Source: Hesseltinella vesiculosa
Taxonomy: Eukaryota; Mucoromycota; Mucoromycetes; Mucorales; Cunninghamellaceae
Assembly (NCBI GenBank): GCA_002104935.1
Contig: MCGT01000007.1
Span: 558,001 to 622,000 of the forward strand
DNA length: 64,000 bases
Direction: 5' to 3'
How positions within the stretch are numbered: the first letter of the stretch is position 1; the number at the start of each line of letters is the position of its first letter. The notes below the pieces were generated by a model. The model saw only the letters and a program-made list of their open reading frames with translations. It was not told the DNA's origin and searched no databases. The translations under genes and the position numbers were made by a program. Positions 1-64,000 of this stretch are shown here, one piece after another.

Positions 1-283
1 TAACTTTCTCGTGCACTAGAAAACAATTTAGCGGTTCCCGCCGCCAAAGATGGCGCAAATCCAGTATCCCATTTCCTTCAATGATCCGGAGTTTTAGACA
101 AAACCTTTTGTCTCAACATTTAATGCTCGTGTGCAAAATTTGAAAAAAAAAAGTTGACTGCTGTTAAGTGAGTTAACCACTCAGTACAGACGTTGCCGGC
201 TTTTCGTCGGAGCTCTTTTTTTTTTTTTTTTTTTTTGGCCCCTGGGGTTCTTGCACTCTTTCAATTCCCAGATCTTGAATAAA
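1..283. promoter_or_regulatory. Upstream region of MEF2 with poly(T) tract
   Basis: This stretch lies directly upstream of the MEF2 start codon at 284. It contains an uninterrupted run of 21 T at 216-236 and no ORF that looks coding. Similar A/T homopolymers sit upstream of many starts in this window, which suggests nucleosome-depleted promoters; that role is inferred. Any gene running off the left edge is not recognisable. Confidence 0.4.
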
Positions 284-2916
284 ATGATCTCATGTTTGCT
301 TGCTCGACCTGGGCGATCGGTGGTGAAGATCAGCCATGACGTGAGCAGTATGCGCTTCTATGCTTCTGGTAAGAATAATGCGTTTTATTTTATTTTGCAT
401 TGTTCTTTAATACGACTAACCACTGCTTGATTTATAAACAGCTTCCAAGGCTTTCAGCACTCCCAAAACCAGAAACATTGGTATCATTGCCCACATTGAT
501 GCAGGTAAACTATATATATATTGTATTGCTTTAATATGCTTCCTCAATGTTGGGGCTTGCGCTGGGCTTGATCATTCATCTCGATCTCATTGACAGGAAA
601 AACGACGACAACAGAGCGCATGCTGTACTACGCCGGCGTGACGAAACGATTGGGCGATATTGACGATGGCGATACCGTGATGGATTATCTCAAGGCCGAG
701 CGAGAACGCGGGATCACGATCAATAGTGCAGCCATCACATTTGGATGGAAAGACCACCGCCTCAACTTGATTGACACCCCTGGTCACGTTGATTTTACCA
801 TGGAAGTCGAACGATCTGTGCGGGTGCTGGACGGAGCCGTGACGATCTTGGATGGCGTGGCAGGTGTCGAAGCCCAAACGGAAACAGTGTGGCGTCAGGC
901 CGATCGATATAGCTTGCCTCGACTGGCATTTGTCAACAAGCTGGACCGCACCGGCGGGGCGTTTGGCCGCACGGTGCAGGAGATCTGGAAGAAGCTGCAA
1001 GCCCGACCGCTGGTCACCCAGCTGCCCTGCTACTATGATGATGCCACACGAAAAGGATGCCTTGCAGCCGTTATAGACGTGGTCGACATGAAGGTGCTGG
1101 AGTGGACGTCGGACGACGGCCATAGCTGGACAGCTACGGCCTTGACGAAGGATGCGCCAACCTACGACGAAGCTGTCCTCGCCCGCACTGCCCTGGTGGA
1201 AACGCTGGCCGAAATGGATGAAGCCATTGTCGATGTCTTTTTCGACCAAGCCGACGGTGACCATATGCAAGTGCCAGCAGTCGCTATCAAGGATGCTATT
1301 CGCAGGGTGACCCTGGACAACAAGGCTGTGCCGGTGCTGTGTGGGTCTGCTTTCAAGAACATTGGCGTCCAGCCTTTGCTGGATGCGATTGTGGACTACC
1401 TGCCGAGCCCCCTCGACCGCCCGGCGGCCTTGGCCACCATCAACGACCAACGCACCCAACTCATGATCCCACTCAAAGAGAATGCCTCGCTCTGCGCCCT
1501 TGCCTTCAAGGTGACCCACGACCCCCGCCGTGGACCAATGGTGTATGTCAAAGTGTACGCCGGCAAGCTTGCTCAGCGCGCCACGCTCTTCAATACCACG
1601 ACACGGTCCAAGGAGCGGGCCAACAAGCTGCTACAGATGTACGCCAAGGACGTCGAAGAAATCCCAGCTATTGAAGCCGGCAACATTGGTGTGATCGTCG
1701 GCCTCAAGCACACTCGTACAGGTGATACCCTGGTGATGGCCAACGACCGACAGGCTGTCAAGACCAATCTCCAGCTCGGCCATATCGATATCCCTAGCCC
1801 TGCCTTCTTTGCCGCCATTGAACCGCACTCGGTGTCGGATGAGCCTGCCGTGGAAGAGGCGCTGCAGCACCTCACCCGTGAAGATCCTTCGCTCAAGGTA
1901 TGGACGGATGAAGACAGTGGCCAGCGGCTGATCAGCGGCATGGGCGAGCTGCACCTGGAAATCGTCAAGGACCGCCTGATCAACGACTTTAAATGCAAGG
2001 CCGACATGGGCAAGATGCGTATCAGTTATCGTGAGAGCTGCCAAGCCGATGGCCTGGCCACGTATCAGTATGACAAAGAAATCCTCGGCAAACGAGCCCG
2101 CGCTAGTGTCACTGTGTCCATTTCCAGTAATCTTGACCAAGAAACCTTGGTAAGAGTGAAAAAAAAAAAAAAAAGGGGCGGACCGGGAAAAAGCTCACCT
2201 TGCATCTTATATGACAGGACGACAATGAAGACAAGGGATGGGCTAGTGAAAGCGGGAACCTATTCAAGATTGACCTGGGTCAGTTTGGCAACGAAGAAAA
2301 CCATCAAGATGGTGCTGGCGAAGGCTGTTTGAGCACAGATGAAATATATCAGGCTGTCCATACTGGGCTGATGTCTGGTTTTGCCCGTGGCGCTGTTCTT
2401 GGGTTCCCATTGACACGTGTCAAGGTGAGAGTGTCCAACCTCGAGTTTTATGGCCCAGAAACCACGGCAGGCGCGATCTCGGCAAGTGTATCGCATGCTG
2501 TGCATCAAGCATTGTCGTCAGCCAGTCCTAACCTGTTAGAACCTATGATGGAAGTGGTGACCGAAGTCCATGAAGCTGACATTGGCCATGTCGTCGCGGA
2601 TCTGTCAGGCACTCGCCGTGGGCACGTGTTAAGCATGGAATCGACCCTGGATGAAAACAGGGATCTGGACAACGCTACCGAAGTGCAAGTGTATGCTCCT
2701 CCTGATGGGGTGGGCTCTACTCAAGGTGAAATTGCTGGCTACAAACCTAAGCACCGTATCAAGGCCCATGTGCCGTTGTCTTCTATGCTAGGCTACTCTA
2801 GTGGCCTGCGCAGTCTGACTGGTGGCAGCGGTAGCTTTTCCATGCGTGTGATTGGCTACGGTGAAATGGGCAAGGATCGTGAACGTGCTGTTGTCAATGA
2901 AATGAAAGGCTGGTAA
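284..2916 (+). CDS. MEF2: Mitochondrial elongation factor G2 / ribosome-releasing factor 2
   Basis: Translational GTPase that, with mitochondrial RRF, splits post-termination mitoribosomes. Exons 284-368, 442-504, 597-2149 and 2218-2916 join in phase to give 799 aa. The N-terminus is basic and hydroxylated, as expected for a mitochondrial presequence. The G1 motif AHIDAGKT is interrupted by intron 2 after the Gly; the switch region RERGITI, the DTPGHVDF G3 motif and the NKLD G4 motif follow, then EF-G domains II-V. The LGDIDDGDTV block and overall similarity favour the EF-G2 (GFM2/MEF2) branch over EF-G1. Intron 3 (2150-2217) carries a long A run just after its donor. The gene converges with the UBE2W-like gene, with stops 194 bp apart. 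Identification is secure; the exact N-terminus is inferred from the ATG and phase. Confidence 0.93.
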
Positions 2917-3109
2917 TCGCTCTCGCTTTCTCTCTCTCTCTTTTTTTTTTTTTTAAGCATCTTTCAATGTAAATAAATCATCTCAGATAAATGGCAGTTG
3001 GGTGGCACTGACACCAAGTTCATGCTCATGATATGGCGTCCTTTTTTATTTCATCGAAAAAAAAAGTCGTAAAAAAAAAGTGATTGTGCATCAATTGATT
3101 GATTCGTAG

Positions 3110-4030
3110 CTATACAGTGTCGTCACTAGAAAATTGATAGGAACAAATGAGCGAAGACGTGATGAAAGGAACGTGCTTACTGAAAGGCCCAAGCGGTTTT
3201 TTTGGGTGATGACTGCGCACTCTTGATATAAAGGTCATTGTCAGGCGGCAATTCTTTTTTGGTGCAGCTTGACAGCATAGACTGGATGGATAAACAGACT
3301 TGAGCAACGGTTTGTACAGGAGACCAATCCTTGTACAAGATATTCAAGCAGATGTGGCCGTTGGAATAGACCTAGTGAAAAAAAAAAAAGAAAACGCTGT
3401 GAGCTGGGTTGCTTATGCAGTCGCACTTTTCGTCTGTGTTGCAAAATTGGTTTACACTGCGTAAAGGAAAAATAAAGCGAGTGAGCTCAAGCTTTCAATG
3501 GTACAAGGATAGAAGGATCAACTTACTGAGGGTGGACGGGGATTTCTGGGCCAATGAATAAGACTTCGGGAGACTCGAGTGGATACGAGGGCGTAAATCG
3601 AAACTGATCATAAAAAAAAATGGAGTTGCTTTTCTATCGCCTTCCTGCACGCTAGTTTTACCTCGAGTCTGAACATTTCACCCTAGGAAAAAAGAAAGAA
3701 AGATAAAAAATTAGGCTTAGCCTGCATCGTTTTTGTTCGCTGTCATACTTCGTACAGGGTTCCGGGAGCACCTCGAAGTCGTAATCGCCAGCTAAAGTAA
3801 AGGAGGGTGAGCTGTCGGTCCATTGGCGTTTCAAAAATACCGTTTAAAGTCTTCAGCTTGTTCAACAATGACCCCTTCCAAAGGATTGGTATTGAGATCT
3901 AGAACATTCATGTCAGATGCTTTGGTTTCCGGGTATCTCTTGTTCCTTTTTTTTCTCGGTCTTTTTTTTTCACTGTCGTATTACCCCGAAGCTCTTTACT
4001 GAGGCGTTTAGAGAAGAGGGTTTTCGACAT
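3110..4030 (-). CDS. UBE2W-type ubiquitin-conjugating enzyme E2
   Basis: E2 enzyme of the UBE2W/Ubc16 class, which in animals ubiquitinates protein N-termini. Exons on the minus strand: 4030-3985, 3919-3841, 3791-3749, 3682-3662, 3603-3527, 3456 (one base), 3371-3181 and 3125-3110, giving 157 aa (human UBE2W is 151). The UBC core shows RGAPGTLYE, the HPHVYSNGHICL active-site block with catalytic Cys about residue 97, then DWSP and CLSI, and ends FHDDTV, like the family terminus. A frame-consistent HPHVYSNGH requires a single T exon at 3456 between two normal-length introns (70 and 84 nt) with good splice sites; without it the frame stops exactly at the catalytic region. Exon 4 is only 21 nt. 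Family call is strong; the 1-nt exon is inferred from frame and conservation. Confidence 0.88.
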
Positions 4031-5020
4031 GGATCAACAATGGGATATAAGGAGATGTACACTACACGTACAAAGAGGAGGGGCAGAGGGAAAAGTAAAA
4101 GCACAAGCCGAAAATAGAAGCTAAACGTCGAGTTTGAACAATGAAAAAAAGTGAGAGTGAAAAGAAAAAGAAAAGCAGAAGTGCATGAGAAAAAAAATAA
4201 AAAAAGCCCGGAGTTTTGGTTTTTTGACCTTTCTCAATGGAGGGCAAAAACGAGAGGATGTGCGTGATAGTTGCAATCAACATTTTCGTGTATCCAAATC
4301 GGGGACCGTTGCCCGACTCATGTGTTTTATGTTCATAAAGCACACCATCATTTTAAAGAGCATTCTTTCATAATAAACGAGGACGTTCAGAGACTTCACG
4401 GATACGAACACTAGGGCTTGAAATCGCCCAATAAAATCCATTTTCTGTTTTTGGAAATCGTGCTCTTCCCTCCAGCGGTCTGAGAGGAACAAATTTAGTC
4501 AAGGTCATTTCTCACCATTATGTACTGGTATGCAAAAGTTGGGATGACTTTACTTTGAATAATTTTGCACTGTGATCTTTGATCTTTGCCTGGGGGGTCC
4601 CTGGCGAAATTGACTATCTCGTGCACAGCTTCAATCCCCCCCCCCCGCCTTCCCTTCCTCTTTTTTTTTTTTTGCTATATATTCTGCTTTTTTATTTATT
4701 TTATTTTTCTATGGTTGAGCACCGAACAGATTCGGTAGGTTGATTTGTTTCACTTTTTGTCCCAACCACTCAAAATATTTTTATCATGAATAAAGGTGTC
4801 ATATTTACATGTAGAGCGTACATTTTTTTAATGAAGAAGTGTATCAAATCTAGCCTCCGCACAGACCTTTCAATTTCTGGCTGGTGCTCGTTTTTTTTTT
4901 TTTTTTTTGACGGTATCTCTCAATTCGTATCGCGTAAGAATCTCGATGCTCGTTCGATCGCTACGCCCTTGATATTCTTGTTCAGCCTAGAAATTGTGTC
5001 CAAGTTAGTGTATATTTGGT
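4031..5020. other. Gene-poor intergenic region
   Basis: About 1 kb without a supportable gene. It holds homopolymer runs, including a C-run near 4636-4646 and a T-run near 4890-4908, and only short ORFs. A minus-strand stretch near 4490-4380 reads as about 40 coherent residues but has no start, no recognised family and no clear splice partners. Confidence 0.4.
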
Positions 5021-5886
5021 TCATAGATTCCGCCTCTTACTTAACATTCTTTTAACATCTTCGGGATCGATTGACAAGCTAGCATAACCAACTGCACACA
5101 GACGAATTTTTCTGGCGGTTGCGGCCATGTAGGAAAACATATCTAGCAAGAAAAAAAAAATAAATCTTCGAAGCCATAACCCAGACTTCTGAATTACCTT
5201 GCGTGTTTCCGTCACCATGCTGTAATCTGCCAATGCTGTCGCGGGCCATCAGCCGTGCTCGCGTCACTTTGTCTTCGTACCCAGGGGACTTTCTGACATA
5301 GCCAATACTAGCCCAATTTTCCTGCCTGAATGGGAGACTTGAATGGGTTGGATTTTTCTTCGGCTAATCCTGGGAATAATCTCGAATGGTTAAGCAATGT
5401 TTTTGAAGTGATCGTAGATACCTACTGTGTGTGCATGGTTTAAAGAAATGTAGCTCTCGCCCACATGCCTTGACACCGTTCACTTTTTTTTTTTTTTTTG
5501 CAAAATATTTACCAAAATAATCGTGGTGCTTATTCAGTAACAAGTTGAGCTGTTGCAAAGTCATCGCTTTGTTCAGATTCGGTAGTATTTTTTCCACAGC
5601 GTGGTATATCTGTTTGTTTGTGTCAAGCCTTTTTCGTAAAGCTCAGCATGAGCCAGCCCGGCGATAGGTGGCTCCACCAACAAGAGGGATTCCCACCATT
5701 CTTGTAAAGTCAAACCGTTGTTCCCTACCAGAGGGCTGTGCAGCCGCACCGAGCCCACTTCCTCTTTGGTAAATAAATGTTTGGCCACCTTGACAAGACC
5801 ATCGGTCGCGTAGCTAGCTATTAAAAATAAGTAGCAAGTTACGAAAAAGCAGCTACGTTTCTTTTATGTTTGCCTGTTTGCGATCC
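5021..5886 (-). pseudogene. Degraded ORF of a dispersed Mucoromycotina-type family (function unknown)
   Basis: Several minus-strand stretches read as one protein in order. The first is about 5820-5630, containing SVRLHSPLVG and QEWWESLL. The next is about 5635-5512, containing ILPNLNKA and LLNKHHDYFG. Then come about 5320-5206, with IGYVRKSPGYEDK and RARLMARD, and about 5143-5035, with YASLSIDPEDV. The first two overlap in different frames; a one-base shift in an A run near 5633 would join them. Candidate introns lie before the first block and at about 5205-5144. The combination of YVRKSP followed by an xYAxLSxD motif resembles a repetitive ORF family I recall from Mucorales genomes; this is memory, not a search. 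I cannot give a function. It may be a pseudogene or a gene carrying a sequencing indel. Confidence 0.4.
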
Positions 5887-6110
5887 GTCAGATGAGCTGC
5901 TTTTTTGTTTCGAAGGCATTGGCGTTTACAGGGTACCAAATCAAACACAAAACGTATCATTATTTCGTTCATATGCACTCCACAATTAATTACCATTGTC
6001 TTCTGTGTCAGATTGTGGTGGACTTGTTGGAGGTGCTGCGGGATAAGTTTTGTTTTTGAACGGATTTTTCGCGATGATTGTTTGGCTTGTGCAAAAGGTT
6101 CCAGATGGTC

Positions 6111-6213
6111 TTCTCTCCGAGCACCTTCAAATTTGGCATGGTGATAGTAGGTGATGAGTGATGAGGATGACTAAAATTTAAGCCTTGATAGATCACTGAT
6201 TGACGAGCTAGAG
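6111..6213. repeat. Direct repeat, copy 1 (~103 bp)
   Basis: This segment is repeated at 6243-6344 with roughly 85% identity by eye; the last ~45 bases (from agccttgatagatc to gagctagag) are identical. Read on the minus strand, copy 1 has an ATG followed by PNLKVLGEKT, which could be the 5' end of a gene running towards the relic at 5886-5021. Confidence 0.7.
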
Positions 6214-6242
6214 CTCTTTACTTTTTTTTTTTCAAAATAAAG

Positions 6243-6344
6243 TTCCTCCGATCAGCTTCACATTTGGCGTGGCGGTAGTAGGTGATAAGTGATGATGATG
6301 GCTAAATTTTAAGCCTTGATAGATCACTGATTGACGAGCTAGAG
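6243..6344. repeat. Direct repeat, copy 2 (~102 bp)
   Basis: Second copy of the 6111-6213 segment, offset by about 131 bp. On the minus strand the ATG of copy 1 corresponds to ACG here, so this copy has lost the putative start codon. Confidence 0.7.
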
Positions 6345-6432
6345 TTGAACTACTTATGTAAGTCACTCCGAATGGTAACTCTGCCATTAAGCCAACAGCA
6401 ATTTTCCTTTTTCATGAGTGGGTGCTATGTCA

Positions 6433-6590
6433 AGCAGCAGAGACCTATCACCTTTTGAGAGTCCTGCCTCCTTTTAGAGACCATCCACCTTTGGCCACCT
6501 CTCAGCAGAGACATGTCACCTTTTCAGAGACATGACGCCTTTTCAAAGACTTGATCAGCAGACACTTGTTACCTCAAAAGACTTGCCAGC
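6433..6590. repeat. Degenerate CAGAGACATG-CACCTTTT repeat
   Basis: A loosely periodic region built from variants of a cagagacatgtcaccttttc unit, spaced roughly 25-35 bp and including two near-perfect neighbours at about 6503-6545. It lies in the intergenic region downstream of FOL1. No ORF uses it. Confidence 0.5.
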
Positions 6591-6775
6591 TTTCAACAAT
6601 GGAATTATATTGTAGTTTATTAATCGAGTACATCTAACCTGCGCACATAAGCGAAACTACCGGTATATACAAAAAAAAAAAAAAAAAGTCAAACCAAATG
6701 CTAAGCCTAGCAAGATGGGATCAAAAACACAAAATAAGCGGATGCTTGGAGTAAAAGAGAGAGCTGCTTCAGTGC

Positions 6776-9043
6776 CTAATCCGTGTTCTTCCACACAGCA
6801 TCACACATGCGGGCGGTTTCGACCATTGGACGCACATCATGGACACGGAGGATATTGGCTTTGCCAGCGATGCTTGCGGCAACAGCAGCAGCAGTGCCAT
6901 AGGAGCGTTGGTTGGGTTGATCGACGCCGGTGATCTTGCCTATGAACTTCTTCCGGCTAGGGCCAACCAGCATCGGGAAGCCTTCGAGGAGAGCATCGTC
7001 GGCCACCATATCACCCAAGTGACGAAGGATCTTCAGGTCTTGATCGACAGTTTTGGCAAAGCCGACACCAGGGTCCAGCACCATGTTCCAGCGATACACC
7101 CCGGCAGCAAGGGCGCGCTGGACGAGGCCATAGATGTCTTGACAGATCACCTGAACAACGTCGTCTTCATAGGTGGTGTTGGTCTTGTTCATCATGGTAT
7201 GTGCGTCGCCACGCATGTGCATCAGACACACAGGAGCCTTGGACTTGGCCATGACTTGCAGCATGCGGGGATCACGTGTGCCGCCGCTGATGTCGTTGAT
7301 CATGTCGGCGCCAGCAGCCAAGGCAGCCTCGGCCACCGAAGCGCGGAAGGTGTCGATGGAGATGGGCAGAGCAAAGCCTTGCTGGCGTAGTTGTGTGATC
7401 ACGGGCACGACGCGGCGGATCTCTTCGTCTTCTGGGAAGGTGTCGTCAGCACCTGGGCGGGTAGACATGCCGCCAATGTCGATGATATCTGCGCCTTGTT
7501 CTTGCATGGAGAGGGCAGCCTGCACAGCCTTGCCGACGTCGATATAGTCGCCACCGTCCGAGAAGCTGTCGGGAGTTGTGTTGAGAATGCCCATGATGTA
7601 GGTCTGCTTGTGCCATGGCCAGAGCGAGCGTTGCTGGTGCTGGATGGGAATCACTTTGTTGATCTGGACCAGACCTTCCTCTGATTCGGCCTTGACTTTC
7701 AGCAGTTGTGACAGTAGCTGGCCGCAGGTTTTGTACAGGCGCGGGTGTTCGACATCCTTGGCGACGTCACAGAGAGGATAGAGCACGAATTCACGTTCCT
7801 GGAGGCTGGCATGGGGGATGATCAGGTCGGGCGTGTTGAGGACCAGGTTGTTGTAAAAAAGAATGTCGAGATCGATGGGGCGAGGCGCATTGCGGAAGCT
7901 GGCTTCCCGGCCCATTTGCTCTTCAATGGCCTTGAGTTGGGCGAGCAAGGCAGGAGGGTCGAGGCTGGTGGCGACTTTGCAGACGGCGTTCAAAAAGGCA
8001 GGCTGTTCAGTGTAGTACATGGGCGGTGTTTCGTACAAGAAGCTGGTATCGACGACCACGCATTGAGCTTGTGATTCCAGCAGGTCGAGGGCTTGATGCA
8101 GATGAGCGACCCGGTCGCCCAGGTTCGAGCCAAGGGCAAGATAGGCAGTGTGGGCATAGTCGGGAGGGATGTCCTTGCCTTGGGTTTGCTGGGTCAACAC
8201 GCCGTGGATATGGGCGTGGCCAGCCTTGCGTTCTTCTTCCAGGACTTGCTGCAGCCACTGGCGATCGCGGGTGACTTCCATGCCAGAGGCATCGGCAAAC
8301 AGGATGGCACTGGGCTTTTCCAGACACACACGGATCTTGTTGATGTGGCACTTTTCCAGAGCCACACGAGCGACGGCGACGGCAAAGGCTTCCAAGGTTT
8401 TGAAGCCCGAGGCTTCGATGTAGCGCGTAAGGGTACGAACCAGGGTGCGCAGGTGGTAGGACTGTGAGGAGGAGGCAACAGCTGGGGAGGCCGGGTAAAG
8501 GAGCGTGGAGGGGTAGATGGTCAGGTTGACAATGACGATCTGTTTTTCCTCTCGTTCCCAAGGGTTGACGCCGATGATGGTGTGGAGCTTCAGGTCTTTG
8601 ACAAACAGCATGTCTTCATAGCCGAGTTTGGACACGTCGCCCAAAGTATCAGTGACGGCTTCGTCGGAAAAGTCTTGACGGGTGCGGGACAGTTGGATAC
8701 CAGAGGCAGCCGCATGTAAAAGCGCCTTAGGCTGCTCAACTTTGACCATGGTGCGCTCGGCTCCAAAATGCACACAGCACAGTTTGACGACCGCATGAGC
8801 AAGGGCTTCCAAAGACTGGTAGGTGTTGGTTTCGGCCAGTTTGGTGATCCCTTTCGTAACATGGCCATAATGGATAGAGTTAGTGACGTGATCGGTGTCG
8901 CCAGCAGCGGTGATGTCCGTGTAAAGCCAGACGCTGATAACCACAGGCTGGGACTTGGCGCGCTGCCAGGAGTCCACACCCGTGACATTGCGCACCGTTA
9001 GATTCTTGATGAGGATCTTATCGAGTTCCTTGACTGATTCCAT
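6776..9043 (-). CDS. FOL1: Trifunctional folate synthesis protein (DHNA-HPPK-DHPS)
   Basis: One uninterrupted 755-aa ORF carrying three consecutive folate-pathway activities: dihydroneopterin aldolase, hydroxymethyl-dihydropterin pyrophosphokinase and dihydropteroate synthase. Domains in order: two tandem DHNA-type (FolB) repeats, about residues 5-125 and 135-275; HPPK from about 300 with ALGSNLGDR and later RPIDLDIL; DHPS from about 485 with GILNTTPDSFSDGG, the DIGGMSTRPGA block and a C-terminal GPSRKKF. This is the usual fungal architecture and length. DHPS is the sulfonamide target. The start at 9043 follows a poly(A/T) block (A22 on the plus strand at 9088-9109). It is one of very few intronless long genes here. 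Identification is secure. Confidence 0.97.
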   Translation of the reverse strand: MESVKELDKILIKNLTVRNVTGVDSWQRAKSQPVVISVWLYTDITAAGDTDHVTNSIHYGHVTKGITKLAETNTYQSLEALAHAVVKLCCVHFGAERTMVKVEQPKALLHAAASGIQLSRTRQDFSDEAVTDTLGDVSKLGYEDMLFVKDLKLHTIIGVNPWEREEKQIVIVNLTIYPSTLLYPASPAVASSSQSYHLRTLVRTLTRYIEASGFKTLEAFAVAVARVALEKCHINKIRVCLEKPSAILFADASGMEVTRDRQWLQQVLEEERKAGHAHIHGVLTQQTQGKDIPPDYAHTAYLALGSNLGDRVAHLHQALDLLESQAQCVVVDTSFLYETPPMYYTEQPAFLNAVCKVATSLDPPALLAQLKAIEEQMGREASFRNAPRPIDLDILFYNNLVLNTPDLIIPHASLQEREFVLYPLCDVAKDVEHPRLYKTCGQLLSQLLKVKAESEEGLVQINKVIPIQHQQRSLWPWHKQTYIMGILNTTPDSFSDGGDYIDVGKAVQAALSMQEQGADIIDIGGMSTRPGADDTFPEDEEIRRVVPVITQLRQQGFALPISIDTFRASVAEAALAAGADMINDISGGTRDPRMLQVMAKSKAPVCLMHMRGDAHTMMNKTNTTYEDDVVQVICQDIYGLVQRALAAGVYRWNMVLDPGVGFAKTVDQDLKILRHLGDMVADDALLEGFPMLVGPSRKKFIGKITGVDQPNQRSYGTAAAVAASIAGKANILRVHDVRPMVETARMCDAVWKNTD

Positions 9044-9268
9044 GATTAATCAAGTAAAAAAAAAAAAAAATTAAGGGAAGTGAAGAGAAAAAAAAAAAAA
9101 AAAAAAAAACCGCAACCCTTTTGTACTCCGCTCTTTTTTTTTCAATGATGTGACTTTTTCAGAGAGGCATCTGATTGACTGATTTTGGTGATCCTAGATC
9201 TTGGCGTCAGCCAACCAACGCATTTGCATGAAAAATCTTTTTTTATTTCCATGCCAATCTTCATGTGT

Positions 9269-10781
9269 TCAGTTTGCAGACACGATATGTCCGATTTGCA
9301 AGAGCATGTTTAGCAGCTGGACATGCTCATCAGCCCCATGGACCAGACGAATGTCCGTTGTACCTAAGATCTGGGCGATCTTGGATTGTTGTAGGGTTGT
9401 CAATGTGAGACCTTGGTTCTTACCAAGGATGTCATTCAGCTAAGAAACAAAGAAATGAGTCTCCGCCGTCCATGCTTCACGATATGTTTTACCTGAGACA
9501 TAATGAATTCAGCAGAATAGCCTTCGTTCATCAACTCTTGCACTTGGTCCTTGATGTCAGTTGTGTTGCCATTTTGAATCGTTTCGATCAACTTGTTCAT
9601 CACCGAGTCAGGCACAATCTACCATAATAAAAGTTATTTCCTGAAAGGGGTAGTCAGAGGAGAGAGCTTACACCGGCCATGCGATTGATTGTGTCGGGGG
9701 TGATCTCCTTGCCTTGATGCAGGTTGGCTCCACTTTGCAAATAAGTGATGGCTTTTCGAAGATCGCCGTTGGAGGCTTTGATCAGTGCTTGCAAGGTCTG
9801 GAAAGGAAACAGGAATGAATATGACTTCGGCTTGATTTAAAATATAAAACGTTTGGCTTTACCCCACTGCCCAGGGCTACATTTTCCTTGTCAGCAATGA
9901 TGTTCAGCCGTTCGGATAGTTGCTCCAGAGGTAGAGACTTGAACCGGAATTTAGCACAGCGAGACGTAATAGGTTCAATGATGCTGGGTACAAAAAAGAA
10001 AAAAGGGTTGAGTGCTTGCAGTGAGAGAGAAGAGAACGACGTACCGACTGACATAATTACAAATAATACAAAAGCGAGTGGTTTTTGAATAGGTTTCCAT
10101 GGTACGACGCAAGGCGGATTGGGCATCACGAGTCATGGAGTCAGCTTCATCCAAAATCACAATTTTGAAGGCTGGGCAAGGGTATTTGCTATCACTGAAG
10201 AAACATGTAAGTCAGGAGATTCCTAAAACGCGGTTGGAGGGTTTGGGACGTACATATCGCTTGTGGTCAGGGTGGTTCTGGCAAAGTTCTTGATGCTATC
10301 TCGCACAACACTGATCCCTCGTTCATCAGAAGCATTGAGTTCAAGCACCCGAGATTTGATCATTTTGGGTCTGCCAAAAGAAATGAAATGAGTCGACATT
10401 TTCAAAAGGTGCGTTCGATGGTATGTTACCCATAAAGTTGATGGGCAAGGGCCAAGATCGTCGAAGTTTTACCAGTGCCTGGGGGTCCATAAAACAGCAA
10501 ATGAGGCAGCTACATAAATAAGTGGATGAGACCTTTTGTGATTAAGCATGATTAGTGATAACCTACATTGTCTGAATGTAAAGCTTTCTTCAGAACGCTG
10601 ACAGCTTGTTCTTGTGAAGCAATGTCATCGATAGTTTTGGGTCGACTAAGTAAAATCGTTGAGCATGGCCAGAAGGATGCATAAGAGAGTCTTACTATTT
10701 TTCAACCCATGGTTTGACATGTTCTTTATCAGCTGGTTTGTTGGCTGTGTTGTTGCTGGCGTAGGCTTGGAAAAAGTTCAT
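9269..10781 (-). CDS. RFC2: Replication factor C small subunit (yeast Rfc2 / human RFC4 type)
   Basis: AAA+ subunit of the RFC clamp loader that places PCNA on primer-template DNA. Nine exons: 10781-10696, 10645-10567, 10509-10430, 10370-10254, 10194-10045, 9983-9863, 9797-9672, 9618-9493 and 9439-9269, giving 351 aa. Visible motifs: WVEKYRPK at the start of the RFC box region, Walker A GPPGTGKT, the NASDERG block, Walker B ILDEADSM, sensor region ICNYVSR and the SRC motif TSRC, then the C-terminal collar. The pattern of [19 protein letters not shown] favours human RFC4 (yeast Rfc2). It is divergent from SLA2, with 206 bp between starts. All splice junctions keep phase. Confidence 0.93.
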
Positions 10782-10987
10782 GGTGGCGAAGAAAACAAAA
10801 AAAAAAAAAAAAGAAAACGGGTGCCACAAGCGCGCTCGAGTGCGAAGCTTTTTTTTTTTTTTTTTTTTGCCAGGCCAATGCTGATTGGCCAAGCTGCCAA
10901 ATTTGCGGAAACAGGCTTCTTTTCCTTTTTCTGCACCCACGTTTTTTTTTTTTTTCCCTTCTTCCATTTCTTTTTCTTTGTTTCATC
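10782..10987. promoter_or_regulatory. Divergent promoter RFC2/SLA2 with palindromic CCAAT pair
   Basis: A 206-bp region between two divergent start codons. It contains a near-perfect inverted repeat, GGCCAAT-gctg-ATTGGCC, at 10873-10890, which gives one CCAAT box facing each gene. It is flanked by T/A runs (about 10799-10812, 10851-10868 and 10941-10953). CCAAT boxes bind the NF-Y/HAP complex in fungi; that it acts here is inferred. Confidence 0.6.
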
Positions 10988-13900
10988 ATGTCGTATTTGT
11001 CTGCTGAAAAGGCAGAATCTGAATTGGCTCAGAGTATTAAGAAAGCCACCAGCAATGAAGAAACTGCCCCCAAACAAAAACACGTGCGAAGTAAGAAGCT
11101 CACCATGGAAAAATAAGTGAACAGCACTAAAAAAACTCATCTCTTCATGACCTTTTTTTAGAATGTATTGTCTATACGTGGGACCACCGCACGTCGGCTA
11201 TCATTTGGAATATCTTAAAAGTGCAGCCTATTTTATCCGATGAAGTCCAAACCTTCAAATGTCTCATTACTGTGCACAAGATTATCAAGGACGGCCATCC
11301 CAACGTAAGACCGCTGTCTTGTAAGTCGGCCACTGACACTGTGTTTTGATACGGGGGGTAATATAGGTGATCAAGGATGCCCTTCGTGAAACGAGCTGGC
11401 TGGAAACATGTGCCCGCAGTGTGTCTGGCGATGGACCTCGTGGCTATGGCAATTTGATTCGTCAATATGTCGACCTGCTCCTCCATAAGCTCCACTACCA
11501 CCGAGATCACCCTGAATTCAACGGCACCTTTGATTATGAAGAATACATCAGCCTCAAGAACATTGATGACCCCAACGAAGGCTTTGAAACCATCAATGAT
11601 CTCATGGGCCTCCAGGACCGTATCGACCGTTTCCAAAAGATCGTCTTTGCCAGCTTCCGCTCCCACAACAACAATGAGTGCCGCATTGCTTCGCTCGTGC
11701 CTCTGGTCGAAGAAAGCTACGGCATTTACAAATTCATCACCAGCATGTTGCGTGCCATGCATAAACGTAGGTGGCAAGGGGAGAGCAAAGTGACACAGAA
11801 TACCCAAGGGAGGAATGCCAAGATTTGACCCTTTTTTTTTTTATACTTGCAAAGGTACGGATGCCATCGACGCCCTTCAGCCTCTACGTCAAAAATACAA
11901 CACCCAACATTACAACTTGCTCAAGTTTTATTATGAATGCTCCAACCTTCGCTATCTGACCAGCTTGATCAAGGTGCCCAACCTTTCGCCCGACCCTCCT
12001 TCGCTGATTGAAGCCTCCACCCCCAAGTTACCCAAGCGCCCCGAAATCGAAGCGCCTCCAATCCAATCTCCCGAGCCTGTCGTCGACTTTTGGTCAGAGC
12101 AGCAACAGCGTGAGTACGATGAGCAGCAGAAACGCCTTGCTCAGCAGCGTGCCGATGAACAAGAACGTATGCGCCAACTTCAACTTCAGCAGCAAAAGGA
12201 CTTTGAGGAACAACAACGTCTCCTGGCTGAGCGTGAACGCATGCAGCAAGAAGAACTCTTGCGCCAACAAATGCAAAACCACCAGGTTGGTCGCATCAAT
12301 GACCTGGAATTGCAACTTTTGAATTATCGCAACCAACTGGAGCGTGATCAAATGCTTCTGGAACAATACGACCAGGTACCAAAAAGGAAAAGACGTGTCT
12401 TGGCTTTGTTGACTGACTCCTATTTTTATCTAGCGAGTCAAAGCGCTTGAACAAGAGTTGCAATCGGTGCTCAATAATGCCCAACAGCGTGATGCTTCCA
12501 AGGACGAGTTGATCCGTTCATTACAAAGTAAGCGTGAAAGACATGGAGGGGAGAAGGATATTCATGACGGCCATTTTCATTTTTACAGGCGAAATCCAAA
12601 TGTGGAAGAACAAATACGAAGCGTTGGCCAAACTTTACAGTCAATTGCGCAAGGAACATATTGACCTGCTCAACAAGTATAAGCAGCTCCAAGTCAAGGC
12701 CAATTCTGCGCTGGAAGCCACCGAAAAATTGGAACGCATGCAGGCCGACATGCGTGCCAAGAACACCGAGTTGGCCGATCTCATTCGTGAACGTGACCGT
12801 GCTCGTAACGAATTGGCTCGCTTGCAAGGCGTAAGTACTAGAGACCAAACGTCAAGAAAGGAGGCGGGTCGGTCATGTAGCTAAAGCAATCCTTTTCTTC
12901 TTCTCGCCTTAGAACCAACGTGATGATATGGATCGTCTTCAACGTGAATTGGAAGATGCCCGCAACGAGTTACTGCGCATTGGCAAGTCGAAGGGCGATG
13001 AAGTCAGCAACTTGCTTATGAAGTTCCATCGTGAAAAGGCCGAGCTGGAAGCTGCTCTGAATGAAAAGCAAGCCCTCATTGATGAGTTCTTGAAACAGCT
13101 TGAAGAACAGCAGGGTGAGGCTGACCAAATCCGAAGGGTAAAGCCATCAAAAGACATACGCTTTTTATGTAGGACAGCCGGCTCAACCAAAACTTTTGTT
13201 TGCTCAATTAGGAAAAGGACGAAGAGATTGCTGTCTTGCAAGCCGGCATGGACGAATGCCTAGGCCAATTGGCTGCTTTGCAGCAGGTACTGTGATGAAG
13301 GGAGGAAGTGAAAACCAAGCTCATCGTTGCCTCCCTCTTTTTTTTTTTTTTTTTTTTAGAATGATCGTCAAGCCGATTTACAAGAAGAATTGGAGCGACT
13401 TGAAAACCAGCAAGCCGACAAGCTCAACCAAATTCTAGGCAAGCCCCTCTCGCTCATATTATATTGCCACCATTTGCTAACGCTCCTAATCATTTTCACA
13501 GACAGCATCCTCAACGTGTGTATTCAAAAGATCAACGACGGTGTGTATGAGTTGGAAACGCCTGGGCAACATGGCAATGAGAATGCGACACCCGAGTTGA
13601 CCTTGTCGATGATTGAACGCGCCAGCATCACGTCGGTGGAATTCATGTCTGCCTTTGGCAAATTCTTGGACGGCAGCAACAGTGGCGATCATACCGGCAC
13701 CATTACCCGATCGCTCAACTTTGCAGACACCATCAATGATGTGCTGCAACATGCCAAGGGCATCACCCGCCTGGTGGTCGATGACGAAGACATCGAGGAA
13801 ATCACACGGCTGGCCCGACAATCTGCCGAAGCTACCATCCACTTCTTCTTCAGCGTGATGTCCTCGCATTTGAATAACCTGCCTCGTGCCCAGCGCCCCG

Positions 13901-14791
13901 AAGTCGTCGTGCAAGGCAACATCCGCGTTCAAGACGCCCTCATGCAGCTGTCTACCAAGACGGAGGATCTCATCATGACCGGCAACACCGACCTCAACAA
14001 GCTTGCTGATGGCGAAGTTGGCGACCTGGTGGAACAGGAAATGTCCAATGCTGCCCGAGCCATTGAAGAAGCCACTGCCCGCATCCAAGCCCTGATGAAC
14101 CGCCCTGCCAACCCCGAATTCTCGGCCACAGATCTTCAAGTCCACGAGCTGATCCTCAAGTCTGTGCTGGCTTTGACCAACGCCATTGCCCATTTGATCA
14201 AGTGTGCCACTGCTTCGCAGCAAGAAATTGTCGCCCAAGGCCGAGGCACCTCGTCCAAGGCTGCCTTTTATAAGAAGCACAATCGCTGGACCGAAGGGTT
14301 GATCTCGGCCGCCAAGTCTGTGGCTGTGGCCACCAACTTGCTTGTCGAAGCCGCCGACGGCGTTATTTCCAAAACCCACTCTCTGGAGCAGCTCATCGTA
14401 GCCTCGAACGAAGTGTCGGCCGCCACCGCCCAACTCGTGGCAGCCTCGCGCGTCAAGTCTTCCTTCCTTTCACGTACCCAAGAAAAGCTTGAACTGGCCG
14501 CCAAGGCTGTCAAGGAAGCTGCCGCTGAATTGGTCAAGCAAGTCAAGGGCCTTGTCGAAAAGAAGTCCGAAGACCTGGCGGTTGATTTTAATAAGCTGTC
14601 CGTTCATGAATTCAAGCGACGTGAAATGGAGCAGCAAGTCAAGATCCTCAAGCTCGATGCCGAATTGATTCAAGCCAGACGAATCCTAGCTGAAATGCGT
14701 CGCTCTGTAAGTGTTGGTCCAACGAACTCTTGCAAATCGCTCATCTTTTTTCTTCTCTCCCTAGGCATACCACACCGAAGAAACTGACTAG
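10988..14791 (+). CDS. SLA2: Endocytic adaptor Sla2/HIP1R (ANTH - coiled coil - I/LWEQ)
   Basis: Couples clathrin-coated pits to actin at the plasma membrane. Eleven exons: 10988-11090, 11162-11304, 11367-11766, 11855-12375, 12434-12527, 12589-12830, 12913-13137, 13212-13286, 13360-13438, 13502-14706 and 14765-14791, giving 1037 aa. The ANTH domain occupies about 15-280 (HVRKCIVYTWDH near 33). A Q/E-rich coiled coil runs about 350-620. The C-terminal THATCH/talin-like I/LWEQ domain is about 790-1030 and includes RWTEGLISAAK. The length matches the family. The intron at 13439-13501 is GC-AG, 63 nt, free of stops and in frame, so retention would insert 21 residues. The final 27-nt exon encodes AYHTEETD. 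Confidence 0.93.
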
Positions 14792-15384
14792 ATCATCTTT
14801 TGAATGTACCCTCTATGACCACCCATTTTTCCATATCGTTTGCTCGCTGGCTTGCATTTGACTATCTATTTACTATTCTTATTTTTTTTTTTGAACTAAA
14901 AAAGAGCTTGTTGACATGTTCTTTCAAAGCGGAGAGGAGAAAAGCGTCAACTTCCTGGCCTGCATGGTATCTTTAACCTCTCAATAGCCTTATTCAAGCG
15001 ATTTGTACAGAATGAACCGCTTGAACCGCTTGAACCGGGTGCGAAATGCTCGATTTTGTATCATGAAACTTTTTGGAAAGCAGAGGAGAAAAATGAAACC
15101 TTGCCTCCACACCTTCTCCTGGCAAAGACGTGGTCCAAGCTTATTTTACAAGACGACTACGCCAAGCAAATCGTAACTAGCACACTACTGGTTTTTTTTT
15201 TTTAGCATATTTGTCGACCTTGATGGTGCCAATTGTTTCGTCTCTTCACTAGGTAGCCGATTAATTTTTTTTTTTTTTTTTTTTACTTGATGATGGGTAC
15301 TTGTGGATAAAAGAGCTATAGAGGTGTAGTGCATTACAATGAAGAGAGAGAGTGTGTGTGTGTGAGGGAAGAGGGGCAGGTCAT
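14792..15384. other. Intergenic region between SLA2 and bZIP gene
   Basis: Shared 3' flank of two convergent genes. It contains T runs (about 14880-14892 and 15265-15284) and a compound (GA)n(GT)n microsatellite at about 15341-15364. No ORF is supportable. Confidence 0.5.
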
Positions 15385-16971
15385 TTAGAGATAATAATCC
15401 ATATCTTGAATCATGGAGCGAAGGTCCCAATCATCGACCAGTTGCTTGTTTTCACGGATGGATGAGGAAGTCTTGGAGATAGCTTCGACGAAATGGTCGA
15501 CGCTGAATTTGTTGTTGTTGGCATGTTCGGTGAGTTTTTGCCAGACGGGGGCATGGGCTTCATGCTTGTTGTGAGGAGCCAGTGTGGTGTTGGCAAAGGT
15601 GGAAAGGTCAGCCGGATGAATAAAGGCATCCAGGTCGTCTGGGTTGGTACTTTTCTTGAGCGACTTGGCGATGGCGGCCGTTTTTGAGGAGGAGAGTGAG
15701 GGCGATTTGGCTGAATACGAGGCATTTTCGTCCAGGATGGCGGAGGAAAGTGGCAAAGGTGTGGGGGTGGTATCGAGATTGGTCCCGGTGCGGTAGAGAT
15801 GGTTGGCGGGGGCAGGTGTGGGGATGGACTGGGAGGGGCTGGTACAGTCCAGCAGTGAGCGGTCGTTCAAGGCAAAGGGGTCGTCTTCTGAAGGGGGTTG
15901 GCAAACCCTCGTCTCCGTCGAGGACAGGTTGGAGATAGGGATAGGCTGTGCAGAGGCGGAAGAGACCTGCGAAGGCGTGTACAATGATACCAATTGGATT
16001 GGTTCGGGTTTGGAGGTCTTGGCCTTTTTCAATGATTCAGGCGTGGTGATGGAGAAGGTGAAGGACTGGGATTCGCGAGGAGGGCTAGTTTGGTCCTTCT
16101 TGGTAGTGGATCGCAATGGCTTCTGTGACTTTTGTGGCGGACGTTGCGCAGCTGGAGAATGGCTGGTAGATGACTTTGGTGAGGGATGTTGAGGCAAGAG
16201 CGGGATCAATGGCTTCTTGGCAGCCAGGGGTTTGAGGGCGCTATCCTTGGGTTGGAGGGTAGGCGCAGTGGGTTGGAGAGATGCAGAGGCAGAGGGAGTA
16301 GACGGTAGAGCCAAGGGCAAGCTCATATGTTCGATAGCCGGAGGGGTGAGAGGTAGAGAGTATGAGGTATGCAAAGGCAAGCTTGGCAGTGATGGATCGT
16401 ACAAGGTTGGATCCATGGGAGCAGTCATGGTTTTGACGAGCTGGATCTCGGCTTGTAGCCGGAAGACAAGACTCACCAATTGCTGCTTTTCTTCCATTAA
16501 ACGGGTCATTTGCTGAGCGTGCTGACGGTTGGTCTCCTGGATTTTGACTTCGAGCTGTTTGACATAACGTTCCTTACGTTCGCTACAGAAATAAGAAGAA
16601 GAAAAGTTAGGGTCAGTTTGAAGTGATCAATAAAAGTTCTTACCGGAAGGCTCGTTGAGCAAGACGGTTTTGAGTTTTTCGTTTGACTTTGACTTCTTCG
16701 TCCTGAATGGTAATAAAGGTTAAAAATCCCACGATTGTGTAACACAAATGCTATTTTTTCTTTTTAGTTTACGTCTGGCAGGTGTCCGTTATCTGGGTCT
16801 TGGTTGGGCAAGACTATCAAGAAGGTGGCAGAAAAAGGTGAGTAATGGCGGGAAAGATTAGGCTTGGCAACCCATGGATCATGTTGTACCTCGCAGGTCG
16901 ATAGTTGCATCATGTTTACGCTTGTGTAGTAATGAATCATCGTCAGGAACGAGATCGTAATGTGGGTTCAT
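15385..16971 (-). CDS. bZIP transcription factor, Yap/Pap1-like
   Basis: Four exons, 16971-16890, 16813-16773, 16702-16644 and 16582-15385, give 459 aa. The basic region (about residues 42-66) reads KRKTQNRLAQRAFRERKERY, with the NxxAQxxFR signature of fungal AP-1-like bZIPs. It is followed by a leucine-zipper heptad region and a long Ser/Pro/Thr-rich tail. I see no clear pair of cysteine-rich domains typical of oxidative-stress Yap1, so a stress role is not claimed. It should act in the nucleus as a dimer. A compound GA/A tract lies just upstream of the start. Family is secure; the pathway is unknown. Confidence 0.88.
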
Positions 16972-17014
16972 GACGAGAGAGGCGGGATGGTGGTTACAGT
17001 TAAGAGCTGGGGGG

Positions 17015-17021
<7 letters not shown>

Positions 17022-17045
<24 letters not shown>

Positions 17046-17053
17046 GGAGGAGG

Positions 17054-17083
<30 letters not shown>
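17022..17083. repeat. Compound (GA)n / A30 tract upstream of bZIP gene
   Basis: A GA dinucleotide repeat at about 17022-17045 is followed by an unbroken run of 30 A at 17054-17083. It begins about 50 bp upstream of the bZIP start (16971, minus strand), so on the coding strand it is a T30/CT-rich promoter tract. Confidence 0.8.
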
Positions 17084-17085
<2 letters not shown>

Positions 17086-17506
17086 AAGGCGCTGGTCCCG
17101 AAGGGGTGAATTGATTTTCCCCGGATTTTGGCTCAGGCTGACTGGAAAAAAAAATACTCTTTGGATTTGTTCAAAGCAGGCGTTTATTATTCAATGATGA
17201 ACGTCTCTATGCAGGTCATGAACTGTGGTGAAGTGGTTCCTTCTTGTCCCTTTCCTCCAAAAAGTGTCATCAAACAATAGGCAAAAAAAAAAAAAAATAA
17301 AAATCTTGGAACTCTGCTGATTCTTTTTCCAAATGCAGATGAAACGGGATCTGTTTTGGATCTGTTTTGGATCTGTTCAGGTGCATTCATGAGTCTGTTT
17401 TTTTTCGCCGCCTTCTTTTTCAGCACCAATCCGCATACGCCATTCAATTTTCCCTAAATTAACAAATAAAGAACGATCCTCGGGAAGAGATCAAATAAAA
17501 AAATAT

Positions 17507-18944
17507 TTATTGAGGGTATGCGGTTCTTTCAAAGCAACGTTGCCAGATAGGGTCATATGCAGGTGGGAGACACAGGTCTTCTTGCGTGGTGTTGTCGGCA
17601 ACAGAACGATAGGAAGGTACACGAGAGAGATCCATGCCATGCCACCACACATGATCGTCCTCTTCGGGAAGCGTGTCGGGTATGCTGGCTTCGTCGTCGA
17701 GATCTGAGGCAACGGGTGAGGAATGAGGCACGGTGGCGGAGGTCAGAGCCAAGCTTCGGGTATAGCTGGAGATGGTGATTGGCTGGCGGGCCTCGGCGGA
17801 GGGCTGTTCTTGAGCAGAGGCGGCGGGCTGGTGTCGCAGTCGGTCCAGAAGGGTGCGGTTGTAGGGCAGAGTACGCCAGCTGTCGTCATAGGACGGTAGC
17901 TCGGTCTGGGCAGCCAGGTCTTGGGAGATGGTGGGACCAAAGAAGTCCTTGATGACAATGGGGATGGAGGCGCGCATTTCTGAGAAATGGCCGTCGGCGG
18001 TGACGACGGCGATGGTGACCTTGAGCTTGTGGCTGATGTCGATCATATCACTTTCAGCATCGCAAAAGATCATAGGTGGGTGGGCTGGCACATGAACGTC
18101 CAGCACTCGGGTCCAGGAGCTGCAGCCTGGCTGGGCTTCGCAGAACGGGTGATCTTGGCGGGCCACCTTGATAATGCGACTCTCAGTCTTTCGCTTGTTG
18201 TTGATGTGGTCATAGTAGGAGCAGCACTCCTTCAGAGTGGCCATGATGGCGTGCACACGTAGCTTGGAGGCGATGGGCACAATGCTGAACGAAATCGGGA
18301 TGGTGGCGTCGTGGGCGTACAGCTTGGTGGGCAGGCTGATCTCGTACAGCAGTTTGTTGGGCCACTCGTTCTTGATTTCCAACGATTGCACTAGGTCAAA
18401 CTCGGATGGGAGCAGGCTGCGGACCACACGGATCGGCTGTTTGCGCTGGACGGTGCTGTTGCCTAGGCGGAGGGTGCCCATGCGTTCCAAGGTGGCGGTC
18501 AAGCCATAACACACCTTGCCCATGCCAGAGTTGAGCGAGGGGGCCAAATGGCCTGGCAGGGTCATGTTGAAGTCCCAGGTGTGCTGGCCAGCACCAACCG
18601 CATGGTATTTCTTGCTGCCGAGACTTGGGAGGATTTTCCAGTCGTGTTCGATAATGATTTGCTCTTGTTTGTGGGTATGATTGAGACCTGCGCATTCAAA
18701 AAAAAGGGAGAGAGCTTAGCCATGGAAGAGCTTGCATTGTCTTACCTTCAGTCCATTGCACTCGCATTTTTCCTTTGAACACCAATGTTAAACGTTTGAT
18801 TTTGAGAGGTTCACTGGTGTGGAGCAGCACTTTGCCTTGCAAGATTGTTCCAGCCGATTCTTGTGCTTGGCCGAAAAAGATAACAGTGTCATTGTCAGGG
18901 ACGATCTTGAGATCCACCACCTTTGAAGTAAAGCTATGGACCAT
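17507..18944 (-). CDS. Alpha-arrestin (ART/ARRDC family)
   Basis: Two exons (18944-18746 and 18687-17507) give 459 aa. The N-terminal arrestin fold begins at the first residues (VVDLKIVPDNDTVIFFGQ), and an arrestin C-domain spans about 180-330. The C-terminal tail has a PPAY motif near residue 440, plus an LPSY variant earlier. PPxY motifs recruit the WW domains of Rsp5/Nedd4 ubiquitin ligases, so the protein is expected to be an adaptor for ubiquitin-dependent endocytosis of plasma-membrane transporters. That role is inferred from the family; the cargo is unknown. Confidence 0.85.
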
Positions 18945-19427
18945 GATTGATCCGTGAGAAATAAAGAAACAAGGGGAGGAAGGGCAGAAAAAAGAAGTGT
19001 GGAAGAAAAGCTTTTTTTTTTTTTTTTTTTTTTTTCCTCACCAAAAAAAAACGGGAGCGATATTTAATGTATGTGGTATCTTTTCTGCCATGCTGTTTTC
19101 ACTTCTTTGATTCCCTGCCAATGAAAACAGCTATCAACCAACGATCCCAATTTGACCCGATGGTTGGACGAATTCTAATTGGTACATGAGATCAAAAAAT
19201 GCTACTTTTGCAAATTTCTGATCGATTGCGATTCATATAAAAAACAGAGAGGGGCCACGTTCTTGTTTTTTATTTTGATTGACGTACAGCATTGCTATCA
19301 CATGCAAAATAAGAGCACAATCATGATAAAAAATAAAAATAATAAAAAAAAAGTAACGGCAACGGGAGAAGTGACGGGTATCGATGCAATAAAATAAAAA
19401 GGGATGGGTGGGTGTCCTCGGCCAGCT
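18945..19427. other. Intergenic region upstream of the arrestin gene
   Basis: Contains a T run at about 19013-19035 and CCAAT/ATTGG elements near 19118 and 19176 that could serve the arrestin promoter. No ORF is supported. Confidence 0.4.
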
Positions 19428-20607
19428 TCAAATATTTTGATCTGGGCAAATAAAATCGCTGGGACGGACCGACGTACTCAGGGACCAGGCCAGGGTACGG
19501 AGACGATAGGTAAAGACAAAGAGCAAGTCAAAGGCATGAGGGGTGCCGGTGGTGATTTGAGCCGAGGTACAAGCTTCGCCAATGTCCACAAGGGTAGGGT
19601 CGGAAGGATTGGAGGAGTGGTAATCGATGGTGGTATTGATGAAGATGAGGGACTGTGACTTTGGATTCAACTGGAGAGCACTGGTGCTGCCATTGCCAAT
19701 GCCAATGCCGGTGGAGGCATCGTAAACAAAGAGGTCCAATTGGTTGATATGGATAGGGACCCAGTTGGCAGTATTGTCGATGCTGACCGAGATATTCCAG
19801 TTGTTAGAGTAGCCGGTCGAGGCGTTGTTGGGGCTGGTGAGGGTGTTGTTGCTGCCGGTGTTGGAGCTGAAAAGGGTGCCTTGAACAACCGACACATTGA
19901 GCGCACGAGGACAAACAAAATAGAGCAGCAAGATCAGGACCACAATGACAAAAAAGGCAAACACAAGCAGTTTGCCTTTGCGACCAAGCCCCAAACAACG
20001 GTGGTGGCGGCTCTTTGGCACAGCCAAGTCAATGGCTGGTAATTCTTCCTTGCGTTGCTGTCGAATGGGGGTATCGACCATGTCCATGGTGAAGTTGTCT
20101 TGTAAGAGCGAGCCTACGGGTTTGCCGTCGGGGGTGCTGAAGCTGTGGAGGCGGCCGCTGTCGTCCAAGGCCAGGGACGAGCTTGGGGTTTGGTACAGTC
20201 GTTGGGTGGGTTGGTGATTGGAGTAGGGAAGGTATGAGTGGGTCCTTGGTTGGAACTGATCGTCTTGGATTTGGGCCATGTTGTTGGTATCGCCAAGGGA
20301 CGTCACATTAGGGAGAGGATGGCTAGGAGTAGAATCGGTTCGGTGATGGCGTGCGTAGGGGTCGTCAGTGTAGTAATCCGGTCGGTCATGGTTGGAACTG
20401 GTGAGTTTGGTCGTACTGCTATCCGATGCTGAGCGAGAATGAGCATCGACTGACTTTAGCTGGTTGGATTCACATGACCCAGCTTTTTTTGCAGGCAGAA
20501 CAAGTGGGAAGAAATCAGAGTCTGGTTCGTTTATTTGGTGATGATAAGAGTGTTTTACCTGGACTGTGCGTCTTCCGAGCCGTCCGATAGGGATCATTAC
20601 GACGCAT
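19428..20607 (-). CDS. Single-pass membrane protein with LEA2-like extracytoplasmic domain
   Basis: Model: exon 20607-20559 (MRRNDPYRTAR start), intron 20558-20483 (76 nt), then 20482-19428. The cytoplasmic N-terminal part is polar and Ser/His/Pro-rich with two LPxxDxxxPKSRHHRCLG-like basic stretches. One strong transmembrane helix (LLVFAFFVIVVLILLLYFV) sits about residues 190-210. It is followed by a domain rich in N-glycosylation sequons and beta-strand patterns (ALNVSVVQG; VPIHINQLDLFVY) typical of LEA2-like proteins. An alternative unspliced reading starts at 20630. Function is unknown; yeast Tag1-like vacuolar proteins share this layout, but I do not claim orthology. It diverges from the ankyrin gene, with 192 bp between starts. 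Confidence 0.65.
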
Positions 20608-20799
20608 TGGGCCAATGACAAGAGACTCAAATCAATGAAAAGGAAGAAAAAAAGAGGTAAGAAAAAAAATGGAAAGCGAAGAAACCCACCAATTTGCCAA
20701 ATTTGGCTTTGGTCGACACCGCCTGAAAAGGAAAATTGATCTTTCTGGATTTTTTCTTCTTTTCTTTTTCATTCTCTCTCTTGCTTGCAGATTTGTAAC

Positions 20800-21460
20800 A
20801 TGGATGATCCACTCGAGTCATTGACAGATGGTAAGTAGAACTATTGGGAAGCTGCGCAGGTGACTGATGGTTGATGGGTAGATCAAAAGATCTTGGCAGC
20901 ATGTGAAGATGATCAAGATGAATGGCTGAACGACCTTTTGAGCCAAGGCGCCTTTGACGTGTGTTACACCGATGATAATGGCAATTCAGCCCTCCATTAC
21001 ATGTAATCATCAGCACTGTTTCAGACGGATATCAAATTTAAAATATCTTGATGTAGTGCGAAAAATGGCTCTCTAGCTTGTTTGGAGATGCTAATTCGAG
21101 TGCCAGGCATCCCGATCCAAGGAAAAAATCACTTGGGCAACACGCCCTTGCACTATGCTGTGCAATATGCCGAGGATCATGACACCGCTCTGGAAATGGT
21201 TAATATTCTCCTTGACGCAGGCGCTAATCCAAGGTAGTTTCTCCCATCTATACAATGGCCATCTGTACAATTGCCTGAACCTTCTTTTTATCTCTAGGAT
21301 TGTCAACCGCCGAGGTGAAAGCCCACAGACCCTTGTCGAAGATACCAACGATGAAGACATGAAGGGTTTATTGGATGCGGTGCTCGTGGGAGACTTATCC
21401 GAGGAGGAAGTGGAGGAGATCGAAGATGAAAGGATAGAGGATGGCATGATTGATGTTTGA
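20800..21460 (+). CDS. Small ankyrin-repeat protein
   Basis: Exons 20800-20830, 20882-21002, 21057-21233 and 21298-21460 give 163 aa. Ankyrin signatures are visible: GNSALHYIAKNGSLACLEMLI, then GNTPLHYAVQY, followed by LLDAGANP. The tail is acidic (EEEVEEIEDE). Such short ankyrin proteins are protein-interaction modules; no specific partner is evident. Its stop is 15 bp from the stop of the convergent IES6 gene, so their 3' UTRs must overlap. Confidence 0.85.
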
Positions 21461-21475
21461 ATAAAGACGTGGTTA

Positions 21476-21987
21476 TTACTTGAGGATGACTGCGGCGTTG
21501 CGGTTGGCAAGATAGGCTTGAACACCTGGTACACCAAGCGTGCGGATGACCTTGTAAATTTCGTTGTTGTGGTAGCGCAGCCCCGTCTTTGGATCTGTGT
21601 ACTTTGCTTCCAACCCGGTGATGTCACAATATTTTTTTTGTGGGCGGACAGACGGAGGGCATTCGATGCTTTGGTCTCGCGAACAGAAAAAAAAAAAACA
21701 ATGAGCTGGCAATCAACAAGCATCGGTGGCGCTTACAAGTGGGTATATCGAGATCAAAGTCTTGTGTCTTTTCCAAGGTGAGCACCTGTTTTAGATTTTT
21801 CCATTTCTTGGGTGTGTGGTATTTTGGGTTTTTAAAAGGTCGTTTGCATTGATGCAGGTTGATCACCGTCAGTTCTCCGTTTTCGTCATCGTTTTGGTTT
21901 GATTTTTTGCCTCGTTTTGGTGCCCTACATTAGAATAAAATATGGGTGACCATGATAGATGGATGATGAGCTGCAGGTGTCTTACAT
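21476..21987 (-). CDS. IES6: INO80 chromatin-remodelling complex subunit Ies6/INO80C
   Basis: Exon 3 (21675-21476) encodes the YL1_C domain with KKYCDITGLEAKYTDP, LRYHNNEIY and a C-terminal ILK, very close to yeast Ies6. Exon 2 (21924-21737) supplies the basic N-terminal part. The only in-phase start is created by splicing: AT at 21987-21986, a 61-nt intron (21985-21925, GTAAGA...TAG), then G at 21924, giving MAPKRGKK. The total is 129 aa, shorter than yeast Ies6 (166). The acceptor of intron 2 is GAG, a weak but allowed form. It is divergent from RPT2, with 151 bp between them. Family is secure; the split ATG is inferred from sequence. Confidence 0.85.
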
Positions 21988-22138
21988 TGTGGAGATGGGT
22001 AAAAAAAAAAACGAGGAAGAGTGACAAGCTTCTGGGTTCCAAAAAAAGCTGTGGATTATTTTCAGCCTGTGGACGCGCAATCCCTTTCTTTTCTCTTTTG
22101 TCACTTTTGTTTTTTTTATTATTACATAACCTCTCAAC
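21988..22138. promoter_or_regulatory. Compact divergent promoter IES6/RPT2
   Basis: Only 151 bp separate the two translation starts, and both genes have an intron at the start codon. The region contains an A run and T runs but no obvious TATA box. It must hold both transcription start sites and both 5' UTRs. Confidence 0.6.
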
Positions 22139-23697
22139 ATGGTACATCCGCCTCATTAACTTTGGGAACGTTTCGATTTAACTGCTCTTTTTGTATTTAT
22201 TCATTTTTCGACAGGGTAACTCACAATCTGGCATGCCTCGTGGCAATGACAAAAAGGACAAGGTAAAAATAAAATAAAAAAAGGTGGGCCATTGATCCTG
22301 TCGTGCTGACGTATATGAATTTTCCTTGTTTCCATCCAGGACAAGGATCAGAAAAAGAAGAAATGGGAACCTCCAGTTCCTACTCGTGTGGGCAAAAAGA
22401 AGAAGAGAGGACCCGACACATCTACAAAGCTGCCTCAAGGTAAGAACAAAGGACATCCAACGTGAAACTGACATCTCTCTAGTGTACCCTACAACCCGCT
22501 GTCGATTAAAGAAACTCAAGATGGAACGTATCAAAGATTACCTGCTACTGGAAGAAGAATTCGTACAAAATCAAGAACGACTCAAGCCAGCTGAAGAACG
22601 AGATCAGGAAGAACGAACACGAGTGGATGATCTCCGTGGCTCACCCATGTCTGTTGGCACCTTGGAAGAAATCATTGACGACGATCATGTCATTGTGTCC
22701 TCCTCCACCGGCCCTGAATACTATGTATCTGTCATGAGCTTTGTCGACAAGGACTCATTGGAGCCTGGTTGCAGTGTCTTATTACATCACAAAACCATGG
22801 CCGTTGTCGGTGTCCTGGCTGACGATACCGACCCAATGGTCAGTGTCATGAAGCTGGAAAAGGCACCCACCGAATCGTATGCTGATATTGGTGGTCTTGA
22901 ACAACAAATCCAAGAAATCAAAGTAAGTGTCTTCTTTGAAAATAGGCAACGCTCTTACACTCTATTAGGAAGCGGTCGAGTTGCCATTGACACACCCTGA
23001 ATTGTACGAAGAAATGGGTATCAAGCCCCCCAAGGGTGTGATTCTGTATGGTGTGCCAGGTACCGGCAAAACGCTGCTAGCCAAGGCCGTCGCCAACCAA
23101 ACCAGTGCTACCTTTTTGCGTATTGTGGGCTCGGAATTGATTCAAAAGTACTTGGGTGATGGTCCCAAGCTGGTGCGTGAATTGTTCCGTGTAGCCGAAG
23201 AAAATGCCCCGTCGATCGTGTTCATTGATGAAATCGATGCTGTCGGCACCAAGCGTTACGACTCGACCTCCGGGGGCGAACGAGAAATCCAACGTACCAT
23301 GCTGGAACTGCTGAACCAGCTCGACGGTTTTGACTCTCGTGGTGATGTCAAGGTGATCATGGCCACCAACAAAATCGACAGCCTGGACCCAGCCTTGATC
23401 CGACCTGGCCGTATTGATCGCAAAATCGAATTCCCCTTGCCTGATGTCAAGACCAAACGCCGCATCTTCAACATCCATACCTCTCGCATGACCTTGGCCG
23501 ACGATGTTGATTTGGAAGAGTTTGTCATGTCAAAGGACGATCTCTCGGGTGCCGACATCAAAGCCATCTGTACCGAAGCCGGTCTGCTTGCTCTTCGTGA
23601 ACGCCGTATGAAGGTGGTGGCTGAAGATTTACGAAAGGCCCGTGAAAAGGTCTTGTATAGAAAGAGCGAAGGCACTCCCGAAGGTCTCTACCTTTAA
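22139..23697 (+). CDS. RPT2: 26S proteasome regulatory ATPase Rpt2 (PSMC1)
   Basis: AAA+ subunit of the 19S base that unfolds substrates and gates the 20S core. Exons 22139-22141 (ATG only), 22215-22262, 22340-22439, 22483-22923 and 22970-23697 give 439 aa. The start MGNSQSG is the family N-myristoylation signal, and Gly2 is the first codon of exon 2. Motifs: [22 protein letters not shown], Walker A (about residue 224), Walker [12 protein letters not shown], the [20 protein letters not shown] pore/second-region block and C-terminal LYL, the HbYX-type tail that docks in the alpha ring. Walker A reads GVPGTGKT instead of the usual GPPGTGKT. The length equals the human protein within one residue. 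Confidence 0.96.
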
Positions 23698-23752
23698 ACC
23701 AACCCCACCTCTTTTCCACCCTTTCGCCAATAAAAAAATGACAAATCATCCT

Positions 23753-25034
23753 TTATTCTTCGGCATCTTTAAAAAACACACGATTGGTATTCTCCCAAAT
23801 AGCTTGAGCCAATTCTTCGGGGTCTTCTTTTCTGACGCTGGCAACCACATGAAGCACCGCTCTGTAGAAAGGAAGGTGAGGATCACCCTTTTTTTCCCCC
23901 CCCCCTTTCTTGAAGCTTACCCGATGGAGCAAGGTTCACATCGATTTTTGACCGTGCAGCCCATTTCGAATTTTTCCTTCTTCTTGCTATTAGGTATCAG
24001 ATACAGGTCCATTTCATCTTTGGGAGCTTGGTTCAAGTGTTGGAAGGAAGCATGCGTTGGTCGGATATCACACCACGGGCCATCTATACTCCCCTCGACA
24101 AAAAGAAAAAAATGAGCCCTTGGTTTGTTGCGCGTGCCTTTCTGTCTTTGCCTGTTTCAATCATCAGCCGGTCACGGGGGATGGCCTGGACCACCTTGAG
24201 ATTTTCTTCCGTCTTGAGAGAACAGCCATTGATGCCAATGTAGAGATTCAAGTTGATCAATTGCTGCATTTCTTCGAGGCTACCAGTAAACGAGTGGACC
24301 ACGCCATGGGTGAAGAACGTGCGGTGTTCTTGGATCATGGCATAAAAGTCGCCGTTGGTGTTGCGGTTGTGGAGAAACATGGGCAGGCCGGATTCCTTGG
24401 CCAGATCGAACTGTACCTTGAAGTACTTCAACTGAGTCTCCTTGTCGCAAAAGTGCAGTCGGTCGTAATCCAGTCCACATTCGCCAATGGCCACCACCGA
24501 CAGGTTGTCCTTGATTAATGTTCGCAGTGCTTGTAGATACGCCTCAGGTCCCTCTGGGTAATGATCAAATTCCCTGCATCGTGTTGGATGGCACCCGACC
24601 GTCGAATATAGAAATCCATCTGCAAATGGAGGTGGTGAGAACGGGTGCGCAGCAGCTTTTTTTTTTTTTTTTATCCACTCTTACCATATTTGTCCGTCAG
24701 AGCAACGGCCTCCTTTCCATCGTCAAGGTTGGTGCCTGTGACAATCATCCGTTGGACGCCTGCGTTTTTGGCTCGTTCAATGACAAGGTCGAGATCGCCT
24801 ACCAAGAAATAAAGTCAGAACGCGACTCTTTCTTTTCTTTTTTTTTTCTGTTCTGGTTCACCTTGGTGCACTTGCTTTTCACGGTACATGCCTCGAAACA
24901 TGGGATCTGTCAGGTTGATGCCAATATCTACATTTATATACAAAAGATAAGCAACGCTAAGATACCCTGTCCATACAGATTTTACCAATAAACTTTTTCA
25001 TCTTGGGCAATGGACGTAGGGAAGACAATGTCAT
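23753..25034 (-). CDS. TatD-family deoxyribonuclease (TATDN1-like)
   Basis: Metal-dependent TIM-barrel DNase of the TatD family, implicated in DNA degradation during apoptosis-like processes and repair. Exons 25034-24986, 24927-24862, 24798-24685, 24619-24152, 24083-23921 and 23861-23753 give 322 aa. Motifs: [13 protein letters not shown] at the start, [31 protein letters not shown] and HSFTG for metal ligands, [14 protein letters not shown], then the C-terminal RNEPC-like NRCEPC and [13 protein letters not shown]. Intron 4 (24151-24084) is GC-AG, and removing it restores the conserved IETD. Its start is 166 bp from the divergent PPR gene. Identification is strong. Confidence 0.9.
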
Positions 25035-25200
25035 AAAGAAGGGGGAAGAAAGAGTGACTGTCGCAGCTGGGTTTCGTGCTTTTTATTTTTCTTTCCTCCC
25101 TCCCTTGCCACTTTTTTTTTTTTTTTTTTTTCAAGATCCTTTTTGTTTTATTTTAGTCGTTTTGCCCACCAGAAGTACGCAAAGAAAATATGCACACAAG

Positions 25201-27318
25201 ATGTTCTTGTGTCCTATTTCTTGTATAAAACCACTCACACATCCTTGCCATGTCTACAAGCGTATTCAAGTCATCGTGCAGATCACCGCCCGCCAACTGA
25301 CTTCCCAACCACACTCACTTCCCAGCTCTCGCCCGTCACTCTTTACATACCCTTTTTTATCCAGTCCACAGCATCGATCGCTGGCCCAAGCTCATCGCTC
25401 AAGCATCGGTAGGATACGATGGCTAACCTCCACTTCCTCGTCCTCGTCATCGCCACCTTGCCAAGATCCTCAGCAACACCAGGAACAGCAGCAGAATGAC
25501 CGACATGGATTGCTGCGTCAGCCTCTACAGCTGCCCCACCTTCATCTGCCACTTGTGCCCGATTCTTCTGCTAAACCTACTCGCCATCCCCTACACCCTG
25601 ATACCACCTTGCACACGTTGCTGGACCCACCCAATCTCGCCGCGGCTGTCGATCGCTTCGTGACCACAGCCCATTGCCACAAAGACAGTCAAAGGCTGGC
25701 GGCGGCTCTTGCCGAGATCACCGCTGATGACTTGGCCCAGCTGCTCAGCAAGTCCTCTGCTTCTGTCGATGCCAGCCCGGTTCGACGACGACGCCTGGAC
25801 CGCTTGGTCAAGACCCTAGCCGACATGTTACCTCTGGCCACCGTTCATCAGCTACTGTCCTTGCCATCGACCTCCACCAGCGACGACCTGATCATGCGTG
25901 CTTTGTTTTCCCGGTACGCCAAACACTATGTGGCCAGTGACGACAAGGAGCAGTGCCTGGCAACCACCCTGGCCATGATGACCGGCCGCCAACGCTCACC
26001 AGCGCTCACCACCTGGCTGTTTAATATACTTCTGGACAAGTGCCTTGCTGTGGACCGCAACGACCATGTCCAACGCGTCCTGCAGCACATGAAGACCTCG
26101 GGCTGTGCCTTGGATGTAGCCACTTACAACCTTCTTATTCGATCCCAGCTCAGCCAGCGTCAGGACGAAGCTGCTGCTCGTGCTCTGTACCAGGAGTTGC
26201 TCAACAGCAGCATCCATCCCTCGACCGCCACGTTCAACACCTTTCTCCGCTACAGTATCGACCAGCAAGCATGGGACCAGGTTAGCTACTGGATGGACCA
26301 ACTCGATCACCACCACGTCCACCCCAACGCCGTGACTCTGAGGATCCTCATGGCCGGCATTGCTGGACACTCGAAACAACCACAGCTTCAGCTAGCCTTT
26401 GACCACGTCGTCAGCCAAGTGGATTTGGCAAACGAGGACTTGGAGCACATCATCAACATCTCTGCCAGCCATATGCTCCGAGAACACCAAACAGAGGCTG
26501 CCCTTGACGCCCTGGGCCACTTGTTCCGACGTCTCCCGATGGCCGCCTTGTCCCTGCACAGCCACAACATTTATTTGCATGCCCTGGCTCAATTTGGAGA
26601 CATGGTGGCCGCCGAAGAGCTGTTTCAGCGCCTGCGTCATTCTGCCGACCTGCCCGATCCAGATGTCGTCACCTATACCACCCTGATCCATGGCTACATC
26701 CGTACTGCACCCGCCCGCCACGTCAACCTGGCTCACATTGTCGACCTGTATCAAGATATGGTGGATCAGAAAATGGCGACAAATGTTCACCTGCAAGCGG
26801 TACTCCTCTTTGGCATGATCAAGAGCAGCAGCGGCCTGCCTGTGGCCAATCGCCAGCAGCTGGTAGCCAACCTGAAGCCCTGCACTCAGCTATTTGAACT
26901 ACTGGTGGACCAGCAGCCAAAGGCACCTCATCTGCAGATGCGCCTGTACAACATGATCATGGATGGCTACTTTATTCACAGCCAGCACAGTCGAGATCTT
27001 CCCCGCCATGTCCGACCCTATCGCTTCTTGCGGCAAGCCGTCCAGCGCGGCCTTCCTTTGGGCACCGACACTCTGAACATCTGGGTCCGTGGCCTGGCCC
27101 TGTTCCACCACGACCTCACAGCTGCCGAATCCCTGCTGCAATGGATGACCAAGCGCCGAGGCGTCCAATGGGATGAGCTCACTGTCTATTATCTGACCCT
27201 GGCTGCTCTTGCCCGAGGACAAACCACCAAGGTCCAACAATGGATTACCCAATATGAACAACAGCATACCATCCAAGGCAGCGGATTGCTTTATTTCAAG
27301 TCGCTCGTGATGCCCTGA
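25201..27318 (+). CDS. Pentatricopeptide-repeat (PPR) protein, probably mitochondrial
   Basis: Intronless ORF of 705 aa from the ATG at 25201; the frame is open further upstream to 25003, but that part encodes poly-Phe and low-complexity sequence. The N-terminus is rich in Ser, Arg and His, compatible with a mitochondrial presequence. PPR units are recognisable from about residue 290, for example VQRVLQHMKTSGCALDVATYNLLIRS and the following units ending in HPSTATFNTFL, HPNAVTLRILM and PDVVTYTTLIHGY. PPR proteins bind organellar RNA in a sequence-specific way. The target is unknown. Codon use is C-rich at third positions relative to neighbours. Confidence 0.8.
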   Translation: MFLCPISCIKPLTHPCHVYKRIQVIVQITARQLTSQPHSLPSSRPSLFTYPFLSSPQHRSLAQAHRSSIGRIRWLTSTSSSSSSPPCQDPQQHQEQQQNDRHGLLRQPLQLPHLHLPLVPDSSAKPTRHPLHPDTTLHTLLDPPNLAAAVDRFVTTAHCHKDSQRLAAALAEITADDLAQLLSKSSASVDASPVRRRRLDRLVKTLADMLPLATVHQLLSLPSTSTSDDLIMRALFSRYAKHYVASDDKEQCLATTLAMMTGRQRSPALTTWLFNILLDKCLAVDRNDHVQRVLQHMKTSGCALDVATYNLLIRSQLSQRQDEAAARALYQELLNSSIHPSTATFNTFLRYSIDQQAWDQVSYWMDQLDHHHVHPNAVTLRILMAGIAGHSKQPQLQLAFDHVVSQVDLANEDLEHIINISASHMLREHQTEAALDALGHLFRRLPMAALSLHSHNIYLHALAQFGDMVAAEELFQRLRHSADLPDPDVVTYTTLIHGYIRTAPARHVNLAHIVDLYQDMVDQKMATNVHLQAVLLFGMIKSSSGLPVANRQQLVANLKPCTQLFELLVDQQPKAPHLQMRLYNMIMDGYFIHSQHSRDLPRHVRPYRFLRQAVQRGLPLGTDTLNIWVRGLALFHHDLTAAESLLQWMTKRRGVQWDELTVYYLTLAALARGQTTKVQQWITQYEQQHTIQGSGLLYFKSLVMP

Positions 27319-27488
27319 TTTTTTCTTTTTCTTTTTGTTTTAAACCCCTGCCATCCCCCCATCTTCCAATGTACCAACCAAACATTTTCCCTCCCCTCCT
27401 CCCTCTTGTACTTGTTGTAAATTTTTTTTTATAAATAAACGAAGCATAGACTGTCATTTTCATGGGAAGGATGGTTTTATTAATATGG

Positions 27489-28670
27489 TTATGGTATGCG
27501 ATTGAATACTTCTGTAGTTGATTGTGAGGCTTGGTTGGACCGGGCCGGGGAAGATGTCCAAGAGCTTGAGCGCTGAGGCCTTGATTTGACATTTTGCAAC
27601 TCTTCTTCTGTGCATGATCGGATCTAGGAAAAAAAAAAAAAGTGAGCTTCTATTCGGTGTTGCAAAAAAAAAAAGGTTACTTTGAGCGAGTCGCGCATAA
27701 AGACATACGGAACGACACCGGTGGTGCCGTCGTATCTATTCTTTTTGATATCAAGATAGTGAATGCCACCAAGGCCTTCTTTTTGGATGATGATGACATT
27801 GTCGGATTCTTGAGAGATCTTGGCACTACCAAAGATTGAATTGATGTCCATTTGTTCGCCTGTATCTTTACGAGGGTGAACCACCAGCGACACATGGACA
27901 TTGCGGTTGGTAGCAAACTGTCGAAGCTCATGCACCGCGCGGTCCTGTAGCTCCCATCGATCCAAGCTCGATCGTCCCTGCTGTGACAGCATGAATTGCA
28001 AGTTGTCCAGGATCACATGTTGCACACCATACTCCTTGACAGCAAAGTCGCAGGCTTCGATCACATCTTGGATAGCTGTGCTGCTGAAGAATTTCAAAAA
28101 ATACATGGGCAGCTATAACGAAAAATGAACCAATCAATGGCTGCACCCCTCCTTTTTCTTTCTTACTTGTTGAAACGTTTGGCCCCACTGTTCCATCTCT
28201 TCTGGGTATTCGCTGAGATCTTTCCCAGCAAGCTGATAGAGCATTTTCTTGATAAGCCGTCGGTTCAAGATTTCAAAGGATCCCCATAATGTAGGTACAC
28301 CACTTTGACAGAAATCAAGACTTAACTGGCTCATGACAGTTGTCTTGCCACAGCCGGTTGGGCCAGTGATCACCGTGAGTTCGCCCTGTCGATGACCTTT
28401 GAGGATTCGATTCAATGCTGGCAAATCGTTGGACAGCACCCCACGCACTTGTTCAGGGTGCAGGATTTCTTGATACACTTCATGCTGTAAATCACGGAAT
28501 TGTAGCACTGCATCGTGTTTGGCTTTGGCTGTTATCTCTACCGCATCCAGGGTCTGACCATCGTCCTGAAAGGCTGAGGCAGCTGCCGCCCGGACCACCT
28601 GTCTGCTAGTGGAGATGTGTCGAAGCTGCTGGCAGGTCCGTAAAATGGTCCGTGATCGTATATAAAGCAT
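27489..28670 (-). CDS. TWINKLE-type mitochondrial DNA helicase, helicase domain only
   Basis: Exons 28670-28167, 28112-27681 and 27623-27489 give 356 aa. The N-terminus (MLYIRSRTILRTCQQLRHISTS) looks like a mitochondrial presequence. A linker-like region is followed by LNRILKGHRQGELTV, Walker A TGPTGCGKTT (about 105), LWGSFEI, LPMYFLKF, the Walker B stretch HVILDNLQFM, HPRKDTGEQMD, IFGSAKISQE and KNRYDGTTG. These align in order with the C-terminal RecA/DnaB domain of TWINKLE. The N-terminal primase-like half (about 350 residues in the human protein) is absent, and there is no room for it before the ATG. Predicted role: 5'-3' unwinding at the mtDNA fork. Called helicase-only TWINKLE with high confidence in the domain. 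Confidence 0.87.
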
Positions 28671-29088
28671 CGTATTAACGTCTGATCGTCAGCAACAATA
28701 GCATGCAACAAAAAAAAATAAGTAGGGAACCAGCGAAAAAAATTACCACGACGCCAAAAAAAAAAAAAAAAAAAAAAAGAGGGCGGGCCGATCTGGCCAA
28801 TGGCAGCCGTCACACACTTCTGCTTACTCTGAAAAAAAAAAGCAGAACGCCCTTCCTCTTCTTTCTTGTTACCATTTTTTTTCATCCCTTTGCTTTTAGA
28901 TCTTGCTTTTGTTTTTACTGATTTGCTTTTTCATCTGGTTTCTTGCATCACTCTCTTTGTTACCAAAAGAAAAAGCAACTTAAAGACAAAAAAAAAGAAG
29001 GTCCTTCCTTACACGTCCGTTCCATCCATATTTTTTTTTTCTTTTGACGATTTGACAATCATAAAAGAAAATCAACACACTTCACATT
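28671..29088. promoter_or_regulatory. Divergent region TWINKLE/MED14
   Basis: A 418-bp region between divergent starts. It has an A run at about 28757-28778 and a CCAAT box at about 28798 (ggccaatggc), plus many T-rich stretches nearer MED14. No coding ORF is seen. Confidence 0.45.
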
Positions 29089-32000
29089 ATGCAAACCATA
29101 TCGACAACACCAGAAGACCACACGAAGTCGCCATCGGTCCAAGAGAAAAAAGCCCTGGTCAAAGTCATGAATGGTCAACCACAGCAAAAGGCAAAAGTCC
29201 AGCTGCCTGTAGAAATGGCTGGGATGGTGCCGTTGCGTTTGCTCATTGGGAAAATGATCAGTAAGTCTTATAGCGAACTCATGACCTTGACCGACACGTA
29301 AGTCGATATATACACGCTCCTTTGCTTTCATATCCAGGCTTCACGTCTTTTCTTTTTTTCATTCATTTCTAGACTTCCTTCCATGTCCGATGTCGAACGA
29401 AAACGTCAGATTCTCTATTACATTACCCATACCCGAAAGCAGTTTTTGAAATTGATGGTGCTTGTTCATTGGGCTGAAATGGCCAACGACATTCAAATGT
29501 GTCAGGTAGATTGAACCCTACTTTTTTTTATTTCCAAAAAAAAAAAAGAAAAATAGCCGTTGGCAACTTACCTTTTTTTTTTTTATTCCCCTGTAGAATA
29601 TCATGGCTTATTTGGCAAATCAAAACCGCATGTTTCAAGAATCTGTCGATTACCTGCACAAGATCCATGCTGAACTGCCAGGTGCGCGAGTCCGCAACTT
29701 TGATATCCTGACTGCCGTGGACGTACTAACCACCGGGACTTATCAACGCATGCCCACCAAAATTCAGGTAACCTACCCCTCAGGAACAAAACGCGTGGAT
29801 CCTGATACCACCCTCTCCCGCTCAATTAGGACATGCTGCCACCACCTCCTTTGACGGACGAACAAGTCTTGGAAACCTTTGATAAAATGAACGACGAGCT
29901 TCGACTTCGGATGCTCACCAAAGAAGCCTTGCCCGTCACCATGAAGAACTATCGCATTGGTAGGCCCTCTTTGTTGATTGGACACGAGTGATGAACCATC
30001 TTCTTTCTCTTTCTAGAAAATGGCCGCATTTATTTTCACGTCAATAACGAATTTGAAGTGTCCATGACCTTGATGGGAAACGTCGATCAGCGGAAATGGT
30101 GGATTGTGTCTTTGGATATCTTGGTCCAGCCAACCAACACAGGCAGCGCTGCCGGTATGAAGTCAATCAAAAAATGACTGTTCTCCAAATTCTTAAACTG
30201 TCTTTGTTTTTATTTGTAGAGGTCGACATCACACTAAACGACACCCAAAAGCAGCGCCTACGCACCAACGCACAGACCCAGCTCACTCCTCCCGAAAATG
30301 ACCAGTTGTTCTTCCCCCTGGTAAACGTATACGACTACCTGCATTTGTTCTGCCTGAACATGCAACTAGAAATTCTCTACATGCAAGCTACCATGATGGC
30401 AAAAACACGGTGGATGGACCAGCTGAAAGTACATATGAATTCAGCACGAACGTCTCTGACCTTGATCTATTGGGGTGGCGGCACGCAAACTTCCCATTGG
30501 GGAAGCCCTCAGGTAAAAGGCAGGAAAGTGTTGAGGCACAGAGTGACTGACCCACTTTCTATTTTTCATATGGACAACGCTAGTCGAAGCAGGATGCGCC
30601 AGAATCATCAGGACAGAGCACAGTTGTAGAAATCTCGATCCAAGATCACCTCATTCCAGAATTGGCCTTGACGGTGCGTGATGAATGGAAAGGACTGATT
30701 CAAAAATCCGGCCTAGGTGCCTCCGTGGCCTTGGCTGACCTGGATGATCAAGCCAAAACAAAGGTGTTTGCCTCTCTCAAATACCCCAAGACCCTGCTGA
30801 TCACCCTATGGAATGGTGATAAGGATCTACACAGTGACGGACCACTTTTGGTGGGTGCAAGGACGACGGAAAAAAAAAAAAGGAGGATCACTGATTTGTT
30901 TTTCTGTTGTCTTTTTTTTTGCAATGGCAGGACGCGTCCAAACTGAATGTTGAGCAACTGTTACTGCATGTCACCGCCTTCCACCGCCAGTCCATCTTGG
31001 CCAAATTCCACCAACTTCTCGACACGCAAACAACCTTTTTAGAAGAAAATGGGCTGCGATTTATTGACAAATCGGATCAGCAAGACACACATAGCCAACC
31101 CCTGACAGTACAATTCCGCCCAGATCGTTATGTCCATATTGATGTCGACAGCCGTACTGGACGTGTCAAGACCAGCGAAACTGGACGACATCGTGGTGAC
31201 GGTGATCGTAAGACGAATACTGAATAGACCTTTGGCAAAAACCAGCCTTGATTCACATCTCCCGGTTTTTTTTTATTGCTCTAGTCAAACTGCGCAGTCT
31301 TGAAGATCGCTTGAACACAGACCCAACCAATTTGGCTCGCCACCTGGTCTGGCTGCGTTCTGAGGTCGTCATTTCCGAAATTGTCTCGCTGGCGAAGCAA
31401 TTGCACTGGCAGCCCTTCCATCCTTCGCAAATGCTTCTGCAGCCTGATGACATGACCAAGCTGTTCGACGATCCCGACCCACTCCCTCCCTCATCCAGCA
31501 CCGCCACTGCCCCTCGTGTTAAAACTGCCTACCCTGCTCATTGCGTGTTTCTCCAGTTCACCCAATTCGAAGACTGGTACCTTGTCATGGCTGTCATTCA
31601 CAACGAGTTCCAAGCTTCCTTGTGCTGTCTCCGGTAAGTCCACTAAACTCAGCCCCCTTTCCAAAGTAACCCTTCTCGAATGTCACATAGAAAAAGCAGT
31701 GATCAAAACGTGCTGCATCAAGAATTCGTCGACTTGATTCAAGTGGAATATCAGCAAATCTGGAAAGAACGGTTTGGCCCTGGTCGGGCCGACGACCTGC
31801 TGCCGCCCAACGACCACAGTCGATCCACCAAGCGAAGACGAACCATCCAAGACGCCGACATTTTGAAGGACGACTTGGAAAAACTGGCCAAGGCGGACAA
31901 GTAAGTCCCAATAAAAAATGAAGGTGATGCATGATTTGGGAAAGTTTGCTTAACTTGTTTCTATCACATTAGCTTGTCTGTAGACCTGTCCTTCCTGGCC

Positions 32001-33637
32001 AAGTTGGATTCGCTTTCTAGGGCGTTCATCACCAATCGAAAGATCGAATCACAGCTGCAACAGTATAGAACCATCCCATCGTATACTCGACCATTCATGA
32101 AGTCACTCTGGGGCAAGCAGCACTGTGCCATTCATCATCCATCTGCCGACCGAATGGAAGTGGTGTGTGTGACCCAACGCGATCTGCTGCGTACCTGTGC
32201 CACCCGCAATGTGGATGTCCTCATTTCGTCCGCCCAACCTGGTGCCAATGCCAACGTCAGCACCGTCTCACGCGCCGAAATGATGCCCTGGATTGAACCC
32301 ATTCTACCCAAGATGGCAAATGAAGTTGTCATGCGCACCTCTGGCTGGTGGGAACGCGGTCTCTCCGATTGCTATGTCGAGATCCAAGACAAAGTCAACT
32401 GGCAAAATATTTCCCTGCGCACCAACGAGCTCTCTGGTAAAATGCCCCTACCCGCGTCTTTTTTTTTTTTTTTTTTTTTTTACCTCACCGCTAACATTCT
32501 TTCTTTTTTTTTTTTTTCTTCTCACACACTTAGATCATATCGTACTGGATCCCGAAACCAATGTCTTGACTTTTACTTATAACGACATCGACACTTGTGT
32601 GGGTCGATTCCTGACCGATTGGGAACGAGTGTTTATGATGGCCAACCTGGCTCGCCAAAGTAATGAACGATAGAAGCGAGCGATAGACCTGGACCGATGC
32701 TGACTCTTCCTATTTTATAGTGTCGTCGGTATGGTTCAAGAAATACGAAGACCAACTTGAATTTAATCCATGTGACATGCAAACCCTGTCGTTTACCTAT
32801 GCTAAGCTGCTCCATTGTACCATCCGATGGGAAGCACCTGCCAAAGGAAAAGCCCGGCAGTACTTTTTGCAATTGTCCAATGACCCCACACCAAGACTAA
32901 AACGCAACCCACATCTCCGAGTACAGCATTTCCTGCAAGATGTCTTGAATGACAATAAGGACTTGGTGTACTTTATTCAAGTGCTTTTCCAGACCTTACC
33001 CTTGATGACCACCCTGGAGCACATGGAAACCGTCGTCTTGCAAAAAGGAAACCTGCCCCACCTGACCATCATTCCCCGCGCCGCCGACGCCGTCCGCGTG
33101 CTGTTTGCCTCGAGGTAGACCCAAAGGAAGACAGAGAAAAAGGGCACGTTCTCAACACTCACAACCTTTTCTTTCCCTGGACAAAGTCATGGCATTGACA
33201 TTCGATTCGATAGCCCAGAAACCATCTGTTTATCCGATGCCGCCTTCCATCACCTCCTGTACCCGTCTGCGCCACATGCCTCTGGCACAGTCACTCCTCC
33301 ACAACCTTACATACCCCCCACCAATTACCCAGCAACCAACCCACTGTCGTCAGATGCTATTGTGCCGTTGACACAACCCATCAAATGTCAGCCTTTTGAT
33401 ACCTTTGAGCAACTCTTGACCGATCTTGATCAATGGATCTTTACCACTGACACACAAATGGACATGGATGACGACGACCACAGTGATTACCCTCTGCCTT
33501 GGTTCATGGTGGGAAATTCCTGGCAGTCCTCCTCGGATCCCTTTGTTTTACCTTTTGACCATGGCCTACTCTGCTCCGCGTCCCTGAGCCATCATGTACT
33601 TTTGAAACTTCAACTCCTGCACACCTCAACCGTTTAA
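29089..33637 (+). CDS. MED14: Mediator complex subunit 14 (Rgr1)
   Basis: Scaffold subunit linking the Mediator head, middle and tail modules for RNA polymerase II transcription. Fourteen exons: 29089-29297, 29373-29505, 29597-29767, 29830-29959, 30017-30154, 30220-30512, 30584-30850, 30931-31207, 31285-31633, 31691-31900, 31973-32436, 32534-32659, 32721-33114 and 33187-33637, giving 1203 aa, all in phase. The conserved Med14 N-terminal domain spans about 45-235: VPLRLLIGKMI, RKRQILYYITHTRKQFLKL, VHWAE, the LPGARVRNFDILTAVDVL block and YRIENGRIYFHV. The rest is divergent, as expected for the family. Intron 7 uses a GTGGGT donor. Several introns carry T20-type runs before the acceptor. The start is the first ATG of the open frame. 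Confidence 0.9.
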
Positions 33638-33885
33638 CACCTCTGTCCCTTTCACTTTTTTTTTTTTTTTTTTATTTGTTGTTGTACCTCGAGAATGAAT
33701 CATCTGCCACCCTTGATTGTTCTTATAAAAAATAAAAAACGCTTGGTAAATATCGCTGGTTGCTGGTTTGTCATGCAGCGGCGGAGAACCTGGCACTGTA
33801 ACAAAAAGAAAAAAAAAAAAAAAAAAAAAACTCTATTTTTTTTAATCTCTCTTCTTCTCTCAGTTCTTTGTTTATCCATTTTTGC

Positions 33886-35496
33886 ATGACATCATCAAGT
33901 TCCATTGCGACATCTGTGATGGGTATCCTAGCACCTGAATTGATGGCCATCTTGTCATTGATCTTTGGAGGATGCTGCAGCAATGTATTTGCATTGGAAG
34001 TGCTGATCAAGTAAGTTTGCATTGGTGCTTACCTGTGCTTTCTGTCAAAAGAACAGTTTTGCTCAACTGATCCTCGCATTTTTCTTCTTTACCAGGGATG
34101 CTCCCAAGAGTGGTAAGTAAAGAGCTCTCGCAATCGCCTCTGGCGAAAAAGGTACATTCGCTCTCGCTCATCACTCGTATCTCTTTTGCCCCTCGCTCTC
34201 CGGCTTCTCTCTTTTTGTTTGTTTCAGGCAACCTGGTCACCTTGGCCCAGTTCTTGTTTGTGTCTATTGAAGGTCTCCGCCATCAGATCAGTTTCAAAAA
34301 CGGCCATCCGACTTGGAAACGGCCGGTGGTTCCTCTTCATCGATGGTTGTTCCTGGTCACCTTGTTCTTCATCGTGTCTGTGCTCAACAATCTAGCGCTT
34401 GGTTACCATATCTCGGTTCCATTGCATATTATTTTTAGAAGTGGCGGTCTGATCATCAACATGGTCATGGGGGCTGTCTTGATGAAAAAAAGGTAAGAAT
34501 GTCTTCCTCCCCATTCCCGAATTGGACCCTGGATCGCCAATTCCTTCCTTCTCTCTTTAGATACTCTATTGGCCAAATCATAGGCGTGGTCTGTGTCACG
34601 GTGGGTGTTATTTTAGCCTCATTGGATAACGCAAAGGTAAAAAAAAAAAAAAAAATCAAAACTCCACAGAACCTCTCATTCTGACTGCTCACCATGAAAA
34701 TGAACGAAAACTCACACAAGATTCTTTTTTTGTGCCGTGGCAGACTGACGATACCAACCCAAACTCAACCAGCGAATTTTTAACCGGGATCTCGTTACTT
34801 GTGGTGGCCATGGTGCTTTCAGCTGGCATGGGCCTGTACCAAGAAACCACCTACAAGCAATATGGAAAGCAATGGCGCGAAGGGCTTTTTTATACCGTAA
34901 AGAACTCGTCTCCACATTGAACGGACGGCCCATGCCTGACATCTACTCCTTTTTTTTTTTTTTTTTTTTTAGCACTTTTTGGCCTTACCCTTCTTTCTGT
35001 TGATGACAAGCGATCTGCAACGACAATTGACCGTTTATCAAAACTCACCACGCGCACCCTTGGCTGATTTACTGGACCAAGTGCCTGTTCTTGGCTCCAT
35101 CACCGCCCTTTTACCTGGCTATCTTCATGGACTTCTAGCTCAGATGGTGGTGCCCAAGATGTGGGCCTATCTTGGCTTGAACATGGTGACCCAGTAAGTT
35201 CCCCCCGGCTTTCTCTTTCCCCGTTTTCCTTGGTGTGTTGCTCATTCTTTTTCTTTCCTTTCTAAAGGTATGTCTGTATTGCGGGTGTCAATCGTATGAC
35301 AGCTGTGTGTACATCCCTCACCTTGAACTTGGTCCTCAACCTACGCAAATTTTCCTCTCTTGTGATCTCCATTGTCTACTTTGACAACGACTTTGGCCCC
35401 CTGGCCAAGCTTGGCACTGCCATTGTCATCTTTGGCTCTGCCATCTATTCCTGGGCCGGTCTGCCCACCAAGCAACCAAAAACCAAAACCTCTTGA
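33886..35496 (+). CDS. YEA4: UDP-GlcNAc/UDP-xylose-type nucleotide-sugar transporter (Yea4/SLC35B4)
   Basis: Drug/metabolite-transporter superfamily antiporter of the ER/Golgi that supplies UDP-sugars for chitin and glycan synthesis. Exons 33886-34010, 34096-34112 (17 nt), 34228-34492, 34561-34636, 34744-34896, 34973-35193 and 35268-35496 give 361 aa with about ten hydrophobic segments. Family blocks: GGCCSNVFALE near residue 28, SGNLVTLAQFLFVSIEGL, HIIFRSGGLIINM, the GLYQETTYKQYGKQWREGLFYTHFLALP block and NLRKFSSLVISI. The 17-nt exon encodes DAPKS, between two long conserved stretches. The C-terminus KTKTS lacks a KKxx signal. Substrate choice is inferred from homology. Confidence 0.9.
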
Positions 35497-35698
35497 TTCG
35501 CAGCACTGTGATAGAATTCAAAGCGAATAAAGCAACACAGTCTATCACAAAATGGTGTAACTAGGGAATCAGAGGTGTCAAAACGAAGCGGGCAGCCTTT
35601 TATTAATCGACCTGATTTTTTCCGTATCACCATCGTTCATGTATTTTCGCAATTGTTCAAAATTTCACATCGATAGCATCACTCAATCATTTCAAACG

Positions 35699-35750
35699 TA
35701 CTGCGCGCAGCGTTTGCTTTTTTATGAAGAAAAAAAAATCGCATTGCCAT
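35699..35750. repeat. Dispersed repeat, partial copy
   Basis: A short copy beginning tactgcgcgcagcg and passing through a T-rich then A-run segment, parallel to 35949-35990. The adjoining bases near 35757-35775 (gccatattcagcc) also match the reverse complement of part of the 43.3-kb copy. Confidence 0.4.
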
Positions 35751-35948
35751 ATTCAGCCTTCGCACAGAGCCATCGGCGCTGGCTGCTGCATGAGGGCAAA
35801 TCCAAATCGAGTCGAAGGTCTCAGCTCCAGCCTTCTCCTAAGCAACCCAAAAATCCAAAGTCCCGATTTCAAGAAATGCTGTCAGTACGATGGCCATGTC
35901 GCACTTGACGATGGCACTTTTGCCCTGTGTGCATGGCCTGGAATCGAA

Positions 35949-36100
35949 GTTACTGCGCGGAGATTGCTTTTCATTTTGAAAAAAAAAAGGTTTTAACACA
36001 GTGCTTTTGAGTGGTTCTATCGATGTAAGATTTTGAACGAATGCACAAATGCGTGAACGATGATGACACGGAAAAATCAGGTCAAAGTGGAATTTGGCAT
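35949..36100. repeat. Dispersed repeat, copy A
   Basis: Shares with 43291-43446 the ordered blocks ttcattttgaaaaaaaaaa, tgcttttg-gtggt, atcgac-t-a-attttg, gcacaaatgcgtgaacgatgatg and gaaaaatcaggtcaa, with scattered substitutions. No ORF is conserved between copies. Confidence 0.6.
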
Positions 36101-36735
36101 GGGTGCAAGCCCTTGTGAATGGCATGGATACTAAGAAAATACCCCCCCCAAAGTTCATTGGTGAGCTCACAAATGGAAAAACGATAGTTTGTTAGCTGGT
36201 TCAAATTCCTCTCCATTCCCGCTGATCAATTTTAGGAGGATGGAAAAGACAATAGCAGCCTGGGGATTATTTATATTTCCTTTGATTTTTGCTATATCCT
36301 AGGACGTTGAAAAAACAGATCGATCGTGCTTTATTTTATTATTAATCCAGATCCATGTCCGCTACACTATTGCTCAAGCCAAACTGCCAAGTAGATGTTG
36401 AACGTGCTGCAACTGAACATCAGCATACATCAGCTACCCACCACCACCCACCAAGTAAAAGTAATAGGTTTATTTTGTGACATCTTCAAGATGATGTCTG
36501 TTCGTTTATTTTAATACAGGCCATTCAAGTTGTTGTGTGGTACGTGTGTGCATATGATGCGAGTGTCTGCCATGGTAAAAGGAAGGCGCCAAGAGATAGC
36601 AATGCCATTGGGGTCGGAGGAGAGGTATTACGTGAGGGGTTGGTGATTTTGATTTGCTGCAAGCAGCTGAGGGCAAGTTATTATGCCATGCGATTTTGAA
36701 TGATGTTTTTTTTTCTTTTTTTTTTTATCGCATAT

Positions 36736-36803
36736 TTTTTGGAGGATTGCGCTTTTTGGAGGATTGTGCTTTTTGGAGGATTGTGCTTTTTGCAGGATTG
36801 CGC
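36736..36803. repeat. 17-bp tandem repeat, four units
   Basis: Four consecutive 17-bp units of tttttggaggattgYgc at 36736-36752, 36753-36769, 36770-36786 and 36787-36803; the last has one G-to-C change. The period is not a multiple of three, so it is not a protein repeat. Confidence 0.85.
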
Positions 36804-39241
36804 AGTTGTTCGAGTTTGAGTCATCCTCGGTCAAAATTCAAGATAAATGCATAGTCATTGTTCAGCGAAGAGCCAACCGCTTGTCACAGATTTGTTCGCG
36901 TTCCCCATCCAGATGAAGTTCAAATGCGCGTACAAACGCTTTCTTGTCCTGGGTTCCTTAAGTCGAATCGTGGCCATTTTTTACCAGACAGAGCACCACT
37001 GCAATCATACACACACACTACCACGCCAGGCAAAATGCCAAAAGTCGCTTGTATCGCCATGTAAACTTGAATAAAACCTTGATGTATTAAAAAAAAAAGT
37101 GAGCATCAACCGCCTTGCATCCATTTGTATCCCATCAACGTAACCTTATTTATCGCGGCAGCCAGAGGATTTACTTGAGCCAGAGAGTTGCTTCGAGTAT
37201 GCCATCATAAAAGTGTGTTGCCATTTACTTTCCGCCAATGAGATGTCAACTGTTCCACCACACTAAAAAAATCATCTCGTTATGCCTGTGCTCTAGCAGT
37301 CTTTATCATAACCACACCTTCATAAAAACTTACCTACCACCAAATGCAACCGAGGTTTTGCTTGAAAAAGATCCACTGACCCAACCAGGTAATGTCAGAG
37401 GTGCGTTTTGATAGATGTTGTCAGGTAGAGAGTGCTCCAAAAGTAGACCCCTACCATGAAAATAAAAAGTGTCAGTGCTTAAGAAGATGGCTTCCATAGT
37501 GTAGCTCCCTTTCACAAACATGCTTACTTGCGCCCAAAGATGCCAATGGTTTCTTCCCTTGCCTTGCCTCGTGTATGACGACCGGTTCAATAATGCCACC
37601 ATACAAATTACCACCAACGAGAGTGTAAAGTGCCTTCATAATCGAGTATTCAGAAATGATAGCCAATTCCACCAAAGTCTTGTGCTCCCAAGAGAGTACT
37701 ATGCTTGCCAGAGGTTTACAGCACCAACATCCACCAACAACCCAACGCGTTGCTTCCCACAAAGTTCCCTTTTGTTCATGCATTGTGCTTGACCATTGAC
37801 GACGTTGTAACCAAAAAAATGAAAAATCCAACCCAAAGGGGACAATGGCATGCTGTGAGAGTGACCTAGCAGCCAGGTTTCCCAAAAAAAAAAAATGCTT
37901 CCCACTATAAAAAAGAGAGGTGTAAGTTTCAGCCTATTTCCTTGCCCAGTAATGCAACCAAAACTTACCATATCACCAAAATGCGACCAACGATTGCTTG
38001 ATAATATCGATTGCTCCACCATGACTGATTTGTGTTGAGAGTGACAAAGAGAAATGTCTTGAACGTTGACAATCATGTGTAATGGTTGCCAAAGAGGACT
38101 GGCATGACTCAAATGGACTAAGAGTCAAAGGTAGTTGGCCAGCAATATCGAGAGTCTGACCTTACTGCTTGACAAGGCAGAGGATGTGACATCTTCACGT
38201 ACCTGACACGTTGCTGATCTGTCATTGATTTGGCCAGGTACACTGGTGCATCTCTCGCCCATCCATTGATTTCAGGGCATTAGCCACCATTGCCTGTGGC
38301 AAAAAAAAAAAAGTCCATAGCTTGATTGATATGTTGACCAAAGGGTAACTTGAAGCCAGTCATGCCAAGGGGTGCAGCCTTGACAGGCCCATAGATCAAA
38401 ACGAGAGGGCCATCACAGGTACTTCAGCGCATGGCCAATAGTAGACGATCTTGGTAAATACGTACGCGCTAGCCATAGGTATAAACGACCAAGGCTTGGC
38501 TTGGCTTGTACCATCACGATACAACACCACCTGTGTTGACATAGTTGACTTGATACCAGAGCCGCCTGTCTTGGTGGGCAGTAGTTTGGGCTCAGAGTTG
38601 CGAGGCTGGAGGTCAGGGCTTGTTTAAGATGACTGCCAGTAGGGTGCTATGACGACAGCTGGGCTTCCACTGTCCCCAGGATCCCGGCGGGCAGTGTCAC
38701 CAGCAACTGAACTTTTTTTTTGATAGCACGGAGCAACAATACCCGTACATTCCCTCATGATCCCAAAGCCTAGAGGCAAAAAGAAGCCATGCCACATAGC
38801 CCAGCATATGCCAATGATTTGACCGTTTGGAGTCAAAGCAAAGACGCCGTGCTAGAGGAGGCCTGGCCAACCACCAAGTTTCCTGTCTCTCGCGAAAAAA
38901 AAAAAAAAAAATAGGTCAATGCATCTGATCAGCAAAGCATTTCAGCGTTTTTTTTTTCCAGCTCTGACGTACCATTCAGTCCAAAACATGAAAAAAGGTA
39001 TTGTTGCTTTGACGTGTGCGTTTTCTTTGCATGCTTTTTCTTTGCATGCGTTTTTTTTTTTTTCGTTCTTTCGTTGCTTTTGGTGAACGCTGCCCTGTGG
39101 GACCCCACTGGGAACAGGGGAAGCGTCGTCATAGCATTGCCTACCAACAAGTCATCCAAGCGCCGGAGAAGACAACCAGCCAGAGTTTGGAGCCAGAGCC
39201 AGACCAAGACAGGACACCAGAAAGACCAGCGAGTGGTGGCC

Positions 39242-42114
39242 TTAGTTTTGGCCACCTCGCGAGAACATGTCCTTCATGACTATAAGAAAAAAAAAATAAG
39301 ATCACTATCAGAACGAAATAAAATGTGTAGGTGAACAGAGTGATAACTTACGCAACATGTTCTCGCGAGAAAAATGGGGTGGAGCCACCTCCACCCCAGA
39401 ACCAAATTCCGCACCAAAGTTGGTGCCAGGAAGCACACGATGTACTTCCTGGCACAGAGCAGCATTGGCCAGGGTGCGGCTGGTCAGCCACCCAGCACCA
39501 GAAGAGCCTGCCAAAGCCTTAACCGCCCTCTTGGCTGCAATTGCCGCCTTTGTGGTGGAGCGGCGAGGGCGGAAAGAGAGAGGCTTTGGCTTGGGCTTGG
39601 GCTCTGCTGGGCGGCGTTGACGAGCCAGCTTGCCTAAGACCAGGAAAAAAATAATGACAGGTCAACAACATGTAAGATTTTTTTTTTTTTGACTTACCCC
39701 GAATGCCCTTTTCGCTTAGCTTGCGGGGGGCAAGGGGGCAAGCTAACAGGGCGGCATAGTGTGCCGTATGCGGGCCCGTCGCCCGGCGAACAGGGCCCGC
39801 AACCAAAACAACGCCAGGGAGAACAGGCAAAACTGCGCCCCAGCCAAGGGCAAGGGAGGACCATGGCCAGACGGCCGGAACAGTGGCAGACGCGCCCGCA
39901 CCAGACGAGCGACCAACTAAGAATATAAAAACCGTGCGTTACATCAATTTCGCTTGGCCATCACTCCGTTTTTTTTTTTTTTTTTTTGAACAACTTACAC
40001 TTCGAGCCACGACGGCCTACAAGAATAATATGGGATAGCAATAAATGTAAGTGTCAGATAGAAAACGCTGTTTTCTTTAAATTGATGATGCTTACCAGAG
40101 AAACGTTCATTGTCCTCTCCGTGCCCGCGTCGCTTTTTGCCTGCGACGCGAGCAGGGACAGGAGCAGAAGCAGCAACAGGGCCAACAACAGGGCCAGCAG
40201 GGCCAACAACCGGGCCAACAACAGGGCCAACAACAGGGCCAACAACAGGGCCAACAACAGGGCCAACAACAGGGCCAACAACAGGGCCAACAGGGCCAGC
40301 AACAGGGCCAACAACAGGGCCAGCAACAGGGCCAACAGGGCCAGCAACATGGCCAGCAACAGGGCCAGCAACAGGGCCAACAGGGCCAACAGGGCCAGCA
40401 ACAGGGCCAGCAGCAGGAGCAGCGGCGGCGGCAACGCCGGCAGCAGAAAAAGCGGCGCCGGGAACAACGGCAGCAGCAACAGCGGCGGCAACAAGACGGG
40501 CAGCAGCATCACCAGGGACAGCTGCAGGTACAGCTGCAAGAACTGCAGCTGCGGTAGCTGCAGCCACCGAGAAAAGAGGAACCACCGAAGCAGGAACACC
40601 GACGACGGAGGCAGCGACAGCAGCGGGATCGACGGCTGCTGCTGCAGCTGCTGCAGCTGCAGGAACAGCAGCAGAAAAGTCACCAGCACTAGGGACAGAA
40701 GCAATGGCAGTGACGGCTGCTGCTGCGGCAGCGGCAGCGGCTGCAGTCAGTCTGATTGCCGTTGCGTTGGCAACGGCAAGGTTGATGTCAAACCCAGGCA
40801 CAATGGGGCCTGGTGCCTGGGCGGTGTGGCATGCACCTAAAATAAAAAGGGTGATACTTAGAGACTATGATCTTGACATCCTTTTTTTTTTTTTTTTGCT
40901 TACTCTTAATGCCACGACGGGCTATAGAAAAAAAATGAGAAGTGAGTTTCATTGGGCTCTGGTTTCCTCCCCGACAAAGGGTAATGAACTTACCAGCAAA
41001 ACGGGTATCGTCGTTGCCACCTGCGTTACGTTTGGTGGCGTTGAAAGGAGAGGCAGGGGCAGAAGTCAGAGAAGCAGTGGTGGTGGCATAGGGCATAGAA
41101 GACGGAGCATAGGGCATAGAGGAGGGGGCATAGGGCATAGAAGGAGAGGCATAGGGGGCATAGGGCATAGATGAAGAAGAGGCATAAGGCATAGAGGAGG
41201 GGGCATAGGAGGTATTTTCTGGGTTTTCTACTGCATTTTCTAATGTAAATAAAGCAAAGAAACTTTTGTTGAATTATTCACGATCTTATTTGTGTCCTCC
41301 TGATGGTAGGTTCAACTTACTTTTGGTGATTTTTTCTATGGTAGGCAATGATTAAAAAAAGAAATAGGTGAATCCTCTTTCTGGAAACGCTTTACAGCCA
41401 GATTCAAACTTACGGGTGTTTTCTAGTCGAGTCAAACACAAGAAGCAGATTAAGAGAGGTGTTGGTTAGTCCGACTCGTTTCGTAACAGTCAGATCCAAA
41501 TTCTTACCATTTTTTTCTATGCGGAGAAGAAGAAATCAAAAAGTCAGCGATCTTTGCATGAAAGACAATTCTTGGAGAGTGGTTGACTTTTCTTTTTTTT
41601 TAAACCATTTTTTTTTCATTTTGTGAATGTCACTTACTGTTTTTTTTATCTAGAGTAGCAATGGAATAATAAAAGTAACAAAAAAGCAGTTAAAAACATG
41701 CAGTTGCTTAGTTCTTGTTTTTCGAAGCACTTACCATTATCATCGGCGGGAACTGAACCGGAAAAGGCATCTTGAAAAAAAAAAAAAAAAAAAAAAAAGC
41801 AATGTTGAGTAAACAAACGTTGCAATAAGCAATGGTAATGCCCAGCACGTAGCCAATGGAGTCTATAACCAAAACTTACAAATGGAGGCACTAAGGCCAG
41901 AAGCATGGGAAGATGGAACGGTGGAAGCACCGGAAGTAGCAGTAGCAGAAGCACGGGAAGCAGCACGAACGTCGTCTATTGAGTAAAATGGCACAAAATC
42001 AAATCAAAAAATAAAAAAAGCAGATGATATGATTAGCACAAATGCATCTACCAACTGGTATCCATCTAATCTATTAGATTTAGGTAGATGGCAATGTTTC
42101 TTACCGGTAGTCAT
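39242..42114 (-). CDS. Micro-exon gene encoding Ala/Gly-Pro-Val repeat protein (function unknown)
   Basis: Fourteen exons join to 582 aa: 42114-42105, 41975-41880, 41770-41735, 41649-41638, 41516-41508, 41422-41414, 41335-41321, 41239-40994, 40921-40904, 40836-40096, 40016-39999, 39916-39698, 39633-39352 and 39279-39242. All 13 introns are GT-AG and phase 1, so all 12 internal exons are multiples of three (9, 9, 12, 15, 18, 18, 36, 96, 219, 246, 282 and 741 nt). The protein is low complexity: Ser/Ala/Thr start, a Lys/Asn-rich micro-exon stretch, SSMPYA repeats, a long Ala-rich tract, GPVVGPV repeats, and a basic tail (KLARQRR; EPKPKPKP). Two 18-nt exons encode near-identical ARRGIK and GRRGSK. 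There is no signal peptide, TM segment or family match that I recognise. The model rests on consistent splice sites and an uninterrupted frame. Confidence 0.72.
40174..40420. repeat. In-frame GGGCCAACAACA-type minisatellite inside exon 10
   Basis: Tandem units of 12 bp (gggccaacaaca) mixed with 9-bp and variant units (gggccagcaaca, gggccaacag). On the minus coding strand they give GPVVGPV and GPVAGPV repeats. All units are multiples of three, so copy-number change keeps the frame. The same property opens long spurious ORFs on both strands. Confidence 0.85.
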
Positions 42115-42422
42115 CTTGTCAATCAGGGAAAGAAAAAGAGAAAAAGAGAAAAAGAAACAAACATCCTCGACCTTTTTACTGGCAACTTTCAGTTACAGCC
42201 AATCAGATACCAGCATTCGATCCCTTTTCTTTGCGTTATCCTGAGGTGCCATGTATGATCATGGCCACCATTGAAGTACATTTATTTGACAGCACTTGAA
42301 AACATTCAAAGGAAATGAAAAGAGAGGTCCAGTTAAGTGCTTCCGTGGTGGAAGCTTGTAATGCTCGGCTTGATTGAATCGAAGAAACAGCCGCAGCTAC
42401 TTTTGAAGTCGACGAAGATCCA
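42115..42422. promoter_or_regulatory. Upstream region of the micro-exon gene
   Basis: The first ~40 bases upstream of the start (42124-42155) are CT-rich on the coding strand, with repeated ctttttctc units, a pattern seen upstream of other starts here. No TATA box is evident. Confidence 0.4.
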
Positions 42423-42678
42423 CTACGCAAAAAGCTGCAAGACACTTCCACACAAAAACGCGAGGAGTGAGAGAAGGAATGGCTTATCTTCTCTCCAATG
42501 TTCAACATTCTCTAGATCCTCACCATAACTTCAGACAGGACAGGTTTTATGAGGAAAAAACGAAATGAGTTTGATAAAATAAAAAAACCTACGACATAAA
42601 ATGCCCCTGTGTCTCTTCAGTGAACGTTGTCTCCTGGCTAATTCGTGCTCCATACGTTCGTTGATTGTCAAGTTCCAT
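42423..42678 (-). CDS. Possible small membrane-protein gene or 3' exons (unrecognised)
   Basis: Two segments, 42678-42592 and 42522-42423 approximately, join through a GTAGGT...GAAG intron into a coherent frame: MELDNQRTYG, then EETQGHFMSYGEDLENVEHW, then a hydrophobic LLSLLAFLCGSVLQLF end. The result is roughly 60 aa. A separate hydrophobic ORF at 43062-42880 (ending EPSGLP) lies upstream on the same strand and could be spliced to it through a GCAAGT donor near 42920. No family is recognised and the start is uncertain. Confidence 0.3.
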
Positions 42679-42879
42679 TCTTGCAGAGGAGGGTTGCAAG
42701 GTGAAGTAATAATACAAAAGATCAGTGTCTAGCTGCCTTTATGCTAGCCATCCTTGCAGAGAGCACCCAAAAAAAAAAAAAAAAAAACTGCACAGCGATT
42801 GGCATGGACAGTACGGACCTGATAATTTTCGCTGAGGAGGGATATCATAACCGTACTCGGCTACGTATGTACAATGGGG

Positions 42880-43110
42880 TCAAGGTAGGCCTGATGGTTC
42901 AGTCATTGGCGTGGCCACTTGCTTTTGAGAAGGCTCCTCTTCTTGGTATGGCAAGAGCTCGTCCACTAAATTGACAAGAAGGACAACGAGAAGGACAAAG
43001 CGCCCAAAGAGATTGACAATGAAATTCCATGCGAGTGTGGCAAATTGTAATCCAAATTGCAAGAGTCCTTTCAGCGCAAGGGCAAGGTACTCGAAGAGTG
43101 TAGGTGGGTG
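42880..43110 (-). other. Unassigned hydrophobic ORF fragment
   Basis: Minus-strand frame without an ATG that reads EYLALALKGLLQFGLQF, then FIVNLFGRFVLLVVLLVNLVDELL and an acidic QEEEPSQ tail. Composition fits a membrane protein exon with two hydrophobic helices. It may belong with 42678-42423 or be a relic. Confidence 0.3.
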
Positions 43111-43290
43111 TAAAATTTTGTTAGAAATAAACGAAGCAAGTGATTCAGTCAGAATCTTTCTAGGCTTATTTTAATTCTAAAATAGAACGAAGAAGAAAAA
43201 GAAAACACAACAAACAAAAACAAAAAATGAATAAATAGCTCTTCAAGGTTAATTCTTCAAGATGGTGGGCTCAATGGTTGATGAATCAGG

Positions 43291-43446
43291 AGGTACTTGG
43301 CGGAGGCTGAATATGGCCATGGGTTATTCTTCATTTTGAAAAAAAAAAAATCATGCGCTGCACAGCACTTTTGGGTGGTCAGATCGACCTTAAATTTTGC
43401 AAGGGAACGCAAATGCATGAATGATGATGGTGCTGAAAAACTCAAG
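43291..43446. repeat. Dispersed repeat, copy B
   Basis: Second long copy of the element at 35949-36100, starting near ggtacttggcggaggctg and running through ttcattttgaaaaaaaaaaaa to gctgaaaaactcaagtcaa. It is same-strand relative to copy A. Confidence 0.6.
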
Positions 43447-44122
43447 TCAATTGGTGAAGGTCGCCCAGCCAACTTTCGATCTGTTTTATTTTGACACTTC
43501 CGATTCCCCAGCTTAAAAAAATGAAAAATCAGTCATTTTCGCCAGGGATAGATAGATAGCAACCATCATGTCGATGCACTGCATTCATTTATAAATGTCG
43601 CAGTTAAAATAGATACTTGTCACAATTTAAAAAAAAAAAGAAAGAATGTCCACGAATGGCGAAGAGAGAGCAACCAAGGAGACACCATAAAAGAAGTAGG
43701 CAAAACTTGAAATAAAAAGAGGATGTGAGGGGGATTCATTATGGTTAGGCGACAGGACTGGCGGCAAAAATTCGCTGTTGTTTAAAAATGGTAATGAACC
43801 AGCTATCCCAAGGGAAGAAAAAAAAACAGAAGAGGACAAAGACAGAAATGATAGCGTGTGCACTTGACATACTGCTTTCTCGTGCACTGTAATAATTTAG
43901 CTGTTCATCCGATTAGTAAGTATCCTCGCTAAAAAAAATTGTACACGGCTTGGGTTTTTTTTCTTGAAAAAATACGGTTTCTTTTTTTTATGATCAACTC
44001 GCAGAGAACAGTCTATAGAAGTTAAATTACAACAACGATGTAAAAATAAATGTATACAAATATAAATATAAAAAAAAAAGGGGGGGGGGGGGAAACGATG
44101 AGAGATTGGTGAAGGGTTGATT
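43447..44122. other. Intergenic region downstream of the P5 ATPase gene
   Basis: No ORF is supportable. An A-run/G-run block (about nine A followed by about thirteen G) lies at 44070-44092, within the probable 3' flank of the P5 ATPase gene. Confidence 0.4.
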
Positions 44123-47100
44123 TTACAACTTGAAGCGGATACGCTTGGGGTCGGGGTTCTTTTTGATACGTTTGAGAGCCCAGGAACGACCGAGGCCGAG
44201 GACGATGACACGTTCCCACACGGTGGTGGCAATCAAGTTGCCGACGATAAACAGCCATAGCTTCCAACGGAAAGATTTAGGCAACACGTTGTGACCAAGA
44301 GGCGAATTGTAAGGCTCAATGCCCCACCAAGGAGCCGGGTAGCCAAGGCTTTCCAAGACGTCGGCGGAGCCGCAATTGATGCGGTAGATACAGCTGTATG
44401 GGTTGGGATCAGCAAGCGTCAGGTAGCTGACATGGATGAAGAAACAGCACCAGATGAAAACAAGGAGATAGTTGCGGTACCAGGAGCGGCGGTGGACAGA
44501 GCCAAAGTTGACGAGGAAGCCGTTGTGGAAGAACTGGGCCATGATGACGAGCGACAGGATTTCGGCTTCGTAGTTATCACCAATGAGCCACCATTGGGCA
44601 GAGTTGACGGCAGAGCTATCGAATTGGTTGCAGATGAACCAGTCTTGCTGGAAGAGCCACACCACGCTGGTCACGATGAACCAAAAGTTGATGAAGATCA
44701 CGCCCAGACAAGAGGCAACGGTTTGGTAGCCGAGGGGCTTGGCAGTGGGACGCGAGTCAGCCAGTTTGAGGGCAGGCAGGGCTTGAGTGATGGCCAGGGT
44801 CATGCTAGTGGTTGTGCACCCGTCAATGGAGATCCAGACAGGCTGGGTACCAATGACGGTAAAGTAGAACATGATCAATTCCCAGAAAGCCATACATTCA
44901 CCGTAGAAAATCAGGAACTTGTAATTGGCAAAGCTGGTGGCCAAGGCTGAGCGACCTTGGCGCAGTAATTCAACAGCTTGTTTGATGGATCTGAGGTAAT
45001 AGAAAAAAGGGTTGTTGGCAAAAAGTCACGTCTTTTTTTCTTCTTCTTCTTCCCCAATTCCCAATCCTTTGGCATACGCTCATCTTCCTATTATTTACCT
45101 TTGGTTGGTGCTAAAGGGAGAGACAATGGAGGCTTCAGCTTCAGAGAGGGCAAGACCGACGTGAGCGGCACGGAGAGCACCACAGTCGTTGCCACCATCA
45201 CCGCACATGGCAGTGACACCTTTTTCCATATGCAATTGGACGCAGCTGACCTTATCATTGGGAGTCATGCGGGCAAAGACACGCGTGTGCAAAAGATACT
45301 TGCGGATCTGGTCTTGGGAGAGCAAAAAGTTGAAGGCTCGGCCGGTCAAGGCCAGTTCGACTTGTTTGTCATGATCGTCATGGCGGTCTTCCTGTAGCAC
45401 TTGGTCTACATCGGCAGTGGCGCCCGAGTCGACATCGGTCCATACCATTCGGCCAGCAACAACATCCCCAAGCAGGACCCGTTGATGCGACGCCACCATA
45501 CCGCTTTGGCGAGCGATAAAGATGCCGGTGAGAGCTGTGTCGCCAGTGATCATGACCACGCGGGTGTCGCCTTCTTTCAGTTCGGCAATGGCCTCGGCGG
45601 TGTCATGCTTGAGCATGTTACGGAACAGGATGAAACCATGGAAGCCGCAGCCATGTTCCATGTCATCACGCGACATGGCCTTGATGTTGGACATGGTGAT
45701 ATCAGTGCCAAGTTCGCCCAGGTCACGATGAGCAAGCGCAAGCACATAACAGCCTTCTTTGGCGTACTCGGCGGCGGTTTCATCATAGTCTGCAGGGATC
45801 GAGTCCGCAGTGCTAAGGTTCTTGATACGTTCGAACGAGCCCTTGAGGAAGACATGGACATGGTTGGTGGCAGTGTCGAGGACGGCGACCGACTGGGAAG
45901 CGCGAGCATGGACAAATTCGAAACGGCGGAGCACATGAGCGGGTTGGCCGGGGGTGTTGGGATCAACAGGAGGTGGGACGAGGGTATCCAAATAATCGGG
46001 TTGAGCAGGTGGGGAGAGGGTCCATTGCATGGCGCGGAACGATTCAATGTCGACGGGGTTACCGACAAATTGGCCCTTGACTTGGGTGACGGCATGACAG
46101 GTGGCAATGCCCATGGCCATGAGCGGGTCCATCAGCAATGGGTCTTCCTGGCGCTCGGAGCTCTGGGCTTGTTTGGCGCCAAAGAATTCGAGGCCTTCCT
46201 TGGTCAGGGTGCCAGTTTTATCAAAGCAGAAGATACGGACCTTGCCGGACAGGTTGATTCGGGGCAGGTCGATGCAGAGGATTTTCTTGGAGCGCAGGCG
46301 GGCGGCACAGACACTTTGGTTGATGGTGAAGGCGGCAGGCAACAAGGGCGAGAAGATTTCGGACAAGACAAAAATACCATAGTACCAGCTGGTGATGTTG
46401 CCGCGGCCCATGAGGTAGATGGACAGGGCAAAGGCAATCAGGCCCCAGATCAGTAGGATGCCGATCGCAACCTTGATGTGTTCGTTGAAGATGAAGCTGA
46501 CGGGGGATGGGAACAGGATCTTGTGAATGAGCGTGCCCTTTTCAGTAGCAATACCAGTGCGCAGGGCCAAGGCATAGGCGCGGTCGGGAATCTTTTCTTC
46601 CGATGGCTGGATCACATTCACTTGGGAGATAATGGTGCCGGCAAAGAGGGTGTTGGTTTTGCAGGTGGTGGTATCGTAGCTGTTGTCGTCCAAGGGGATG
46701 GCCACCTTGCGTACAGGCATGGCTTCGCCGGTCAGGGCCGATTCGTTGACGACGACTTCGCCATTGAGCAGGACAGCGTCACAGGGTACAGGCTCATCTT
46801 CACGTAGCTCAAACACATCACCAGGCACCAGGTCACTGCTGGCTACGTTTTCGATCCATTCGCCGTCACGGTAGATGTTGACCAAGGTGTGTTGCTCAGC
46901 CATGTCGCGGATGTGGTATTCACCGCGCAAGCGCAGGAAAACACGAATGAAGGCCGAGAATACAATGATCACCGTTTGGACAATACCCATCTTGAAATAG
47001 ATAAAGTAGCTATTAAAAAAAAAAGAACAGAACGCGTGAGGCAGGAGGTAGGATAGTGGTGCTTAAATCAAGATTAAAAAAGGGAGACATGATACTTACT

Positions 47101-48839
47101 ACCACACCCACATGCACATCATTTGATAGAGGTATAATAAAGAAGAGAATCTATAAAGAGAACAGTGAGATCGGTTTTTTTTTTTTTTTTTTTTTTTTTC
47201 AACGGTGAGGCTTACTCTTGGAGAATAGCACGGGGAATTCCGGGCACTTTGACATGGATCAAGTTGGGACCAAGCAATTCAAGACGTTGATGAGCATCTT
47301 CGGAAGAGATACCATTGGACCAAGCACGTAGTTGGCGATTGGTGGAGCCTAGGTCGAATTCATAAGGCTCAAAGCGGTTGTTTTGGGCATTGAAAATATA
47401 GCGCATGCACTGGTATTCAAAAAAGCGCACATTGTTGGTGGTTTTACGGATCTTGGTGGTTGTGACCAAAATATCCCATCTGAATGAAAAAAAAGGGGGA
47501 GTTAGTTCATGATTGTGGCACCCACCTGACTCTAGCAATAACAAAAAAAAAAGCTTACCCAAAGCGTTGCACGAGGATGGCCTCCCAGCGACGGAACAAA
47601 GCTAACCATTTTGCACCGTCGTCCAAGAAGATCTGAGGGTCCTGTTTGCGCTCGATTTGGATATGAGGGCATTGGTGCACATATGATTCGACACGGAAGT
47701 AATTGACCAAACGCTGCTGAGTGATCAGCAAGACAGCAAACCATGTACCGGAGATATGCCAGACCACACAGTAGATTTGAGACCTCAAGTCACCAGTCAA
47801 AAACAAGCCCGTCTGCACACTGGTCAGAGTCCCGTCTAAAAAAAAATATAGTCAGAGAGGCGTGAGTAAATGAATAAAGGCCAAAGAAAGGCTGGTAAAG
47901 ACTTACAGTTGTCACTGACAATACAGCTCAAAAAGACAATGAACAGCACAGTGGTGAGGATAACGGTGCCCAAGGAAAAGTAGCCAAAAATGTCGTTTTT
48001 GAAGCCACGGATACGGAGGCGTTCAAAGTCCTTGAGAGAAGAAGTCATGCTGGAGGCATCACTGACAGACGCATCGGCGGGTTTCTTTTCGGCAAGGTCG
48101 ATTTTTTCGCTGGAGGGATCCAAAGCAGCCTTGTCGGCCTTGTTGACGCCGGCAGGAGTGGCAGCAATCTCACGGTGGAATTTATGTTCACGAGTGGTTT
48201 TGTACAAATGCCATAGGAGGAGGACAGCGGCTTGGAAGCAGGAGTAGGACCAGACGAAGATCCACATAGGTTCACGCCACGTGAAATAGGGGTTGACGAC
48301 GGGACAAGTGACCCAGACAAAGGGCGAAGAGTAAACAGGATAGGCAGAGGAGCTGGAGACATTGATAGCAGCAGCACATGAGTTGCTGATCTGGTTGGGG
48401 TCTCGAGGATTGAAATAGGTGATGTTGACTTGTTGACCAGCAGCACAAGGGACATAGTTGGTGGGCAAGGTGGGATCGCCACAGTTACAAATGTTGGTAA
48501 TGCCTTCACAGGATGTAGCACATGTGCCGTCGAGACAGTATTGCTGGCCCACAGGGCAGGTAGGTGATAGAGAGGGAGGACACAAGTTATAGTTGGTCAC
48601 ACATAGTGAAGGACAGGCTTGATTATAAGCAGGTAGCAAAGGACAAGTCTTGCCGCTTAGATCCACCGTATTGGCTAAAACAGGAGAAAAGCAGTTTTTA
48701 AGATCTAATCTACAAAGGCAGTAACGTTGTTAAACAAACAACAGCACTTACGGATTTCAAAAATAGGCAGAGCCTGCGTCCATTGAACAAACAACAGTGC
48801 AAGCAGGGTACTGAATGTCAGTCCAGCCTTCATATTCAT
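44123..48839 (-). CDS. P5-type (P5B-like, ATP13A2/Ypk9) transport ATPase with Cys-rich N-terminus
   Basis: Exons 48839-48752, 48674-47907, 47835-47559, 47479-47216, 47150-47100, 47009-45099 and 44990-44123 give 1408 aa. A signal peptide (LLALLFVQWTQALP) is followed by an extracytoplasmic Cys-rich region (about 11 Cys in residues 33-110), then a TM helix and the ATPase core. Motifs: LVPGDVFEL and ESALTGEAMPV (A domain), FDKTGTLTKEG with the phosphorylated Asp near 743, MITGD and GDGGNDCGAL, then about six C-terminal TM helices. The M4 motif, PPALP or PPELP in P5 ATPases, reads SPLLP. P5B pumps move polyamines or cations at endolysosomes; the substrate here is unknown. The C-terminus KRIRFKL is basic. 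Confidence 0.85.
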
Positions 48840-49647
48840 CACAAACGGTAGAAATAACAAAGAGGAGGAATGTTGATTTCTAAAGCGAGTGAGCGAGAAT
48901 CTAATGGGGTATTGGGATCACTTGACAAAAAGGAGAAAAAGGGATAAAAAAGGGCCTGCAATTTTTTTTTTTTTTTTTCTTATTTGAAACATTTAAACTC
49001 CGTGTTTTATTGATGATGACGGCTGAGGAATGATGACACTGTTAGCCTAGGCTTTTCAATGTCCTAGGCCATGTTAAGCTTTTTAGAATGGGCAGAACCA
49101 GGTTGGTTTTTGGAAGGTGCTACTAGATGAATCCCTCGTTGCACCAAATCATCATCTTGAAGAAATAAAAAAAGGTTTCTTGTCGTTTCATTTGATTGGG
49201 CAGAGGCCATTGATGGGGATCATCACTGTTTTCTTTGTCGGTGATTCAAAAAAAACCTTAAGTTGGGCAATGAATTGCAATCACGAGATCTCGAATTGAC
49301 ATCTGGTCATGACCTCACTTGCTCTTTTCTACCTTTTTCAGCCGTCGCCTTTGCTCAATCACATGCAAACACACCCGGCAACTCAATAGCAAACAAACCC
49401 TTTTCTTTTTAGCATGGGTGCAGGTAAAAGAGAAGAAAAAAAAAAAAAAAAGCTTTTTCGCTCCCGCAAAAAAAAGTTCTCGAAAAAAAAAAAATGGAAA
49501 AACTAGGCAACAAATGAAAACAGCTCAAAAAACTTTAATTTAACCGCAATCACCGCGCACTTTTTGGCAAGAGATGCTAAGAGGAATGTCATCCAATATT
49601 TAAAGGAACCAGAGTTCAGGATTTTATGTACAGCATTGGGAAATAAG
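48840..49647. other. Intergenic region between P5 ATPase and YME1
   Basis: About 0.8 kb. It contains a T run at about 48961-48979 upstream of the P5 ATPase start and A runs near 49438-49450 and 49485-49496. No ORF above 80 aa looks coding. Confidence 0.45.
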
Positions 49648-52015
49648 CTACCTTGAGATAGGGTGGCCAGCCATGATGTCCACAATCTCGTCCTTGGAGA
49701 GCGTCTCAAATTCAATGAGAGCATTGGCCAAGCGGTCGAGCTCTTCTCGATGAGACTGGAGGATTTGTTTAGCACGGGCCTCACCGCCTTGCACCAGGTC
49801 CTTGATTTCGTTTTCTAGCAGGCGTTTGGTCTCAGTACTGAGTTGGAGCAGATCGTCGTCGTCGACACTCACAGGACCAGCACGGTCACTCATACCATAG
49901 TGGCGTACCATTCGCTTGGCGATGTCGGTGGCCTTGACGATGTCGCTGTGTGCGCCGCTGGTGATGTTTTCCTTGCCAAAGACCATTTCCTCGGCCACTC
50001 TTCCACCCATGCATACATCGATTTGAGCCAAGAACTCCTTTCTTGAAAAGGAGTACTGAAATGCAAGGAAAAAAAAAAAAAAAAGAAAAGAGGCAGGTCA
50101 ATGACATGTTTGATAGAGGTCCAAACCATACCTTGTCCATTTCAGGTAATTGGACGGTGACGCCGAGGGCGGAACCGCGAGGGATGATAGTGCATTTCAA
50201 TAAAGGCATGGCCCCGTCGGTAAAGTAGGCCACCAGGGTATGACCACCTTCGTGGTAGGCTGTGAGGCGTTTGCTTTCGTCGCTAATGACGGCACTTTTC
50301 CGTTCGGCGCCCATGATGATCTTGTCCTTTGCCGCTTCCAGATGTTGTAGGGTGACTTGTTTGGCACCATCGCGGCTGGCCTGGATGGCGGCCTGATTGA
50401 CGAGATTGGCGATCTCAGCACCGCTGAGACCGGGGGTGCCGCGGGCAATGACGGCGACATCGACGGTTGGATCCAAAGCGACCGACTTGAGATGCTGTTC
50501 CAAGATCTGTTTGCGGCCGCGTACGTCGGGCAGGGGCACGTGGATGGTGCGGTCAAAGCGACCGGGGCGGACAAGCGCTTTGTCGAGCAGTTCAGGGAAG
50601 TTGGTGGCAGCGATGAAGATGACGCCTTCGGTCTGGGAGAAGCCATCGAGATCGACAAGAAGCTGATTAAGTGTTTGCTTCATGTAGGACGAGTCTTTGG
50701 GATTGCGTTTGGCGCCGATGGCATCCAGTTCGTCGATAAACACAATGCTGGGCGATTTTTGGCGGGCGGCGGCAAATAGGTCGCGGATGCGTTTGGCGCC
50801 CACGCCTACATACATTTCGTCGAACTCGCTGCCGGACATGAAAAAGAAGGGCACTTGGGCTTCGCCAGCAACCGCTCGAGCCAGCAAGGTCTTGCCTGTG
50901 CCAGGGGGGCCGGTCAGCAGCACACCTTTGGGTAGATGGCCGCCCAACTCTGTATATCGATGAGGATTCTTGAGAAACTGTACCAATTCTTCCAGCTCTT
51001 CCTTGGCCTCGTCGCATCCTTGCACGTCATCAAACGTGACCGGTTGTTGGTTGGACGGCTCGTATTCGGGAGGGGATGTTGATGTGGTTTTCAGCAGGCC
51101 AGAGTTTTCCATGGCCAAGGACAAGATCGTCAGCAAGCAAAAGGTATACACAAATGCTGCCCCAAGCCATTGCACTGCTCTCCATAGCATCAATCCTCGA
51201 GCTATGTAAAAGGGGTATCAGAGGAAACCAAGGTATTTTGTGTGTGTGCACTTGCTTTCTTCCACCACCACATAGACCGGTTCGGCTTTGGCTGCCGATG
51301 ATAATTCTTGTGCGGATTTTCCTAAAGAATGGAGGGGGAGGAGGGTCAATCAACGAGAGCAAGGGCGAATTTGACTTGCCTTGCCAATGTTTCAATAGTT
51401 CTGGCATGACCCTGCTTTCTTGTCCAGCTTCTACCAAGGCTGCTACATAATGTCGATAGCTCTCTGTATCCCGCACACAGTTGCTATTTTCAAATCGTCG
51501 AATGACGTCTTTGGGGCGGCGTGCGAGTCGCAGTTCCTGGTGAAAAAAAAAAATGACGTGAGGTTTAAATAGTCCTGGCAGGAACACAGTCCCTACTTTG
51601 TACAAAAGAGCCTGTAGCTGAGCATCATTAGGATGAGCATTAGCATCGTTTTCCAATTTTGACAAGTATTGCCAGTTCCTTGGTGGAGACCGTAGACTGG
51701 CCATGTGTCTTTGAGGATATCTCTGGTTTCCCGCCAAAAAAAAAAAAAAAAAAGATTCAGCTGAGTGGTTTGTCAATAGGAACAGGTCTTACCAAAATGG
51801 GTTTTGGTGATTGGAATGGATTAGGTTTTGGCCATAATAGATGGATAGACATTGACCTTGACAGCAAGATATGCTATGATATAATGAAAAAAAAAGGGTT
51901 CTGAAAGGTAAGAGTCGGGAACGAAAAGAACAGTATGAAGACACGGCGGTCAGGCAACACATGGCGCAGGCAACTGCAGGTTTACCTTGATGCGATCCCG
52001 ACCAAGATGATTCAT
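49648..52015 (-). CDS. YME1: Mitochondrial i-AAA protease Yme1 (FtsH family)
   Basis: Inner-membrane ATP-dependent metalloprotease facing the intermembrane space. Exons 52015-51986, 51873-51793, 51722-51597, 51536-51380, 51321-51256, 51201-50132 and 50055-49648 give 645 aa. The N-terminus is basic and amphipathic (presequence), followed by a helical N-domain and one TM helix (about 160-180). The AAA module has Walker A GPPGTGKT (about 255), Walker [12 protein letters not shown] and the second-region [20 protein letters not shown]. The Zn protease motif is HEGGH (about 471), with the later ligand region VAEEMVFG. Introns 4 and 5 both appear to be GC-AG (GCAAGT donors), flanking a 66-nt exon; GT alternatives break the frame. 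Family is certain; exons 1-2 are the least certain part. Confidence 0.9.
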
Positions 52016-52205
52016 GATGAATGCAAAGTTAATGGATGAAAAAGAAAAGAAAGGGAGGGGATTTTAATAATGAAACAAGAGTGAAAACAAGACAATAACA
52101 AATAGAAAAAAAGTAGTGGGAAAAAAATGCAAGAGTTGCGGGGTTTTATTCTTTTGACGGTTGCGTCGTTCGCATGAATCAAGAACGACCGAGGCCCCTA
52201 TGTTT

Positions 52206-54837
52206 TCAGGATGATGAAGGTGGTTTAAGTTCTTGTTCTAAAAGTTCAGAGCTGGCCAATTGTGCTTGTAATCGGTAGTAAGCAGATTTATTAGCCATCA
52301 ATTGTTCATGGGTGCCTGATTGAAAAAAAAAAAAAAAAGTCAACATCATGCGAATCAAGCCAACCAAATTACCTTTTTCCAAAATATTCCCAGGCACACG
52401 TCCCATCACAAAGATTGTATCTATGTAGAAAAAGGAATCATAAATCAGTCCACTGTCAACAAGGGGGAGAAAAAACAAATGAGAGAAGCCTTACCCGAGG
52501 ATTGAATCGTAGACAGGCGATGGGCGATCGCAAGCACGGTGCATCCCTGCATGGATTCATTCATGGCTTCCTTTACAAGTTGCTCGGAATGTGCTATAAA
52601 TAAATAAAAAGTCAGCAAAGCGATCTTCTCCTTTTCCCATTTCCAGCGACTAACAATCTAAAGCGGACGTGGCTTCGTCGAGCATCAAAATCTACACCAT
52701 CCAAAAAAAGAGATGAGTGATCATCGCTTTTTTTTTTTTTTTTTTTTTTACTTTTGGCTTTTTCAGAATGACACGGGCAATGGCAATACGTTGGCGTTGG
52801 CCACCAGAGACCATGAGGCCACGTTCACCGACCGTGGTATCATACTTGTCGGGGAGATCCATGATGGTTTCGTGAATGCGGGCACGACGGGCAGCATCAA
52901 TGACTTCATCCTTGGTGGCGGTGACACGGCCATAGTGGATGTTGTAGTAAATGGTGTCATTGAACAGGGTGGTATCCTGGGGCACAACGCCCATCTGGCG
53001 GCGTAGGCTGTCCATGGTGACATGTTTGATATTCTGGCCATCCACGTAGATGTTGCCTGATTGGGGTTCGTAAAAGCGGAACAGGAGGCGCAAGAGGGTG
53101 GACTTGCCACAGCCTGAGTGGCCCACAAAGGCGGCCTTGGAGCCGGCGGGGATTGTGAAGCTGACGTTGTTGAGGATCGGCTGGGTAGGGTGGTAGCCAA
53201 AGGTGACGTTTTCGAAGCGGATCTCGCCACCTTTGTAAACAAAGTCCTTGGCGTCTGGGGCGTCCATCACAAGGGGCTGGCGGTTGTTGAGCGAGAACAG
53301 GGTATCCATATCAATCAATGACTGGCGGAGTTCTCGGTACACGGAGCCGAGGAAATTGAGGGGCATCGAGAGTTGGAACACGAGTTGGTTGACCATCACG
53401 ACATCCCCAACGGTCATGGTGCCATTCAGCACGCCATTGGCAGACAACAGCATCATGGCGGTCAGGGCAGAGCTGAAAATGGCGTTTTGGCCAGCGTTCA
53501 GAGCCGCCAGACTGGTGGCGACCTTGAGCGACGCCTTTTCGTATTTCTGTAGAGGCTTGTCGTACTGGGCAACTTCAAAGGCTTCGTTGTTGAAGTACTA
53601 GCAAAAAAGTATCCGTCAGCACACATGCCATTTTTTTTTTCTTGGGTCTACCTTGACAGCTTCAAAATTAATCAAAGAGTCCACCGCTTTGGAGGCTGCC
53701 TCGTTATCGGCAGCATTGGCCTGTTTCCGGAACTTGGTTCTACAAATGAGAACAGATGAGCCGGTGTGATCTAAATGACTGTTCGTAGCCTACCTCCAAG
53801 CAGTAGTGGTGACGGTGAAAGCAGTATAAGCAACAATGGTGGCAAAGGTGACAGCAGCATAACGAGCACCAAAGTTGTAGGCCAAGATCCCACACACCAT
53901 GGAGATTTCCAAGGCTGTAGGCAACACATGGAACACCATTGAGCTGACGATGAAGCTGATCCCTCTATCGAAGAACAAGAAAAAGAGGGTGAGTCTGTGG
54001 TTGTGAGGTGTCGTTTTTTACTTTGTGCCTCGGTCGATGGCGCGGTTCAGCCCACCGGTTTGCCTTGACAAGTGAAAGTTCATTTCCAATTTGTGAAGAT
54101 GGGAAAACACAGAGAGGGAGACGCGACGGATGGCTTTTTGAGCCACGTTGGCAAACACAGCGTTTCGGAGCTCTTGGAACGCACTGGCACCCAAACGAGC
54201 AAGGCCGTCTAATGAAAATTGAAAAAAGTGGGTGATTCCTCTTTGCCTGCCGTTTTCTTCACTTACACCCAATGATGCTCAGACCACACACAGCCCACAG
54301 CGTTCCGTTTTCGGGGAGAGTGGCATTCAAGGAATCAATGACGTCTTTGAAAAAAAATGGGACTTGGACATTCAACAGCTGCATGAGAAAGAAAGGAGGA
54401 TCGTCAGTAGAAAGGCCTGATGAGCTTTGGATGAAGGATCCAAGAAAAGGATGGGTTACCTTGCCTCCAACCAGCAAGGACAAGGCCACCACCACACGGG
54501 TCTTGACGCCGATATCATTCTTTGGCCAGATAAACTTGAGCATTTGACGAATGATAGCCCAGTCGTTTTCGTTGCGTTCCTTGTTTGTTTCTTTGGTGAC
54601 AGCATTCATGGCGGCATCCGGTAGCTTTGCATTGGCAGGTTGTTTGGGAGGCGGATGTTTGGATGAGTAAAAGGCTTGCTTGTTGCATTGGGTGAGGGAG
54701 AACGGAGGCCGTCGCTGAGGGTTGACCAAAGAAGATCGATAAGCTGACAATAGAGATTGTTGTCGAGATAGTAATGATGGATGTTTTGCCAAAGGATGAC
54801 GGCAACGTGCCAGTGACGTTGCCAGTCTTGGTATCAT
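52206..54837 (-). CDS. ATM1: Mitochondrial ABC transporter Atm1/ABCB7
   Basis: Inner-membrane half-transporter that exports a glutathione-linked sulfur/iron species needed for cytosolic Fe-S assembly. Exons 54837-54460, 54378-54267, 54208-54022, 53964-53794, 53739-53652, 53597-52752, 52691-52655, 52593-52495, 52420-52373 and 52315-52206 give 691 aa. The presequence is Arg/Ser-rich. The TM domain begins about 110 and includes [13 protein letters not shown] and the family signature region [35 protein letters not shown]. The nucleotide-binding domain has Walker A GHSGCGKS (about 475), Q-loop PQDTTLF, signature VSGGQRQR, Walker [12 protein letters not shown] and the H-loop AHRLST. It lies head-to-tail with YME1, 190 bp apart. 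Confidence 0.94.
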
Positions 54838-55902
54838 TGTTCTTGGTAAAGAAAAAAAAAATTGTTTGGGCAGAAGCAAAGACGGGGTGCGTTTTTCGGG
54901 CGGCCCCTGAATATTTTACCCGGTGCGACGGTGGGGGGAGGGGGGCAAAAAACGAGGCGGTGGCATTCACGTTTCATTGTCCCTTGCCGAGTGCATTCTT
55001 TCTTTTTTTTTCAGAGGATGCTCTTTTCAGGGTAAGGATGTTTTCAGAGATCCAGAGAGCCGGACAAAGACAGTCAAAATAGCATTCAAACAATGCATGC
55101 ACCTGTCAGGAAAAGCAGGAAAAGAAGAAGCATGCAAGCCCGGAGCGGACCAGGTTTTTTATAAATTTGTTCTTCGTTTCTGATCGGAAACACGGGTTCC
55201 CTAATTGAGAACAATGGAAAAACGTGGATGAGTGGATCTGTTGAAAAATGAGACTGGCACATTCTTTCTGGGCCCTGAAAAGATATTTTGCACAGCAATC
55301 AGATCAACGAGGGTAACACAAAGGTGGATAAACGATTCTCTTCCAAAAAAGCGCCCATGACAAAAAAGGGAACTCCCTTTTGATCGGTGATGAGCTTTGG
55401 TGTGTGCCGCTTCACCATTTTACCGGAGATGCGATAGGACAAAAAAAACAATAAAGGTACGTGTTTGGAACATGCTGCTGGTTTCTAGAGAGACATGGTC
55501 GGTCATGTTCACTGAAAAAAGAATGAATCTGCATTTTGCATACATGCTTACAAGGTCGTTTGTCAGAGCGGCAAAACATTTCTCACCTGTGCCCTGGTTG
55601 CACAGGGATGAAAGATTTATCGGGCGTCATCCCTTAAATAAAAAACCGAACGTTGGGCAGCCACTAATCTATTATCCGTTGAATCACCAAACTTGGTTTA
55701 TTGTTCTTTTGGGCAGCTCGCAGGAAAAAAAATTATATAAAAGCATTGACCCTTTTTGAACCCGACGTCATTTTTTTCATTCTACTTTTTCCTTCCTCTA
55801 GGTTTTTCTCTCTCTCTGCTCTTTCCATCCCACTCGTTTTGAACCCCCTCTTCTTTGGAAGATCAAGTAAAACTGAAGTGTCTAATCATTTACCAAAGGC
55901 GT
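54838..55902. other. Intergenic region ATM1 / coiled-coil gene
   Basis: About 1 kb shared upstream region of two divergent genes. Apart from the TATA element listed separately, I see only short ORFs without coherent sequence. Confidence 0.45.
55734..55743 (+). promoter_or_regulatory. TATA box (TATATAAAAG)
   Basis: A consensus TATA element followed by a CT-rich stretch (about 55785-55850), with no ATG until 55903. This is a classic core-promoter layout for the coiled-coil gene and the clearest TATA box in the window. Confidence 0.65.
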
Positions 55903-56271
55903 ATGAAGCCTGTATCTGATGAACAAAGCTCACCAGGAAAAATTGTTCGACAAATCGAAGGCCTAGAAGCTGATCTGGGCTATTTGAAGTCCGACTGTGC
56001 TTCACTGGATGCCTATCTGAAATCTCAACAATCTTTTTTTTATGCCCGTCCTATGACTACAGAAGATCAATTAGAAAAGGTCCATTCTGAATTAACTATT
56101 GCTCATGATGATCTATGCGTACAAGTCCGCCAACTAATAAGGAACGTATCTAAATTGGAAAAAGCCATTCATACCCTGAATGTCGATGTCCCCAAATCCT
56201 CTTCCTCTCGAAAATTCCTTAAAAAATCAAAATCAAAAAAGAAAATGCTAATAAAAAAAGGTAAAAAATGA
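55903..56271 (+). CDS. Small coiled-coil protein with lysine-rich tail (unrecognised)
   Basis: A single ORF of 122 aa from the first ATG after a TATA box and CT-rich leader. Heptad-like helical sequence spans about 10-95 (IVRQIEGLEADLGYLKSDCASLDAYL and later VRQLIRNVSKLEKAIHTL). It ends in a strongly basic tail (KKSKSKKKMLIKKGKK). The layout resembles small complex subunits such as BLOC-1 or kinetochore components, but I recognise no family. It converges with the MFS gene. Confidence 0.6.
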   Translation: MKPVSDEQSSPGKIVRQIEGLEADLGYLKSDCASLDAYLKSQQSFFYARPMTTEDQLEKVHSELTIAHDDLCVQVRQLIRNVSKLEKAIHTLNVDVPKSSSSRKFLKKSKSKKKMLIKKGKK

Positions 56272-56442
56272 CAGATGGCAAAAAAAGGACCTGGTTGGCC
56301 GAATTTGGAAATCCGTCGTACTTTGAACTGGACGAGCCACACCAAAAAAAAAAAAATCCATGGACGGAGCCATCCTCAAAAAAGGCAACCTGGCCCTCCC
56401 ACACGCTATCTGACACAATCTTTATGAAGTCATGACAAATCT

Positions 56443-58458
56443 TTACAAAGCCGGACGACCGGCTTCTTCTTCTTCTTCAATAGGGGAATAGGATGCGGAG
56501 GGATCTACGGGATGGATAAAGCAAGCTGCAACCACACAAAGACCGCAGATCATTGCCAAGATGTAAATAAATAAGCTGGGGAATGTCTTTACAGAAAGGC
56601 TGTAGATGAAATTCAATCCCGTCTGGGAAATCATCACTGCAGAAAAAAAAAAAAAAAAAAAGGTGAGTGATGCTCTCCTGGCAGAAAAAAAAAAAACTTG
56701 CATGCAATGGAATCCAAGACAGCCTGGGCTCCAAGTAATTCACCAATTTGAGACGCAGGCACTAACGAGGTATAAAGAGATCGCAAAGACGGCTGAGCCA
56801 AGATACCGACACTTTGCAGAGCCAAGGCGGCCGAAAAGCCGAGGCTAGTGGTGGCCATGGCGGCAAGTACAAAGCAAATGGCCTCGACGGCCATGCCAAA
56901 CCGTACAAACAACAGATCAACGAGGATACGTGCCGACGAGGGTGACGTTTCATTTTCCTGGATGCCAAAGTGTCGTTTCGCGTAAGCAAAGGCAGAAGGC
57001 AAGACGGCCACCATGATGATGAGTCGTATAAAAGACGAAACACTGATCAACAGACCGCCTTCGACAGCTGTCCATTTGAACTGGAGCATGGCATACAACA
57101 AGGTCGGTGGTTGGCCCAACATGGCGATAAGAAAGTGGATCAGTGCCAGCAATGGTACAGTCCATCGATTCATATGGGCGGGTCGAGAAGTGAAGAGGAT
57201 GGACATGGCGGAGAAGATGTTGAGTTTATGCCATACTTTGCCTTCTTGCTGTTGCGAGTTACGTCGAGCTTGTAGCATCTTGCCTTGATCCAGTGATTCG
57301 GGTAACCAAAACGTAACATACACGAAGAACAGAACATCGATCACCAGCAAAAAATAAAACAAAGGTGTCACCGACCCATATTCCTGAAGAGATTTGGGTC
57401 AGTGTCGTACACAGTTTTTTTTTTCCAGAGGCTGAAACAAACCTTGACAAAGACACTTGACACCATTGGTCCTACCCCGAAAAAAAAGAAGAAAGATAAA
57501 GGAGGCTATTCCACAGTAGAAATCCACTTACCGAGAGCAATCCCAAGAAATACAGCTGACATCATTCGGCCCATCGCAATCGTTCTAAGATGTGATAAAG
57601 AGAAGCATTGAAGCGGTGGCGATCTTTTTTTTTTTTTTTTTTACCTGGCTTCATGGGTGGTACAATCAGACACATAGGCTTGAATGGCAGCCAAGAGAAT
57701 CATTTCCCCAACTAGGAAACCGCGTACAAGCGGGGCCAAGATGAAAAGAATGAATGCCAAGTCACCGCTTAACTTGGCAACACCGACATAGCACAGCATT
57801 TGCAGAATGCCACCCAAACCAAAGATTTGAAACACAACGCGCCGGCCATAGCGATCAGACAATGAACCATAAAAAGGTGCCATTAACAATGCTTTGGATT
57901 GAAAAAAAAAAAAAAAAAAGATCAGCCCTCCTGTAGCGTTTCGTCCAAAAACTGCTTACAAGAGCCTGACAGCAAAAACACCACGATGCCTTGTACTCGA
58001 GACACGATCACCTGAACTTCGGGAATGGCACAATCACGCATATCTGTATAAGCAACCCCTCCGGTAAAATCAAAGGCATCTCCTTCACTACGTCGATAGT
58101 ACCTATTTTTTTTTTAAAAAAAGAAAAAGAAGCATGATCAACGATAAGGAATGGTTCCTTTTTTTCAAAAGGCACGCCGCCACTTGCATATCACAAAAGA
58201 TTTCAGTGTAAAATTGAACCAATGGGGCCACCAGAGCTCTAGGAAGAATAAAGCCATCAGTATCTATTCGCCGTGGCGCTGTGCAATCATTTACCCCATG
58301 CCGAAAGTTAGAGCAAACACGGGAATGATAATATGCCATGGCGTTGCTTGGGTTTTTTGATCGGGTTTGGGGGTGGAGGGCGTTGATAAAAGGGGATCTG
58401 TTTCCTCGGACGTGCTCAGTGATGGCACTGATCGTTCATACATGTCACTGTCCTTCAT
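56443..58458 (-). CDS. Major facilitator superfamily transporter
   Basis: Exons 58458-58295, 58238-58188, 58102-57960, 57891-57645, 57584-57532, 57471-57443, 57383-56702 and 56636-56443 give 520 aa with about 12 hydrophobic segments. The MFS motif A appears as GSLSDRYGRRVVF after TM2. The N-terminus carries a SEETDPLL acidic dileucine-like signal, and the C-terminus is acidic (EEEEEAGRPAL); both suggest vacuolar or endosomal sorting, which is inferred. Two introns (58187-58103 and 56701-56637) fit only as GC-AG with GCAAGT donors; the GT alternatives give the wrong phase or stops. Substrate is unknown; the closest class by eye is a sugar/drug-type DHA-like MFS. Confidence 0.8.
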
Positions 58459-58870
58459 AAGTAAACAATAGAGAATACGACGAAAAAATGTAAATGAATA
58501 AAAGAGAAAGAAACTGTAAAAAAGCCGAGTTTGGAAAGAATCATCATTTTCTTGAAACAAGCGGAAAAACTTGATCTACAGGCCGGCACCAGCTCCATCC
58601 ACACTGGAAAAGGAAAAATTGGGCCAAAAAAAAAAAAGAGGTCATCTTCCCATCCTAATTCATCCTAGAAATCTTTTGGGTGAACAAACTTTTTTATTGC
58701 CGAGAAAGCGGCTGACAAAGCCGCCAGGCATAAAAAAAAAACGGGAGAAAGGGTGGATCAACACCTTCAAAAGAAAGGGGGGGGGGAAGGGGGGGATATC
58801 AAATGAGAGGAATCAAAAGAAACTATTCCTAGGAATTTACAATAAAAAAAGTGTATAAAGAGAGAGGGGG
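58459..58870. other. Intergenic region with G-rich tract
   Basis: Between the MFS start and the end of the tail-anchored gene. It contains a g-run/ggggggaaggggggg block at about 58780-58796 and A runs. No ORF is supported. Confidence 0.4.
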
Positions 58871-59464
58871 TCAATGTAAAAGGACATGAGGAAAGGTGCA
58901 AACAAAATGATGCATCAGGGCAACAAGTGAAGCCAATAGCAGCAGTCGAAAAACACGCCACAAATACTCGGAAATCAATAAGCGGCGGTCTGGTAATTCG
59001 TGACGGCAAGCAGGCTGGGGCAGGGTATACTGATCACGAGTGACAGCCTCGTCTTTCTTTGGTAGAGGTGTGGGGTGTGACGGCTTGGGCAAGTGGTGGT
59101 GGTGTGTGGTCAGTGGGTTTTTGGTGGCACAAGGTTTGCGGTGAGCTTGTCGGTCAAAACTCTTTTCGGCGAGCTGTTCAATGACTTCTTGACTTCGTAG
59201 CTGTTCAGCAATGACCCCGGCCATCACAGGGGCTCCCGTCCTGGCAATGACTCGCTCCATCAATTCTTGAATGACGCCCTTGGCATCTTCTTCTTTAATG
59301 GCTTCATCGAGAGCGGCTTGCGCTAATTCAATAAACCGGTCAATGTCATCTGCCTCGGCCTTCTTTCGTAATCGTCGTCGTTCAAGCGATCGAGTAGGCT
59401 GTAGTCGAGGAGATGGTGTTCGTTCTTTTGGAAAGATGTGTGGATCGCACCTTGCTGTGATCAT
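58871..59464 (-). CDS. Predicted tail-anchored membrane protein (unrecognised)
   Basis: A single ORF of 197 aa from ATG 59464; the frame extends to 59587, but that part is low complexity. A basic, helical segment (SLERRRLRKKAEADDIDRFIELAQAALDEA, about 25-55) is followed by a polar His/Pro-rich linker. One hydrophobic helix lies at the extreme C-terminus (VFRLLLLASLVALMHHFV, about 170-190), leaving only a few residues behind it. This topology suggests GET-pathway insertion with the bulk of the protein cytosolic. Function is unknown. It diverges from WRAP53, with 370 bp between starts. Confidence 0.65.
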   Translation of the reverse strand: MITARCDPHIFPKERTPSPRLQPTRSLERRRLRKKAEADDIDRFIELAQAALDEAIKEEDAKGVIQELMERVIARTGAPVMAGVIAEQLRSQEVIEQLAEKSFDRQAHRKPCATKNPLTTHHHHLPKPSHPTPLPKKDEAVTRDQYTLPQPACRHELPDRRLLISEYLWRVFRLLLLASLVALMHHFVCTFPHVLLH

Positions 59465-59834
59465 TATAAGATGATATGTATAAAAAAAAAAGCGGCCTTG
59501 TAAACAAAAGAAGAAAGACCTAGAAAAAGGAGACCAAGTTTTTTTTATATTAGTTTTTTTTGAGGTAACACAGCCGGACTTGATCATTTTTTTTGATAGG
59601 CAGGTTTTTTTTTTTTCATGGTCTCATTCCACTGCATGTGACATCAAGGGCCATCATTCTTCAAAATGGAGCCATCTGACCCCATTGAATTATCCCCTCT
59701 CACCCTTCAAAAAAGGCACAGAAACGCCAGCTGAGACAGAAACGGGGCCACACCCGAGTGGGGCCTATTTTTTTTTTTTTTTGTTGACGGTTTTTTTTCT
59801 GCGACTGATTTTTTTTTTTTTTTTTTTTTCGTAC
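59465..59834. promoter_or_regulatory. Divergent region tail-anchored gene / WRAP53
   Basis: Contains T runs at about 59769-59782 and 59811-59829 immediately before the WRAP53 ATG. No coding ORF is supported. Confidence 0.4.
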
Positions 59835-61402
59835 ATGCAGGACGAAAATACAAACATATTGGCGTCCCAGCACCAAGATCAACCTTCCACCCTTGATTAT
59901 TGTACATTCCAATATGCCTGGGCCCAGCCACCTCGGCTATTAGCCACCACCGCCGACCAATACAATACGTCCACCCAACACGCCATCGTTGCCGATCAGC
60001 AGCGCCTCACTCGATCCATCCGTCCACCCACCGTCAACGAAGCAAACGACTTTTTCAAAGGGTGCCAATGGTCCCCCGATGGTGCATGTCTCCTAACCAA
60101 TTCTGAAGACCGCGTTGTACGGGTGTTTCAAGTGTAAGCCCACTTCTTGACCATCGAACGTTGTCTCATTCTATTGCTAGCCCGGCCCAAGTCTATCAAA
60201 AGGACAGCGATCAAGCGAGGCTTACACTCAACCATGGCATCCTGTTTCCTGAATCCGTCATTGATATGGCTTGGTACCCTGGTATGACCGTGGCCGATGC
60301 TTCCACCTGCTGCTTCTTAACCTCGGTGCGCGACCACCCTGTCCAGCTATGGGATGCTGTCAATGGCGAGGTAAACCTTGTTTTTAAGCAAACGGTGGGC
60401 TGACGCTGCTCCCCTGATGATAGCTACGGGCGTCGTATGGAGCGGTGGATCATGTTGAACGCTTCATTGGCCCCAACGTTATCACTTTTAACCCGGAGGG
60501 TTCAAGGTAACCAAGACCATCGGCCTCCGTCCCACTCACGCCTTTCCTCCTATTCGAACGAGGCTAGTATCTACTGTGGTTATGAAAACATGATCGAAGT
60601 CTTTGACCTCCAGGCACCTGGTCACTCCTCCTCCACTAAATTCCCAACGACACCCAACCGGAAAAGCAAGGATGGTCTCAAAGGTCGAATCTCTTGTCTC
60701 GATTTCAACCCAGACAAGAGTGGCATGTTTGCCGCCGGCACTTACAACCAAGCCGTCGGCCTCTTTGACCAACGCAACCACCAACTTTGCTCCAAATACG
60801 CCATCGATGCTGGCAACGGTGTCACCCAAGTCAAATTCTCTCCCGATGGAAACCACCTCTTTGTGGCCTCGCGCCAAGCCAGTGCCATCCAATGCTGGGA
60901 CGTCCGCCAGTCAGGCAACTTGATGTACGAACTTAACCGCCCAGGCAAAACAAATCAGCGTATCCACTTTGACATGGACCCCACAGGCCAGGTGTTGATC
61001 TCTGGTGATCAGGTTCGTTTTCCCTCGGTGGTATGACTTTATTTATTTATATTCACCCTTAGCATGGCCATGTCTTGGCATATGACCTAACCACGTTGGA
61101 AGGGGAAGACATGGAGCACAAATCAAGGTTACACTCGGACAACATGCTGCATGATGGTAATGCACCTTGGCAAATAATAATAGATGACACTTGGGTCCTC
61201 ATGCATCTTTTTATTTGTAGACATCATCGCCACCGCCACCTTCAATCCTGCCTATCCGTCCATGATAGCTACCTGTTCAGGGCAACGCAAGTTTGCTGCC
61301 GACGATGATTCGGACGACATGACCTCCGACCAAGTCATTGATAACTCGCTAAGGATATGGGAATGGTCAGGCTCCTATACCTGGCACTCCTCGGAAGTAT
61401 AG
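59835..61402 (+). CDS. WRAP53: WD40 protein WRAP53/TCAB1 homologue
   Basis: In animals, TCAB1 binds the CAB box of telomerase RNA and scaRNAs and brings them to Cajal bodies. Exons 59835-60133, 60181-60370, 60424-60506, 60568-61012, 61063-61156 and 61221-61402 give 430 aa, in phase throughout. WD-type units: FFKGCQWSPDGACLLTNSEDRVVRVF, then the family-specific ESVIDMAWYP, RDHPVQLWDA and LRASY, then EAIYCGYENMI-like SIYCGYENMIEVFDL, GRISCLDFNPDKSGMFAAGTY, VTQVKFSPDGNHLFVASRQ and IQCWDVR. The RASY and YCGYENMI blocks are typical of WRAP53. The N-terminus is short compared with the human protein. Fungal function is inferred from homology. Confidence 0.88.
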
Positions 61403-61518
61403 ACACCCATCCCACTATACCCACCCTTCCTTTTTTTTTACGTAAACGCAAAGAAGGAGAATTAAAAAAATGAACCACCGAGACATCTGTGTCACTTCTT
61501 CTTGTCATCCACATAAAA

Positions 61519-61929
61519 ATGACATCCACCATCAAACTGCTACTCATCCAGGATGAATTTAGTGTCTGCCAGCTGCCAGCCGGCAGTAAGATCCCCGACG
61601 CCGTCCATCAACTACCTTGGTTCACTGTTTCGAAGACGCCTGCTGAACTTTCGCTGGTGATCCCAACCACCCCTGGCCTCGCCTTTGCCAAAGAAGAGCG
61701 TGAATGGCGCTGCTTCCAAGTCGATGCCCAAATGGACTTTGGCCTTGTGGGTATCCTGGCTCGTATCGTTGGTCCCTTGCGAGATCACAGCATCCCCGTC
61801 TTCGTCGTCAGCACCTTTGACACCGATTATGTGCTTGTCAAACAAGACAAAGTTCATGAAGCCATCCAAGTCCTCCATGCCCAAGATGCCATCCAAGTCA
61901 AAGATGGTCCACGTTTGATCCAATCATAA
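61519..61929 (+). CDS. ACT-domain protein (ACT_7 type, bacterial-like)
   Basis: Intronless ORF of 136 aa with two ACT-like halves: LLIQDEFSVCQLPAGSKIP, WFTVSKTPAELSLVIP, then WRCFQVDAQMDFGLVGILARI, IPVFVVSTFDTDYVLVKQDKV. The VSTFDTDYVLV and DFGLVGILA blocks match small amino-acid-binding ACT proteins common in bacteria and present in some fungi. ACT domains bind amino acids and regulate enzymes; the target is not evident. Start chosen at the only ATG before the conserved LLLIQDEF. Confidence 0.75.
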   Translation: MTSTIKLLLIQDEFSVCQLPAGSKIPDAVHQLPWFTVSKTPAELSLVIPTTPGLAFAKEEREWRCFQVDAQMDFGLVGILARIVGPLRDHSIPVFVVSTFDTDYVLVKQDKVHEAIQVLHAQDAIQVKDGPRLIQS

Positions 61930-64000
61930 AAGATCTCTTTGGTGTTTTTGAGAAGAGTCATGGCTGAATCTTACAGAGAGAGAGGTGAAGAGAAAGGAGG
62001 AGTAGATTGAAAGATCCGGAAAAACGCAAGTTTCACGTTATCGATTTTGGCTGCAAAATGCTGTGCAGCACCTTTGAAGCGTCTTGGCTTGGTTTATTTT
62101 CCTTTTAAAAGAGAGGGGAGACCCCATCCTGACTCGGTGCGGTCAAAAAAGGACAAGAAGTGCCTGATCCATCCTGACTCAGTGCTTGGCCTCGGTGCGC
62201 TTCCTCACTTTTTCCCCATTTTGGCCGCTGGCCATTTCTCATGAACCGTTGGTTTCATACTTTTCCTTCTTCAATTTTCAAATTAAAAGAAGCATCGAAC
62301 GATTCCAATCTACCTGCTGTGTTTCTTGATCCTACAACCAAGTCTATCCGTCCTTGCTCGCGCGTACCACAGAGTGGATGCTCTTGTCTTCAGCCAGGTA
62401 GTAGCAGCTTAACATGGGCACATTGATCAGCATCTCTCAGGCAAGTACAGGAAGTACTATCGCCTAGCAGGTGAGCTGTCCAGGGGAAACACGCTGGGTC
62501 GATTCAAATGGCCAAAGAACACGCGTGGTGTCCCTCTGGCCATGGCTGAACAAAAAGAGGAGGCCGCTTCCTGCCATATACTCGACCAAATAGAAAAAGC
62601 AGAGTGAAGAATGAGAAGTATGTCTTTTCCCAGCGGAATGAAAAAAAAAAAAAAAAAGTAAAGGCCAAGAAGACTACTAGATCCTAGTCAGCACTTCCCT
62701 GTCTTTGAACCCCCTGAATCCCCTCACGTCACACAGCCTGCCTAAACTGCTACACTGCCTCTCAATAAACCGACAGCTCTGGTGATACTAAAGGCCAACG
62801 TCGATCTTACCCCTCTTGTTGCTCAGCCTGCAACGAAGCCAGCGCTCAATTTTCTTCGAATGTTTTACCAAAGAACATGCATAAAGTATGTGCTTTCGTG
62901 ATTTGCGTGTTTATTCCTTTAGATAACGAAAAGAAAGATAGAATGAACGATGGGGGACGCCTGCCCTGTTTCGTATGGAGAACTCCGACTCCCAGCTAAA
63001 AACATGAAAAAATCGGAATTTTCGCAAGGGGATCGATCCATCCCCAAGGGATTCTGATTCAAATCAAAAGTGTAAAGTAGCTTGTTGTCAATCCGCTCCA
63101 ATGTTTCATGTGAGTATATAATGTTGAGAAATGACGATGATTCATAGGATAACTCGCTTAGACAGCCGAGCAAAGCCCTAGAAGGCTGATTAGCATTCAC
63201 GTTCAAATATGGGTTTTTTTGCGGGGATTCTGCTGCCTTTGGAATTTTGCAAGCAAAATCGCTCATTTTTTTTTTCGAAAATGAGTGTATTTTCTCGTTA
63301 TTGACGCATTTTTGGTTTAGGCACCCATGTTCATGTCGCCTCCACACTTTCGTTAGGGGCATTAGCGTTAGGAGACTCAGCCGATTATGTTGAACATTTT
63401 TTTCTGGGCCTGTTCATTGGCAACTGCGAAGAATGCAACGTGTAGCACCAGTGAATCTTCGTACAGATACAACCCAAACTCAAAGGGCAAAGGAAGGGGG
63501 GGGAGTAATGTGACGCGTGACGCTAGCAACTCAAAAAAAAATCAGGAACGACAACCTTTGCCCGATATCAAATGAAAAGAACAGAAACTCCCATTCACAG
63601 ACAAGACCAGCCTCATTCTGGTGACTAAGATTTTTTGAGCAGGCGTATCCATGGGCGAGAGAACTCATCTTTGGAAAAGTGGATGGCTCAGGTGAAGACA
63701 CCCCCCCCCCCACCAGAATTAGAAGCTTTGATGCCACTTTTGCTTTTTGAACAATGACGAAATAAAGTTGTTGTCTTGCAAATCAGATGATGGATGTGGG
63801 ACAAGAGTATGGGAGAAAAAATAAAAGTGGGTAGGGAAGCGATGCATGATAAGGGTTATCTTGGACGTTCGCCATCCTGGCCTTTGACAGCTACCCGCTG
63901 ACTCGTCCAGATGTCTCGATCTTACATGTCATGAGCAAATCTATCAAGTTATGTGGTTCTTTAAAGATGGAGAACAGAAACAACGTTTATGCACACTCTC
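61930..64000. other. Right-edge region without a supportable gene
   Basis: About 2 kb. The longest ORF (minus strand, 63362-62919, 147 aa) has no recognisable motif, no hydrophobic or coiled-coil pattern and no splice context, so I leave it uncalled. A 16-base word, catcctgactcggtgc, recurs with one change at about 62124 and 62171. A run of C lies near 63701-63711. Confidence 0.4.

Follow-up and report, generated by a model that had tools for sequence, protein, structure and literature searches.

A gene of Hesseltinella vesiculosa in which every intron interrupts the reading frame in the same phase, and in which six internal exons measure only 9 to 18 nt, raises the question of whether such symmetry serves splicing or the evolution of the gene within the genome, two roles of exon symmetry that are usually merged and that this locus allows to be separated. 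The gene lies in a stretch of 64,000 nt (herein the window; C67:558001-622000), part of an assembly of 27.05 Mb in 85 contigs that was searched as a whole. A preliminary description had proposed a minus-strand model of 14 exons and 582 amino acids with six internal exons of 9 to 18 nt. Rebuilding the gene from the sequence gave the identical model (Table 1): one open frame of 1749 nt including the stop codon, with 13 of 13 introns bounded by GT...AG (64 to 129 nt) and 13 of 13 junctions in phase 1; the six internal exons of at most 18 nt (exons 4, 5, 6, 7, 9, and 11) were reproduced at 12, 9, 9, 15, 18, and 18 nt. CT-rich stretches such as the one before the start codon are typical of fungal promoters. 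The last intron is flanked by a perfect 14-bp inverted repeat, CTCGCGAGAACATG, whose arms lie in exons 14 and 13 (39256-39269 and 39356-39369). The fungal origin claimed in the preliminary description agrees with another gene of the window, a single-exon trifunctional folate enzyme FOL1 (FolB, HPPK, pterin-binding; 6776-9043, minus strand); among the best 120 of 1191 matches, the named species nearest to its protein are Gongronella butleri (78%), Absidia repens (76%), and Halteromyces radiatus (74%), all of genera of the Mucorales.

Table 1. Positions in the window of the micro-exon gene, its exons, the downstream element, and the duplicated block (copy labels as in the text)
Feature	Position	Strand	Basis or remark
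Micro-exon gene, 14 exons, 13 phase-1 introns, 582 aa	39242..42114	-	Rebuilt from sequence; kept in paralogues
Exon 1, 10 nt	42105..42114	-	Start codon 3' of CT-rich stretch
Exon 2, 96 nt, Ala/Ser/Thr-rich	41880..41975	-	Open and divisible by three in L031-L033
Exon 3, 36 nt, SGSVPADD exon, first part of repeated module	41735..41770	-	Gene model, module comparison
Micro-exon 4, 12 nt	41638..41649	-	Gene model, L028 alignment, module comparison
Micro-exon 5, 9 nt	41508..41516	-	Gene model, L028 alignment, module comparison
Micro-exon 6, 9 nt	41414..41422	-	Gene model, L028 alignment
Micro-exon 7, 15 nt	41321..41335	-	Gene model, L028 alignment
Exon 8, 246 nt, SSMPYA repeats, ends KR..DDxRFA	40994..41239	-	Gene model
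Micro-exon 9, 18 nt, ARRGIK	40904..40921	-	Gene model, copy comparison; missing in L027
Exon 10, 741 nt, Ala and GPV repeats, ends KRR..DxxRFS	40096..40836	-	Length varies with codon model
Micro-exon 11, 18 nt, GRRGSK, echoes exon 9	39999..40016	-	Gene model, paralogue comparison
Exon 12, 219 nt	39698..39916	-	Gene model; length varies with codon model
Exon 13, 282 nt	39352..39633	-	Gene model, genome search; its protein search recovered most family loci
Exon 14, 38 nt including stop	39242..39279	-	Gene model
Conserved foldable element, ~490 nt, closed by 25-pair long-range stem	38645..39150	-	Arms from 39135 and to 38646
Duplicated block carrying the gene, largest extent	36269..43226		Common to C24; shorter versions on C49, C19, C34

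Poly(A) and poly(T) tracts are common in this DNA and the micro-exons are A-rich, and a model of this kind might be assembled from splice consensus that occurs by chance. A splice-chain finder that is free to choose phase returned the same model with a score of 347, whereas 200 dinucleotide shuffles of the locus fell far short (best score 20.9; at most five exons). As the finder was trained on the introns of the window copy and on the coding sequence of its close copies, its score here is partly circular, and the diverged paralogues are the stronger support for the gene model. When the codon table was taken from the other genes of the window the finder again built a 14-exon model, in which, however, exon 10 measured 593 nt, exon 12 measured 169 nt, and two junctions fell in phase 0; because these lengths change with the codon model, the boundaries of the two exons rest on paralogue comparison. 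Elsewhere in the window the finder proposed 14 further gene models, which are unverified and include one with a 1-nt exon; 7 of their 19 introns are in phase 1. For introns independent of one another, that rate would give 13 phase-1 introns in a row with a chance of about 2 per million, but independence fails here because the gene appears to have been built by module duplication.

Protein and DNA searches of the genome yielded a family of 13 loci, the window included, of which 11 are near-complete; these counts are lower bounds, since the DNA searches scored only the best candidates. Four close copies (L024 to L027) share a block of ~6 to 7 kb with the window at ~90 to 95% identity, and six near-complete loci are diverged (L028, L030, L031, L032, L033, and L034). 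Two fragments, L029 (C1:36k) and L035 (C1:1534k), model as pieces only and were left out of the near-complete counts. A candidate fourteenth locus at C12:1205k (L036, L042) was dropped as an unrelated large protein.

The finder reproduces all 14 exons in L028, where the micro-exons again measure 12, 9, 9, 15, 18, and 18 nt. Between this locus and the window copy, the splice sites agree at 26 of 26 GT bases, 25 of 26 AG bases, and 38 of 39 bases at donor positions +3 to +5, against a background of 760 of 977 (78%) in intron bodies; exons are 69% identical (935 of 1365). Exons 1, 3, 5, and 6 are about as conserved as their neighbouring introns or more so, and exon 12 is 58% identical between introns at 84% and 77%. 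Phase-free models of L030, L031, L032, and L034 contain 15, 16, 14, and 16 introns, all in phase 1 except one phase-2 intron in L034, which with L028 makes 73 of 74. L033 is the exception: 8 of its 17 introns are in phase 1 and 9 in phase 0, its alignment with L031 gives exons of 34 and 281 nt in place of 36 and 282, and the copy looks broken. All three of L031, L032, and L033 possess exon 2, which the finder omitted from the first two and altered in the third. The preliminary description had claimed symmetric exons and a low-complexity protein, and the model and paralogues bear these out; the phase in homologues, which it had proposed to check, is conserved, with paralogues of the same genome taken as the homologues, in five of the six diverged near-complete loci and not in L033. 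Given the shuffles, the conservation of splice sites above the intron background, and the phase-free models of diverged paralogues, a chance origin of the model is scarcely credible: the gene family is real and unusual.

The close copies have the same character. All introns modeled by the finder in L024, L026, and L027 are in phase 1 (13/13, 12/12, and 11/11; the finder skipped exon 9 in L026); coding lengths in the five close copies, window copy included, are 1749, 1674, 1803, 1626, and 1581 nt, each divisible by three, and exon gap totals among them are multiples of three. L026 reads through the usual stop. L025 has neither the start codon nor the family upstream region; it begins three bases into the start codon (position 4707), and its intron 2 has no AG end at the aligned place; its start lies ~1.3 kb 3' of a SYO1-like reading frame. 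Of the 11 copies at least two look broken, and decay of this kind could be what the weak selection in the family reflects.

The copies differ in a module that is repeated before exon 8 and consists of an SGSVPADD exon of 36 to 39 nt, an xQKT exon of 12 nt, and a QKN exon of 9 nt, together with their introns. The window copy and L028 have one such module, L030 and L034 three, and L031 about four, as counted with permissive thresholds (a stricter finder run drops one or two exons in L030 and L031); some module copies miss a part or have a first exon of 30 nt. Within L031 the module copies align across exon and intron at 77 to 90% identity. There is an echo toward the C terminus, where a large exon ending KR..D..RF and an 18-nt RRGxK exon occur in succession twice (exons 8-9 and 10-11). 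In L027 exon 9 has gone together with both its introns, and exons 8 and 10 are fused in frame. Because every internal exon is a multiple of three, such duplications and deletions are neutral to the frame. The loci of this fungal family represent different stages of copying, in which duplication of exon-intron units visibly enlarges the micro-exon arrays.

We consider it probable that the locus belongs to a genuine mucoralean protein-coding family whose all-phase-1 layout comes from, and is kept by, tandem duplication and deletion of modules. Exon-intron modules would be duplicated in tandem and deleted repeatedly; as internal exons are all multiples of three, each event would spare the frame, and the all-phase-1 layout would arise and be retained through this turnover. 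The products would vary from copy to copy in length and peptide content under weak constraint, perhaps with diversifying pressure, and exon skipping may add putative isoforms. Comparison of the copies shows diversification at the level of the genome, through module number, in-frame repeat changes, exon loss, and mosaic copies.

The family is likely, though not proven, to be restricted to this lineage. When residues 400 to 582 and an alignment of four paralogues were each searched against 5.8 billion proteins, no homologue from elsewhere passed the thresholds applied. Scoring was limited to 8000 candidates in either search, and low-complexity proteins probably took up many of these places; it is for this reason, together with possible misannotation of micro-exon genes, that restriction is not proven. 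The four paralogue proteins examined all have a pI of 10.4 to 11.0 and a KR..D..RF..RRGxK motif, and none has a strongly hydrophobic N terminus by a hydrophobicity measure alone. In a Pfam scan the 582-aa protein matches MSSP with 28.8 bits (cut-off 21.2) and Mst87F with 22.1 (below its cut-off of 27), in both cases over the GPV repeats; we take these matches to sperm-protein families for an effect of composition. Judged by composition, the products would be basic, mostly disordered, and probably nuclear; a molecular function in the nucleus is a guess, and somewhat doubtful.

Micro-exons in series are known from other organisms. In schistosome micro-exon genes short exons (6 to 36 bp) make up ~80% of the coding sequence and, according to the accessible text of the source, nearly every product is either secreted or anchored in a membrane (PMC5825161). 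The present gene resembles them in its runs of symmetric, very short exons, in belonging to a diverging multi-copy family, and in the possibility of frame-safe skipping. It differs in that internal exons of at most 36 nt amount to 117 of 1749 nt in the window copy, those of at most 18 nt to 81 (~5%), and in that no signal peptide is apparent in the family on hydrophobicity; the earlier statement that this layout defines schistosome micro-exon genes is not supported in that form. Aphid bicycle genes are described in the available portion of PMC9168663 as fast-evolving, rich in micro-exons, and recognised by gene structure and not by sequence; most of their proteins have signal sequences, many but not all have a CYC motif, and their classifier weights phase-2 exons up and phase-1 exons down. 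The likeness is that of a fast-evolving micro-exon family, but here all introns of the window copy are in phase 1 and none of the four paralogue proteins begins with a strongly hydrophobic stretch. The CYC motif, in the form C-Y-C with gaps of up to 4, is likewise absent from all four.

Within the fungi, nank of Tuber melanosporum is an expanded family with multiple codon-sized micro-exons, as summarized in an NLR review (PMC4986451). In these respects it is like the present family, but it combines NACHT and ankyrin domains, and neither Pfam domain is found in the 582-aa protein. Xlr2 of Trichoderma, a transcription factor gene, has a glucose-dependent micro-exon, in a paper whose accessible text states that functional micro-exons were previously undescribed in filamentous fungi (PMC11121469); it too is fungal, but single, and at 20 nt indivisible by three, with no array. 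The SP7-like effectors of Glomeromycotina are another Mucoromycota family with repeats, for which common ancestry has been argued from a conserved intron (PMC11333574); its marks are a signal peptide, a family signature, and an intron ahead of the first repeat. They are secreted and reportedly without hints in Mucoromycotina, and the accessible text of that paper mentions no micro-exon array; the four paralogue proteins examined here lack a strongly hydrophobic N terminus. In the sources available to our literature search there was no description of a micro-exon family of this kind for Mucorales or Mucoromycota, and the search found nothing joining fungal micro-exons with intron phase. The preliminary view that no fungal gene had been described in this way is thus narrowed by nank and stands for Mucorales and Mucoromycota as far as those sources reach; a claim to a first fungal case is limited by the existence of both nank and the Xlr2 paper.

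Exons have diverged more than introns in this family. Across gap-free sites of the five close copies, 199 of 1302 are variable in exons (15.3%), 72 of 850 in introns (8.5%), and 75 of 1609 in the near 3' flank (39241 to 37450; 4.7%); without the repeat exons 8 and 10 the exon figure is 94 of 729. The exon-intron difference has p = 2e-6, with p = 0.005 for non-repeat exons and p = 2e-4 for their third positions, values that are only a guide because sites are linked. Taken pair by pair, non-repeat exons are more divergent than introns in all 10 close pairs. For exons 11 to 13 (a rate table of 36 pairs, L033 and L025 not included), dS is 1.4 to 4.7 times the divergence of introns 10 to 13 in 36/36 pairs. 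At the protein level dN/dS is 0.49 to 0.67 in the 10 close pairs and 0.31 to 0.87 in the 36 pairs for exons 11 to 13, values below 1 that point to weak purifying selection. Decay of CpG is insufficient as a cause, as the excess stays in 10/10 close pairs when CpG-type sites are removed. That introns should change more slowly than exons, synonymous sites included, is contrary to the usual expectation and calls for explanation: introns may be constrained, or homogenised by conversion with the exons kept apart, or exons may mutate faster. Some conversion or recombination does occur, since L026 and L027 group differently by region (42 exon and 17 intron variants are shared, but only 2 in the 3' flank, where 40 are private to L026) and mismatches between L031 and L033 are patchy (0 over the first 14 exons compared, then 8 to 49 in each of the next four); on this comparison the copies are mosaics. 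Modular growth and the inversion of exon and intron rates are the parts most worth following.

Could the symmetry instead serve regulated skipping as in schistosome micro-exon genes or nank, with the many putative isoforms that the preliminary description had suggested? All internal exons could be skipped in frame, nank provides a fungal precedent in print (PMC4986451, in the part available), and the conservation of introns 10 to 13 beyond synonymous sites, and of introns overall beyond exons, is what regulated exons could show. The symmetry, however, is expected equally from module duplication; the micro-exon donors are GTAAG like the other donors of the gene, which fits constitutive inclusion; and the six micro-exons encode only 27 of 582 amino acids, so that we regard regulated skipping as rather unlikely. 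The exon excess just described, in close copies and in exons 11 to 13 and with CpG-type sites removed, could also come from a process that targets spliced messages or coding segments, so that exons are swapped or mutated and introns and flanks stay homogeneous. A second family (L037 to L041, described below) is alike in exon 2, where divergence is 0.064 to 0.084 against 0 to 0.013 in intron 1 in six pairs between two subgroups, with an intron 1 of only 77 nt and a gene model made by inspection. The excess is nevertheless absent from some pairs within subgroups (L037-L038: exon 2 0.009, intron 1 0.013). It reaches p < 0.05 in only 6/10 close pairs without exons 8 and 10, the longer 3' flank (to 36400) without CpG-type sites diverges about as much as introns, the 5' flank is comparable to introns, and in the comparison with L028 exons 1, 3, 5, and 6 are about as conserved as their introns or more so. 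GC-rich repeats mutate faster anyway, and the same pattern would follow if introns were constrained, or if gene conversion went together with selection favouring variability in exons. Exon-directed change of this kind seems very unlikely, and it is quite improbable that families sharing the downstream block undergo directed diversification, in which substitution, changes in repeat length and in module number, and exchange among copies would vary the coding segments, introns, splice sites, and the structured 3' element would stay constant, and the symmetric micro-exons would act as interchangeable cassettes.

Nor do we give much credence to the block as a mobile element or its relic, with the gene a passenger or a decayed element protein. 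Blocks of this size and identity lie on five contigs with differing ends, and some of these ends have palindromic repeats nearby, as such an element might leave them. On the other hand, Pfam identifies neither a transposase nor a reverse transcriptase in the product of the gene, a non-exhaustive inspection recognised no terminal repeats or target duplications at block ends, and dN/dS is below 1; of six neighbouring reading frames run against Pfam, three are ordinary genes (NMO, SYO1-like, and protein kinase) and three have no match. The palindromic repeat near both ends of the block in the window (35605-36085 and 43282-43547) is dispersed, with more than 20 further places in the genome. A segment of ~205 bp upstream of the gene (42676-42884) wholly or partly adjoins the 36397 end in L027 and in L037 to L041, as if units had once been tandem or circular.

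Beginning ~107 nt past the stop codon is an element (39135-38646) that is conserved across diverged copies in an alignment of five loci, where single-base gaps argue that it is non-coding. By exact core words, both arms of its closing stem occur in 10 of 13 loci, L026 has the first arm alone, and the two fragments have neither. Across these ten loci 22 of the 25 pairs stay standard everywhere, and each of the other three is disrupted in a single locus. At one pair both partners are substituted (T-A to C-G), and at four only one partner varies, the pairing still being standard. This is modest support for pairing, because the stem was defined on the window copy and the ten loci represent about two lineages. 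The element outdoes all of 100 shuffles in folding (z = -5.7) and has no match in Rfam at the gathering score; it could be a structured part of the 3' UTR, an RNA in its own right, or an inverted repeat of the DNA.

The second family comprises five copies (L037 to L041, on C21 and C6) of a different gene, which starts MLMFAAAVFSRFF, and has a 1.2-kb block in common with the window (36397-37599). Its members were considered as solo ends of the same element, an idea dropped since they carry that different gene. In L041 a 196-bp tandem repeat occurs ~7.6 times.
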